Shown piece after piece: positions 1-64,000 of a DNA stretch of 64,000 bases. The number at the start of each line of letters is the position of its first letter. Position 1 is the stretch's first letter. The stretch lies in assembly GCF_000203815.1 (NCBI RefSeq), contig NW_004457729.1:3286674-3350673 (forward strand). Reading direction: 5' to 3'. The position numbers and the translations under genes were made by a program. A model generated the notes under the pieces. The model made no database searches, had not been told where the DNA came from, and was given only the letters and a program-made list of their open reading frames with translations. The stretch comes from Cavenderia fasciculata. Taxonomy: Eukaryota; Evosea; Eumycetozoa; Acytosteliales; Cavenderiaceae.

Positions 1-24
1 TTGCATATATATGATAATTCATTC

Positions 25-83
<59 letters not shown>

Positions 84-819
84 TATAAATATATTTATAT
101 TGACAGTGACGGTTCAGTCAAACCTCTTCATCTTCAATCACCATCCATGAAAACAAAAACAAAAAAAAACCTATTTGTTCATATTTTTTTTTAAAAACCA
201 AATTTGATTGATTGGTTATTTTTGGTTGGAGGAGCTGCAGTTGTTGTTGTTGTTGTTGTTGGTTGAGTGATTGAAGATTCCTTCCTTTCTTTCATTACTT
301 GTCCTAGTATCTATCAGTCATTAATATTTATTAATTTCACAAGACACAACAACAACAACCTTTTTCTCATTACCATTATTATTATTATTATAATTATTTG
401 AAATAATAATAGTATTATTATTTTATTCCAATCATTTTTTATTTTTTGGATTTCCGATATCTAATCATCATCCTCATCCACTCATTCTTACTTCAACTTG
501 AGTTCACCTCACATCACCTCACTCATTACTTTTTGTACAACCCAAACTCAACCCAACCATAATTTAAATTAAATTTGTGTCTTTTTTTTTTTTAATTTAT
601 TGTTTTATCCCTCTCTTTTCCTTTCACATTCCCTTTTCCATTAGCTATATATATACAGTTTATATTAATTTACTTCCTTTTTAATTTATTTATTATTGTA
701 GAGTAGAGATTACGTAAAGAAACGCTTTTAAAAGATTTTTGAAGGCGATTCCAACTACGATCTCGTACGACACTAGCATCTCATCAAAAATAGATTACTT
801 AAAGTATTTTTTCAGTTCG
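1..819. other. Gene-free upstream region with an AAT microsatellite
   Basis: No convincing coding sequence is seen. The left edge holds an AAT trinucleotide tract (about 25-81), followed by A/T-rich DNA with T runs, (GTT)n at about 240-260 and TATA-like stretches. It probably contains the promoter and 5' leader of the gene beginning at 820. Confidence 0.6.
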
Positions 820-3800
820 ATGATGAGTTTCACCTTTGACACTAGCGGCGGCAGCAGCAGCGGCAGCAGTAGCAGTAACTCCTCACAACAGGCACAAGGA
901 AGTTCAAACCCAACCAACACCAACACTGCTCATCCAATCACTGGTGCCAAAGATGCCTTGAGCTCCGCCGTCACAATTGGAGGAGGAGAAGACTTTAATA
1001 CTCCCACTCAAGGTTCAAAGACTGTCGAGATATCAAACTTTTCCAATTACAAGGAAAGTTTCTATACACCTATATTTCATTTATGTGATTCAAATTGGTA
1101 AGGAAAAAAGAAAACAAAACAATTAAACAAATATTGTATATATATTTATTAATTTATTAATTTTTATTTTTGTTTAGGAGATTATTAATATTTCCAGAAG
1201 GTAATAATAGTCCAGGAAATATATCTATATTTCTTGATTACTATGATATTGGTGTCAACCCATTATTTGAAAAAGATGCCAATCTAACGTTAACTCTTAT
1301 CAATCAAGGTGACTCGAAAAAGAATGTCAAGAAAAGTATGTGCAAGTAGACAACAACCAATCAAAAAAAAAAAAACAAAAAAAAAGTTGGAAAATCGAAA
1401 AACCACCATTGGAGGATATGGAGGTGTCGATCGTCGATTTTTAAACACAACTACAAGATATAATAATAACAGTCTTGCTAACTTTTGATATTTCATTCAT
1501 TTTCAAATTCCATTTCTAAATTTATTTAGCATCACAACACAAGTTTTCATTCAAAGGTGTAAATTGGGGTTTTGTCAGTTTTCTTTCACTACAAACTTTA
1601 TTAAAGACTGAAAATGGTTTCCTTATTCAAGATAAATTAAAAATCAAAGTGGAAATTCAATCTCATTCTGGTACAATAGATAAATCAGATCCAAAGTATG
1701 TCGACATAATATATTTATTTATATATTTTGAATTATTTATTTATTTTTAATTTCTATTTATTCTTTTAGAAATGCAAAACCATATGGTAAATTTAGTTAT
1801 AGTTTAACGAATTTTAGTCATCATTTTGAAAACTTTTATTCTCCAACTTATTATGTTTGTGGATCGAATTGGAGGATCTATATCTTTCCAAATGGATATT
1901 CTTCACCAAATTATTTTTCAGTGTATCTGGATTTGTTGGACGTCAAGTTTAAACCATTGATGAGCAAACATCTCTTTTTTGCAATCGAAATTGTCAACCA
2001 AAAATATCCTGAAAAGAATCTAAAGAAATGGGTCGACCATCAATACGACGATAAAAATATGAACTTTGGTTTCCCCAAATTTGTTCTACTCTCAACACTT
2101 TTAAATAGTGATCTTGGTTACATTGTTGACGATACAATCATTATCAATATCGAATTTACTGTAATGTCTTCAAATTGTGATGAACCTTCTCCAAAGTATG
2201 TAAAAAAAAAAAAAAAAAATTATATATATTGTAGAGTTTTAATTAATTCTTTTTTTCTTTTTATTTTTATTTTATAGTTTTGAAATTGATTCAAATTTAA
2301 ATAATCCAGATTGTGGAAAGTTTACATTTCCTTCAAAAAAGAATCCCAATATCGATCTGCTATTCTCTCCAACATTTAATATAGCAGGAAGTAATTGGCA
2401 ATTGGTTAGTTATCCACTCGAAAACTTGACCGATTATTTTTCAATTTATTTGGATTTGGTTGATATCAAAACTAAACCACTCTTGAGAAAACATATATCA
2501 TTTGCAATTGAAATTGTCAATCAAGTTAATCCTTCAAAAAGTTTTAAAAAGTGTAAGCAATCAAATCAATCACATAATAATATTAATAATAATAATCTAA
2601 TCAATTCCTTTTCTGTTTATTTATTTATTTTTCTATTTTTTTAGATATAAGTAATATTTATTCATATAATTCATTTAGTTGGTTATTTCAAAAGTTTATG
2701 AAGGTTTCAACACTTAATGATCCAAAGTATGGATTTATAAAGAACGATACGATCATTATCAATGTGGAATTGATTATTATATCATCGGATTTCTTGAAAC
2801 CATTGCCTTTTGATCACACCAACACCAACCTTGTAGATAGTCCCATCAAAAAATCGCAACAATTACTCCTTCTTGAACATTTGAAACAAGAAATGTTATT
2901 GTCATCAGCGAATACCACCAACCAACCAACTGTAAATAATACTGAATCCAGAATAGCAACCAATTATAATATTAACAATAACAACAATAATAATAACACT
3001 GCCAATACCACCAACACTACTACTACTACCACCAATAACTTTGTTAATCAGTGTTATCCATCGGTATCTCATCCATCTCCATCAAACTCGATTGCATTAC
3101 CATATAATTTCATCGATGAATGTTCTCACTCCAAGAACCGATTAAAGGAAGAATCTGGTTCATTCTGTTTTGACATTCACAATTTTTCCACTCTCGACAA
3201 ATCATTCTACTCTCCAGTGTTTGCTTTAAACCGTACCAAATGGAGATTCTATATCTTTCCAAAAGGTAACTCTGTACAAAACTTTTTCTCATTGTATTTA
3301 GACTATGTCGATCCAAAGACAAAACCAAAGATTAGACAATATATTTGTTTTATTTTAGAAGTTGTAAATAAGAAAAATCCTTCTAAATCTGAAAAGAAAT
3401 GTAAGAATAAGAAGAAATGAAAAAAGAATAGAAAAAGAAAAGAAAAGTTTAGATCTTAAATTAATTATTTCTATTTCTTAATTTTAGATTCCTTCCATAC
3501 CTTTTGTTATAGTAGTGTAAATTGGGGATTCAAGAAATTCATCTCACTAGAGACGATTAAAGATATGGCAACTGGATTTATGGAAGATGATACTGTCACT
3601 GTCAAGGTTACTATTTATTTCTTATCTCAATCAATTTTGGATACTAAACAGTATGTATATATTTAAATAATAATTGTTAATTGATAAATATTTAATTATT
3701 TATTTTATTTTTAGTTTATTGGGATATTCAAATGAAAGATCAAAACATCTTAAACTTCATATGAACAAGGAAGATGATGTATTGACACCAGAGACAATTG

Positions 3801-5133
3801 CCAAACAAAAGACAGAGGAAGAAGCATACTATTATCATACGATCAAGTTGACAATGGATTCTGATTTTGAAAAGACCAATTGTTTTGATTTGATCGACTT
3901 TAGTAATCACCAACCAATCAAGATCAGAAAGACTTCTACTCTCTTGGAATTAAAGTTACAAATCCAAATGATCTATGGTATCTCTTTTGAAAGACAAAGA
4001 ATTTGGTTCTGGGATCACAATCCCAATCAAAAACCATCAAAGGTTGCAAGATGTCCTGTTATTTTAGATGATGAAGATATTTGTATGTAGAAACTAAAAA
4101 AAACCAAAAGAATATATATATTTAAATATTTATTAATTATCTTTTCCTATCTTTCTTTAGTTAATCAATATATTTCTCATTTTAGTGGACTTGAAATGAG
4201 ATTCCATTTGGAAGTATCATCAGCACCTCAACCAAATGATAAGAATCTATTCTTTGATCCTATTCAAGCAGACTATTGTTTGATCTTTTTCAAGTACTAT
4301 GACTCTTGCAAGCAAAAGATTGAGTTTATTGCCTCCAAGGTATCATACACTGTCATTCCACTGTCTGCTTTTATTCCGTTCCTCAACCAAAAGATTGGTA
4401 ATACTGTCGACAGTCCATTGTTGCTCTATGGTGAATTCTCAATGAATCTGCTCTATCAACTCGATCCAAATCGTACTCTCAAATCCTATGGTGTCAATCA
4501 TGGTGATATTATTTATTGTCAAAAGATTCAACCATTAAGGTAAATATTTTTATTTAGATTTAATTATTTAATCAATTAATTAATTATTAACAACCATTTA
4601 TTTATTTATTAACAACCATTTATTTATTTATTTAGAGAGAAAGCTCAATTACCATTTGTATCAGATTATTTCAATTTTGTTTACAACAAGGTTATTATTA
4701 CATTCCAGATTTTGAATTATAAGAATATCAACAATGATGCTCCATTTTCATTTAAACTCGAAATCTTAAAGGGAATGACCTTTGTTGAAATTGTTAAAAG
4801 AGTGGCTGAAGTAGTTCAAACCTTCCCTCAAAATATCAATCTCTATTCTGTTTCTCAAACGTATGTCGAACACCTCAAACAATTAATATTATTAATATTC
4901 ATTTATATTTGATTATTAACTTTTTTTTTTTTTGTTTATCTTTTAGACCTCCAACAAACAATGCTTTAATCTCACCTGAAGTATCCAAAGTTTTGTATGA
5001 ACATTTGACATATCACCAAAGAAAGGTGGACTTTATTTTGGTAGAAGTCAAAGAAACCTATTTGCCAATCGATTTCCTAACAAGATTGGATCCAAATAGA
5101 ATATTTTATTATTTAGATCCAATTTATCATTAA
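820..5133 (+). CDS. Four-MATH protein with USP7-type C-terminal region, no protease domain
   Basis: Eleven exons join in one frame (820-1097, 1178-1335, 1530-1695, 1770-2195, 2278-2552, 2645-3400, 3488-3650, 3715-4082, 4161-4539, 4636-4860, 4947-5133), giving 1126 aa. Four MATH/TRAF-like domains lie at about 69-200, 201-345, 348-483 and 606-740. Each has the SNW(R/Q) or TKWRFYIFP core and the later NWGF or SWLF segment. An Asn/Thr-rich linker separates the third and fourth. Residues 741-1126 resemble the ICP0-binding/ubiquitin-like C-terminal region of USP7, including RQRIWFW, RTLKSYGVNHGD and the final RLDPNRIFYY segment. The Cys and His boxes of a ubiquitin protease are absent. MATH domains of USP7 bind substrates and the C-terminal region activates the protease, so a scaffold or competitor role is inferred. 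ATG 820 was chosen because the longer frame upstream lacks an ATG. The next gene encodes a ubiquitin-conjugating enzyme. Confidence 0.85.
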
Positions 5134-5769
5134 TATATTTAATTATAATATCCAGCTCAACTCAACCAACTCCAAACCCAACCAACTACCATCAACATTT
5201 ATTTATCTTTTAAAACAACATAGTTAACCATTCAATTCGGTTATAAATCACATTGTAGCTATTATTCTAGACACAATGCTTTTTATTCATTATACACACA
5301 TACACAAACGATAGATACTATTAATAATCAATAATAACCTCCTGATAATCCATGTCCAAAAAAAAACCAGAAACTATATAGATAATAAAAACTATTTTTC
5401 TTTTTATTTATATCTACAAACCATTTACATCTATTCTATTCCATTGTTAAAGTAAATTATCTGGATGGTCATATATTTATTACAACGAAAATAAATGGCA
5501 ACATTCAACTTATTAATTGATTGTGGGGGTGAACTCTTGAATTTTAATCACTGAAAATAATACTCCTAAAATGGGACTTTTTAATTTTTCTTTATTCATT
5601 CTCAAAGATAGCAATATAGTACAGATAATATACGTCAAATAGAGATAATAGATAGATAGACAGATAGAAAGAGGAGGTGTAGTATCATCATCAACAAATA
5701 TCATCATACCAATCAACCATCACCATCTAACTATATATATAAAGATTAGATTAGATTAGATAAGATTAG
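5134..5769. other. Intergenic region between two tandem genes
   Basis: About 640 bases of A/T-rich DNA between the stop of the MATH gene and the ATG of the E2 gene. A short TAGATTAGATTAGATAAGAT repeat lies just before the downstream ATG. No gene or RNA is recognised. Confidence 0.5.
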
Positions 5770-8700
5770 ATGGCAGGAAATCTTGAGAAACAATTTGAGG
5801 TATGGACTACCTCTCAAGACAATCCAGAGGAATACATTTGGTTACAGTCCACCAAGAGTACAGTAGAGCTACTCTTTATGGGCTTTGAAATTCATATTTC
5901 ATTTCCTATCGATATAGCTGATTTAAAGTCATTTGTAGGTTGATCAATGAAAGATGATGATTTTATAGTTTGTTACTAATCAGACCTGATCGTATCATAC
6001 ATATCATATTATATTGTAGAAATTCATTTCAAAAGAAAAGTCATGCGAAGGATGGATCAGCAAATTAAATGAAGACATTCCGCTCAATACCAATATTGCA
6101 TCCTTTAGTGATATCTTGTCTTTAGCTTACAAGTTTTACAGGAATGTATGTGTAACATTTAAACAAACAACAAACTATACACTTGTTATCATGAAATTAA
6201 CTCTCTCTCTCTCTATTATTTTCATTTTTGATTGTGGAAAATTTAAAAAGAGAAATGCCAGTAACAAGGTTACCATTGATGTAGATCAAGATGATGATGG
6301 ACAAGAAGAAGATGAAGACGACTCTGACAATGAAGATGAGGATGAAGATCAAATGGACGAAGATGGTGACTTTGGAGATGACATGGAAGAAGATGAAGAA
6401 GATGCATTTGAGAATGATGAATTCCAAGAAGCGTATGTTTAAACGATCATGCGATCCAAAAATATTTATGATACCAATACTTATATATGATTTCAACCAT
6501 TGTTTAGATTACAAACATTAAAGATGAAAAAAGTATGGGCAAAAAAGGAACAAGAGATTAGAGCACAACTTGGAGAAAAGAAAAAGAAGGATCCAAAGGT
6601 ATCGAACATTTTCAGTAGTGATGCGGCTTTTGGTATCTTGACAAACGATCTGTTTAGTATCATGCAAAACGTACATTCATTGGGTTTCTCTGCTCAACCA
6701 ATCGACGATAACATCTATTGGTGGCAAGTTAAAATATTTGGATTCGATCAATCATCAAAGATTCATCAACAATTACAACAAGTTAAAAAGGAATTTGAAT
6801 ATGTATGTTAAACATGGTGGAAATGAAATGTTATTAACAAACAAACAAACAAACTAACCAACCTCTTTATTTATTTAATTAATGATGGTTAGGACTATGT
6901 CGAATTACAAGTTTTATTCACAGAAGATCTTTATCCATTCTATCCACCAACTTTAAAAATTATTAGACCTAGATTACAAGGATTCATGATTGGAAAGGTA
7001 TGTTTTAATTAAATTATTCAATCTCCACAAAATATAAATCCATTATTATAAATAAGAAATATTAATATTAATATTTCTTTTCTTTTTTTTTTTTTTACTT
7101 TTTTTAGATTGCACATTTAGAAATACTTACACTTGAAAATTGGAATCCAATTTGTGATATGAGATTTGTATTGAATCATCTTAAAGAGGTTCTAGAGAAA
7201 TACGCACAACTGGACGTCAACAACCCACTCAATTCCTTACAAAACTCTGGTTCATATTCTTTGATTGAGCATTATTTGCTCCGTTTGGAATTGCTCAGTA
7301 ACATTGTACCACGTGCGAATCTAAAGTATGGTTTGCCATCGAGTATTGTCAAGCCTGCAAATGTCATCACCAAGCAAAAGGCCGATCAACCCAAAGACGC
7401 AAAGGGCCAATACTGGGCAAAGGGCACCGGTTATGGACGTGGAGGAACACAGGGATGGAATGTCGAAGCATTTGTTGCCGCTCAAAAGGAACGTGACTCT
7501 GAAACAATTTCGCTCATCAATGCCATCGAGATGGAAGTCAAAAAAAATCAACCAAACTTTGATGTCTTGGAAGAATCATGTCTCATCCCATTCTTTGAAA
7601 GCTATTGCAGAGATATTGCTCCTCTTGACGTTGAAAGACATTCAGATCTATTTATATCAATATTTACTTTAATCGAAACTCTTGTAGATTATGAATCATT
7701 TGTTCCATTATTCTCTCAATTATCTTATCAAGTATGAATATCAATAATATTTTAAAATTCAAAAGTTACATATGTATTAATTGAATATTAATTTTAATTT
7801 ATAGACAAAATCATTAGGTGAATTCCTAGCTATTGCAGGAACTCAAATTGAAATTGTATTCAAAGTTTTAGATGAAACTCAGTATGTATAAATTGAAAGA
7901 TTAATATATTAATGGATTAATGGATTACTAATATTTATATTATTATTTTTGTAGGAGAAAAGCATTAAAAGCTCAAAGTTTAATGTTAGTTGTAAATAAA
8001 AAGGTTCAGACGAAATTGAAATCAATGATGGATGAGTTGAGAAAATTGGAAAGTGCAAGAGCAGTGCAACTGCGAATTCCAGGAGAGGTGGATACAGCAG
8101 TCGACACCAAGTATTGTAATCTATTAAAGTCACACATGTTTGAGATGGCTAATTTGGGTGCCAAGACATCTTCTTCAAACAGTCAATCAAGAATCCTTCG
8201 TATTGCACAAGAGCAGGGTGGTTTGGTGCACTCGCTTCCGCTCACTTTTGACTCTTCTGTCTTTGTACGTGTTGACGAGAACCACATGGACACTATGGAA
8301 GCACTCATCACAGGGCCAGCCGACACACCGTACAGTGCTGGCTGCTTCCTCTTCCACATTACATTCCCCGCCAACTATCCCGCTGCACCTCCACACGTCA
8401 CTTTGCTCACTACTGGAGGTGGTACTGTTCGTTTCAACCCCAACCTATACAATAGCGGAAAGGTGTGTTTGTCACTCCTCGGTACATGGTCAGGTGGAGA
8501 AGGTGAGAATTGGAACCCCAACACCAGTACTCTACTTCAGGTGCTTGTCTCTATCCAGTCGTTGATTCTCGTTCCAGAGCCTTTCTTTAACGAACCGGGT
8601 TATGAGACACAGATGGGATCGGCTCAAGGTCGTGCATCCTCTCTCAACTACAACTCGACCATTCGTATTGCCGCAATCGAGTGGGCTATGGTCGACATGA

Positions 8701-8894
8701 TCAAAAAGCCACCCGCCTACTTTAAGGATATTATTCACGCTCACTTTTACTACCAGCGCCAAAAGATCAAACAACAGTGTGACAAGTGGTTGGAAGATTG
8801 TAAATCAAATAGCGATGCACAATTCAAAATGGCAAAAACAATCAATAATCTCAATGCTGAACTTGCCAATTTAAAGGAACCTAAACCTTTCTAA
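5770..8894 (+). CDS. BIRC6-type ubiquitin-conjugating enzyme with an extra inactive UBC-like domain
   Basis: Eight exons (5770-5934, 6020-6145, 6251-6432, 6508-6802, 6893-6997, 7108-7731, 7805-7881, 7955-8894) give 837 aa. The C-terminal UBC domain (about 620-775) contains VLITGPADTPY-like, RFNPNLYNSGKVCLSLL and VSIQSLILVPEPFFNEPGY blocks typical of the BIRC6/UBE2O/UBE2Z class. The catalytic Cys is near residue 696. Upstream, about residues 190-320, a second UBC-like fold is suggested by DLYPFYPPTLKI and ENWNPICDM followed by a helix, but no Cys sits at the catalytic position (GKIAHLEIL). An Asp/Glu-rich stretch occupies about 105-150. Large E2s of this class transfer ubiquitin without a separate RING E3, and BIRC6 itself acts on apoptosis and autophagy factors. 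No BIR domain is visible. Intron 2 has an A-rich acceptor (6249-6250) and also stays open in frame, so retention is possible. The E2 assignment is firm; the inactive first domain is inference. Confidence 0.9.
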
Positions 8895-9364
8895 AAAAAA
8901 ACAATCAAATCAACAACAAAACAAACCAATTCTTCAATTATTTTGAAAATAATTAGTGTATCTGTCCCTCTCCTCTCTCTATGTGTAAAGAAGAAGTACA
9001 AACAAATCATATCAATTATACATATATATAAAGAAGAAGAATCATATTGTAAATCAACTTAAATAAATATTTCCCATTTTTTTTTCATAAACATTGTGTA
9101 ATGTTCGAAGGTCAGCAGACTATCACATGACGTTACAGTAGTGACATACAAGATCATTGCCTAATGCGGAAAAATTGTTCGATTGATTATGCCAAAAACA
9201 ATGAACTTCAAGACCTGGCAATATATTATTTTCTTTTTTTTTTGCAACCTTCATCAATGGTGTGTCAGTTTTTCATTGATCAATACAGTGCTTTTGTAAT
9301 ATAATAATTATTAAAAGAGTATTAAAGTAGTTCTTCTTCTACAACAAATTAATATATATATAAA
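8895..9364. other. Intergenic region
   Basis: About 470 bases. The first part is the A/T-rich 3' flank of the E2 gene. The middle (about 9100-9200) is less A/T-rich and carries a small inverted repeat (AACATT/AATGTT). The last part is the phosphofructokinase promoter with TATA-like runs ending at the ATG. No gene is seen. Confidence 0.4.
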
Positions 9365-11870
9365 ATGGAAGAAGAAGAAAAGATTGTAGATTTTACATAT
9401 GACAAGAGCAGTGAAAAGAAGAGAATAGCTATTCTCACATCAGGTGGTGATAGTTGTGGTATGAATCCTGCTATTCGTGCCTTTACTAGAGCTGCTCTCA
9501 TTAAAGGTGCTCAAGTATTTGCTGTTCGTGAAGGTTACAATGGTTTGGTAACTGATTCTATCATTCCATTACATTGGGGTTCTGTTGCTGGTATTATTAA
9601 TAGAGTATGTTTAATATAATATATAGAGAATTAAATTAAATTCTAATTTGATTTGATTGATTTGAATTAGGGAGGAACTATTATTGGTACAGCAAGAAGT
9701 GTAGAATTTAGAACAAGAGAAGGTAGAAAGAAAGCAGCATTTAATTTGATCAAGAACAAGATTAATAATCTATTGGTGATTGGAGGTGATGGTAGTTTGA
9801 CAGGTGCCAATCTACTTCGATGTGAATGGGCTAGTCTTTTGAAAGAGTTGGTTGAAGACAAGGCAATCGATGAGGAGACCTTCAAGACACATGAAACACT
9901 TGGCATCGTTGGTTTGGTTGGTTCTATCGACAATGATATGTGTGGTACTGAAATCACAATCGGTGCTGATACTGCTTGTCACAGAATCTTGGAAGCTATC
10001 GATGCTATCCTCAGTACAGCTGTTAGTCATCAAAGAAGTTTTGTCATTGAAGTTATGGGTAGAAATTGTGGTGTATGTAGAAACTATCCAAATATCTATA
10101 TTAAATATTAATTATTAATTATTTGATTGTTTATTTATTATTATTATTATTTAGTGGTTAGCATTAGTTAGTGGATTAACAACTGGTGCAGATTATATTC
10201 TTTTACCAGAATGTCCACCAGAGGAAGGATGGGAGAATGCAATGGTGGAGAGTTTGGAAAAGGGTAGATTGTCGGGAAGAAGATGTAGTTTGGTGATTGT
10301 CGCCGAAGGATCCATCGATAGCAATGGAAAGCCAATCTCACCGGGTTATGTTAGAGATGTACTCGAGAAAAAGGCTGGTCATGATGCTAGAATCACCATT
10401 CTTGGACATGTGCAGAGAGGTGGTATCCCATCGTTTTGCGATCGTTATGTATCGACTAGAATGGCTGTTGAAGCAGTCAATTATCTCTACAATGGTAATA
10501 TATTGGAACCCGTGTTGATTGGTATGCACGGTAACCGTGTGGTGCGTGCTCCCTTGATGGAGGCAGTCAAGGAGACACAGGCAATCGGCGCATTGATCAG
10601 AGAAAAGAAGTTTGCCGATGTTGTCAAGCTCAGAGGTGGTATCTTTCAAGAGGCACACACTATATTCAACATTTGTGCCAATTTGAAACGATCACCAGTC
10701 GCCAAGAAGGGGTTCAACGTTGCGATCCTCCATAGCGGTGGACCATCGCCGGGTATGAATCCAGCAGTCCGTGCGTTTACAAGACTTGGTATCGATCTAG
10801 GGTACCGTGTGTTTGGTGTGTTTAACGGGTTCTCGGGTCTGGCCAAGGGTGACTTGCAAGAGTTGACATGGATGACTTGTAATGGGTGGTCGGTGATGGG
10901 TGGTGCCGAGCTGGGCACCAACCGTTCGACCCCTAACGAATCCAATATTGCCGCGATCATCAAGACATTGCAAGACAACAATATTGGCGCCATCTGCATG
11001 TTTGGTGGGTACAATGGTTATGTTGGTATCACCGAGTTGGCCAAGTTCCGTGCCAAATACTCGTACTTGCAAAAGGTGGCGTTGGTGTGCGCACCAGGTA
11101 CCATTGCCAACAACGTGCCAGGCACGGAAACATCGATTGGTGCCGACACATGTCTCAACAACATCTTGGACGCACTCGACAAGATCAAGCAGTCGGCTGT
11201 CGCCAGTCGCCGTCTGTTTGTAGTCGAGGTGATGGGTGCCCACTGCGGTTACCTATGCTCGATGGCTGCATTGACTAGTGGTGCCGAACGTGCCTATACC
11301 ATGGAAGAGGGTATCACCATCAACACGCTCGTAGACGATCTCAACATGTTTGTCGACCGTTTCAAGCGTGAACACAAGATTGGTCTCATCATCAAGAGTG
11401 AAAGTGCCTCTGAAACCTACTCTACCAAATTCATCTATGAACTCTTCAAAGAAGAGGGTAAGCACCTGTTTGATGTACGTGAGTCTATCCTCGGCCATCT
11501 TCAACAGGGTGGTATCCCCTCGCCACTCGACCGTCTCAACGCGTCTCGTCTCATGTACCATTTCTTCCAACTCCTTCAAACCGAGGTCATTGACAATCGC
11601 CAAACCGATCTTTCAGGATGCATCGGCTTTATCAAGGGAAAAATTGTTTTCACTCCTCTCCAAGAAATGTCTGAAGGCATCAACCACAAGTATCGTCGTC
11701 CACAAAAGCAATGGTGGCTCGATCTCCTCAAACTCTCTTCTCAAATTTCAGTGTCTCGCGGTGAAGCCAAAATCAATGACAACCTTAGAACTCCAATTCA
11801 TTCGCCAACCATACATTCAAAACCATCTTTGGAAACTGATAGTTTACTTAATCCTTTAAAAACTTTATAA
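9365..11870 (+). CDS. pfkA: ATP-dependent 6-phosphofructokinase, eukaryotic tandem form
   Basis: Three exons (9365-9604, 9671-10072, 10155-11870) give 785 aa. The enzyme phosphorylates fructose 6-phosphate with ATP, the committed step of glycolysis, in the cytosol. Two homologous halves are visible. The N-terminal half starts with the nucleotide loop [18 protein letters not shown] and continues with [11 protein letters not shown], the catalytic GSIDND, the substrate-binding [16 protein letters not shown] and LGHVQRGG. The C-terminal half repeats the pattern with [45 protein letters not shown] and LGHLQQGG. As in other eukaryotic enzymes, the second half has Asn in place of the catalytic Asp, consistent with an effector-binding role. 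D. discoideum PFK is known to lack the usual allosteric control; the sequence alone does not show whether this one does. Third positions are very G+C-rich in the middle of exon 3. Confidence 0.97.
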
Positions 11871-11912
11871 AAACAATATTATTTCTTTATTTAATACCTA
11901 GATGATGGTGAT

Positions 11913-12481
11913 CTACCTATTTTGATCGGGTGACGATTGACAGCTCTTGCAAATATCTCCTGCTGGAGATCGGTATCGGGCCGCTCCAACTTTAAATTCA
12001 CCACAAAACGTACGTTGTCCATCTCTGGCTATGTAATGGTATTTGTCACCGTTACCAATTTTCACATAAGTCTTGTCTGCTGAAGGAGGGGAATTTAATG
12101 CTCTGGGTCCTGTTGGACCTGTTGGACCTCTTCGAGAATTATTGTTAAATGCATTTTGGTCTGGAGGAATCTTTCCTGTCGTGGAATATGGGGTTGGAGG
12201 ATCGACAGAAGTAGACCCATTCAGTGGTGCTGAGGTTTGAGATACAGAGGAATTGTTAATGGGTCCAAAGCCATTGGTGTCTATGACACTATTATTCTTA
12301 TTATTATCAATGGCATTATCCAAAACATTGGAATTTGAATAAGAATCCTCTGAGTCTGATTTGGGTTTCGAAATCAGTAATTTTTGACCAAAGTCAGAAG
12401 TAAGATTATCCATATTTTCAATATAGTTGTGTATGATGGGATTATTACTTTTACCATTACTATTATTATTATTATTATTAC

Positions 12482-12542
<61 letters not shown>

Positions 12543-14607
12543 TAATCGATTAGAATAGGATGGGACATTGATTTCTTTTGGATTCACTTGGGAAAAGTCT
12601 AGTTTCAGATTTTCCTCTGTCGTGGATAATTGGGTTGGAGGATTGAAACCATTTAGGTTGACAAAAGCAGACCCATTCAGTGGTGTTGAGGGTTTAGATA
12701 CAGGGGGATTGTAAAAATTGGTATTGTTGTTAAGCCCTTCTCTTTGGTGTCTCAACCCATTGTTGTCTGTTTGATGCCCAGAGCCATTGTCTGTTTGGTT
12801 CCCAAAGCAATTGTTGTCTATTTGGTGTCCAAAGTCACTGGTTTGGGACTTTGAGGAAATTTGAGAACTGAGTCCATCAATGTTTGTGTCTATACTTTGA
12901 GTATCTTTGGTTTTATCGGATTGGCCCTTTAAAATATTGGATTTTGAATCCTTTGGATCTGGTTTTGGTTGTGAAATAGTAACTAGGTTAACCTTTTCTT
13001 TGAGGAGGTTCACAAATCGGGAGGGACCCCCACCTCTCTTTGTTATTTGTTGTAGAGTTTCATTCACCGAAACCATCTCTCCAGTCTTTAGGTAATTCTT
13101 TACTCTCTCCATTTTATTAGCAAAACTTTTCTCTCTATTTCGTAAATTAATTCTCGAGAAATGATACGACTCTACAACCAAGATTCTTTCAGCTCCATTG
13201 TTGATAAAGTAAAAATCTTGTTTGTCTTCAATTTTGAAATGATATCTAAAGATGTTTTGTGGGGCCCTACCACATAGAAGAATGATTCTCGGTTTGCTTT
13301 TAACAATTTCAATGGCTCTATTTATCATGTGCTGGAGACCATCACCTGGGATTCCAATTTTACTATTTAATAATTAGATATTTTAAATATTTATTAGTTA
13401 AAAAAAAACAAATTTCTTTTTATAATTAATTCTTCATACCTATTATTTACAAATGGATAAATATCTGTAATCGAAAATGAATATGGAGATTTGGGATCTC
13501 TCCAACCGAATATCTCTTTCATTTTTTCGTTCATGTTTTTAAATGATATACAATCCCTGGTACCAGATACATTTTTTGCCAGATGCTTTGGACTCATTGG
13601 GTCCGATTGGACGATTGAAATATTGATTTTTAGACCTGGAGGGAAAGAAAAATTAATCTCTTGGAAGTGTTGGTCACAAACAGAGACCTTTGGAACAATT
13701 CTCTCTGGATTATATTCATCTTTAGTTTCTTTCAATTCAAGAGGATGAATATCGACCCACCACTTCTTGTTGATTGACTTGATGCAATCATATGCGGGTT
13801 GAGATAATTCTCCGCATGTTGTTGAACGAATTTCCCACTCTTTCTCGATATTCTCTCTGTTTTGTGCTGTTGAAAATTTTCATTAGAGAGGAAGGAAACA
13901 AACCATTATTAAAATATTATTAACATACATTGAAGGTAAGGATCAGATCTTTCTTTTCCACCTTTTACATATAAATTTGAAACCAATGCCAAATAGCAAA
14001 CAAAATGTGGATTATTTTGATATTTGACCATTAAAGAATAATCCATCTCGGAACTTAATTCACCTAAAATTGACTTGATTCGATCTGCCTCTTTGCATTG
14101 GATTGGTTTGAATTTACTATTGGTTTTTCTAGATCCTGAACCAGTCGATGGCGTTAAAGGAGATTGTTTGGACGAGATGTTGGATGTTTGTTGTGAACTG
14201 GTGCTAGTGGTGTTATGCATAACATCTGGACTTTTTTGTTGGTGATTGGGCTGATCTTCAGTAGTTGAGGACAAATGTTTTGAGGGTTGAGAGACGCATT
14301 CTTTGATACTAGCAATAGACTCTATTCGTTTTTTATCCTCGGTGATATGATCTGAGGAGCTGGAGAGAGGAGCGAAATTGGCCTGTACCGGATTTGGTCC
14401 TTGAGGTATGGGTGCACTATCAATATCCTCCAAATGATCAAATATGCACCATTCTCTTGTTTGGGAACAAAGATACTGACGCTCATAAACACATATGTGT
14501 GATCTGTTATTGTTGTGGCACTTCGCTTTATCTTTGCAGTCTATACCAAAGTAACAAAGATGATGAGCTTTGCAATAATTTTTAAATTTCGTTTGAGTTT
14601 TCTTCAT
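11913..14607 (-). CDS. Unrecognised protein: CCCH-like zinc motif, possible UDG-like core, C-terminal zinc motif
   Basis: Three exons on the minus strand (14607-13929, 13866-13440, 13362-11913) give 851 aa. The N-terminus (about 10-55) is Cys/His-rich and includes a C-x7-C-x6-C-x3-H spacing like CCCH RNA-binding fingers. A middle region (about residues 240-480, spanning exons 2 and 3) holds LKINISIVQSDPMSP, SITDIYPFVNN, KPRIILLCGRAPQN and ILVVESYHFSR. Their order and hydrophobic pattern resemble the uracil-DNA-glycosylase-like fold (GxxP motif, N/P motif, core strand, then an HPS-like motif). This is my inference, not an established match. A polymorphic-looking Asn run, two imperfect copies of a PLNGS-containing block and a GPTGPTGP stretch follow. 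The last 45 residues carry an H-x9-CG-x14-C-x2-C arrangement that looks like a small zinc knuckle. It is read towards the phosphofructokinase 3' end. Function unknown. Confidence 0.7.
12170..12710. repeat. Imperfect internal duplication inside the zinc-motif gene
   Basis: Two stretches, about 12170-12260 and 12605-12710, share the same run of sequence: CTGTCGTGG, GGGTTGGAGGAT, ACCCATTCAGTGGTG, then TTAGATACAG or TTGAGATACAG. Both encode a PLNGS-type segment. The copies flank the poly-Asn tract and differ by substitutions and short indels, which suggests an old local duplication within the low-complexity part of the protein. Confidence 0.7.
12461..12541. repeat. ATT trinucleotide tract encoding poly-Asn
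   Basis: A nearly perfect ATT array of about 27 units lies on the plus strand and is read as Asn codons on the minus strand inside the zinc-motif gene. Coding AAT runs of this size are typical of dictyostelids and are likely length-variable. Confidence 0.9.
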
Positions 14608-14890
14608 TATAATTTTCTATAACTATTTGATATTGTTAAAATGTGTATTTGTATAATATTAAGTGTAGGTGAATGAATTCAAAGGTTAGACAACGTATTG
14701 CTATTATCAAAAAAAAAAAAAAAAACCGACCATCCCTCCAATCAATCTATTTTCATCGCCCATTTACAAGTTCGACCAGTGTACACATTCGACAAAAATT
14801 TATCTTTAAAAAAATTTGAAGTTCTAATTTTGGGTTGAATAAGACCTTGCAAAAATAGAAAGGTAATACATTATTTTTTTATAAAATATC

Positions 14891-16017
14891 ATGTCGATTC
14901 CTATTACTAGTAGTTTATGTTTAAATCAATTAAGAAAGGTTGCACTTGAAGCAGTCAAGAGAGCATGCGTAGCATGTGTTGAAATACAATCATCGTTGGT
15001 CAATGACGAAACCATCAGCAAGAATGACAAGTCTCCCGTCACTGTCGGAGACTACACTGTGCAAGCACTGATCATCGACGAGCTATCAAGAATGACCAAA
15101 GAGATGGACGGATCAACTGAATACGACTTTGTAGCAGAAGAGGATGCCGACACACTCGCTCAACAACCACTCGTCCAAGCAAAGGTGTTGCAGTTCTTTA
15201 AGCAGTTTGCACAACAAGATAGAAAGTCTACGATCGACGAGACAGAGTTGTCGGTTGTCTTGGACAAGGGACGTATCAAGCAACCTGCTACAAAGAGATG
15301 GTGGACTTTGGACCCGATCGATGGAACGTTGGGATTCTTGCGTCGCGATCAGTATGCTATTGCACTTGCACTCATGGAGGACAATGAACCTGTCTTGGGT
15401 GTGTTGGGATGCCCCTCGTTGCCATTGGAAACACACAACCCATCCTCACCAAAGGGTTGCATCTTTGTTGCTCAGCGAGGAAGAGGTTCCTTTATGATCG
15501 CATTGGGCAGTGACGCTGAACAACAAATCAACGTCTCTTCCAAATCAGATCCATCGCAAGCAATCTTTACAGAAAGCTTTGTATCAAGAGGTTTTGGTCA
15601 TGAATTAAACAAAAAGATTTCAACTCATATGGGTGTAACTAAAGATGCTTTAAAGTAAGAGAATGGAAAAGAGAAAAGAGAAAAGAGAAAAAGAAACAAA
15701 TTAATATTAATATATTTATTTGGTTTATTTTATTTTATTTTAGGATTGATAGTCAATGTAAATATGCAATGGTAGCAAGAGGTGATAGTGATGTCTATGT
15801 TAGATTAACCGACGTCAATTACAAGGAATGTATTTGGGATCATGCAGCAGGTCAGATTGTGGTAGAAGAAGCTGGAGGTATTGTCAGAGATTTCAAAGGC
15901 AACAAGTTGGATTATTCTGTTGGCAGATTATTGTCAAATAATGTTGGTATTGTTTGTTCAAATCAGAATATGTACCCAACTCTATCAAATGCCATTTCAA
16001 ACTCGATACAATTTTAA
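14891..16017 (+). CDS. 3'(2'),5'-bisphosphate nucleotidase (Hal2/SAL1 type)
   Basis: Two exons (14891-15654, 15744-16017) give 345 aa. The enzyme removes the 3'-phosphate from 3'-phosphoadenosine 5'-phosphate, the by-product of sulfate transfer, and so protects exoribonucleases from inhibition; many members also act on inositol 1,4-bisphosphate. All signature motifs of the Mg2+-dependent, Li+-sensitive phosphatase family are seen: EED at 83-85, DPIDGT at 141-146, and WDHAAG from 286, followed by VVEEAGG. The KSPVTVGDYTVQ segment near residue 47 is typical of Hal2 rather than inositol monophosphatase. Length fits the family. It is divergent from the zinc-motif gene, with 283 bases between the two starts. 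Confidence 0.93.
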
Positions 16018-19000
16018 AATCTAAAGTCGTCATTTGGATGATCATCAACAAAGCAACACAACAATTCAAATACAAGTCATGTCATTAAAGACACAAACCA
16101 AAAAAATAATCAACAACTAGGAGGTTGTCGAAAACAGGAGTAGTATTTTATTTGAAATTCAATCCACATCATCAATCAACAACAATGAACTTCAGCTAAA
16201 CACCACTCAAGAGTAAACAGTTGAAAAAACAACAGTGGGTGAAACACAACACATAAATGATATTCTGATCTATCACTAGATACACACCACACTTGTAGGT
16301 ATTATTTCATGGTTTAAATCACCCTCGCTCACTTATTGCCACTCACTTCGATGAATCATTCAATCATCAGAGGTAATTTATAATTTATCTGTTTACACAC
16401 ACAATTCCCAAAAGTAACAATATGTTTATTTTAATAGGATATAGGAGTAGCACAAGATATGGTAACTTTTTTTAAAATAGTTCATTTCCATCTTGGTAAA
16501 ACACATATCACTTTTAAGTTTGCCATTGGTGGTGGTGTTTAGTTTCTAGAGCGGATTGAGTCATTGAGATGCTAGATGAACAAACCAAGGAAATGAAATG
16601 AAGGGGATTGATTGTAAACATTATCATCACATATTCTCCAAACTTCAAAAGATTGTTTTCAACAAACACGAGCAAACTGGTCAACAAGTTTGTATTAGGA
16701 GGTGTATACTAGTTTAAAAATATCCAACCACCATAGGGTATCATTCCTGTGGGTGGTGCTTATCAATTGATATCTATTTTGTAATTTAGTAGGAGGTGAG
16801 GTAACCGACAACAAATTGCAATTTCCATCTTCAGTCAACGATGTTGATTTTTTTGAAAAACCTGCACAGTTGTTGGTCACCCTCTATATTGTAGGTCGGG
16901 GGTGACCAATTTAAAAAAATATCTGCCAGCAGTCGAGTCATATGCCTCACCACATAAAAACAATAATCGTCTTGATTAACCAACACCCTCTAAACTTGGA
17001 ACCTTTGGGTTTCATTTTCATTGTCAAATATTCAAAGTAGAGATTTAAATAACCACAACAAGTGGAGCCTTAGCCAACCGACAAAAAAAAAATTAGTTTG
17101 TCAGTCATTTTGTGTCTCGGTAAGTTTAGACTTTTGGTGGTGGTCACCCGTCACCCATTCCTCAGGGACATATGTTTCACATTCATTCACGATCAATTCA
17201 GATAAATCCTCTTCGCAATCAATCATTGTTTTTTTTTTTTTTTTTTTTTTAAATTATTTTTAAACACAACTCTGGCAAGCAGTACCACACACACTCCATT
17301 CAACACAACACAGTAAAGTAGGATTCTGACAGTACCACCCAGCTCAGCTAGCTTATTATGTTACATTAGAAGGGGTAGGCTACAATACAAAAAATATCAT
17401 CGTCGTTGTTGACAAGCAAGCATCCAAACACACCAGCAAACATCATCATCATCATCATTCGACTTTTAGTTTTTTCCTTTCAAGTATTTATTAGAAGGTC
17501 CGAAAACAGTTGCATTGTTGTTTGTCCCCAAATCAATTGTTTTTTTTCTTTTAATTATTTTACATCAGGGTGATATAGATATCTACTCTATAATATAATA
17601 TAGGCACTAAACTAAAAGTGATTAAACGACACACACACATAACCGACAGCCTAGTTTCCCATCCCTTCATCATCATCATTCTCATCTTTTCCCCATCACC
17701 CACACACAAACTAATAAATCATTCATTTTATTTATTTCTAATATATATTTAAATATCTAATAGACTAGTTAGTTGTGTATTTATTATAATTATTATAATT
17801 ATTAATAAGTATAGTTTAGTAGTTTTTTGTTGGCATAGGAAACACAATCAAGTAAACTTAAAAAAAAAAAAAGAAAGGTAAGAAATATTATTATTATTAG
17901 CCCATCTAAGAGGGTTATACGGTCACACACATTCATTCTATCATCTACATTTTTTGTATTTATTTATTGATTGTCAACAACCCATTCAAAACCCTAAAAA
18001 CACTTGGTTCACAAGACCTTGTCTTTCTTTTACAACAACCACTCACTCCAATCCAGTACCATACCACCACCTCTCCTCTCTTGTGTTATGACAGGGAGAG
18101 ATAAAACTAGATCTAAAAATTTGTTTTAAAAGAGGACAGACAGAGGTAGGTTGTGTTTGTGTGTGTGAGATAGAGAGAGTGTTTTGTGTTCATTGACTGA
18201 CACCAAAATATTCCATCCAAAACCATGATACGATTCATTTCATCCTTTGTCTTCAAGTATTTATCTCTCTCTTTTTCCACCTTTTGTGTTTTGTGTGTGA
18301 GCGTTTTAAAGTACTTATCTCCCAGCTCTCTCTATCCTTCCTCTTCCTTTATCAATATATATAAATATACATTGTGTTGTTGCAGAAAGTGAATGAAAAA
18401 AAACAAAAGACACTCTTCAACAGTCATCCATCCATACATTTACCACGCAACAAAACAATTCAAAAGTGAGAGAGAAGAAGAGCTAAAAATATAAACTTCA
18501 AACATTAATGTTTGCAGTCAAACAACAAATCCTTGTTCATCATCTCACTTTTTGTTTAATTTATCTACTCTATAAATATATGTTGTAACAATTAAATTCC
18601 TATAAGAACTACTACTTAGACTACAAATACTTCTGACACCTGATGTTCAATTGAAAGTGAGTTTAAAGAAAGATAATTAAAATCAATCATCAAACAGTTT
18701 GCTATTTTAAAGATAGATAGATAGAAAGATAGATTCATCCACTTTCATACAACATACTTTAGTACTAAAGTATCGCATCAACAACAACAACTTGTTCAAT
18801 TCCATTGTAGTTTTTTTTATTTTCCATCCTCGAGGTATTCAATTAAACGATTGCGCAAAACTACTGTTTTTGTTTATTGTCGCCGTTTTTTTTTTATTTG
18901 GATTACCATATTTGTCTAATTTTTACCATTGTTGATCTCGTTTGTCATCCATCATCCACCTCTTCTTGTCCGTCTTCACACAATATTGTCCAGAGGCTGC

Positions 19001-19688
19001 TTATTGAAATTCAACCTCTATATTTGTCCTGTTCCATTGCTTGTTCACTCGGGGGTGGAGGAGGAAAACGACGTAAGCAACACCTTGTTTGCAGGCAGCG
19101 GTAGGGGTGTTATATATAACAAGTATTATATTTACCCAGAGAGCAACACAGTGAACAAACATTTAGTAAGCAGTACAGTACACCAACTTTATTTTTAAAT
19201 TATTTTTTTTACAAAAGAATCTCTATCTATCCTATCTATCTATCCATATCTTCATCGTTCAATATTACCATACACAAACCCAACGAACAGCAAAATTATA
19301 AAAGAGTGTCGAATTATCAAACTATCTATCCATCTTTCCTAAATCTAAAAAAAACAACCATATATATAACACTCTTTTTTTTTCTTGTCCAACATAGTTT
19401 GTTTTAAATAAATAACTTTCACACATTACATTATATTATTTAATATTCATTTCCTTCACAACACAATATCGTTCACCACTACCACATCTTTATATCACAA
19501 AAAAGATATTAAAGAGATAATATTTTAATATATATTATTTATTTATTCATTGTATTAATAATTAATTCATTTTATTTTATTTATATACATATAAAATCTA
19601 AAAGATATTTTTTTTTCTTTTTCTTCCATTCCAAATTTCAAGTAACCAATTTCTACTACTCCAATAATAATATTATAATTTGTGAAAA
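16018..19688. other. 3.7-kb gene-free region with hairpins and repeated motifs
   Basis: This is the longest stretch without a convincing gene. The first 1.5 kb (to about 17,550) is less A/T-rich than most intergenic DNA here and holds TGGTCACCC motifs and a 10-bp inverted repeat (16873-16909). A T run of more than 20 lies at 17,229-17,250. From about 17,600 on it is pyrimidine-rich DNA with GATA/AGAT repeats (18,713-18,733) and many short T runs, consistent with a very long promoter or 5' leader for the gene at 19,689. Open frames here (for example 17,101-17,226 minus and 18,877-19,198 plus) are short and unsupported. Confidence 0.5.
16873..16909. repeat. 10-bp perfect inverted repeat (hairpin)
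   Basis: TTGGTCACCC at 16873-16882 is exactly complementary to GGGTGACCAA at 16900-16909, with a 17-base spacer. The same TGGTCACCC core recurs at 17141-17149. It could be a protein-binding palindrome or part of a structured RNA. Confidence 0.65.
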
Positions 19689-21536
19689 ATGGTGATTATG
19701 GATGAACAATATAATGGTATCCAATTGGATCTTGGAGGACCACCAAATAGCCATGGCAATCATTATGTCTTGCGGAATGGTACGATTCATCAGAGTGGTG
19801 CATTCCAAAACTCGACCAACAATCTAATCAATGGTATACAAAATGTGGGTCACTCTATTACGAATGGTATCCAAAAGGTGCCCAATGAAATACACTTGCT
19901 ACGCGACCGAGTCTCCAACAAGGATTATTTCCTCATGACCGAACAAATCGAGATGGAGGAACATAAACGTGACCGATTGATTCATTCGCCAACGACCAAG
20001 TCGATCAGCTCCAAACAGCTACTAAAGCGACCACTAGGTATCAAGGACAATGATACTGGTTTGGAAGAGACTTTTAACGATCACAACTCGAAACATCGGT
20101 TTCGGTCTTGGTCGTCTCCCTCGGTTCCTGTACCAAAAACTGAAGCATCTGTTCAGTCGTCTGTTGAAACCAAAAACGTCAAAGCATTGACACTCCCACG
20201 TGCCGGCACTCGATCCAGTACCAATCCTCACCACTTTACATTGTTAAAGAAACATTCATATAACCTAGACAAGGAAAATGAAGGTATCATGGAAGTAGAC
20301 GAAGAAGAAAGAGCTCAAGAAATACTTGACGACTATTATTCATCTGCTGTTGAAATGGATGAAGATGAAGGAGAGGAAGAAGAAGAAGAGGAAGAGTTAA
20401 CAAGAATTCGATCAATGTCATTAGGATCCAACGACCAAGGATCTGCTTCATTATCATCATCCTCAATTGCAGTCGAAAAATATAAAAAGATGCAAGTTAC
20501 TTTGGATGAACTTAAAGAATGTCAAGAAATTATCGATATTGTAAATAATAATAATAATAATAACAACAAAAATAGTAATAATAGAATTAAACCAATCAAC
20601 ACCAACAACAATAATAATAATAATGAAAAATCAATTATTAGTAATAGTGGTATTCTAGTTTTAGAAAGAACTAATTCGACCAATAGTTTGGACTGTATGG
20701 CCGATACTGAATACCCTACTACCACTCCAACTCCAAACATTTGTTATACGACAAACCGACAACTAAATACACCATCACCACGAAACATGTCTTGTGGGTC
20801 ACCAACCCATAGTACTACTACTGCATCATCATTACCATCTTCACCTCGGTCGACATCTCTTTTATCCATTACATTTTCCAAACCTACCAACAGTGCCATT
20901 AGCAATATTAGTATTGTCAAGGCCAAACCAACCCCTCCACCAAGATCCCCGGCCTCGCTACTAAAGCATTCCACTGGGTCATCATTGGCTGTACCAACAA
21001 TTACCACCACCTCTGCATCATCGTCTCCGAATGGCGCAGGTAGCACCACCACCACCATCTCTCCATCTCCATCACCATTGTCATTGTCGTCTAACAACTC
21101 TATCAATAATAATAATGGTCGTTCATTAACTCCAACAATGATGCAACAACATCAACCTCATCCATCTCGAAATCAACTATCAATGTCTTCACCCAAGATT
21201 ATTATAAACAAACATCTTGTAAGATGTGATAGTAACGGTAGTATATCATCCTCGACATCTAAATCAAACGAACAATCTCAATCCCAATCCCAATCATCTT
21301 CTCCAAACCTATCACCAAAGAAAGCAACAAAGACTATTGCTCTTTCCAAATCAAAGAGTAGTAGTAATGTTCCAACAAATACCCAAAAATCATCAAATAG
21401 TGGAAGTGGTAGTGGTCAACATAGTCCATTGGCTCCACAATCACTTTCTTCAAGTGGTACAAATATTGCTTTCCAAAATGAATTAAAATTACATTTAAAA
21501 GCAAAAGAAGAACGTAGATCATCTATTTCAAAATAA
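19689..21536 (+). CDS. Uncharacterised low-complexity acidic/Ser-rich protein
   Basis: One uninterrupted exon gives 615 aa. I do not recognise a domain. The N-terminal 300 residues are the most ordered-looking part: DYFLMTEQIEMEEHK, then Arg/Ser-rich RFRSWSSPSVPVP, then an acidic run of about a dozen Glu near 230. After that come EKYKKMQVTLDELK (a short possible helix), Asn runs, and long Ser/Thr/Pro tracts with many SP and TP dipeptides, suggesting extensive proline-directed phosphorylation. The last residues (NELKLHLKAKEERRSS) look like a short charged helix. No signal peptide or membrane segment is seen. The very long gene-free upstream region (3.7 kb) suggests complex regulation, as for developmentally controlled genes; that is inference. 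Confidence 0.75.
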   Translation: MVIMDEQYNGIQLDLGGPPNSHGNHYVLRNGTIHQSGAFQNSTNNLINGIQNVGHSITNGIQKVPNEIHLLRDRVSNKDYFLMTEQIEMEEHKRDRLIHSPTTKSISSKQLLKRPLGIKDNDTGLEETFNDHNSKHRFRSWSSPSVPVPKTEASVQSSVETKNVKALTLPRAGTRSSTNPHHFTLLKKHSYNLDKENEGIMEVDEEERAQEILDDYYSSAVEMDEDEGEEEEEEEELTRIRSMSLGSNDQGSASLSSSSIAVEKYKKMQVTLDELKECQEIIDIVNNNNNNNNKNSNNRIKPINTNNNNNNNEKSIISNSGILVLERTNSTNSLDCMADTEYPTTTPTPNICYTTNRQLNTPSPRNMSCGSPTHSTTTASSLPSSPRSTSLLSITFSKPTNSAISNISIVKAKPTPPPRSPASLLKHSTGSSLAVPTITTTSASSSPNGAGSTTTTISPSPSPLSLSSNNSINNNNGRSLTPTMMQQHQPHPSRNQLSMSSPKIIINKHLVRCDSNGSISSSTSKSNEQSQSQSQSSSPNLSPKKATKTIALSKSKSSSNVPTNTQKSSNSGSGSGQHSPLAPQSLSSSGTNIAFQNELKLHLKAKEERRSSISK

Positions 21537-21848
21537 GTAGATAGATATAATGGGATTAATAATAATAATATAATCATCTAATAATATTAATAATAGTTAG
21601 TTTAATCAATCAAAAATTTGTATAAATGTCAACAACAATAATAATAATTATGGAAAGGGATTTAAATAACTCTTTCTAGGTCTTTTTTTTTTTTTCTATT
21701 CTATTCTACTCAACTTACTTACTACCAAGCAAATAATAACAATAACAAATAGCTAGGATGTTTTTTTAAATAAAAATAAATGTATTATTATATATCAAAT
21801 ATTTAAATATGTAACAATTAAATTGAAAGTTGTTGCTGTCTTGTATTT
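21537..21848. other. Convergent 3' flanks
   Basis: About 310 bases of very A/T-rich DNA between the stop of the acidic protein gene and the stop of the opposing methyltransferase gene. It contains T runs and ATAATA repeats only. Confidence 0.6.
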
Positions 21849-23438
21849 TTAATTAGTGGTTGTTGTCGTTGATTTCATCTTTACAATTCTAGCTATAAAC
21901 ATTCCACTTGTACCATTTTTCGGATAAAATCTATATGTATGTTTAATATAACCTCTACTAAATGGAACAACTGTTATATTTTGATTTGATTGTCCATCTC
22001 CATCACTTTCAGTGTCTCTGTCAGTATCACCAAAACAAGGTTCAAGTTGACTATTTGGATTATTTTCAAGTAACCAAGTTACAACATCTTCATTCTCTGC
22101 TTTACAAAAACTACATGTACTATAAACTAAAACTCCACCTTCTTTTAATAAATTAAATCCTGTTTGTAATAGTTTTTTCTTCAAAAATAATAATAAATTT
22201 AATTTAGTATCTTTTTGTTGTCGAATAGATATATATATATATATATATTTATAATAGATACCTGTAAATTTGTTAATTCAGTCAATTCTGATGGAATGAA
22301 ATTCCTTCCAATTTTACTATATTGAATTAAATGACGTATTGATGCATCCAAACTACACTCTGCATCAACTATAACTCTATCATAGTACAATGAATTGGAA
22401 TATCTCATAAAGTAATCTGTACTGAAATATAAATCCGGTAAATCATATTTAATCTTTTTCGTATTCTTTTTTGATTTTCTTTTCTTTTCTATATTTGTTG
22501 TTGTTGTTGTATTTTCCAATTCTTTCTCTTCTTCTTCTTCTCCTTCTCCATTTACATTTTCTTTATCTTGTTCTTTATCATTTTTTTGTTTCTTTTTTAA
22601 TCTCTTTTTTACATTTGTATCTGATAAATGAGGTAATGGATCCAAAGAAGATGGTGCTTTTATATTGAATGTTGTAGCATCACATTGAAACAATCTAGCC
22701 TTTGGTATTTTGTATTTTTTGATGACAGTCTTACATGAACCAAGTCTACTTGGTGATATATCGACACCAGTCACTGATCCCTGTCCCTTGATCAAATCGG
22801 CAATCATACAAAACTTGGTTCCAGGTGCACAACATATATCCAATACATTGTCACCTGGTTGTGGATCCAATGCAAGTATAGCTGCTCCACTACTTGCATC
22901 CATTCCATACATTATTCCTTTTTTATAACTATTATAATATATAGACGATAATGTAATGTTAATACACATGTCATCAAATCAAATCATTCTGACATATTTG
23001 TACATACCTAGGTGAAGAAGATATACCAACAGTAGACTTTAATTGATAAAAGTTTGGTAACCATGCCAATTCTTTTAAAGGTGTTTTAAGTTCTTGTTCA
23101 ATTTGTTTGACTGTTTGTTGTTTGGTATCATGATGACCATCTTGATGATGACCATCTTCAAGTATGAGACGATTGTTTAATCTAATGAATCTAGGTAGAT
23201 CATCTAGATTGATGTCATATGAATCTTGTGGTATATTATTGTCAACTAGAAAGTCTATAAACTCTTTAGGTTTGTTTTGAAGGAATGCTGATAATGCTTC
23301 TTTGTTACTAACAACTGAGATTTCAGTTGTTATTGATTCTTCTTCTATCTCATCATCTCCATCATTGACTTGTTGTTCTTGTTCCTCTATTTCCTTTTCT
23401 TTCTTTCTCTTTTGATGATGATGATTATTTCTATTCAT
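21849..23438 (-). CDS. NSUN/RsmB-family RNA cytosine-C5 methyltransferase
   Basis: Three exons on the minus strand (23438-23008, 22928-22262, 22178-21849) give 475 aa. The SAM-binding motif is VLDICCAPGTKFCMIADL, followed by the acidic GVDIS loop. A catalytic-type Cys lies in VDAECSLDAS (motif IV, with Glu instead of the usual Pro before the Cys) and the second Cys in VYSTCSF (motif VI). These two Cys residues are the catalytic pair of NSUN enzymes, which use a covalent RNA-enzyme intermediate. A Lys/Glu-rich insertion of about 70 residues (around 220-290) separates the early SAM motifs from motif IV, and the first 60 residues are charged. No PUA-type N-terminal domain is obvious. The target (rRNA or tRNA) cannot be decided from the sequence. 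Confidence 0.88.
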
Positions 23439-24025
23439 TATGTATGAATGAATACAATACTTTTGAATTCAATATTGTACAGATAAATTAATGAGATACG
23501 ATTAGTTAGTTAGTTTCCTTTTAAATCGATTGTATCTTATTTTTTCGAATTTTGAAAGTTCGCCCGCCCGCTAAATTAAAACCAAATGAATTCGAAGCGA
23601 CACTCGACCCACTCTCACTGCATGCAATGGGTGATCTTAAGTCGATGATGATGGTCTTGGGATACAATATTAAATAATTGAACGAATTCAACAAAAACAC
23701 TCAAAACTACTTTCACACACAACCCGATACACCACCATTCGATTTCATCTAATCAGCCCAACCCCTCCTTCTTTCTAATGTTTAAAAATAAATAAGTTCA
23801 TCATCTTCACCATTCATCATCAGAGTTTATTTATATCTTTAAATTTTCAACAAATACATCAACATCTATTTTTATCTTTACAACAACTAATCAGAAGAAC
23901 ACAACAGAGTACATTATTATTTATTTATGTGATTAATAATAATATTTTAAAGATCACCTTTTTTAAAAAACAATAACAAGAATTGTATAATAAGTATAGA
24001 TAGAGTATCGGAGATAGTAGATTAA
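23439..24025. other. Divergent promoter region
   Basis: About 590 bases between the divergent starts of the methyltransferase and the seven-TM gene. A less A/T-rich patch with CGCCCGCCCGC lies near 23,563. The rest is T-rich leader and TATA-like sequence. No gene is seen. Confidence 0.5.
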
Positions 24026-25439
24026 ATGATTACACCAAACTCATTTACAGAGAATGATTCACTTGATAAACTAGTTTTAGCCTTTTTGGTATTTAGAATC
24101 GTGGTGTCTGCTGCCATTAGTTTTTCTGCTTCTGTTCAAACATTCTATGAGATTAAATACCAACATTGGCGTAATGTCATTAATCCTAGATTCCTTGTTT
24201 TACTTGGAATCTCTATATTCCTTGCTTGTAAGTAAAACAATACTCTTCAGCCTGTAACAAAAAGTACTTACTTATTATTTACTTAAATATATTCAAGTAA
24301 GAATTGTTTATACTGGAGTATTTATAGAAACCAAAGATCAAGGATTTACATCTTCAACTGTTTTTGTTAGAATGTTTGTCACTTTTTTTACTCTACAATC
24401 TTGGATATTCATTGGTAGTTTTTGGATGCAATTACTCTTTACTTTATATATTGCTAAAAGAGTTAGAATGGAGGTAATGTTGACATTTAATTATACAAAA
24501 ATCCAAAAGAGATTTAAATTAATTATTTATTTTATTTAATTTGATTTGATTTGATTTTAGACATCAAAAAGAATATTTAGTTATTCAATATTGATTTGGA
24601 TAGCATGTTTTTTATTTACACTAGGTAATATATTTGTTGCCATTTATTCACCGACACATGCTGATAGATATTTTACAATTGGATTCTTGATTATATTGGT
24701 TGTGTTGGGAACTATGTATGCTTCGTTTGGTCTCATACTCAGTAGGATGATGACAAGTTCTAAAAAGAGAAGTAAGGCACCTGCCAAAGTAGTCTTTTCT
24801 ATCAAGTTTCTGGCTTTAGTATCGATTGGTCTTGTGGTGGCTGTACTCATCCGTGACTTGATCTTTGCCATCATTTTAAAGATCCCAACCAACAATAATT
24901 GGCGTCATCTGTCAAACTTTTTGTCGTTTGTCTTTGAGACGACTGAAGCTATCGTTGAGATGATTGCTATTGCCGAGATACCTTGGAACTACTTTACACT
25001 ACGTCCTATCAATCCATCGGTTGTCAAAGCCTACAAATATCCCCAACAACCACATCCACTGTCATCACAACAATCTTCATTTATCCGATCCAACAACAAC
25101 AACAACAACAACAAACGCTCCAACGATCCAACATCATCAACCTCTTCCAACTCTAGTAGTAATGACTCTTCCAACAAAGACAATACCTCTTCAACCGTCT
25201 CTGTCATTAAACTTGGTAAACAAAGAAAGAACAACAACAATAATAATGACAAACAACCCTCAACAATAATAACAACCTCTACAACAACAACGTCTGCTAG
25301 CAACAACAACAACAACACCCAAATTTCAATTGAAATGCAACCAATTGGCAGTCCAGTCACAATCGATGACATCAACAACACTAATACAACAACTACTACT
25401 AATCAAGACAATGGTACGATCAGTAGTAGTGATCCATGA
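24026..25439 (+). CDS. Seven-transmembrane protein with Asn/Thr-rich C-terminal tail
   Basis: Three exons (24026-24227, 24298-24473, 24561-25439) give 418 aa. Seven hydrophobic segments can be picked out in order, beginning with LVLAFLVFRIVVSAA near residue 18 and ending with a segment containing FETTEAIVEMIAIAEI near residue 240. The short connecting loops and the position of charged residues fit a plasma-membrane or endomembrane 7TM fold; THH1/TOM1-like or GPR137-like proteins are candidates, but I see no diagnostic motif. The last 140 residues are low-complexity Asn, Ser and Thr tracts and would be cytosolic if the N-terminus is outside. It is divergent from the methyltransferase gene. Membrane topology is well supported; family is not. 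Confidence 0.7.
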
Positions 25440-25945
25440 GGAGAGGGGATGCAAATGTGAGTCATCATTGCACATTGTTAGATCGTGATGATTGGATTGG
25501 ACGCCCAATCAAACCCACACCACACCACAATCTTGAGAGATACCCAATAAACAATTTGCATTGACAAAAATCTAAAACGTACCTTTCGATCAGCTGCTGA
25601 CCTTGTCACGAGACTTGCAGCTGTGAGAGAGGGAGAGAGAAATCTCTCACGATTTTTTTTGGTGCACTTTTCACCTACCCAACCGAGTCAGCAGTCAACC
25701 TTCGGTCAATTTTGTTTTTTCATTGTGCTTTTGAGTTTGTAGCCTGCTGTGTGCACTAACACTATCTTTGTCTTTCCCTTGCTTTAAAGTGTTGCTTATT
25801 ATATCTATTACTACAAGATATATAGAATATATATTCAATAACAAGAAATTTCAATTTGTATATATATATTATATATTAGATTAATGTTATCATCTTAGTA
25901 TTTTTTAGATATATATATATAAAGAGATAGATAGATAGATAGAAA
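25440..25945. other. Intergenic region with two adjacent stem-loops and a T run
   Basis: The stretch 25,500-25,760 is clearly less A/T-rich than other spacers. CAGCTGC (25591-25597) pairs with GCAGCTG (25617-25623), and GTGAGAGA (25623-25630) pairs with TCTCTCAC (25643-25650). A T8 run follows at about 25,653-25,660. This could be a structured non-coding RNA with a Pol III-type end, or a regulatory element of the downstream gene. Confidence 0.4.
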
Positions 25946-28900
25946 ATGTCAAATTACTTTAACGTATTACAACAAGATGAAGATGATGATTTTGTAAACA
26001 TTGTAGATGAATCATCAATCGAACAACAAAAGTTAAACATTATTGAAAAGGAAAAGGAAGCAGCTGCTGAAAAGGAGGATGCTACTACCTCGGATAATGT
26101 TCCAACTACTACCGCCACTACCAATGCCACCCCAACCAACACTACTACTACAACAACATCAGATGAAGAACAAGTAACAGAATCATTCCCTTACAAACCA
26201 ACTAAGAGACAAGATTTACAATTCGATGTACAATTTGACTTTTCAGCAGAGTACAATGAAGAAGAATCGGCCAAAGAATTCACTCAACCATGGGTAGTAT
26301 TCTTTGACAAGAAGAACAAAGAAAAAATCACTCCAGCACCCGCAAACCCAGGAGAAAACGATCAATATCTTCAAAATATTAAAAAGATTGGAACATTTAA
26401 CACTTTAAATGTATGTTGTTTGTCAAATCACTATTGAAATGTTGGAACATATATATATTAATATATCTGTTTCTATTTGTCATTCATCATCATTATTATA
26501 GAGTTTAAAGGAATTATGGAAAGGTTTATCATCACCAGTTGACTCTAATATCAGTATCTTTAAGGAAGGTATTGAACCAGCTTGGGAAGATGTAAAGAAT
26601 AAGGATGGTGGAAAATATGTAAGTTGATAGAAATAGATAGATATTTATTTCTACAGAGTATACTAATCAGATGATATCTATTTCTATATTTTCTTTTATT
26701 ATTAGTCTGTAAATTATATGAAAGATCATCCAGAATTTTCAAGAGTATTAAATAATTGGTTTTCTTTATTAACTACAATTGTACAAGAATCAAAATGGGA
26801 ACATTATAGTCAAACTGTAAAGTATACAAACAAAAGTATAGTTATATCTACTTGGTTATAGCTAACAACCTTTTTATTTTTTTTAATACTTTTAGAATGG
26901 TATTGTTTTATCATTTAGAAGTTGGGGTGTTAGTATTAATCTTTGGAATGATAATTCAGACAATCAAGATGCTGTTCAAGCTCTCAAAGATACCATTCAA
27001 AATATATTAAAGGTTAAATATGCCAAATTCTCTTCTCATAATGTAATTATCACAAATTAGATCTGAACCACCAATTCGATTTTGAATACTTATTTCTATT
27101 ATTATTTTTTTATAGAATACAATTTTCTTAAAAACATTAAAAAAGAATGATGAAAAGAAGAAAAAGACAAACAAAATGTATGGAAAGATTGATCACAATT
27201 CAAATTTCCAATCCTATATGCAATCTAATAACTTACAGGTAGAGGATGGATGGAGTATTGTTGGTTCATCGGTCAGCCAAAACAAGAACCCATGGTCATC
27301 GACAAACCCAGCCCGTAAGATCAAGCCAATGCAATCGTCATCTGATGACTTGAGAACTCGTAGAGACCAACAAATCGCTCGTGAAATGCAAATTGCCAAG
27401 GAAATGCAATTGTCCAAGGAGTCTCTATCAAATACTACCTCGTCGTCGTCGTCGTCATCGTCTGAACCAGTCCCAGAGATTCCACAAGGTGTTAATGCCT
27501 GGTCTACTGGTATCCTCTTTGGAAAGGGTCCATCTGACAAGTCTGAACAAACTGTCCCAGAAACTACCACTACCACCTCCACTACCTCTGTTCCATCATC
27601 CAAGATTGTTGAACAACAACCAGCTTGGGGTGCAGTCAAGAATGTCGACTGGCAAAGAGAGATTGAAGAAGGTGAGATTGTCGAGGATGACTCAATTGTC
27701 ATTATTGCCAAGTCAGAGGAAGACAAGCCAGCTGCTGCTGCTGTCGACGTCCAACCAGTTGTTGTTGCTGCTGAAAAACCAAAGGTCAATGCTTGGGCCA
27801 CCGGTCTTTTCTTGACTCAAACCAAGCCAGAGGTTGATACCACCATCAAGGTTATCAGACATGAACCAACCCCACAACCACAAACAGTCAAACAACAAGA
27901 GTTGGAAGAAGGAGAGATTGTAGAAGAACAAGTTGCTGTTGTTCCAGAAAAGGTTGAAAAGAAAAAGACAGTCGAAAAGAAGGAACCAAAGAAATCTAAC
28001 AACAACAAAAAGGAAGAAAAGACAATTGTTGAAAAGAAGGATGAAAAGAAAAAGGATGAAGCTTTCTGGGAGCAAGATAACAACAAAAACAACAATAATG
28101 GTAAAAAAGTCACAACAACCAAAGAAGGAAGAAAAGAAGGAGGAAATCGATCCAGAACTCCCACCACTTCCAACCAAGAAGCCAGATAGAGAAGCTGAGC
28201 GTAAAAAGGAGAGAAGAAACAGATTCATCGTTCCACAAGTTTCATTGTGGGAAAAGAATGATGTTCTCAAGATGATGGAGACTGTTCAAGAGCAAAAGCA
28301 AGAGGAAGAACATATTGCCACCACCACTGCTGCTGCTACTGTTGTTGTCGCTCCAGTTGCCATTCAAGAAAGAGTTGTCATCTCTATCAAGCCAAAGACT
28401 GAAGAGAAAAAGATTGCCATCGAGACACGCAAGCCAACCGAAGAGTGGATCGAAGCCGACAAACCAAAGAAGAAGAAGCAAGTCGAAGAAGAAACTACCG
28501 AACAAGACAACAATACTGCTGAAAAGGTAGTTGAAAAGAAGGTCGAAAAGAAAAAGATTGAAAAGGTTGTCATTACTCCAACTCCAACCAATATCAAGAA
28601 CAAAAATATTTTATCAGCCTTGGAGGTTGAAGCACCGCTAGTTGTTACTCCAAAAAAGAACAAGTCTAATCAAACTACAGCAGTACCAGTTCCAGTTACA
28701 ACTCAAAATACTACCACCACGCAATCAAATAATAACAATAATTCACAACCACAAGTTAAAAAGACTAATACTTCAACAACAACAACAACCACCAACAACA
28801 CTACTACTGCTGCTGCTGTCGCGAAGAAACCAACCACCACTACCAACGCCCCTGTCACTACTACCGCCACTACCAAAAAGACTAACAACAATACCAACAA

Positions 28901-29078
28901 CAAATCAGTTACCAAGGCAACTAATACTACAACAACTACCACTACCAAATCAACATCCAAATCCAAAACCCCATCCGCCATTGAAACCATTTTTACTCCT
29001 TCACTCATTATGAACCTTGGTATTGTATTTGTTGTTTTATTACTTGGATTTATTCTTAAATATCTATTTTCCAATTAA
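25946..29078 (+). CDS. eIF4E-like cap-binding domain with long charged tail and C-terminal membrane anchor (frame change near 28.1 kb)
   Basis: Exons 25946-26410, 26502-26618, 26706-26816, 26896-27042 and 27116 onward are in one frame. Residues about 85-265 form an eIF4E-type domain: PWVVFFDKK, LKELWKGL, IFKEGIEPAWEDVKNKDGG and SFRSWGVSINLW. The Trp-Glu pair that binds the cap (AWED) is present; the first stacking Trp is not evident, as in divergent eIF4E classes. A tail follows with two NAW(S/A)TG plus EEGEIVE repeats and Lys/Glu-rich coiled regions. That frame ends at 28189. The next frame (from about 28,100) continues without a break in character to 29078 and ends in a single hydrophobic segment, NLGIVFVVLLLGFILKYL, typical of tail-anchored proteins. 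A 55-base intron (28101-28155) would restore the frame and give 915 aa; one extra A in a six-A run (28103-28108) is the alternative. If neither holds, the protein stops at 637 aa. Confidence 0.75.
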
Positions 29079-29239
29079 AAATTTTCAATATATATCTTTA
29101 TAAATATATTTATACCCTTTTTATAATTATATAATTCATAATAATAAAAATAAATTTACCCATTTTAATATTAATACACATGTGATGTAATATTTAATTT
29201 AATACTCTTATTTTTGTTTGGTTTATTTATTAATTTTTT

Positions 29240-31223
29240 TTAAATATTTAATAAAGATAAACAAACAAGAGGTAAAACCAAATTATCTATTTGGGTAGTT
29301 GATGCCTCAATTAAACAACATAGTGTAGAGGTAATAATGATGTGAACCAGTGTGGAGAGGGTAAAAGGAATACCAATAAATGGTAAGAGTACAAGACATG
29401 CCAAAACGGTGCATGTGATACCACCGATGGTTCCTTGTAATGATTTGGAGGTACCAAACATTTTTGTACGTCCATATCTCACTCCAAAATAGGATGCTGC
29501 ACTATCACCAACACCAATAGTTAGCAAACCGGAAAAGATAGAAAGCAGTGGCTTGGTTGTAGAAAAACTAATGTCGAGATAGAATGGGATAACAACAGGA
29601 ATCGAGCATCCAAGCAATAGGTAAATATGGGTAAGTGTAATAACACCAGAATCTCTTGCGTCCAAGAATGCGTCCATGTATCCGGCAATATATTTTCCCA
29701 TCGGAGGAACTCTACCATATTTCAATATTTCTATTAGTATCAATGCACTGATTGATACTCCAAATGATAATGACATGAATGTTCTTTCCATCAATATCCC
29801 TGGTAAAAACATTATAATTGCTAATAAATGGAAATATTTTCTTAATATTATATTTGGTTGTTGTTGTTGTTGTTGTTGTTGTTGATTATTTGTTGTTGAT
29901 GATGTTGATGTTGATGATGATGATGATGATGTTGATTTCTTTGATGTTGATGTAGATGTTGATGTTGATGTTGATATAGATGTAGAGTTGTTATTATTGG
30001 AAGAAGGAGGTGAAAAGAATAAGATGGTAACAAATAGTAATCCAATCCAACATGCAATAACGGTAATTCTATTTCCAACAGATGATTGGTATAACATTTC
30101 GAGTGATTCTGGAATGAGGTAGGTTTGTAGCCAAAGGAATATATTTTGACCAATTAAATGATAGAGTAATGGATAGTAGACTCCAAATATCATAAACAAT
30201 GCAATCGTGTAGAATAATAGTACATGGAGTGAAAACATTGTGTTTGATTGTTGAATCAACGCATTGTTTCGTATAAATGTAGTCAGTCTAGATGTTACTA
30301 TACCAATGAGTATAGCACCAATGATCAATACAACAATTGCAACTTTAATAACTTGTAAATTATCAGTCATAAATTCCAACTCTTTGACACCACCACCACC
30401 AGACCCTGGCCAAGGATTGACATGATCCCATTGATCGTATAAATAGAAAATCGATGGTATTGAAAGTGATGAGATCAACTGACTTATAATAGATGCCTCT
30501 CCAAATGTAAAACTAGTTTGGAAATAATTTAATATTGCTTTGAATAATATTATAAATAATATATTATATCCAATTACAAATATCATTGCTTCTATTCCTA
30601 AAAGGATAGTACAGATAAGTTAATAATCATATAGTGTTATTAATATTATTATCAATTGACATACCAAAAGTAGTATAATCAATTACTATAATGAGTAGAG
30701 AGATTAAGATTAAATGTAGATACTTCTTTTTCAAAATGACAAAGAGTAATGTTACAGATGCTAGGTATGATGCCAAGAGTAGATGTTGTACAGTGACAAT
30801 GGTTGAGAATATATGTGAAGGGATTGAATAGGATGATGACACCATTCCAAGATTAGATGATTTGATCGATGTGTAGACCATTGGCAATAGAGACAGTGCC
30901 AATGGTAGTCCTTGATCCAATCCCTTTTCAGTTCTAGTTGATTTGGTCAATACATGATTAAAGATTGGTTCTTTAATGTAGGATGACAAGATGACTAGAC
31001 CAATATTAATGACAAAGAATATGAGTTCAGATAATGATGATAAAGGTCCATCTATATATCTTTGTTGTTGTTGATCTTGAATACGTTTCAACCTATCGTC
31101 GTCGTCATTGAATAATTTCTTGATAGATGATGATGATGATGATGATTCGTCTCTATGATGTGACCAATACACTAACAAACTACTTATCACTATCAATCCC
31201 AATTCAACTGTTTCTCTTTTCAT
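29240..31223 (-). CDS. dolk: Dolichol kinase
   Basis: Two exons on the minus strand (31223-30665, 30597-29240) give 638 aa. The enzyme makes dolichyl phosphate with CTP at the ER membrane, the lipid carrier for N-glycosylation, GPI anchors and C/O-mannosylation. The C-terminal third carries the family hallmarks: RKYFHLLAIIMF, the CTP-binding GVGDSAASYFGVRYGR, KSLQGTIGG and EASTTQIDNLVLPL. More than ten hydrophobic segments are seen. A Ser/Thr run and a nine-Gln run sit in the loop just before RKYFH, outside the conserved core. Its start faces that of the fucose kinase gene across about 520 bases. Confidence 0.93.
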
Positions 31224-31742
31224 CTTTTAATCAACTAGGTACCCTCTCTTTCTCTCTACCTAGCTAGCAGTAGTTTCTATAAATTAATTTAAACTATTTT
31301 TGATCATCCATCTCATTTCTCTTTTTTCAATACATTAATTTATTAAAATTCATAGTCAAACAAATAAAATGATACAAATAACAATAACCATAGCTGCAAT
31401 AACTAGTATATATTAATAATCAAAGAATAATAATAATATTAATAAATGTAGACAAGACAAAAAAGGAAACAATTTACAAGTGGGGTGAAAGTAGTAAAGC
31501 ACTCATGGGTAGCTCACTAGTGAGATGAACGAATCGCATTGTGCGAGTAAATTTCATTTCATTCATCTCTCTCTCTATCATTTCTATATGTTATATTCTT
31601 TGTATATCAACAATAGATATTAATAGAAACGTACTTATTTATTAGTAATAATAATTTGAACAAATTTGTTAAAGAGTAAGTCATTAATATTCGAAAGAAA
31701 TCATCCAATTGTATTAATTAATTAATCCATTTATATTTCTAG
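31224..31742. other. Divergent promoter region with palindrome and 5' leader
   Basis: About 520 bases between divergent starts. CTCACTAGTGAG at 31513-31524 is a perfect 12-base palindrome. The right end contains the probable 5'-leader intron of the fucose kinase gene. No gene is seen. Confidence 0.5.
31676..31742 (+). other. Probable 5'-UTR intron ending at the start codon of the fucose kinase gene
   Basis: GTAAGT begins at 31676 and TTTCTAG ends at 31742, directly before the ATG at 31743. Reading upstream of the donor in the coding phase meets a stop (TAA at 31670-31672), so the upstream exon would be non-coding. Confidence 0.6.
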
Positions 31743-34700
31743 ATGAAAAGAAGAGGATGGGATGCAATTGGAGTTACAGCTTCAACTTATGAACAGGCAC
31801 ATGAATTTGTGAATGAATTGAATGCTAGAAAATGTACTGGTATGATCAATGAAAATTGTATCATTGTACCTATTCCCGATCCAGTCACATCAAACACTGA
31901 TAATATTCCGATTGATCAGATCAAGTATCTCAACTTTACACGTATTGGTAGTGGTACATCTACGTTGAATTCATTGGTGACGATTGCAGACAAGTTGAGT
32001 GGGTTGGCCGGTCGCTCATTCATCGATATCGAGGTGGTCAAGAACTCTAAAATACTGTTGCTTCACATTGGTGGTCTCTTTCATCACATGACACTTGTCA
32101 ACCTTTGCTCTAAAGCATTCACATGTATGGTGGTTGACAAGTATCCACTCAGACGTATTCACTCTGGTATCGGCGGTACACAATGTCCAACTGTTGACAG
32201 CGGTGGCGGCGGTTCAAGTTCATCATCACTCTATGGACTAAACAACAATGAGATCAAGGCTAAACAAGAAACTTGTAGATTAGAGATGTCGACTGCTTCA
32301 GCTGCCACTGCTGCGAGGGCAGCTGACGACGACTATGCTGATGATCCAGCATGGGATGTTGCTGATGTCTACCCATTGTATCCAATTGACATACTACTCA
32401 GTAACCTCAATCGCATTGAACGATACATTGACGCTGGAATGATTGTTGCTAGTACTGAATCATTGGTTCTGCTCGAAAATGATGTCATGGACATTCAAGT
32501 GGGTGGACGTATGTGGAACAGCGAAGGTATTCAAACGTTGGTTATACCGGTCGACGCCGAAGTTGCAACACGTCACATTGCCGTAAAGACTGATGCATTT
32601 GGTGTCATTCAAGAGTTTGGTAATAAATTCTCAGAGACTGAGCTACGAGACAAAGAATTTATATTTCGAGAAACCAACACCAAAACACAACAACAAGAGG
32701 AAAAGGTGATGGTATACACCAATATCATTAGAATGTGTCCAAAATCGGTAGAGAAACTTCTCTATCTCCAATCCACAACTCCCTTCAACTCTTGCACCAC
32801 GTTGGCACTCGATAATGGTGCATCGCTACTCAAATTCTCTGTCTATCCAGAAATATTAGAAGTAATGAGTCAGAGTCAAAAACTAGTATCCTATCTCTCA
32901 CTGACTCCTCATCATTATAATCCAAGTTTTGTCTTGGAAATGGCACGTCAAGTATTATGGAAAACCTTTCGTTCAACTCCTCTAACAGCCATATCAGTTA
33001 AAGGTCACTATTCATTTTTAAAAGATGCTGGGTAAGCAAATTATATAGATTATTCATGTTATTATAGTTTAAACTAACCAAAAGTATCCTTTATATTACT
33101 TAGTGATTTATTATCATTTTTAAAATATCAAAAGGAAATAGTTGAAGATATTTTAATTAAAAAGGTAGTACATTCATATATTGATAATAAGAATCCAATT
33201 GATGGGTTTGTATTGAATAGCCTGTTGAGTGGAGATGGAGTGGCCGACAAGAACTCGATTATTATTAGTTGTGTATTGTCGGGTAGTTGGAGTGTCGGAA
33301 AGGATTGTGTCATTCTAGGTGTAAGAGAGTCGTTTTGTGGAGCACACTTTGCCGATCGTATGACCATCTCAGAGGTTCAACTCAAATCACCTTGGAATTC
33401 AAAACCAAAACATTGTAAATCTATCAATCAAATTGGAGGTATTGGAGGATTACAAAACAAGAAATCAACAACAACAACAACAACAACACCACACACAAGT
33501 GATATTGGAGGTATTGATAAATTGATTGAAAGTTCATTTGACAACAACACTACCAACAATATAACGAGTGACCATGGGTCAAAAACAATCATGGGTATTT
33601 CGTCGTCTGAAAATAGACCACGTGTATTGGTGATTGTAGGTATTGACGATAATATCGATCTCCTCTACACTGACCCCAAAGCAACAATAGCCAATCAGAA
33701 ATGGGACGATTTCTTCACATCGTCTGGTATATCGCCCGACGAACTTTGGCCTCCCAACTACCCAAGACTATTGCGTTCAGCTCGTCTCTTTCCAGTGTTG
33801 TCAGTGTCTGGTGACGAGGACATGTTGGAGAGTGCGTTGTGGATACAAGATCTTACCAAAAAACCACCCCTCTCGGTGATTGGACGGTGGAAGGCATCCA
33901 AGAGAATGAGTATTGCCGATATTACGGGTGAGACTACTCTTATTGCAGAGACACGAGTGAAATACCTCCAGCGGACAGCCACCCTTAGTGCGTCGGTACA
34001 ACAATTACCCCGTGACCAAGTGTGTCAGCTGCAGGAACAATTGGAACACTCGAATCGTGTCGAGGGTGATGTGGCAGCATCGTTTCTTTGGCGTAGAGTA
34101 CTCTCGTTTCGAATCGATATGATGAGGGTCAATTCAGTGTACTCTGAGAATTGGAGTCGCCAATGCCTGGATATCTACTTTCTCAAGTGGAGTAGAATGC
34201 GTGACCATACACTCGACTCTGCATTGCAGGCTATGGACCGTATCCTCATCACCACACCGTCTCACGTCGTACCTCGTATACTATCCAATATGAGTGATCT
34301 CATGGCCATTTGGATGGCTGGAAGGGGTGGTATTCGCACAGGACCCGCTCATCACAGCAAATGGTGCGAAGCACTATTATCATTCTCTCGTGGTGATGAA
34401 AAGGCTGGTATTCTCAAGCTGACGAGTGAGCGCGCCAACTGGCTAGACACATGCGAGAATGTGATTATTGCTGCCAGACATTATGACGCAGCTTGTCAAA
34501 TACTCATTAAAAACGTGGTGGATCGGTCCCCATCCACTACCAAGCCGCTAGACAGCGGTCCCGTACCGATCGAGAAATGGGTGCGTGTCGAGACACCGGG
34601 CCGACTGGATCTTGGTGGGTTCTGGACAGACTTTGCGCCCATGTCGTATGAGCAGGGTGGACGTGCTGTCACGGCCGCCATCCACATTGACGGCGTTGCA

Positions 34701-35939
34701 CCGTACGTATGTCGTGCCAGACGTATCAGCGAACCAATCGTCATCTTTTCGTCTGCTCAATCTGGCTCTCCACTAGTACTCCAAAGATTCGCCGACTTTA
34801 CAGATTTCAAGCGACCTCTTGCACCCTATGCATTGCTGAAAGCTTGTTTTCTTCAGGTTGGTATTGTCAACCCTCCATGGTCTGTTTATAATTCACATGC
34901 TGCGACTATAACCGACCCTACTACAACTACAACAACAACAACAACATCAACACCACCTTCAACAGGTGACATTGACCAAGATGCAGATATATTAAAGAAT
35001 CTAAGAGATTTACAAGGTAGACAAAGCAAACAAACACAGCATCACAAGAGACACCATGAATCATTAAAACAACAGTTGGAAATAGTCGGTGGTTTGGAGG
35101 TGGAGATATCATGCCCGCTGCCGTACGGCAGTGGATTGGGATCGAGCTCGTTGCTGGCAGCTAGCGTGCTGACTGCGATTGCGCGAATCTATGGTGTCGA
35201 GTTTATGTCACCGTCGCATTTGGTGCATGCGTGTACCAAGGTTGAACACATGATGACTACGTGTGGAGGATTCAGCGACTCGCTTGGAGGTGTCGTCGGA
35301 GGATTGACACATGGGTGGAATGAAAAGATCGATATTGCAAACCTCACCAAATCCAAGCAAGAGTGTATCAATGTCCAATACTACAACATTCAACTGACAC
35401 CTGACCAAATGGGACATATCGGACGTCACATGCTCCTAGTCAACACCAATCGCCCACGACTCAACCCTCAAGTGACCGAAGCGATCAGAGGATTCCTAGC
35501 GAGAAAGAAGTCTACCCTCGACGCAATAGAATCCATTGCATCGCAAACCGATGACATGCGAAAGGCTATACAGAGTGCTGATCTAGCCGAGATTGGTCGA
35601 CTACTCACAAAATACTGGCACACCAAGAAACAAGTATCGACAGGATCCAAGCTACCCGGTTTTGTCATGGATTTGGAAAAGATTATACATGACCAGATAC
35701 ACGGCTACTCTGCAGTTGGTGCAGGTGGAGGTTTCCTCTTACTCATCACCAAAGAGCACAACGACGTAGCACGTCAAAACATCCTACAACTTTTAGCAGC
35801 CCATGAACTCGACCATCAATACGATTCCAACACCTATAGCAACATCACCCTCCATATTCCATCTATTACAAATAATGGTATCACTTTAAATTATGAAGAT
35901 CATTCTGGTGATCCACAAGTATTATTTGTTCAAAGATAG
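31743..35939 (+). CDS. fcsk: L-fucose kinase (FCSK type)
   Basis: Two exons (31743-33031, 33104-35939) give 1374 aa. The enzyme phosphorylates free L-fucose at C1, the first step of GDP-fucose salvage, in the cytosol. The N-terminal two-thirds match the fucokinase/GDP-fucose pyrophosphorylase-like domain: RIGSGTSTLNSLV near residue 60, LLLHIGG, AFTCM, and later a conserved helical part including RILSNMSDLMAIWMAGRGGIR. The C-terminal third is a GHMP kinase: ETPGRLDLGGFWTD, the ATP loop PLPYGSGLGSSSLLAA near 1100, and GAGGGFLLL near the end. Length exceeds the roughly 1080 aa of the mammalian enzyme because of several Ser/Thr/Asn insertions. Whether the N-terminal domain still makes GDP-fucose, as in the plant bifunctional enzyme, cannot be told. 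A fucosyltransferase gene lies 6 kb downstream. Confidence 0.94.
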
Positions 35940-36417
35940 ATTGATAGATAAACACATATAAAATAATTAAATAAATAAATTAAAAAAAGATAATTAAAAA
36001 ATATCCTAGAAATAATAATAATAATAATATTAATAATAATAATATTATTAATAATAATAATAGTTTGTTTAGGCTTCAATTCGTTAAAGAATATAATAGT
36101 GTCCCTTCATAATGTGTGACACGTACATTACATCATTCCTATTGATAGATATCAGCAAGCAATCGGCCTTGTGTAATAGGTTCCAACACAGTAATCACTG
36201 ACCAAATCTTAGATCAACCATGCAAGACCTCAACAGTAAACGAACCAGTGACATGTGATCTGTAGGTTAGTTGTCCAAAATAAGTATCCACATCTACGAC
36301 AAAAAACCAACAAACTGCAAAAGTTGCACTATGTGGAGGTTTCGTTCTTTTTTTAATTTAATTTTCTTTTTGCATTCTAAAATTATAAAAGATCGCTCTT
36401 TAACAACTCTTTTCGTC
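35940..36417. other. Intergenic region
   Basis: About 480 bases. ATA/ATT repeats (36,010-36,065) come first, then a less A/T-rich patch at about 36,100-36,270 and the promoter of the HIG1 gene. No RNA gene or ORF is convincing. Confidence 0.45.
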
Positions 36418-36958
36418 ATGTCAACAACTACTGAACAACAACAACACAGTAATAATAATATACATACTAGTAATACTACAGCTAATAATACAACAACAAA
36501 GATGAACGCCGCCGCAGCAGACAATGCTCTTACTCACCAAGCTCCAGCTGACAAGTTATCTTGGTTCCAAAAGATTCAAAAGAAGTTCACTGTACCTCCA
36601 CCACCAAAGACATTAAAGGATGCCTTAAAGAGAGATTATATCCTCGTTGGAGGTAAGTTAAAAATAATACTATAATAACATTATAAGTTTAAGTATAAAT
36701 GTAGTATATACTAATTCAAACAACATATATTTAATATATTTAGGTGCATTTGCAACTTTAGGATTCTTATCATCAGGTGTATACAACCATATGAGAGGTG
36801 GTAATCAAATCACCACCAACAAGTTACTTCGAGGCAGAATTTATGCTCAAGCAGCTACTGTTGGTATCATGTGTATCTATGCATTCACCTATCAAGCCGG
36901 TTTGGACAAGGACGCCGCTGAAGAAGCCAGAAAGAACCAAAAGATCATTTTAACATAA
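36418..36958 (+). CDS. HIG1-domain mitochondrial inner-membrane protein
   Basis: Two exons (36418-36652, 36744-36958) give 149 aa. A Gln/Asn/Thr-rich N-terminus is followed by WFQKIQKKF and then LKDALKRDYILVGGAFATLGFLSSGVY, which matches the first membrane helix of HIG1/Rcf1 proteins. NKLLRGRIYAQAATVG is the conserved second helix with its RxxxQ-type arrangement. HIG1/Rcf1 proteins associate with respiratory complexes III and IV. The ATG at 36418 was chosen because the longer open frame upstream has no ATG, and residues upstream do not look conserved. Confidence 0.88.
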
Positions 36959-37407
36959 GAAATGTGACCACAACATACACATATAGCCGGGGACAACAAT
37001 CAATAGTACATAGTTCAACTTATATATATACACCCTTACTTTTTTCAATTAGTAACTCTCTTTTTTACTAGCGAGAAAGTAATATGGTGTATCAATAATA
37101 ACTAAGTTAGTGGGTCAAAAAAACAACAACAACAACAATAATAATAGGATATTTTTTCAATAACAAACAACAACTTGTAGATAATAGCTAAACATATAAC
37201 AACAATAACACAAATTATTTCAATAATACTTTTAAACTATGTATTATATAAAATAAAAATTATATAAAAAAACAGTAATGGTCATGCATGCAATAGTAGT
37301 CTAACAACAACTATACTTATAGTTTGTTAAACTATAACCTGCGCACAACATTCTCTTTTTCTTTTTTTAAAACATTAAATATATATACATGGTGTTTATT
37401 ATTATTA
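36959..37407. other. Convergent 3' flanks
   Basis: About 450 bases between the stops of the HIG1 and DJ-1 genes. It contains (AAC)n and (AAT)n stretches and a (TTA)n tract near the DJ-1 stop. No gene is seen. Confidence 0.55.
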
Positions 37408-38068
37408 TTATTGACAACAAGATGGAGAAGAATAAATTAAAGATTTACATATTTCATCTCTTTTCTCTTGACCCAATAGTTGATGGATGATAGTTAGGGC
37501 AAAGTCAAAAGTAGTTCCAGGACCTTGTGATGTAATGAGATTTCCATCGACAACGACCGATTTGTTTTGATAACCTGCTCCTAGAAGATCAGAGTGTGTT
37601 GGATTGGGATAGCAAGTGAAAGATTGTTTACCATCCAACAAACCATGTTTGGCCAAAACAACAGCTGGAGCTGCACATATCGCTCCATACAACTTACCAG
37701 ATTCCTTTTGTTTCTTTAGTAAATCAATGAGTATCTGACAATTGGAAAGATGGGTAGCACCTGGCATACCACCTGGAAGAATAATAGCATCAAATGATTC
37801 TTGATCAACATCTTTTATGAATGCATCTGCTATAATCTTTACACCTCTTGATGCAGTTATCTATAGAACGGGATACTATAGTATTAATAGAGATTATTTT
37901 CTTTCTTTCTTTTTCAGTGGATGATGATGTCGATCCTACCTCCAAAGAGTATTCATGGACTGTTGCAAGTGTGACAGTTACACCAGCCCTTCTAAGACAA
38001 TCTACAATAATGATTGCTTCCATCTCTTCAGATGACTGTGCTATTGGGACTAATACTGTTTTTGTCAT
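37408..38068 (-). CDS. DJ-1/PARK7-family protein
   Basis: Two exons on the minus strand (38068-37940, 37860-37408) give 193 aa, the usual family length. The strand order is as in human DJ-1: TKTVLVPIAQSSEEME at the start with the conserved Glu, DAIILPGGMPGATHL, then the nucleophile elbow GAICAAPAVVLAKHG with the redox-active Cys, and LITSQGPGTTFDFAL near the end. DJ-1 proteins act in oxidative-stress defence and have been assigned glyoxalase/deglycase activities; which applies here is not visible. The ATG at 38068 was preferred over the longer frame to 38116 because MTKTVLV aligns with the family start. Confidence 0.95.
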
Positions 38069-38630
38069 TATTATCTCATTCGTTTTAAATTGTATATATC
38101 TATGTTCATACTTCAAAACATCAAACTATTTGAAGTCAGTTGACACAACCAACCATGTTTTTTTCTTTTTTTTTTTCTATGAAGTGCACCCTAAATTAAA
38201 CAATTGCCGGGCAGCTCTCATTCATCATCATCAACAACACCGCATTATATAGATAGATATATCTGTATACTAGAGATTACTTGTTTGAGACAACGGTATT
38301 TTAAAGCGGGTAGAAAGTGTTAGTCATCTCATCGGCACAATAGTAGTAGAGTAGTAGAGTAGTAGAGTAATAGAGTAATAGTACACCACCCCCCCCCCCC
38401 CAACCTATACTATCACCATCATCATTACAGTATACTATCTATTTATATAACTAGTAGTAATAGTAACATTATTCATTGTACAAATAGTTAGTTAGTTAGT
38501 CAGGTCGTCGTCGTCGTCAATCAGCTGCAAAGGATTCTTCTTGGGTAGGAGTAGTAGTTAGTAGGAGATCAAAGTTAAAAGTTAGTTAGTTAGTTAGTTT
38601 ACAACTACATACATACAACAAACAACAATC
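38069..38630. other. Divergent promoter region with AGTAGTAGAG repeats and a C13 run
   Basis: About 560 bases between the DJ-1 and ataxin-2 starts. It holds short imperfect repeats of GTAGTAGAGTA (38,345-38,381), a run of 13 C (38389-38401), GTCGTCGTC (38,508-38,517) and GTTAGTTAG repeats. Pure C runs are rare in this A/T-rich genome. Confidence 0.6.
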
Positions 38631-41377
38631 ATGAGTCAAAAGGAAAAGGGAGGAAAGAAGCCATACGCTTCATTCAACAACAATAATAACAATAACAACA
38701 ATAACAACAACAACGGAGGAAAGTTAAATAATAGTGGAGGTTATAATAATAAACAATCTTCTCCATCAAACAACAACAACAAGTCATCACCATCAAACAC
38801 CAATAATATCAATAACAATAATAACAATAATAATAATAATGAAGATTTAGAAGTTAAAAAGATGAAGGATAGATCACTTTATATGGCACTTTGTTTGGTT
38901 GGTTATCAAGTATCGGTGACACTAAAGAATGGAGTAACCTATGAAGGTTTGCTTAGCTCTGCAACCACTACTAGTGGTGCTGGTTGGGGCATTGTCATCA
39001 AGATGGCCAGAAAGAAGGAAGTGCCACCACCAGCCATCATCACCACACCACCAACCCCGTTGATGGTCATTGAATCCAAGGATTTCCTCTGTCTTACTGC
39101 CACTGGCGTCGTATTTGATAATCTCTCCACCTACCAACAAGGTTCTGGTCGTGGCAGTGCATCCTTCCAAAGCGACACTGACATCAGCGGACATGATGGC
39201 GTCGTAAGAGAAAGAGAGCTCACTCCATGGATGTCGGATGGCAGCGAACACGAATCACTCGAAGCAAGTGCACTCAACAAACAAAACGCATCATGGGATC
39301 AATTCTCAACCAACGAGAAGCTCTTTGGTGTCACCTCTTCCTATGATGAAGATCTCTACACCACCAGTCTCGATCGTCAATCTGATAGTTATAGAAATAG
39401 ATTAAGAGATGCCGAAAGAATTGCTCAAGAAATTGAAGGTGTATGTATAAATATAAACAAACCAAAATGGTATAGTAGAATTCTATTATTAACCTTTTTT
39501 TTATTCTATAGAAAACATCATCAAATTTACATATGCAAGAAGAAAGAGGACAAGTAAAGGGATCAGATTATGATGAAGAAGAGAGATACAGTAGTGTTGT
39601 TAGACAACCAGATGCAAAGGCTGGAGCTAAACAACAAGCAGGTGGAAACTTATCATCATCGGCTGGAGTATATGTACCTCCAAACAAGAGAAATCAACAA
39701 GTTCAACAACAGACACCACAGCAAACACAATCGGCACCAGTTACGCCACTTACCAAATCATCTTCATCTACTTCATTAAAGGATGAAAATAATACCAAAC
39801 CTGCTGTTGCTACTGCTGGTGCTGCTGCTGCTGTTGGCACTTCTACCACGTCAACTACTACATCATCGACACCAACCAAGGACGAGAAATTGACTCAACA
39901 ACAACAAATCTTTAAGGAATCGGAATCAAACTCTGCCAATTCTCTAAAGACATCTGGTAATGGTATCAATAGCGACAACTCACCAGTTACCAAACTCAGA
40001 TTCCCAGTTAGAGAGAGAACCAATTCGATCGATCACAATGACCTTGTCTCTTCGCCGCGTGATGGTCAGTCTCCTCGTACACTTGCCAACTACACCAAGG
40101 TACGTGCTGCCATTGTATCGGAAAAGATGAGAAACTCTGAGCCACGCTCACCACTCTGCTCGCCATTGGTCTCTGATCCAGTCGGTCTCAGCGCACTCTC
40201 GCTCCACTCTTCCAAGCCTACATTTACCGAAAACACAATCAAGGAATTCAACGAGTTCAAGTTGATAAAGTCAGAGGTTGATCGTAAAGCACAGATGGAG
40301 CAACTCAAGAGCTTTAGTCGCGACTATAACATTAGCAGATCACGTCCATCGTCACCATTGATTGGACCAAATTCACCAAGACTTGCAAATATAACAGCAT
40401 TATCACTTTCTCCAACCAATCTCGACAACAAGGATGACTCCAAGACTGAAGATGTCAAAAAGGAAGCTACAGCAGCAACAACAACCACAGCAACAACGAC
40501 CACTGCAACCACTACAACCTCGAAATTAAAATTAAATCCAAATGCCAAGGCATTTACACCAGGTTCATTGAGTGCCAATGCACCCGTTTTTACACCAAAG
40601 GGGTTGACCCTCAAGCCAGCTGCCATACCAGCCTCTGCACCCCACGATTTCAGTGGCATGCCAGGCGGCGACATTGGAAGAAGCACCTCCAACAACACAG
40701 ATTCGACCACACCCATCAACGAATTGTATTATGAATCAATGAAAAAGAGACAACAAAACCCAGAGAATCCAGAGTCAGTGTCTAGTTATTGGTCCGACGT
40801 GCCATCCTATCGACAACAGTACGGAGGTGGTGAAGACGAACAGTATGGTTCGCCAGCCGGTGGCTATTCCATGCGTCCACCCATCATTCCAATGGGTGTC
40901 GTCCCTATCCCACCATATTACCCATCGCCACCACCAATGGTTGCTCCACCACAAATTAAATCGATGAAAATGCCATACAATGGTCAACCAAGATCCTATC
41001 CACAACATCAGGGAGTTCCTGTTGCATCGAATCAACCCCTTGGCCCTCCTCCATATGCTGTTTTCCAACCACAATTCCCACCCCCATTTGCTGTTCCAGC
41101 CATGTACAATCCTCCACCACCACAACATGGAGTTCCAAAGAGATACTATCCTCACCAAAATTCCTATCAAATGCAACCACATATGATGATCCCACCACAA
41201 AATAACTCTCAGTCACCATCTCCTTCACACCAATCCCCACAAATTCCTTCCCCAACTTCTCCAACTCACAGCCGAATCATAACCTCTCAACCTGCTTTTA
41301 TCCCTGCCGCATATCAAAATTATGGAGTACCTCCAAGATATCAAAACGATCCAAATCAAGGTTATCCACCAAATTAA
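38631..41377 (+). CDS. atxn2: Ataxin-2 homologue
   Basis: Two exons (38631-39440, 39512-41377) give 891 aa. After an Asn-rich start, residues about 78-160 form the Lsm-like domain (LVGYQVSVTLKNGVTYEG; later VIESKDFLCLTATGV). The LsmAD domain follows at about 173-270, ending in RNRLRDAERIAQEIEG. A PAM2 motif (LNPNAKAFTPGS) near residue 615 should bind poly(A)-binding protein. The remainder is Ser/Pro/Gln-rich and disordered, with a Pro/Tyr-rich C-terminus. Ataxin-2 proteins bind RNA, act in poly(A)-dependent translation control and form stress granules. No long poly-Gln tract like the disease-linked human one is present. Confidence 0.94.
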
Positions 41378-41530
41378 AAATAAACTTTAAAAAAAAAAGC
41401 TAAATAATATTTACTAATTATTAAAACAAAGCAAATCAAATCGATAATAATAATTAATTCTTCTCTAATAATACAATAATAATATAGATAGAATAAGGGA
41501 ATGACATAGAATAATTAGGAATTAATATCA

Positions 41531-43670
41531 TTACTTTAATTTTAAGTTGTTTGGAATTGAAAAAGGAATTGCCATGGGTGCACCAAACTTGCTATAATCG
41601 CAACAACGTAGGTTGAGAGGACGATGAGTGATTTCGACAGTGTCGGCGAGTTGTGATTTGGCGCTGTAGTGGTTGATCGAGTAATCGGTTGGTCCATCGA
41701 TATCGTTGAATGTAAGGTAGAGAATCAAATCCTTTTCATTGCCTCTTAGTTTTTTGTGCATTAAAATGCCTATTTCATCCTCGGTCAGTGCTCTCTTGTA
41801 TATCGTTAGGTCGTCCATATGACCAGCCAACGCTGGTCTGTCACAGCCAACTGAAACAACCTTGAGATCGAGCCCACTTGGTTTGGGACCACCTCCGACT
41901 AGGTCCTCAACATCTGGCTTTCCATTCATATATATTATTGCCTTGGTCTCTGTTAAAACAAATCCTACATGAGTCCATTCCTTTTTTCGTAGTGGTCTTT
42001 CACTCGCAAAGCATTGACCATCGACACATAATCTAATAAATGTTTTCTTTAGTATCCTATATGTCTGAATTTCACATTTATAGTTGGTATCTCCAATTTC
42101 AATGATACTAAAATGAATGAAGGATTAGTAAACTAAAATATCAATCACCTTTTTTTTTTTATAACGTACTGTGATGTACCGAGATGAAAAGGTTCAATCC
42201 AAAATGATATGGTGAATCCATTATCACCTATTACGTGAGATTTTGATTCTTGATATAATCTCATACAAGTTCCATTCTTTAAACTGAGTGCTCTCATTGA
42301 ATGTCTTACATGATTTGGTTCTCCATAATTTACTCGATATTGAACAATATTTCCTAATTTTAATTTATCCTAAAAGTAAGATTAAAAAACTGTTAGTTTA
42401 TATATGTATTTATTAAGAATACAACGGGTGTATTGTTTTGTTTACATACCTCTTTTAAAAGTTTATCAACATGTTTACAAAGAGCACATTCACCTGTATA
42501 GAAAATACACCTTTCATATTTCTCGATCAAGTGTTGTGGCAAAGGTTTCTTTTTCCATGCAAAGTATTCTTGATAGGCTGTTTCATTATTGGTCAAATAA
42601 TTTAAATAATCTGCCAATTGTTTGGGATTGGAGAATTTACTAGTGTCAACGATACTATTCTCTGGAATATATGAATAAATGTTTGGTGCTCCCATATAAA
42701 CTGGTAATGCTCCACTCCTAAATTAAAATAATAATAAAATAATCAATTCAAAAATATTTTTTGGAAATATTATATTTGATTTGATTTACATACAATAAAG
42801 CAGTATATACCTTTTCAGATACATAGTCTGTTAGATTATTATTTTCAAATGTTAGAGCAAATTTATATCTTCCTAGGATTCTAACCTTGTTGATCATTGC
42901 TTTACCCAAGTCTGTCCAAATCGATTTTTGAGTCTCCTCTACAGGAATATCATAATTGTGTAAACATGATCCTACACTTTCAACCTTTGTATATTTCATC
43001 ATTTCCTATACAACATAAAAGGTTAGTCTTGTTTGGATTATATGGTTCTTCTTCTTTTGAATCGTACCAATAAATAAATATTTCTAAATGAAGCACCACC
43101 AAGACAACAATTTTCAGCCATGAATACGGCAGCACTCCTTTTGACGTTGAACTCTTTTGGAGTGACATAAAAGTCATTGACCGATCCATTATATTGTTGT
43201 CCCCAACTACATGCAAATGTAGTGGGTACGTTACAACTACTCCTATAGGTCATGTTGATATCCATATGTTGAACGAATCTTTTTTCAGATGCTAATGGAA
43301 AGTACTCGTCGTGTTCAAAGCCAAAGTTGATCCACTTTTGGTGTGGCTCCTTTTGAGGAAATGGTGTGAGAGGGTCGTCAAAGTATTGTCTGACCCATCC
43401 TCCAATCTGTTGTGGTTCGAACAGTACTGCATCAGCATCTGCCAATCTTGCTCGGTCACCCAAATAGTAGCACTCTACCTCACACTCTTTCTTGGTTATA
43501 TATTGTCCTACATAGTTTGGTAACGGGAATGGATGTATTCCGAAACCAGTCCACAACGCCTTTTCATTCCAATTCAATATGTATACTGATTCAACCACCT
43601 GATTGTTATATTCCAATAACACCAACAACAGTAGTGTAATAGCTACTATAATAGTTTGATTATGATGCAT
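41531..43670 (-). CDS. GT10 alpha-fucosyltransferase fused to a LamG-like domain
   Basis: Five exons on the minus strand (43670-43068, 43005-42794, 42717-42450, 42369-42170, 42107-41531) give 619 aa. An N-terminal hydrophobic stretch (TIIVAITLLLLVLL) is a signal or type II anchor, placing the enzyme in the Golgi lumen. The catalytic domain has GT10 motifs: a Trp-Asn-rich donor region with NFGFEHDEY, MAENCCLGGASFRN, MMKYTKVESVGSCLHN, RYKFALTFENN and SEKVYTALLSGALPVYMGAP, ending in CALCKHVD. GT10 enzymes transfer fucose from GDP-fucose to N-acetylglucosamine. After residue about 365, a second domain of about 250 residues resembles laminin-G/pentraxin-type jelly rolls: NGFTISFWI, KKEWTHVGFV, MNGKPD and AGHMDDLTIYKRALTEDEI. 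Such a lectin-like C-terminus could target the enzyme to glycans. The ATG at 43670 was chosen because the longer frame lacks an ATG. Confidence 0.88.
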
Positions 43671-44080
43671 ACTACTATCTAATAAATAAATAATCTTGTG
43701 TTCTATATATATTATCTCTTTCAAACAACAACTTTATAAAACAACAAGAAGAATAAAAGTTCTTCATCTTGCTATAGTGGTGGTGTGATTGATGAGGAGA
43801 AGGGGGTGATTGATGCCCCCAATCAACTTGGATGCATCTATAGTCAGGGTGTTAACAATAAAGACAACACACTGATTTAGGGTGCAATTAATTTCATTTA
43901 TTTTTAATTTGTGTGCTTCTGAGTAAAATCGAAAGCGGGAGAAATTTGAACCAACCGTAATCCAAGCAACATTATCGTAATTAATTAGATATATATATAT
44001 AAAGATAGATATTAGACATTATAGATTATGAGGAGAGGATAGAACTAATAGTTTAATATTCATCTTCATCTTCTTTAATC
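43671..44080. other. Divergent promoter region
   Basis: About 410 bases between the fucosyltransferase and the kinase-KEN gene. GGGGG and CCCCC at about 43,803-43,822 flank a short TGATTGATG loop. ATAT and AGATAGAT repeats come close to the downstream start. No gene is seen. Confidence 0.5.
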
Positions 44081-47000
44081 ATGAATCAAATATCATATCC
44101 ATTGTACGGATCAAATGGTCTTCGTACGTTTATTGATGCGATACCTGCATCAATAGAGAACCCAGAGAGTTGTTATAAACTCAGAGAATACAAAGCTTAC
44201 TATAACCCAAAAACATCTGCTGCAGGGTATGTTTAGAATAATCAATAATCAATAATCAATACAAATTCAATAATCTAATATATATATTTATAAATCTATC
44301 TATCTATCTATCTCTTTCTCTCTACCTTTTTCAAGTATCATAGAATATACAGAGACTGAAGATCAAACTCAATTAGCTCAGAACATTAAATTGTATGGAT
44401 GGTCGTTGGTTGAATTAAAGTGGATTATGACTCTTTTAGAGACACACTTTGCTAGTAAGCTCGTTCCACCTAAACGGGTGGTTGAAGCGATCATGGATGT
44501 TTTAGTGATGTTGTACGACGCTAAATATCTAGCTTTGGGTGGTAGCGAGTCACTACTAATGCAGATAGAGGCTAGATTAAATTTAATGGGTATCTTGATG
44601 AAATATATTCCACAAATGTTTAGAGATGCTAAATTTGAATTGGAGTTTATGACAAAGGGTGGCAACTTTGCAGACAGAGTTGCATTTGACCGTTATTTGT
44701 ACTATCACAATACTCATATTGGAGACGCTTACAAAGATCTCGCACAATACCAATCGGTGTTGGGTGATGCAGAGCCACTATCATTCCCACGTGTGATAGA
44801 TCTTGCCGTCATGCTCGGACACGATGAATACTATATGGACCCCAAAAACTTCTCATACGATGTGCAAGACGAGGGTGGTTTGATCTTGGCATGCACCTTT
44901 GCTGCCGACTTGGACACACTCAAGTACATCTATTCACAGAGAAAGCACGAATACATGTCGTCGACACTCGGCAACAAACGTGCTGAAAAGATGGCGGTCG
45001 AACGTAATCAAGCTCAGATTCTCAAGTTCCTCTACCAAAACTCGTTTGACTTGGGTGACTTTTACAATGGCGACGGTTTGTCGGATATTGACGCACAAAT
45101 AACTGGATGGATTCTCGATGCCTTGGAAAAGGATCGTCCTGAGATCATCAAGGCCATCCTCCTCAGACACGCCGACATCTTCCAAACGCGGTTACTATAT
45201 ATCATGTCCGAGATGATTCAACACCCCAAGGCCATCAACCTTCTCACCACTTTTAGATCGATCGACAAGTCCATGGCCATCTTTCAAACGGGCAACAAGG
45301 AGATGGTCTCCTTTTTGTCGCTCAAGAACAACAAGTTGAAAGGCGAACCCCAGAAAAAGAATGAACCGAATCCCTTGGTGCCGTTGATATCGATCGCACC
45401 CAATCTCGAGGTGCTCCAATTCATCACCGAACATTACATGTCGCACGACCGTTTGAACGCTCGATTCTCTTTCAAGATTTGGAAGAGAATAGTTAAATCC
45501 CCACCACAAGCAGCCATCTCACTCGTGCAGGAATTCTCGACAGCAGAGATATTCATTTTGTTGGGCAGACACGACATGGCGCTCTATCTATTGAAAAATC
45601 ACTTTTCTGCATTCCATTCAAACCAACTCTGTTCAATCATGCAGGAAAGCTCCAACAAAGGAATCTATCAAGAATATGTTAAAAAGTTAAAGGTTGAAGA
45701 GGCAGAGAGATTAAAAGCATTGGATTCACTATTACTCGAAGAGGACAAAAAAGCAAAACCTGCTGCAAAAAAGAAAAAGAAAAAACCTCAAACTCCAACA
45801 CCTCAAACTCCTCCTCCTCCTCAAACACCTGCAACAACAACAACAACAAAAGATCAACCCAAAGATCAAGCCACAAAAAATCAACAACAACATGCACCTA
45901 CCAAAGATCAACCAAAAGAACAACAACAGGCACAGGCAACAAAAGATCAACCCAAAGATCAATCTAAAGATCAAACCACAAAAAATCAACAACAACAAAC
46001 ACCTACTAAAGATCAGCCCAAAGATCAAACAACAAAAAATCAACCTCAAACTCCTCCTCCTCCTTCTCAACCAAAAGAACAGCCAAAACCTACACCTACA
46101 ACACAACCACAAACTCCTCAAACTCCTCAACCAAAAGAACAGGCAAAACCAACACTTTCTCCAAATAATCCTTCATTGAGTCAACAAATAGAAAAACTAT
46201 CAATATCAGAAAATAATAATCAACCAACTAAATCACCAAATAATCAAGCAGTAAACTCTTCACCAACGACCAAACAAATGAAAAAAGAACAAGAAAAGAT
46301 ACAAAAACAATTACAATTCCAACAATTACTTTTGAAATATAATATTGTTGAAAGTGAATTGGATAGTACTATTGGTAAAATGAAATATTGTAGAAAGGAT
46401 AAATATATTATTGGAAGAGGTAGTAATGGAACAGTGGTGTACAAAGGTCTATGGAGTAATCAAATCCCAGTAGCCATCAAGAGAATGAACAAGGAATTCA
46501 ACTTGATGGACAAGGTGGCCGAAGAAGTCGATTTGATGATAAAACTAACAAATGAGCAAGGGCTGCACATTGTTAGATACATTGATCGTGAAGAAAACGA
46601 TGACTATATCTATTTGGCAGTATCATTGTGTGAATTGTCACTTCTAGATTGGTTTGAATTTGCAGATGAAAAGTTACCAGCTCATCTACGCGAACAAAGA
46701 CATAGCATTGATAAAAAATCACTCATCTCTGATGTCATCCAAGGTGTTGCATTCTTGCACAAATACAACGTTGTACATAATGATCTCAACCCTAGAAACA
46801 TTTTAGTCAATAATGGAAGACTCGTTATATCCGATATGGGTCTCTCCAAGATGATCACAGCCGTCGATTCTTTTTCACTGACACATTCACCAGCTGGGAC
46901 GGGAGGGTATCACCCCGCCGAAGTCATTTTAAGAGACCAGAGAAAAACAAGTGCCGTCGACATCTTTTCGTTGGGTTGTATCATATGCTATCTTTTAAGT

Positions 47001-47669
47001 GATGGCAAAGACCATCCTTTTGGAAAGGACACGTGGGACAGAATGCCCCGTATCATGAAGGACATGCCCAACGCCGAAGAGGCACTTCCCAAGGGCACCA
47101 GTAACGAAGCCATCGATTTAATCACACGTTGCATTATCAAAGACCCGTCACTCAGACCCAATATCCAGCAAGTCATCCACCACCCATTCTTTTGGCCCCT
47201 CGACAAACAAATCAACTACATTAGTGCCGTCTATCAGTCGATGAAGGCCTCCACGCTGCCACCAACCACCTTTAACACGAGCATAGACCCACGAGGCAAA
47301 ACATACTCACTTCTCACTGAATACCATGCACTCAAGCGATGGGATGCACTCATTGACAGCAACATCATGGAAGTGATCAGCGCCGGAGTCTCATCTCCCT
47401 ACCACTATGAAAATGTCAAGGATTTATTTAGATGTATGAGAAATGCAATTGAACATCATCAAGAAATTAAATATCGTTTACAACAACAACCAAGTACCGA
47501 CAAAAAGATAGAAGATGTATTTGCAAGTAGAGAATCATTATTCCAATACTTTGTAAAACAATTCCCAATGTTGATTGTATTCACTTATCATCGTTTACAA
47601 TCACTCGATAATTATATTTCATCATCACCTATTTTACAACCTTACTATCCTCAACAACAAAATAAATAA
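44081..47669 (+). CDS. Ire1/RNase L-like protein: N-terminal helical repeats, kinase, KEN RNase domain
   Basis: Two exons (44081-44226, 44336-47669) give 1159 aa. Residues about 50-470 are helical repeats that look like degenerate ankyrin-type units (GGLILACTFAADLDTLKYI, RPEIIKAILLRHADI). A Lys/Gln/Pro-rich linker with repeated KDQPKDQ units follows (about 510-690). The kinase (about 735-990) has the loop GRGSNGTVVYKG, the VAIKRM Lys, HNDLNPRN (Asn replaces the Arg of HRD) and SDMGLSK (DMG instead of DFG). It is followed directly by a KEN domain beginning HPFFWPLDKQ; RNAIEHHQE carries the Arg, Asn and His needed for RNA cleavage in Ire1. There is no signal peptide or membrane segment, so it is not a luminal unfolded-protein sensor. 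The layout parallels RNase L and the dictyostelid irl kinases. Activating ligand unknown. Confidence 0.9.
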
Positions 47670-47783
47670 TAAATCATAAATAAATAAATCTCTGACAAAA
47701 CTAAAACTATATCCTTATTTATTTATTTGTTTCTCTAACCAAAAGAAAGAATACTAGTAAGACTATGATGATATTAAGATAGA

Positions 47784-48719
47784 TTAAAAGAATAAAATGA
47801 AAATAGTAATAATGGAAAGAAAAGTTGGAATTAATCTAAAACCAGATGATCCTTCAATAGTAAAGGTTGTGGATGCAAATGTTGTTGTGAAATTGTTTGG
47901 AACGTCAAGAGAAGACTGTTTGCTCGTATTGAGAGCTTGAGATAATGGTTTGGCTGGAACTGATGGACAGAGTTCCACACCAGAGTTTTCTTGAAAGTGT
48001 GGTTTGCAATTGGCATCGGCACAGTCACCTACACACTTGAAATGAGAGATGGTGTTTCCTTGACATGATGATTTGGTATATTTGAATACTTTAGAGTATC
48101 CACCTCTATTGTCAGCATGAACTGATACACCTGACCAAACACATGCACCCGATGGAAAAGACTCTACACGGACATTGGAACAATTCACTGGTGCATCGGA
48201 TCCTCCAGTACTTGAAATATCATCAGTATCGGTACCACTACCACTATTGCTACCACCACTGCTACTGCTACCGCTACTATTGAAGGTATCATCATTATCA
48301 GAATCCAAAAACAATAATCTTGAACAATAACCTTGGATTTTGAATGGTGAGTAGATTGGCGACTCTACATAGTAAAAAGACATTTGATCACCATCTCCAT
48401 TGAAACAAGTTGATACTCTGACATCTGGATTTTGTTTTGGAACTGGAAGTGAATCACAATCAGAAACTGATGTAAAATCATCTGATGAAATATTAAAACA
48501 TTTTGATGAACTAAGAAGATTATAAATACAATTAAAATAAATATTAGTATATTCCTAAATAATGAATTAATAGTTTTAAATTTAACCATACCTTGACATT
48601 GAAACGGGATCACCTTTACAATTTGGACCCTTGAACAAAAGTGCCCTCATTTCATATGAGGAAACAAATAAACTGTGTCCAATAATAGCAACTAAAAGTA
48701 AAATAATAACTTTCAACAT
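47784..48719 (-). CDS. Small secreted, probably GPI-anchored Cys-rich protein
   Basis: Two exons on the minus strand (48719-48592, 48510-47784) give 284 aa. An N-terminal signal peptide (KVIILLLVAIIGHSLFV) and a C-terminal hydrophobic tail ending the protein (PTFLSIITIFILFF), preceded by small residues (EGSSG), fit a GPI-anchor signal. The body has about ten Cys, several possible N-glycosylation sites and a central Gly/Ser/Asp-rich run. Dictyostelids have many such surface proteins; no specific family is recognised. It is convergent with the kinase-KEN gene, 114 bases from its stop. Confidence 0.78.
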
Positions 48720-49205
48720 TTTCTCTTCTCAGTCAATCTATAAATATAATATATAATAAATATATGTATATGTATATGATATAATTATATAAATAATAAC
48801 TACTTTTATATATACAATGAATGAATTAAACTAGTTGATGATGATTTAATATATTTATGAAAATAAAATAGTCTAACCCTATTTCCTGTTTTCTGAAAAA
48901 GGAAATTATAGTATTGGATTTTATGATATCTTGAATGGAACTTTGGACTTTTTATTATTGGTTGTCTTTTAGTTAAGAGGGAGGGGGTGCGAGCTTGTGG
49001 TGGGTAGGTAAGGTAGGTTAACCAATAAACATAGAGTTTGAAAGTTGAAAGTTGAAGGTTCCGTAAGCATACGGATGATGATGCGAATAACTAAAATTAA
49101 AAATATACAATCTGATGACACACACCCTTTGTCATCTTTGCACCAATCCTATATGCCTTTTGAACTATTCATTCATCCATTTCTATTTTGAAAAAAAAAA
49201 ATAAC

Positions 49206-49237
<32 letters not shown>

Positions 49238-49281
49238 CTGTGTCTTGTGTATGTATGTACTAGTATTGTGTACATGGGTAT
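48720..49281. other. Intergenic region
   Basis: About 560 bases upstream of the secreted protein gene and downstream of the C2-WW gene. It includes a G-rich patch near 48,980-49,020 (GGGAGGGGGTGCG) and a (TTA)n tract at 49,206-49,235. No gene is seen. Confidence 0.5.
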
Positions 49282-51046
49282 TTAACAGTGATGGTGACAA
49301 TGGCCTCCATTGCTTCTAACGTAATAGTATTGTTGTTGAGCTGCTAGTTGTTGTTGATAGGCCATTTGTTGTTGGTATGCTAATTGTTGTTGTTGTTGTT
49401 GTTGATAATAGTACATTTGTTGTTGTTGTAGAGTTTGTGGTTGTTGTGGTTGTTGTTGTTGTTGTTGTGGAAGGTAGTTTGGTGCACCGTATGGTTGTCC
49501 GGCTATTGGAGCAGCACCATATGGTTGGGCAACTGGTCCGACTGGAGCAATAGATGGTTGTGGTGGTGCAACATTGGCAGATGATGATGGAGTAACTGGT
49601 GTGATTGGAGTGGAAAAGGTTGGAACTGATGTTGGAATTGCAGCTGCGACTGGGACTGGAGCTGGAGCTGGAGCTGAAACAACTGGAGCTACTGCAACTG
49701 GAGATGGTACTGGAGCTGGAGCCGAAACAATTGGAACTGGTGGAGCAGATACAACTACTGGAGCTACTGAAATTGGAGCTGGAGCAGATACTAAAGGTTG
49801 AACAAGAGATGATGGTAAATTCCAATGTGAGGTTTTGGTGCTATGATCAACATAGTAAACCTTTCCAGTAGCATCAACTCTTTTCTCCCAACCAGCTGGT
49901 AATTGTTCAATTGGTTGTTGTTGTAGGACTGGTGGTGGTAATTGTTGTTGTGGTAATTGTTGTTGTGGTTGTTGTACTTGTGGAGTTATAGTTGTTGGTT
50001 TAACATCAGGAGTGATAGAAATATTTACAACACCATTTGAGAATAATGGTTGACCATCTTGAATGCCGACATCAGTGTAGACACCAGACACCATTTGACT
50101 GGTCAATGGAGCATTATGGAAATAAATGTCACCTTCCAAGACACCAACGACCATTTGTTGGAACATGATTGGTTCGATAAAGGAGACCTTTTGGTTATCG
50201 TTGAGTTGGGAGAGGTCGGTGATACACGATTGCACAGTGACAAAGGCTTGTCCGTAGGATGGATCGTTGTTGTTGTAGTTCTTGGCTTGACAGATACTGA
50301 ATACGATTGGGTTGACCAAGAGGTTCTTGAGACTGGATTCGACGAGTACTTGGTCAATGTCTGACCATGTGAGGCCGGTTGATTTCTTGGACTTCCAAGA
50401 TGGCTTTTTCAACTGTGACAAGTTGTTGGACTTGTGTTGACCGGGACGTGTTTCGTCGACATGGTAGAGCAAGAACTTTTCCGATTGCTGGTCCATTGGA
50501 GACAATGCGCCTTGGTAGAAGTTGGCAGTTAGATTCTTAAATGTCAAGAGGGTCTCGTTGATTTCAACCATCTCCAAGTCGTATTCGACTGTGCCGGTGG
50601 GCTTGCCCTGGTTACGGATGACGACAGAGTGGTGGACGGGTCCAGTGACAACCGTCTTAAAGTCGACAGCAAAGCCACCGACAAAGTTGTCCGACCCTAC
50701 CAAGCAAGAGTCGTGTACCTCAACCTCGAGCTTTCTCTGAGTGTCTAAATGTAATTGTGTCTTTGTTTGAAAGAGGAAATTGCTTTCAAATTTATATGTT
50801 GGGTTATCTGTCTTTGCGATTGTCTCTGTCTTTACTTTTTTATTTTCTCCAAAGAAAAACTATATAGATTAACAAATTTAAAAAGATTGTGTGTGTTAAT
50901 AAAGACTTTGTGTTTAAACATTTCCCTCCCTTCTAGATCTATTTTAAACTTACCTTGACATAAGGATCAAGTGGAGCATTTGATTCTTTCTTGAGGGTTA
51001 AATTAATTCCCTTTACGTTACTAATTTTAACAAAGTAGTTGACCAT
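49282..51046 (-). CDS. C2-domain and WW-domain protein with Gln/Ala/Pro-rich tail
   Basis: Two exons on the minus strand (51046-50954, 50859-49282) give 556 aa. The first about 140 residues look like a C2 domain: YFVKISNVKGINL, APLDPYVK, TKTDNPTYKFE-like strand order and LEVEVHDSCLVGSDNFVG, with Asp residues at positions that could bind Ca2+. A middle region of about 200 residues is conserved-looking but unrecognised. A WW domain lies near 350-385 (LPAGWEKRVDATGKVYYVDH, then SHWNLP). The rest is a Pro/Val/Ala and Gln/Tyr-rich tail ending in a short His/Cys cluster. C2 domains bind phospholipids and WW domains bind Pro-rich ligands, so a membrane-recruited adaptor is inferred. Confidence 0.85.
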
Positions 51047-51784
51047 TTTATAAAGAAAGTATATAATAAATATGTAGAGTGGGGGTAGATATATTAGAGG
51101 TAATGTGTTAATAAATAAATACAACTTTGTTGTAATAATAATAAAGTGTTGATGACTAAACGTTGTGATGTTTATTTGAGGTCTCTCTCAATCTTTGCGA
51201 AATTTTTAATACGAAAAATAAAATTCAATGGGAGGAATCTCTTGAGCCTCCAAGAGTGATTGCAATAAAGATCAATCCCTTTTTTCTTTCTTTTAAGCAC
51301 TAGGGTTTCTACGTGAGAATGCAAGGGGTGGCGGAGAAAAGTGATCGATTTTGTGATGATGTCACAACGCACAAAGATTAAAGGACATAAATTACTAATG
51401 TGTTTTATATTTATTTAATTTATGTTGGGGGTAGGATGTCGATTGATTGATTGGCATTGCTATCATATCAGATACTATTATATATCTAAAAATATTTGGT
51501 TCCAACAATATCAATTATTTAATAAACATGGAAAATTTTTGTTTTAGGTTCGATGATCATCATACTTTCCATGTTGTGGTTTGTCTTTCTGTTTGTTTTG
51601 TTTTGTTTTGTCTTTGTCTTTGTCTTTGTCTTTGTCTCTCTCTTTTTTTTGTTTTAATATTATTGATCAAAAAAAAAATAAATATATTGTTGTTTTTTTA
51701 AAAAGGGTATTATTGGTAGGTAGGTAGGGAAAAAGGAAATCTTCCTTTTGATGCAATTGATTGTATGGGGTAAGCGTGTGAGTT
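51047..51784. other. Intergenic region
   Basis: About 740 bases. The left part is the promoter of the C2-WW gene. About 51,170-51,370 is less A/T-rich and contains GTGATGATGTCAC-like sequence, but I cannot assign it to an RNA. A (TTTGTC)n repeat lies at 51,611-51,640. No protein gene is convincing. Confidence 0.45.
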
Positions 51785-52711
51785 TTAGTGATTTCCAACA
51801 CTATTTGGTTTCATATTGTTATCCTTGTCTTGGAGTTTTGAACGGATGTGTCTGACAATAAGATCGATAGCAACAACATTATCGGCTCCTCTTGGAATGA
51901 TTACATCAGCATATTTTTTAGTCTAAAAATAACCTCGTGTTAGTCATCATGTGATTTTGCTTCTTGTTTCTTGTACAACATACTGGTAAAATGTATTCAT
52001 CAAATGATGGTTTGACAAACTTTTCGTATTGGTACAAGACACCTTCCAAATTACGTCCTCTTTCGGCAATATCACGCAATACTCTTCTCGAGAGACGAGT
52101 GTCAGAGTCAGTGTCGACGAAAATCTTAATGTCCATTTGATCACGGATCTCTTGGGTGTAGAGTGACAGAATGCCCTCGAAAATAATGACATCAATGTCT
52201 GCGATTGGGGTAGTCTCTTCCAATCTATTGTGAGTCTTGAAACAATAGGTTGGAATGTTAAAGTGATTTCCACTCTTTAATTCCTTGATGGCACGAGTAG
52301 CATAATCCCAATCAAATGCAGCTATTTTTAGAACAGAAATAATAATATCATGTGAAATCGTTAGTATTCATAATAATCAAATCCTTCTTGACTTGTATCT
52401 GATAAATACATGGATGATCAAAGTTATAACTGGCAACAGTTGTCAATTCGTCGTGTGTTAATGGTCTGTAGAAAGAGTCCAAACAAATGACTGAAATACG
52501 CTTATTTTCAAGTCTCTTGATGATCTCTTCACAAACAGTAGTCTAAGTAAGGAGTAAAGAGTAAAGAGAGTATAGAGAGAAGAAGGAATAACGAAATGAT
52601 GGGAGGAATGAGTATAAACCTATTTGCTGTTTGTTGTTGGTGCGTTGTTGTCATAGACTATCTATATACCTTTCCACTAGCAGTGCCACCAGCAATACAA
52701 ATCATCAACAT
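51785..52711 (-). CDS. udkA: Uridine kinase (uridine-cytidine kinase)
   Basis: Four exons on the minus strand (52711-52670, 52542-52410, 52321-51984, 51922-51785) give 216 aa. The enzyme phosphorylates uridine and cytidine in pyrimidine salvage. The P-loop [11 protein letters not shown] is split by intron 1. It is followed by [54 protein letters not shown] and [24 protein letters not shown], the standard order of the family. The length is that of bacterial or minimal uridine kinases, without the phosphoribosyltransferase domain found in larger versions. Confidence 0.96.
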
Positions 52712-53229
52712 TTTCGAGTAGTAATAGGAAGAGGAGTAGAGTAGAAGATTAGAGTACTAGTACTAGTAGTTGAAAGTAAATATTAAACACAGAGAGAGAA
52801 AAGAAAAGAAACAAAAGAATGAAGAATGAAGAAGAAAACTGACTTGGGAAAGGTTGATCACTCACCAAACCCCCACCTCCTCCAAACTTATTTTTTTGCT
52901 CGTTTTCACCACTCTAGAGCAAAATTTAACACACGATTCGTCGTTCGGTAGACTGAGCTCATCATTCATTTTCCGAATCGAATGATCTTTCATGTCATAG
53001 ATTGTTTAGAATCATCTGGTGGAGTCAATTTAGAAACTATTAAGTTGTTTCTTTTTCTTTTTGTTGGTCTTTTGTGGGTTTCTATTTCTATTCTCTTCTA
53101 TTCATTCCAATAGAAGAAGTGTGGATATATGATTTATTACAATTCTATTATCCAATCTTTGGAATTGGATATTTGATGGGTTGGATATTATCTGGTTAGT
53201 TGGTTGGTTGATTATAATTATGATTATGA
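52712..53229. other. Intergenic region with a possible small membrane-protein gene
   Basis: About 520 bases between the uridine kinase start and the transporter stop. The left part is A/G-rich leader followed by a less A/T-rich patch near 52,850-52,950. The right part holds the possible small gene listed at 52982-53199. Confidence 0.4.
52982..53199 (+). CDS. Possible tiny membrane-protein gene (two exons)
   Basis: A 43-codon frame from ATG 52982 begins MIFHVIDCLESSGG and becomes hydrophobic. A second open stretch (53114-53199) reads IYDLLQFYYPIFGIGYLMGW in a different frame. Joining 52982-53066 to 53114-53199 gives 56 aa, but the 47-base intron would have an atypical GTCTTT donor, so the model is weak. 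It sits tail-to-tail with the transporter gene. No homologue is recognised. Confidence 0.25.
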
Positions 53230-54795
53230 TTAATTTAAAATAGGTGAATTCTGTATAGATTTACTTGTACGTGTAATATAAAGGCTATTGGTGGAAGAAT
53301 TATTAAATAATTCATCGTCGTCAATAGAGTGGGTGGGGCTGCTGCTGCTGGTGTTGGTATCAATATTATTTATACTATCATTGTTATTAATCGATGATTG
53401 ATTTGGCAATGGAGATGAATGTAAAAGTGGTGATTGATTTTGTGATTTTGGTGTAGCATTCTTTCTTTTTGGTGATTTGTTGTTATTATAATTATTATTG
53501 TTGTTGTTATTGCCAAGTCTATTTAAAATGTCCAAGCATATACCATTATTATTATTATTATTATTGTTATTTGATTCACAGTCAGATGCTTCGGTGTGGT
53601 CGATAGTCGAGTTGGAATCAAACACCTTTTGACGATACTTGATGATATTGTAGGCAAAGAAGCCGGCGAGGGTGAGACCCATCCCGACATAGTTGATGGC
53701 GACATACGAGGTGTGGAAGATGACCGACGAGATGACGATGAGTAGGATGATCTTGGCGTTTCCGACGATGGCATAGTAGAGCGCCGACGTGTACTTGATA
53801 ATGTAAAAATGGGACAAGTTGTAAAAGAAGGCGGCAAAAGCGAGTGCGCCGACAATCAACCATGGCTTGAGTGGGTCGGGGTAGGGGTCGTGGATGAGAC
53901 TGGGCAGTTCCTTGTACGCCCAAATTGGGATAATGACAAACACCGACGGCAGCGACGTGCATAGTACGATCGACAGCGTCGTCAGGTCTTTATCCTTTTG
54001 CAGCGATGAGATGAGGATACTCTGCAGCACTGCAAAGATCGTCGACGCCAAACTATAAAAGAATCCCCATTTGTCAAACGACGGGTTCTTGACAACAGAC
54101 AACGCGGCACCAATGATAATGATGACCGTGCACACAATCGACGTGGCATCGAACCTCACACCCTCAATGAGGATCTGAAAGAATATAATGAATGCCGGTG
54201 CCGTCGCCTTGATGATTTGGTTGAGTGAGATGGGGATCGAAATGATACTAATGTTTTCGAGTACATAGGTCAGCGCTTGAAACGTCGAGCACAGCAGAAT
54301 CATCTTCCACCGACGCTTGAGTGCCGCCTTTGGAAACGTACTCATCTTGAATCCAAACACGCATATGCAACTACCAACAAACGTGACAAAGGTGCCTGTC
54401 AAAATGACAAACACAGGGTTCATGAATCCAATCGTAAAGAGATACTTGTTGGCAAATGACAAGGAAAGGTTGAGACTGACAAATATCACAATCCATATAC
54501 CCGCCGCCAAGTTTCGTTTCCATGGTGGCCATTCATCCGACTTTGTTATGAATTTGTTGGTCTTGTCATCACATCCATTCTCTAATCGTTCGTATTCCTT
54601 ATTACCATCTTTCTTTTTTCCTTTTCCACCACCACCACCACCATTCTTTTCTAAATCTACTTGTTGTTTTCCATCGTCGTAGTCATCTTCATCCAACAAT
54701 GAATTATTTTGTTCAGAAAATACTATAGTTGTCTCTGCTGTTGTCGTGTTGTTGTCGTCGTTGTTTTGCTCATCGTCTCGATGATCTCTGCTCAT
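53230..54795 (-). CDS. Triose-phosphate/nucleotide-sugar-type transporter (DMT superfamily)
   Basis: One exon gives 521 aa. A charged Asp/Gly/Lys-rich N-terminus of about 85 residues is followed by about ten membrane segments (about 90-385). They include LSFANKYLFTIGFMNPVFVI, the NISIISIPISLNQIIKATAPAF-type core and the YYAIVGNAKIILLIVISSVIF segment typical of the TPT/SLC35E group. Such transporters exchange phosphorylated sugars or nucleotide sugars across Golgi, ER or plastid-derived membranes; substrate cannot be predicted. The last 130 residues are cytosolic-looking Asn/Ser-rich sequence. Third positions in the membrane part are far more G+C-rich than in the Asn-rich ends. Confidence 0.9.
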   Translation of the reverse strand: MSRDHRDDEQNNDDNNTTTAETTIVFSEQNNSLLDEDDYDDGKQQVDLEKNGGGGGGKGKKKDGNKEYERLENGCDDKTNKFITKSDEWPPWKRNLAAGIWIVIFVSLNLSLSFANKYLFTIGFMNPVFVILTGTFVTFVGSCICVFGFKMSTFPKAALKRRWKMILLCSTFQALTYVLENISIISIPISLNQIIKATAPAFIIFFQILIEGVRFDATSIVCTVIIIIGAALSVVKNPSFDKWGFFYSLASTIFAVLQSILISSLQKDKDLTTLSIVLCTSLPSVFVIIPIWAYKELPSLIHDPYPDPLKPWLIVGALAFAAFFYNLSHFYIIKYTSALYYAIVGNAKIILLIVISSVIFHTSYVAINYVGMGLTLAGFFAYNIIKYRQKVFDSNSTIDHTEASDCESNNNNNNNNNGICLDILNRLGNNNNNNNYNNNKSPKRKNATPKSQNQSPLLHSSPLPNQSSINNNDSINNIDTNTSSSSPTHSIDDDELFNNSSTNSLYITRTSKSIQNSPILN

Positions 54796-55342
54796 TCTAC
54801 TGTTTGGTGGTTAATGATTGCAGGGGTAGATGGATATATCTTTTCAGTTATCGCGCTATGATTGTATTGTATTGTAGATGACTGCAGTCGTCGTGTTAAC
54901 AGTTAAAGTTGGATAAAGTAAGAGAATAGTATATAAATGTATTATGTGCAAGTTGTTGTTGTTGTTGTTGTTGGTAAAGTGAATGGTGTTAACTATAAGT
55001 CATGACTCTGTTCTATCTATCTATCCTATTTATTGTTTGTTGTATGTATTATTATTATTATTATTGAACTGTACGAATATGTTTTTGAAAAGGTTATTTG
55101 ATAATAAATTACACTACCCGCTTGTTCTTCTTCCCAACATTGTAAAAAAATAAAAATAAAAATAAAAAGTATTGAAAAATCTCGAGCTTTTGTCCAGGCT
55201 ATTTGGAGGGTGTTTGAAGAGATCTCTCTTCACTTCAACACATAAGCAGTTCATCTTTTGTTTAGCGTAGCATATGTATACATACTATATTGCAGATATA
55301 TATTTGTAGCATCCAATTGAACGAGGATGTAGACCTCCTAGT

Positions 55343-55489
55343 TTGCGTCCGATTCTCTTCTACTCAAGAAAGTTTGACCAAGCACAACGAAATTACAGCA
55401 CGAAAGATCGAGAACTACTTGCCGTCATACATGCCTTGGAGAAGTACGACTACTATCTCAAGCTGGCCCCGCTCACGATTTTGTTCTTT
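55343..55489 (+). mobile_element. Ty3/gypsy-type retroelement RNase H fragment
   Basis: One frame reads RPILFYSRKFDQAQRNYST, then KDRELLAVIHALEKYDYYL. This is the junction of reverse transcriptase and RNase H typical of Ty3-type LTR retroelements. There is no ATG, the match begins and ends abruptly, and the following residues do not fit. No LTRs are seen nearby, so it is an isolated relic. Base composition is less A/T-rich than the surroundings. Confidence 0.8.
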
Positions 55490-55592
55490 TCTATGGTATT
55501 CTTTGCACATGTGACACATTTCTTTGTATATTTCTTGATAGAGTCAACAAAAGAAGGGCCCTTCTTTTGAACTTTATACGCAAAGAGATTAA

Positions 55593-55955
55593 ATCAACTT
55601 ACAAATTAGAGCATGCAATGTTGAAGGTATTAAACCTCTCCGTCCCATTGTAGACTCCCCCACCCGTTGGGGATCTACCTTCGATATGTTGGTACGTGCC
55701 ACCCACCTCAAGCCAGCCATGAAGATGGTCTGCTCTTCAGATCCTCTTCTAAAGGAATACTGGATCGATGATGAAGACGAATGGGAAGAGTTGGATTCAA
55801 TTATCAAGGTGTTGAGAGCGTTCAAAGTATCTTCAGAAACCATGTCCCAAATTGGTTCTGGAAGCTCTATTGCCAACATAATCCCTCTACAATGTCCTAC
55901 TGGACCAACTCGAGGACGCAAAGGAAAACTCAATCACCGAGGTTGTAAATTTAGG
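55593..55955 (+). pseudogene. hAT transposase fragment with a frameshift
   Basis: After a stop at 55590-55592 the frame reads PIVDSPTRWGSTFDMLVRA, LKEYWIDDEDEWEELDSII and VSSETMSQIGS, the pattern of the hAT transposase core before the dimerisation region. Around 55,885-55,891 the match moves to the next frame (NVLLDQLEDAKENS continues it), so a one-base loss has broken the gene. The N-terminal zinc finger, catalytic parts and terminal repeats are absent here. It lies 100 bases from the retroelement relic. Confidence 0.8.
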
Positions 55956-56597
55956 TATGTATTCACGTGTTTATATTTATATATATATATACTTTAATTT
56001 ATATATAGTTACTAATTCTTTCTTTTTTATTTACTTTTTATTCATTCATTCACCAATTCATTTCCCTTTCATTCATTTATTCATTTATTCACCAATGAAC
56101 TACTGCTACCACTCATTATTATATATTATAACCTTGTAACAAATGCATCGATGACATTAACTTAGATCAAAAAAATATGAATCTTTTGAATATATAATAC
56201 CTGTGATTTTAGAGGAGAGGAGATATTTTAGCAATTGTTATTCTTTTTACAACTATAGAGTGTTGATTTTGATGAATAACAAAAAAATATGAAATGATTG
56301 TCCTAATATCGATTTTAGGATAATCCGGAAATATCCAGGTCGTTTAATCGGTCATTACTTTCTAATTACCATTATTTTAAATATACTCAATTTCTTTCAT
56401 TCTATAGAAGATTGGGATCATAATATTAATATAGGTAAATCCAAGTTGTAAAATCTGGTTATTTCAGATTTGGATAATAGGTCTATTTGCCTGTCAAGTA
56501 GTAGTACTATATCTGAATCTGAAATAATTAGATGTCAAATGTATTTCCAAAGTCCATATGACATTAGTGTCAGACTATTATGGCAAATAAATGTATG

Positions 56598-56694
56598 TAT
56601 CTATCTATCTATCTATCTATCTGTCTGTCTATCTATCTATCACACAGAGTATGGTTGGTTTCCCAACAAATAAATAAATAAATAAATAAATAAA
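56598..56694. repeat. CTAT and AAAT tetranucleotide repeats
   Basis: Imperfect (CTAT)n with two CTGT units at about 56,598-56,641 is followed after about 25 bases by (AAAT)n at about 56,667-56,694. These are simple, probably length-variable arrays. Confidence 0.85.
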
Positions 56695-56896
56695 TTACAA
56701 AGTTGAATCTATCAAATATCCTATATTTATTTATTTTTAGATTGAATACTTTTTCATTCTCATTCTCATTGTAGACAAACATACATATTTGTATATATAT
56801 ATATTTATATTGTTAATAATAATAATGAATATTGAAGTCATTCATAGGTACTATTATGATAGATAGATAGATAGGAAGATTGTGACGACAAGGACG

Positions 56897-59506
56897 ATGG
56901 ATATTCGATACTTTCGATTCATTCTAAGGAATATATATGTTGCAAAGATTGTATGGAGATATGCAAAGCAGATAACAAGACACATTATAGCAAATCATCA
57001 TCTATATCGCGATAGTAAAACACCTGCTCTCATCAAAAAGTACAATCATCCTTCGATAACATTAGAATGGATGTTAAAGAATGGGTTCAGTGGTCTACTT
57101 GCTGACAAGGTTTATTTGGGTCAAGTATGTATAATAGATATATAGATAGATACATAGTATAGTAAAACTAACATATTTGTACCTTCTTAGTATATAACAA
57201 TTGAGAGTATGAACTGGATTCAATATGCAACATTGGAGAACACAAAATCAATCCCAGTCACCTTGTTGGCCGACTGGATGCATCGAACCATTCAATTCAA
57301 TAACTTACCAATCAATCATATGATAAGAGTGGTTTCACAAACCAAGAATCCTCTTCTTATCCTTATTATAATGGATAAATATTTACAAATTACATCTTCT
57401 TCTTTAATGTCAGCTGATAAAAAGACACAAGAACTTGATGATAATAATAATAATAATAATAATAATAATGTTGGACAAGAAGATAAACAAAAGAATCCAT
57501 ATCCTCTGACAATAGATACAATTGCCAAATTATATCATTGTAGTTATAAGAGTGGTAATAGAGAGTTGTTAAATAGAGTAGTAGATTTTATCGATAAGGC
57601 ATTTGAAACGAGGATCGAGTCAAGTGCAATCAACTTTATCCTTACCACTAAATACTACTACTTTATTCACTATGCACGTCGAGTATACCCGGACCTCATC
57701 AAGAGCCATCCATTGCGGTATATCCCATTACACTATAAAAAACAATTGGTTGAATGTCTAATGTCAGACTATGACATGATAACCATCTCTGTACAAACCT
57801 TTGAAAACTTTATCAACAACATTCCTCTTGTCAACTATTATCCAAGAGGTAATTCAAAATACTCTCATCTAATCGATTTAATTCAATATATTTGGATTAA
57901 AATTAGTCATAATGTAAATAATAATCAAAATAATAATAATAATAATAATTGTAATAATAATTGTAATAATAATGTAAAAAAAGTAAATTGTAATAATAAT
58001 CAAAATAATAATCAATATAATAATAATAATAATATAATAATGATGTTTGAAAAAATAGATATATTTGTTGAACAATTGTTTACAGATTTGGATAGTAGTA
58101 AATGGAAAGGTAAAATCATTAGTACAACCTACTCTATAAACTATTGTACTGTCAATGATTTAAAGACGATTATAAGACTCATTTGCACACTCAACTATAT
58201 CAACCAACAATTCAATATTGGCAATTTATCATTTGTGCGATTCTCCTGTCACAACCTACTATCAATCTTTGATTTACCAAACTCTGTATTTCAATATATC
58301 ATGGCACTTTCCAAGACTATTGATGTCCCCCGTCACCAACTTTTAAATGGAGCACTTAAATCAAACAATATTGATAATATAGAAATTCTATTAAAGCAAC
58401 AAATGAACAATAACAATAATACTAATAACAACAATAATAATAATAACAATAATAATAATAATATTAATAATAATACAAAGGAAATATCATGGAAAGCAAA
58501 TACTAGACAAGTACATGAATATCTTTGGACAAATACACAGTTGGGTGCAAATGAAGGATTGACAAAGAGCCGATACGATGACATACAAGTGGCCATTAAA
58601 AATGTTGATCATCTCTATTTGGACTATTTACTCGATCTCTTTCGCAGCCAGCTCGAGGTATCTCAGCTCATCCCCATCATAGAGTCGGCAGGGTTGGTCG
58701 ACCAAAATATGGCACTTAAGATCTTTCACAAGTTTGTGTCGACTGTCCACCCGGTCTTTGTCAATACCAAGTGCACTATGGCCGGTAGCTTGGGCTGCCA
58801 GTTTGTAGTGCGCACCTTTTCCTCACACCTGTCAATCTATTTTAAAGATGACACTGAAATCCACCCCAACTCTGCCATGTGTATCGTCACCACGGCCATG
58901 GTTATGGGCGAAACCAACATGCTCAAATACTTTTCAAACAAAGTAAATATGGTACTTGACATGTCAGAGGCATTGTGTCATACAGATACTTGGAGGTATC
59001 TCGTGACTGACCACTTGACCAAACTTCGTGTTGGCAAATTTACAAAAAACTATCCTCTGAAACCAGAGTTTAGAAAACGGATCATTGAAAAGGGCAACCT
59101 GTCCATGTTTAGAGAAATGCTAAAGGACAGTAGGATCGACGAGAATCAAAGTTTTTTCATGCCAATTGTTAAAGAAATGGTTTTGGTTGCACTAGAATAT
59201 AACAAGCTTAAAATACTTGAATATATTCACTACAATGTTGTAAAGTTGGATTATAGTAATATCAATCCAAATTCCATCAAACCTACAATCCGAGCAAATC
59301 AATTAAAATCAATTAAATATCTTGTTACTTGTGAAACTAATAACAACAAAACAACAACTAAAAAGAAAACAATGACATCAAACGATCAACCAAAACCAGT
59401 ATCATTAAAACTACAAACAAAATTAATGGAAATAACAAAAGAAATTGGTCAAATTCCAATTTATAATTATTTATTTAATCTAAATCAAATAAATCAAATC
59501 AAATAA
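56897..59506 (+). CDS. Dictyostelid-type ankyrin-like repeat family protein
   Basis: Two exons (56897-57124, 57191-59506) give 847 aa. The N-terminal pattern (YFRFILRNIYVAKIVWRY, then a basic stretch, then NHPSITLEWMLKNGFSGLLADKV) resembles the large dictyostelid family of F-box/ankyrin-like proteins built of degenerate helical repeats. Further repeat-like units appear throughout, such as SAINFILTTKYYYFIHYARRVYPDL and KLKILEYIHYNVVKLDY. Three Asn-rich insertions (about 85-95, 240-280, 410-430) interrupt them. No catalytic motif or membrane segment is seen. ATG 56897 was chosen because the longer open frame begins at GTG. Function unknown; a protein-interaction role is inferred. Confidence 0.75.
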
Positions 59507-59644
59507 ATCATGTATAATGGAGTTGGTTGTTTAAAATTACGTTGTTGTTATTATACAATCCTCGTAAAGTCTTTTTTTCTTTTTTTTAATATTTATTTTG
59601 TTGTTCTATATTGTTATTGTTGATGTTGTTGGATTTCCATGGAT

Positions 59645-61991
59645 TCAAGATATACTTTTGTTACTATTGTGAAATAATTGATAATCTTTTAAAGTTCCCT
59701 TTAAAGAACGTAATTCTTCTTCTAATCTTTGATATTCAGTCTTTAATCTTTCTACCTTTTCTCCTCTCTTTTCATATTCCAATTGAATCTCTTCAATTAG
59801 TTTTTCTTTTTCTTCTGGGTCTCTACACCCTTCCAATCTTGTTTTCAACTTGTTAAATATATCGATATCCTTTGTAATGACTCTATGTATCTCTTCGTAT
59901 TGATGATATTTCTTTTGTGAGACTTGTAATAAATTACGATAGTCTTGATCATCTTTAATTTCGAATGGTTTCATTTGATTGGTATTATCATATACAACTT
60001 GATATTGACTATTACTACTACTACTGCTACTACTACTACTACTACTACTTGTACCAGTGGTAGAACTACTAGTAGTATTACTACTTTTTGGTTTTTGATT
60101 ATTTGTTTTAATAGTTTGACTATTATGTCCACCATTAATCTGTTGTTGTTGTTGTGGTTGTTGTGGTTCATTTTTGTTAATCTTGGGTTGTTCGTTTTTA
60201 GGTACATTTGTTGATTGTTGGGTTTTTGATGATTTGTTAGTATTGAATGATGTTGATGATGATGAAGGTTGTGGTGCTGATGGTTTATATGGGGCTGGTG
60301 GTGGAGTGTTTTGAGGGAGAGATATCGTTTGTGGTGCTTGTTTCTTTATATGAGAATGCCGTGACATGTTTGGATCGTTGATATTGTTTGGATCTCTTGG
60401 TGAAATGGGTGGAGACGATGAAAAAGATACTGGCGATGTCGATCTTCCACCACCACCACCTCTGCTGTTGGTTGCTTTGTTTGTAATAGGAGATAAATAA
60501 TTGTTGTTGACTGGTAAGTTGTTGATTTTGTTATTTGGTGGTGGTTTGTTTACCGGTAGTGACAAGGAAGGTGAATTTCGTGTTGGTGATAATGATGAAG
60601 GGGTGGTTGATGTTGGACTCTTTTTACCAGATATTGATGACGATCCATATGGGATTGGTGTATTGACCGGTAAATCAATTGATTTCCTGTTATTATTATT
60701 ATTATTGAAACTTGATCTTCTTGGTGGAGGTGAAACTTTTGTTGATTGTGAACTGTTGTTCCCAGGAGTTGGTATCGATGTAAAACCACCACTATTGTTG
60801 TGAGAAGAGGTATGTGACATTCTACCACTACTAGTATCCATTTTATAATCCAATGAAGTATCCATTCTATCGTTTCCACTACTATTATTGTTGTTGTTAT
60901 TGTTGTTATTGTTATTGTTGTTATTTGAATGAGAATTCCCAAATGAAGGAATAGAGGGAACAGGTGGTGAAATGACCATCGTTGGCACTAGTTTGTTTGA
61001 CTTTTGAGCATTGGTGACATTTGAAAACTCGGGTAATAGTGGTGCTCCACCCATTGATGATGATGATGATCCATATGAAGGTGGTTGTTTGAGACTGGTC
61101 GTTGATGTTGAAGATGACGATGATGAAGACGAAGAGTTGGAGTTGGGTGAATGTGTTCTTCTATTGTTGGTCGGTGACAATCCTCCAAGCGACGATGAAG
61201 AAGGGCTTGGTGTATCGGGTGATAGACTGTTGTTGTTGTTGTTGTTGATTGGTATTGGTGGTACCAACGTCGACGATGATGACACGGGAGAAGGTTGTGA
61301 AATATAGGGTGGGATGGAAGAAGATGTTACAGTCTTTGCCGTCGTATACGCAACACCTGCTTTTGGTTGACGTCGAGTCTGCAATGAAGATGAAGTGGTA
61401 GTAGTACTACTTGTCTTTGTTTTAACTACACCTCGAGCTAAACAAAAAAGAAAAAGAATAGTTTGTTAGCATGTTCTCTTCTTTCTCTCTTCTCTTCTTT
61501 CCCTCTTCTTTCTCTCTTACATTGTGATTTGTTTTTGTTATCAAATTCAATGACTTTACTAGTTCTGCTCCCCTTGTTAATCTTTTCGTGTGCAATTGTG
61601 TTTGATTTGTATCTCTTTCTATCATTGTCGGTCAGTTCTGACAACACGAGGATCTTCTTGCGAATGTGTCCAACCTCTTGGTACTGATCGTCCTGCTGAC
61701 AAAGACACTCCATCAAATTACTCGCTTCGTTGGTTGCACTGACTTGACGTTCTTCATCATCTATGATTATCTTTAACTATATTGATAACAAATGTTAGTT
61801 AGTTGTCCCATCTACCATTGACATCAATGTCGCATCATCATCATCATCATTCTTACATTGTTATCATTATTGCTAAATTGAATCTGCATTGCAGAACCAC
61901 CGTTGGTGAGTCTATCCAACATGTCAGCCGTCAATTTGATTGACATGACATACTTTGGATCGCTCCTTGGTACGATTATTCCACTCTCCAT
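59645..61991 (-). CDS. ell: ELL-type RNA polymerase II elongation factor
   Basis: Three exons on the minus strand (61991-61857, 61776-61521, 61437-59645) give 727 aa. The C-terminal 120 residues match the occludin/ELL homology domain: FEIKDDQDYRNLLQV, HQYEEIHRVITKDI, EEIQLEYEKRGEKV and LRSLKGTLKDYQLFH, a long helical hairpin. The N-terminus (about 15-130) is compatible with the ELL elongation domain: VMSIKLTADMLDRL, AMQIQFSNND and, later, DRKRYKSNT followed by the RTSKVIEF segment. ELL proteins suppress transient pausing of RNA polymerase II within elongation complexes. The middle 400 residues are Ser/Asn/Pro-rich and disordered. Neither domain has an unusual break. Confidence 0.85.
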
Positions 61992-62532
61992 TCTTCTTCT
62001 TCCTCTCTCTATTTATAAATAAATAAAGATAGATAGTTACAAAACTACCCTTTTCAAACTTGATGATTTCTATTCTATATGTTATGTGTATGAGATGAGT
62101 AATGAATGAATGTATGATGTACAAGTTGTAGTAGACAAAGACAGATAGATGGATGATAGAATGCTAACTCTGAGTCGAGATACTTGTTGAAGAATCTTTA
62201 CTGATCAATTTTGATAATGGCCTTTCTTCTTGAGTTTTTTTCAATAATTAAAATAAACCAACTTCACCAAATTTAATAAAATAATAAAATAAATAAATAT
62301 GCGAGTAATAGTTGTAGTATCGTCAACCATCAGTTCAGTTCAGTATTCTTCTTTTATTATTATATTTTTATGAAAACAAATATATTTAAGTGTGTGTTTA
62401 TCTTTTCTGTGTGTGTTTAAAATTATTTATTTCTAAATAGGTTTATATTATATTATATTATATTATATGTATGTATTGTTATTATTATTATTATTATTAA
62501 CTTTGAAATATAACTACTACATTTAAAAAGTA
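61992..62532. other. Intergenic region
   Basis: About 540 bases holding the promoter of the ELL gene and the 3' flank of the acyltransferase gene. It has GATAGA repeats, TATTATAT repeats (62,446-62,467) and a (TTA)n tract (62,478-62,500). No gene is seen. Confidence 0.55.
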
Positions 62533-63628
62533 TTAATCACTTCTTTCAGAATGATTTGATACTTGAGTTTCAATATCATCGATTGGTGGAACAAACTTGC
62601 CAGATGAAAGGTCCTTGGCCAACTCTTTCTTTTGAGAGTAAGAGTAGTCAGTAGCTTCGATTTGGAGATGGTTGGCAATACGTGTTTGAACACGTTTGGC
62701 AAACTCGGCATCAGTCTCGTTTTGTGCAATAAACATGTGTGACAAAAAGGTCAATTCGAAACGGTGGAATGGAACGAGGAACCAAAATGCAAAGTTCTTC
62801 ATCCAAGACGACCCGAGATAGTCAGTGTTGACGGGCCATGGGTTGTTCATGCGCATGGCGACGGGGATGATACCGTGGCCGAGTCCAAAGACAAACTTGT
62901 TGAACATCATGATACCCTTGGAGCCGTTGGTCAAACCACCCTCTGGGTAGATGAGCAATGGCATCTTGGTCTTGTTCAAGCCGTCCAAGACGTCAGTACG
63001 GGCCTTTTCTTTGTTGGCTGGGTCAACGAAAATAGTGTCCATCTTTTTATACAATTTGCCAACAATTGGGACCTTGCTGATATGTGCAGCAACAAGTGTG
63101 TGGAAATAAGGGATGATTGTCATCACTGGGTATGGATCGAAATCACTCATATGGTTAATAACAATCACTCTACCTGATTTTGGATCTCCAACACGTGGAA
63201 GATTTTCTCTGGAAAAAAGCAAACAATATTAGAATGAGATGATTCCAGAAATATATATAGAGACTGTCTGGCTATATTTTATCTACTTACAATCCATTAT
63301 ATTTAATTCTGAAACCCATTAAAACCAACAAGACATGCTTTAGTAAAAAGGATAATGATTTTGGTACAAGGAGCAATAAGAGGTAGGTAAGGATGGTCAA
63401 AAATACACGGATTGGCCAGAGTCCAACACCGACTGGCAACCACAGAGCAAACAACAAATGTTTGTAGGTATATGGCTTATGAACACGGGCATAGTTGAAT
63501 AATTTATATAAGGGTAAGGCTGGTTTCTTTGGTATTTGTATATCTGCGCCATCAATCTCTATACTATTATCATCACCACCACTATTTTGTTCATCATTAT
63601 TATTATTATTATTAAATCTAGATGCCAT
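62533..63628 (-). CDS. PlsC-family lysophospholipid acyltransferase
   Basis: Two exons on the minus strand (63628-63291, 63208-62533) give 337 aa. The acyltransferase signature NHMSDFD (HX4D) lies near residue 130, FVDP and ARTDVL follow, and the substrate-binding YPEGGLTNGS near 195 replaces the usual FPEGT form. Two adjacent hydrophobic stretches (about 55-105: LLFALWLPVGVGLWP, LTILTYLLLLLVP) anchor it in the ER or a similar membrane. This arrangement fits the LPCAT/AUP1/LPEAT branch rather than bacterial-type LPAAT. The enzyme would transfer an acyl group from acyl-CoA to a lysophospholipid; head-group preference is not visible. No EF hands or CUE domain are present. Confidence 0.9.
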
Positions 63629-64000
63629 TTTTATATATATTTATCTATTTATATAAATAGTGTTGTGGAATAGGAAGAATTAATGATTAGATTATTATTA
63701 TTATTTGTACAATGACACTCTTTTTATAAAAAGGTGATGTATTGAAATGAATGAAAAGGAAATCAAGAGATGAAGAGACAACACCCATTTAAAAAGAGAA
63801 AGAGGGATAGGTTTGAGCTGAGAACCAAGAAAACTCGTTGTGGTTTTGTTGTTGATGAAAACAAAAGTATCGGCAATTATAAGTGATCACTTCTTCTTAC
63901 TCTACCCCCTTTTCTAAAACTTCATTCAAAACATGATGGGGTTATAATCAGATATTTACCGATCACAATAATATCATATTTTGAAATTGTCAATAGACAT
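63629..64000. other. Upstream region of the acyltransferase gene
   Basis: About 370 bases to the window edge. TATAT and ATTATT repeats lie just upstream of the start, followed by A/G-rich DNA. No gene is seen; a neighbour may begin beyond the edge. Confidence 0.5.

What the first reader, a model, noticed from the sequence alone, without database searches (positions are those of the whole stretch)
25946..29078. eIF4E-like protein with a C-terminal membrane anchor
The sequence shows an eIF4E-type domain, a long repeat-bearing charged tail and a final single hydrophobic segment. Known eIF4E proteins are soluble and about 200 aa. A tail-anchored cap-binding protein could hold capped mRNA at the ER or mitochondrial surface. 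The first cap-stacking Trp is not evident, so cap affinity may differ.
Basis: partly seen in the sequence, partly recalled or inferred. Interest (0 to 1): 0.85.

Follow-up and report, generated by a model that had tools for sequence, protein, structure and literature searches.

The report
Membrane-anchored cap-binding protein gene (eIF4E-like)
A genome that looks like that of a social amoeba carries a gene joining an mRNA cap-binding domain of the eIF4E type to a long flexible tail that ends in a likely membrane anchor, and a second gene in the same genome has the same design, so these cells may hold capped messages at a membrane.

Summary
The observation largely holds. Four introns join five exons into a protein whose residues 112-272 match the eIF4E family (Pfam E 9e-29; nearest solved structure human eIF4E type 2, E 2e-14). 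Cap-pocket positions are kept (Tyr141, Trp183, Glu184, Arg239, Trp248); the 'missing' first Trp is a Tyr, as in eIF4E type 2. A long low-complexity tail ends in one hydrophobic segment (29001-29069). As assembled, that segment lies in another frame: codon usage switches at 28103-28106, beside a run of A. Candidate introns across it look unlike real ones, so I read one gene with a frame break of unknown origin. Independent support: own-genome paralog L003 has eIF4E domain, charged tail and C-terminal hydrophobic segment in an unbroken frame, and shares with this gene an intron not seen in the other four members. The tail carries two EEGEIVE motifs, a form of the ARS2-docking EDGEI motif; EEGEIVE matches three times genome-wide, twice here and once in an eIF4G-like ORF. 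ARS2 is present with its docking lysines. Best reading: tail-anchored eIF4E-family proteins holding capped mRNA at the ER or nuclear envelope. The mechanism is inferred.

The parts
25946..26410 (+). Exon 1: acidic/Thr-rich N-terminal extension and start of the eIF4E domain (Trp116, Tyr141)
   Evidence: Open frame from ATG; phase-0 donor GTATGT; intron position shared with paralogs L003 and L005
26502..26618 (+). Exon 2: eIF4E domain with Trp183-Glu184; an alternative in-frame acceptor 9 bases on would start it at 26511
   Evidence: Pfam 103.4 bits with the first acceptor and 100.3 bits with the second
26706..26816 (+). Exon 3: eIF4E domain
26896..27042 (+). Exon 4: eIF4E domain with Arg239 and Trp248; the intron before it is shared with L003 and not seen in the other four family members
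27116..28189 (+). Exon 5, frame of the eIF4E domain: end of the domain, then low-complexity tail; stop at 28187-28189
   Evidence: codon score positive up to about 28100
27494..27511 (+). First NAW[SA]TG motif
   Evidence: Two matches listed in the whole genome, both in this gene; reversed-pattern control 0
27665..27685 (+). First EEGEIVE (EDGEI-type ARS2-docking motif)
   Evidence: motif definition in PMC9402713 (passages)
27788..27805 (+). Second NAW[SA]TG motif
27905..27925 (+). Second EEGEIVE
27924..28189 (+). Overlap in which both frames are open; codon usage switches frame at 28103-28106, beside a run of six A
28107..29078 (+). Second half of the tail in the +1 frame: Lys/Thr-rich, with basic clusters, ending with the stop at 29076-29078
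29001..29069 (+). C-terminal hydrophobic segment, the proposed tail anchor
   Evidence: Best 19-residue mean hydropathy 2.70; a hydrophobic window only at the C-terminus in 1 of 135 coding terminal segments sampled, that one being this gene

Best explanation
The locus is one gene for a tail-anchored eIF4E-family protein, one of two such paralogs found in this genome. Shown from sequence: an eIF4E domain with a kept cap pocket, a long low-complexity linker, a single C-terminal hydrophobic segment (in the second frame, after the break), and the same layout in a paralog without a break. Inferred: the hydrophobic segment inserts into the ER or outer nuclear membrane after translation, leaving the eIF4E domain on a flexible tether of about 650 residues on the cytosolic side, where it binds m7G caps and keeps selected mRNAs at the membrane, as a local translation or repression platform. 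Also inferred, with less confidence: the two EEGEIVE motifs dock ARS2, or another reader that also recognises the eIF4G-like protein carrying the third copy, so that capped mRNPs leaving the nucleus are passed to this protein at the nuclear envelope.
For: Pfam IF4E E 9.2e-29. Nearest solved chains are human eIF4E type 2 (2.2e-14) and mammalian eIF4E (2.2e-12), with Tyr141 aligned to the type-2 Tyr and eIF4E W56, and W183/E184, R239 and W248 aligned to W102/E103, R157 and W166 (eIF4E residue numbers recalled). Paralog L003: IF4E E 8.2e-37, 616 residues, last exon in one open frame ending in a hydrophobic segment of mean hydropathy 2.55. A phase-0 intron just before the [CN]G of the domain is in this gene and L003, while L001, L002, L004 and L005 read through that point in one frame. 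Base rate: 1 of 135 coding terminal segments sampled has a hydrophobic window only at its C-terminus, namely this gene. Codon usage is continuous across the frame break. EEGEIVE matches 3 times in the genome, 2 here and 1 in an ORF with a MIF4G domain (E 1.3e-31), with 0 matches for the reversed pattern. ARS2 is present and keeps Lys at the 3 positions of the human triple mutant that loses docking. The next long ORF downstream is on the opposite strand, ending at 29240, so the hydrophobic segment does not belong to a + strand neighbour starting there.
Against: As assembled, the eIF4E domain and the anchor are not in one reading frame; if the break is real in the living strain, the product is a soluble protein of 637 residues. 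No transcript or proteome data were available. The looser E[DE]GEI pattern is not enriched genome-wide (41 matches against 35 for the reversed control), so the motif argument rests on the longer EEGEIVE. L003 has no EEGEI motif, so the ARS2 link cannot be general to the pair. [quoted passage not shown] The domain is divergent (22-28% identity to the seven sequences compared) and the tree does not group it with L003 with support. Two phosphate-contact lysines of eIF4E (K159, K162; recalled) are not kept.
Confidence: 0.55

Rival explanations
1. The frame break is real: the functional product is a soluble eIF4E-family protein of 637 residues, and the anchor half is a relic, or is made only as a rare frame-shifted or slippage product (regulated soluble and anchored forms).
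For: Stop at 28187 in the assembled sequence. The switch lies at a run of A, where slippage could occur.
Against: Codon usage after the break is about as coding-like as before it (93.4 against 108.8 log units), with no stop in that frame between 27924 and 29075. A relic would be expected to have lost this. L003 keeps the hydrophobic end in frame.
Confidence: 0.2
2. The anchor directs the protein to the mitochondrial outer membrane, where it recruits mRNAs for local synthesis of imported proteins.
For: Basic residues lie upstream of the segment (KSTSKSKTPS), and one Lys lies just after the hydrophobic core.
Against: High hydrophobicity and a nearly uncharged end (KYLFSN; HSF in L003) fit ER tail anchors better than mitochondrial ones (recalled rule; sequences).
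Confidence: 0.15
3. Two adjacent genes: an eIF4E-family gene ending at 28189, and a separate small gene for a single-pass membrane protein starting near 28098.
For: There is an ATG at 28098 in the second frame, and the frames differ.
Against: No intergenic gap: the open frames overlap by about 260 bases. Codon usage switches frame at a single point. The tail is Lys/Glu-rich on both sides. L003 shows the same layout in a single exon.
Confidence: 0.05
4. The EEGEIVE motifs are incidental acidic sequence; the tail is only a spacer and the protein acts alone as a membrane cap-binding protein or cap sink.
For: E[DE]GEI as such is not enriched in the genome. The motif is absent from L003.
Against: None of 20000 shuffles of the tail gave two motifs, and 0.43% gave at least one. 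Genome-wide EEGEIVE is listed only in this gene and an eIF4G-like ORF.
Confidence: 0.4

Closest known systems
eIF4E type 2 / 4EHP (human eIF4E2; PDB 5nvk, 2jgb)
   Same: Best-scoring solved structure; Tyr in place of the first cap-stacking Trp; shared stretch around QNIK.IGTF; W-E of the cap pocket
   Different: 4EHP is soluble and short (recalled). This protein keeps the Trp equivalent to W43, so it does not meet the published class II definition, and it has a tail of about 650 residues with an anchor. A more ordinary 4EHP-like paralog exists in the genome (L004, domain E 6.3e-36 to 4EHP)
Canonical eIF4E (class I)
   Same: Family profile and cap-pocket positions
   Different: W56 replaced by Tyr; divergent dorsal helix; membrane anchor. 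The canonical member of this genome is L001, with 47% identity to mammalian eIF4E
NCBP3 (cap-binding protein with two ARS2-docking motifs)
   Same: Carries two separated EDGEI-type motifs in disordered sequence (PMC9402713, passages)
   Different: NCBP3 uses an RRM-type fold, is nuclear and has no membrane anchor (recalled)
Tail-anchored ER proteins
   Same: Single C-terminal hydrophobic segment with few residues after it and no N-terminal hydrophobic stretch
   Different: I saw none with an eIF4E domain in the search listings (listings, in part capped; not an exhaustive search)

Membership tests
eIF4E family (PF01652) | Profile match above the curated cut-off over most of the domain | tested here: met
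   100.7 bits against a cut-off of 28.7, profile positions 2-151 of 158
eIF4E family (PF01652) | Cap-pocket residues: aromatic stacking residues, the Glu, and the Arg | tested here: met
   Y141, W183, E184, R239 and W248 in the alignment; residue roles recalled; the lysines at K159 and K162 are not kept
eIF4E family (PF01652) | Dorsal Trp (W73) for eIF4G/4E-BP binding | tested here: inconclusive
   Trp161 lies 3 residues off in the favoured splice form and in register with acceptor 26510, but the profile score does not favour that form (103.4 against 100.3 bits)
eIF4E family (PF01652) | Three-dimensional eIF4E fold | not tested
eIF4E class II (4EHP) | W43 to Y/F/L and W56 to Y/F (definition in PMC3388326, passages) | tested here: not met
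   W56 is Tyr (met), but W43 is kept as Trp116
eIF4E class III | W43 kept and W56 to C/Y (PMC3388326, passages) | tested here: inconclusive
   The residue pattern fits, but the eIF4E type 3 structure (4b6u) was not among the 34 matches at E 0.001 or better, whereas type 2 ranked first
Tail-anchored membrane protein | Single hydrophobic segment within about 30 residues of the C-terminus, none elsewhere | tested here: met
   on the two frame parts separately
Tail-anchored membrane protein | Soluble domain and anchor in one continuous reading frame | tested here: not met
   Frame break in this gene; met in the paralog L003
Tail-anchored membrane protein | Post-translational insertion with the N-terminus in the cytosol | not testable with these tools
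   Needs localisation and protease protection
ARS2-docking (EDGEI) proteins | [ED][ED]GE[ILV] in disordered sequence, in several proteins in two or three copies (PMC9402713, passages) | tested here: met
   EEGEI at residues 464 and 544; disorder judged from composition only
ARS2-docking (EDGEI) proteins | An ARS2 partner with the docking lysines (human K719, K722, K734) | tested here: met
   L013 ARS2, Pfam E 1.6e-17; Lys at 3 of 3 positions in the alignment, which I placed by their spacing of 3 and 12 residues
ARS2-docking (EDGEI) proteins | Direct binding | not testable with these tools
   Needs a pull-down or calorimetry

The most novel reading that the evidence does not exclude
Cap hand-over would then be organised on a membrane surface in these amoebae.
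Probability: 0.15. Interest if true: 0.88.

Novelty: new variant of a known kind. Interest (0 to 1): 0.62.

Why it matters
eIF4E-family proteins are generally treated as soluble factors (recalled). Two eIF4E-family proteins built with a membrane anchor would be a direct physical route for mRNA localisation to the ER or nuclear envelope by the cap rather than by the nascent chain, in organisms where such genes can probably be tagged and deleted. The EEGEIVE motif shared by a membrane eIF4E and an eIF4G-like protein makes a link between ARS2 and cytosolic cap factors directly testable.

Tried and rejected
Intron across the frame break: 154 GT-AG pairs of 45 bases or more would join the frames without an inner stop. 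The 11 with an intron-like donor (all from 28101) have 7-18% T, against 41-46% T in the four introns of this gene and two of L003; the other 143 were counted, not looked at. Rejected as unlikely. Ordinary -1 frameshifting: the shift needed is +1 (or -2), and the third frame has stops at 28096, 28102 and 28273; not favoured.

Frame breaks elsewhere in the window: the scan listed 8 overlaps, of which this one has the largest weaker side (108.8 and 93.4; the next is 77.0 and 167.0 at 39512). The other seven were not examined one by one; several sit in T-rich, intron-like sequence.

Tail paralogs: the frame-0 half of exon 5 (27116-28186) matches only itself clearly; three further matches have E 0.03, 0.38 and 2.5. 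The +1 half was not searched genome-wide. Rfam: none at gathering threshold in the window. tRNA: none. Tree of six paralogs plus two mammalian references: no supported placement of the window gene, with a long-branch warning. The L004 splice attempt failed through wrong offsets; the junction used was read by eye. The gene models of L002 and L005 are approximate at one junction each, and family counts are lower bounds.

Other short motifs: three acidic-aromatic (LIR-like) pattern matches, two of them outside the eIF4E domain (residues 13-19, 323-329); no FFAT, PAM2 or YX4L-phi match in the window protein; too weak to build on. Literature: the listings (25 of 83 shown; 25 of 34; 1 of 1; 2 of 2; 10 of 11; 7 of 7) showed no tail-anchored eIF4E; 'transmembrane' does not occur in PMC3388326; PMC5862402 gave nothing on eIF4E type 2; a search on assembly homopolymers was unhelpful; of the 11 papers listed for ARS2 with eIF4G I read passages of two. 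No structure was predicted and no relatives outside this genome other than solved structures were searched.

Full report
Setting. The window is G000:C5:3286674-3350673 of a 31.0-Mb, 21-contig genome.

Gene model. The ATG at 25946 opens exon 1. Introns 26411-26501, 26619-26705, 26817-26895 and 27043-27115 have GT-AG ends, 43-46% T and phase 0. The spliced frame runs 637 codons to a stop at 28187. A second, +1 frame of exon 5 is open from 27924 to the stop at 29076 and carries the hydrophobic end. The next long ORF downstream is on the other strand and ends at 29240; Pfam names no family for it above a cut-off.

eIF4E domain. Pfam IF4E matches residues 112-272 with E 9.2e-29, and no other family reached E 1. 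phmmer against solved structures gives 34 sequences at E 0.001 or better, all named as eIF4E-type factors; human eIF4E type 2 is first (2.2e-14) and mammalian eIF4E follows (2.2e-12). In the alignment, Tyr141 stands where eIF4E has W56 and eIF4E type 2 has Tyr; Trp116, Trp183-Glu184, Arg239 and Trp248 stand at W43, W102-E103, R157 and W166, while the lysines at K159 and K162 are not kept (residue numbers of eIF4E recalled). By the class definitions in PMC3388326 (passages) it is not class II, because W43 is kept; that paper says protist members fit none of the three classes. The dorsal Trp is three residues out of register unless an acceptor nine bases downstream is used, and the profile score does not favour that acceptor.

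Frame break. Codon scores trained on 13 long ORFs of the window (7546 codons) are positive in frame 0 in each of the eight 120-base bins from 27116 to 28075, and positive in frame +1 in each of the nine bins from 28076 to the end (the last, short bin only 1.4, with 2.3 in the third frame); the best switch is 28103-28106, beside six A. Candidate introns across it are poor in T. So the two halves look like one gene with one break. An assembly error in a homopolymer, a real one-base change, and a regulated shift all remain open; I put most weight on the first, without read data.

The anchor. The best 19-residue window has mean hydropathy 2.70 and starts at 29001; the frame-0 maximum is 0.84. As a control I took 20 regions of 10 kb plus the window: of 135 terminal segments of 150 or more residues with coding score 20 or more, 25 have a hydrophobic window of 2.2 or more, and 1 has it only at the C-terminus, which is this gene. 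L003 was not in that sample.

A second gene with the same design. The profile finds at least six eIF4E-family loci. L003 (C14, about 1764306-1766294, minus strand) spliced from three exons gives 616 residues with IF4E E 8.2e-37. Its last exon runs in one open frame from the eIF4E C-terminal half, through a Ser/Thr/Lys/Glu-rich tail, to a hydrophobic end of mean hydropathy 2.55. L001, L002, L004 and L005 end without such a segment as far as I read their frames; I did not build complete models for all of them. The first intron position is shared by the window gene, L003 and L005. The intron just before the [CN]G of the domain is in the window gene and L003, 2 of 6; the other four read through that point in one frame. 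A tree does not resolve the group, so the intron and the architecture carry the argument that the two are sisters.

Tail motifs. EEGEIVE occurs at residues 464-470 and 544-550. Shuffling the tail 20000 times gave at least one [ED][ED]GE[ILV] in 0.43% and two in none. Written as DNA, EEGEIVE has 3 matches in the genome and 0 for the reversed pattern: two here and one in L039, an ORF with a MIF4G domain at E 1.3e-31 and a Tyr-X4-Met-Trp stretch 61 residues after the start of the motif, resembling an eIF4E-binding site (resemblance recalled). The shorter E[DE]GEI has 41 matches against 35 in the control, so it means little alone. EDGEI-type motifs dock proteins on the zinc finger of ARS2; several proteins have two or three copies, and NCBP3 has two (PMC9402713, passages; ELM entry in PMC10767929, passages). 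This genome's ARS2 (L013) has Lys at the three positions of the human triple mutant that loses docking. NAW[SA]TG, the other repeated motif, is listed only in this gene, twice. L003 has no EEGEI.

Mechanism. Established here at sequence level: family, pocket, tail, hydrophobic end, paralog. Inferred: ER or nuclear-envelope anchoring, cap binding on the cytosolic face, and tethering of mRNA. More speculative: ARS2 docking and cap hand-over. A review describes hand-off from CBC to eIF4E (PMC8699206, passages). [quoted passage not shown]

Verdict. A real and unusual architecture, a new variant of the eIF4E family. The frame break keeps this particular copy short of proof; L003 makes the architecture credible.

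Noticed in passing
L003 (G000:C14:1764306-1766294, minus): Second eIF4E-family gene with a long charged tail and a C-terminal hydrophobic segment in an unbroken frame.
   Followed up: yes
L039 (G000:C5:3500851, minus): eIF4G-like ORF with a MIF4G domain carries the only other EEGEIVE match of the genome search, 61 residues before a Tyr-X4-Met-Trp stretch that may bind eIF4E.
   Followed up: partly
window 26501/26510: Two in-frame acceptors nine bases apart; the downstream one would put the dorsal Trp in register with the paralogs.
   Followed up: partly
window gene residues 13-19 and 323-329: Two acidic-aromatic motifs (DDDFVNI, EDGWSIV) resemble Atg8-binding motifs (recalled), of possible interest in a membrane-anchored protein.
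   Followed up: no
L014 (G000:C11:517939, minus): GYF-domain protein resembling GIGYF (recalled), with an NPWAS stretch similar to the NPWSS of the window tail.
   Followed up: no
L004/L007 (G000:C15 about 460687-461130, minus): A more ordinary 4EHP-like paralog (domain E 6.3e-36 to human eIF4E type 2).
   Followed up: partly
window 29240-31223, minus strand: Long ORFs for hydrophobic proteins, convergent with the eIF4E gene; Pfam gave only matches below the curated cut-offs for the first and none for the second.
   Followed up: no
window 2257, 2618, 15656, 22216, 22978, 36669, 39512: Other places where coding signal changes frame; several look like introns and none was resolved.
   Followed up: no
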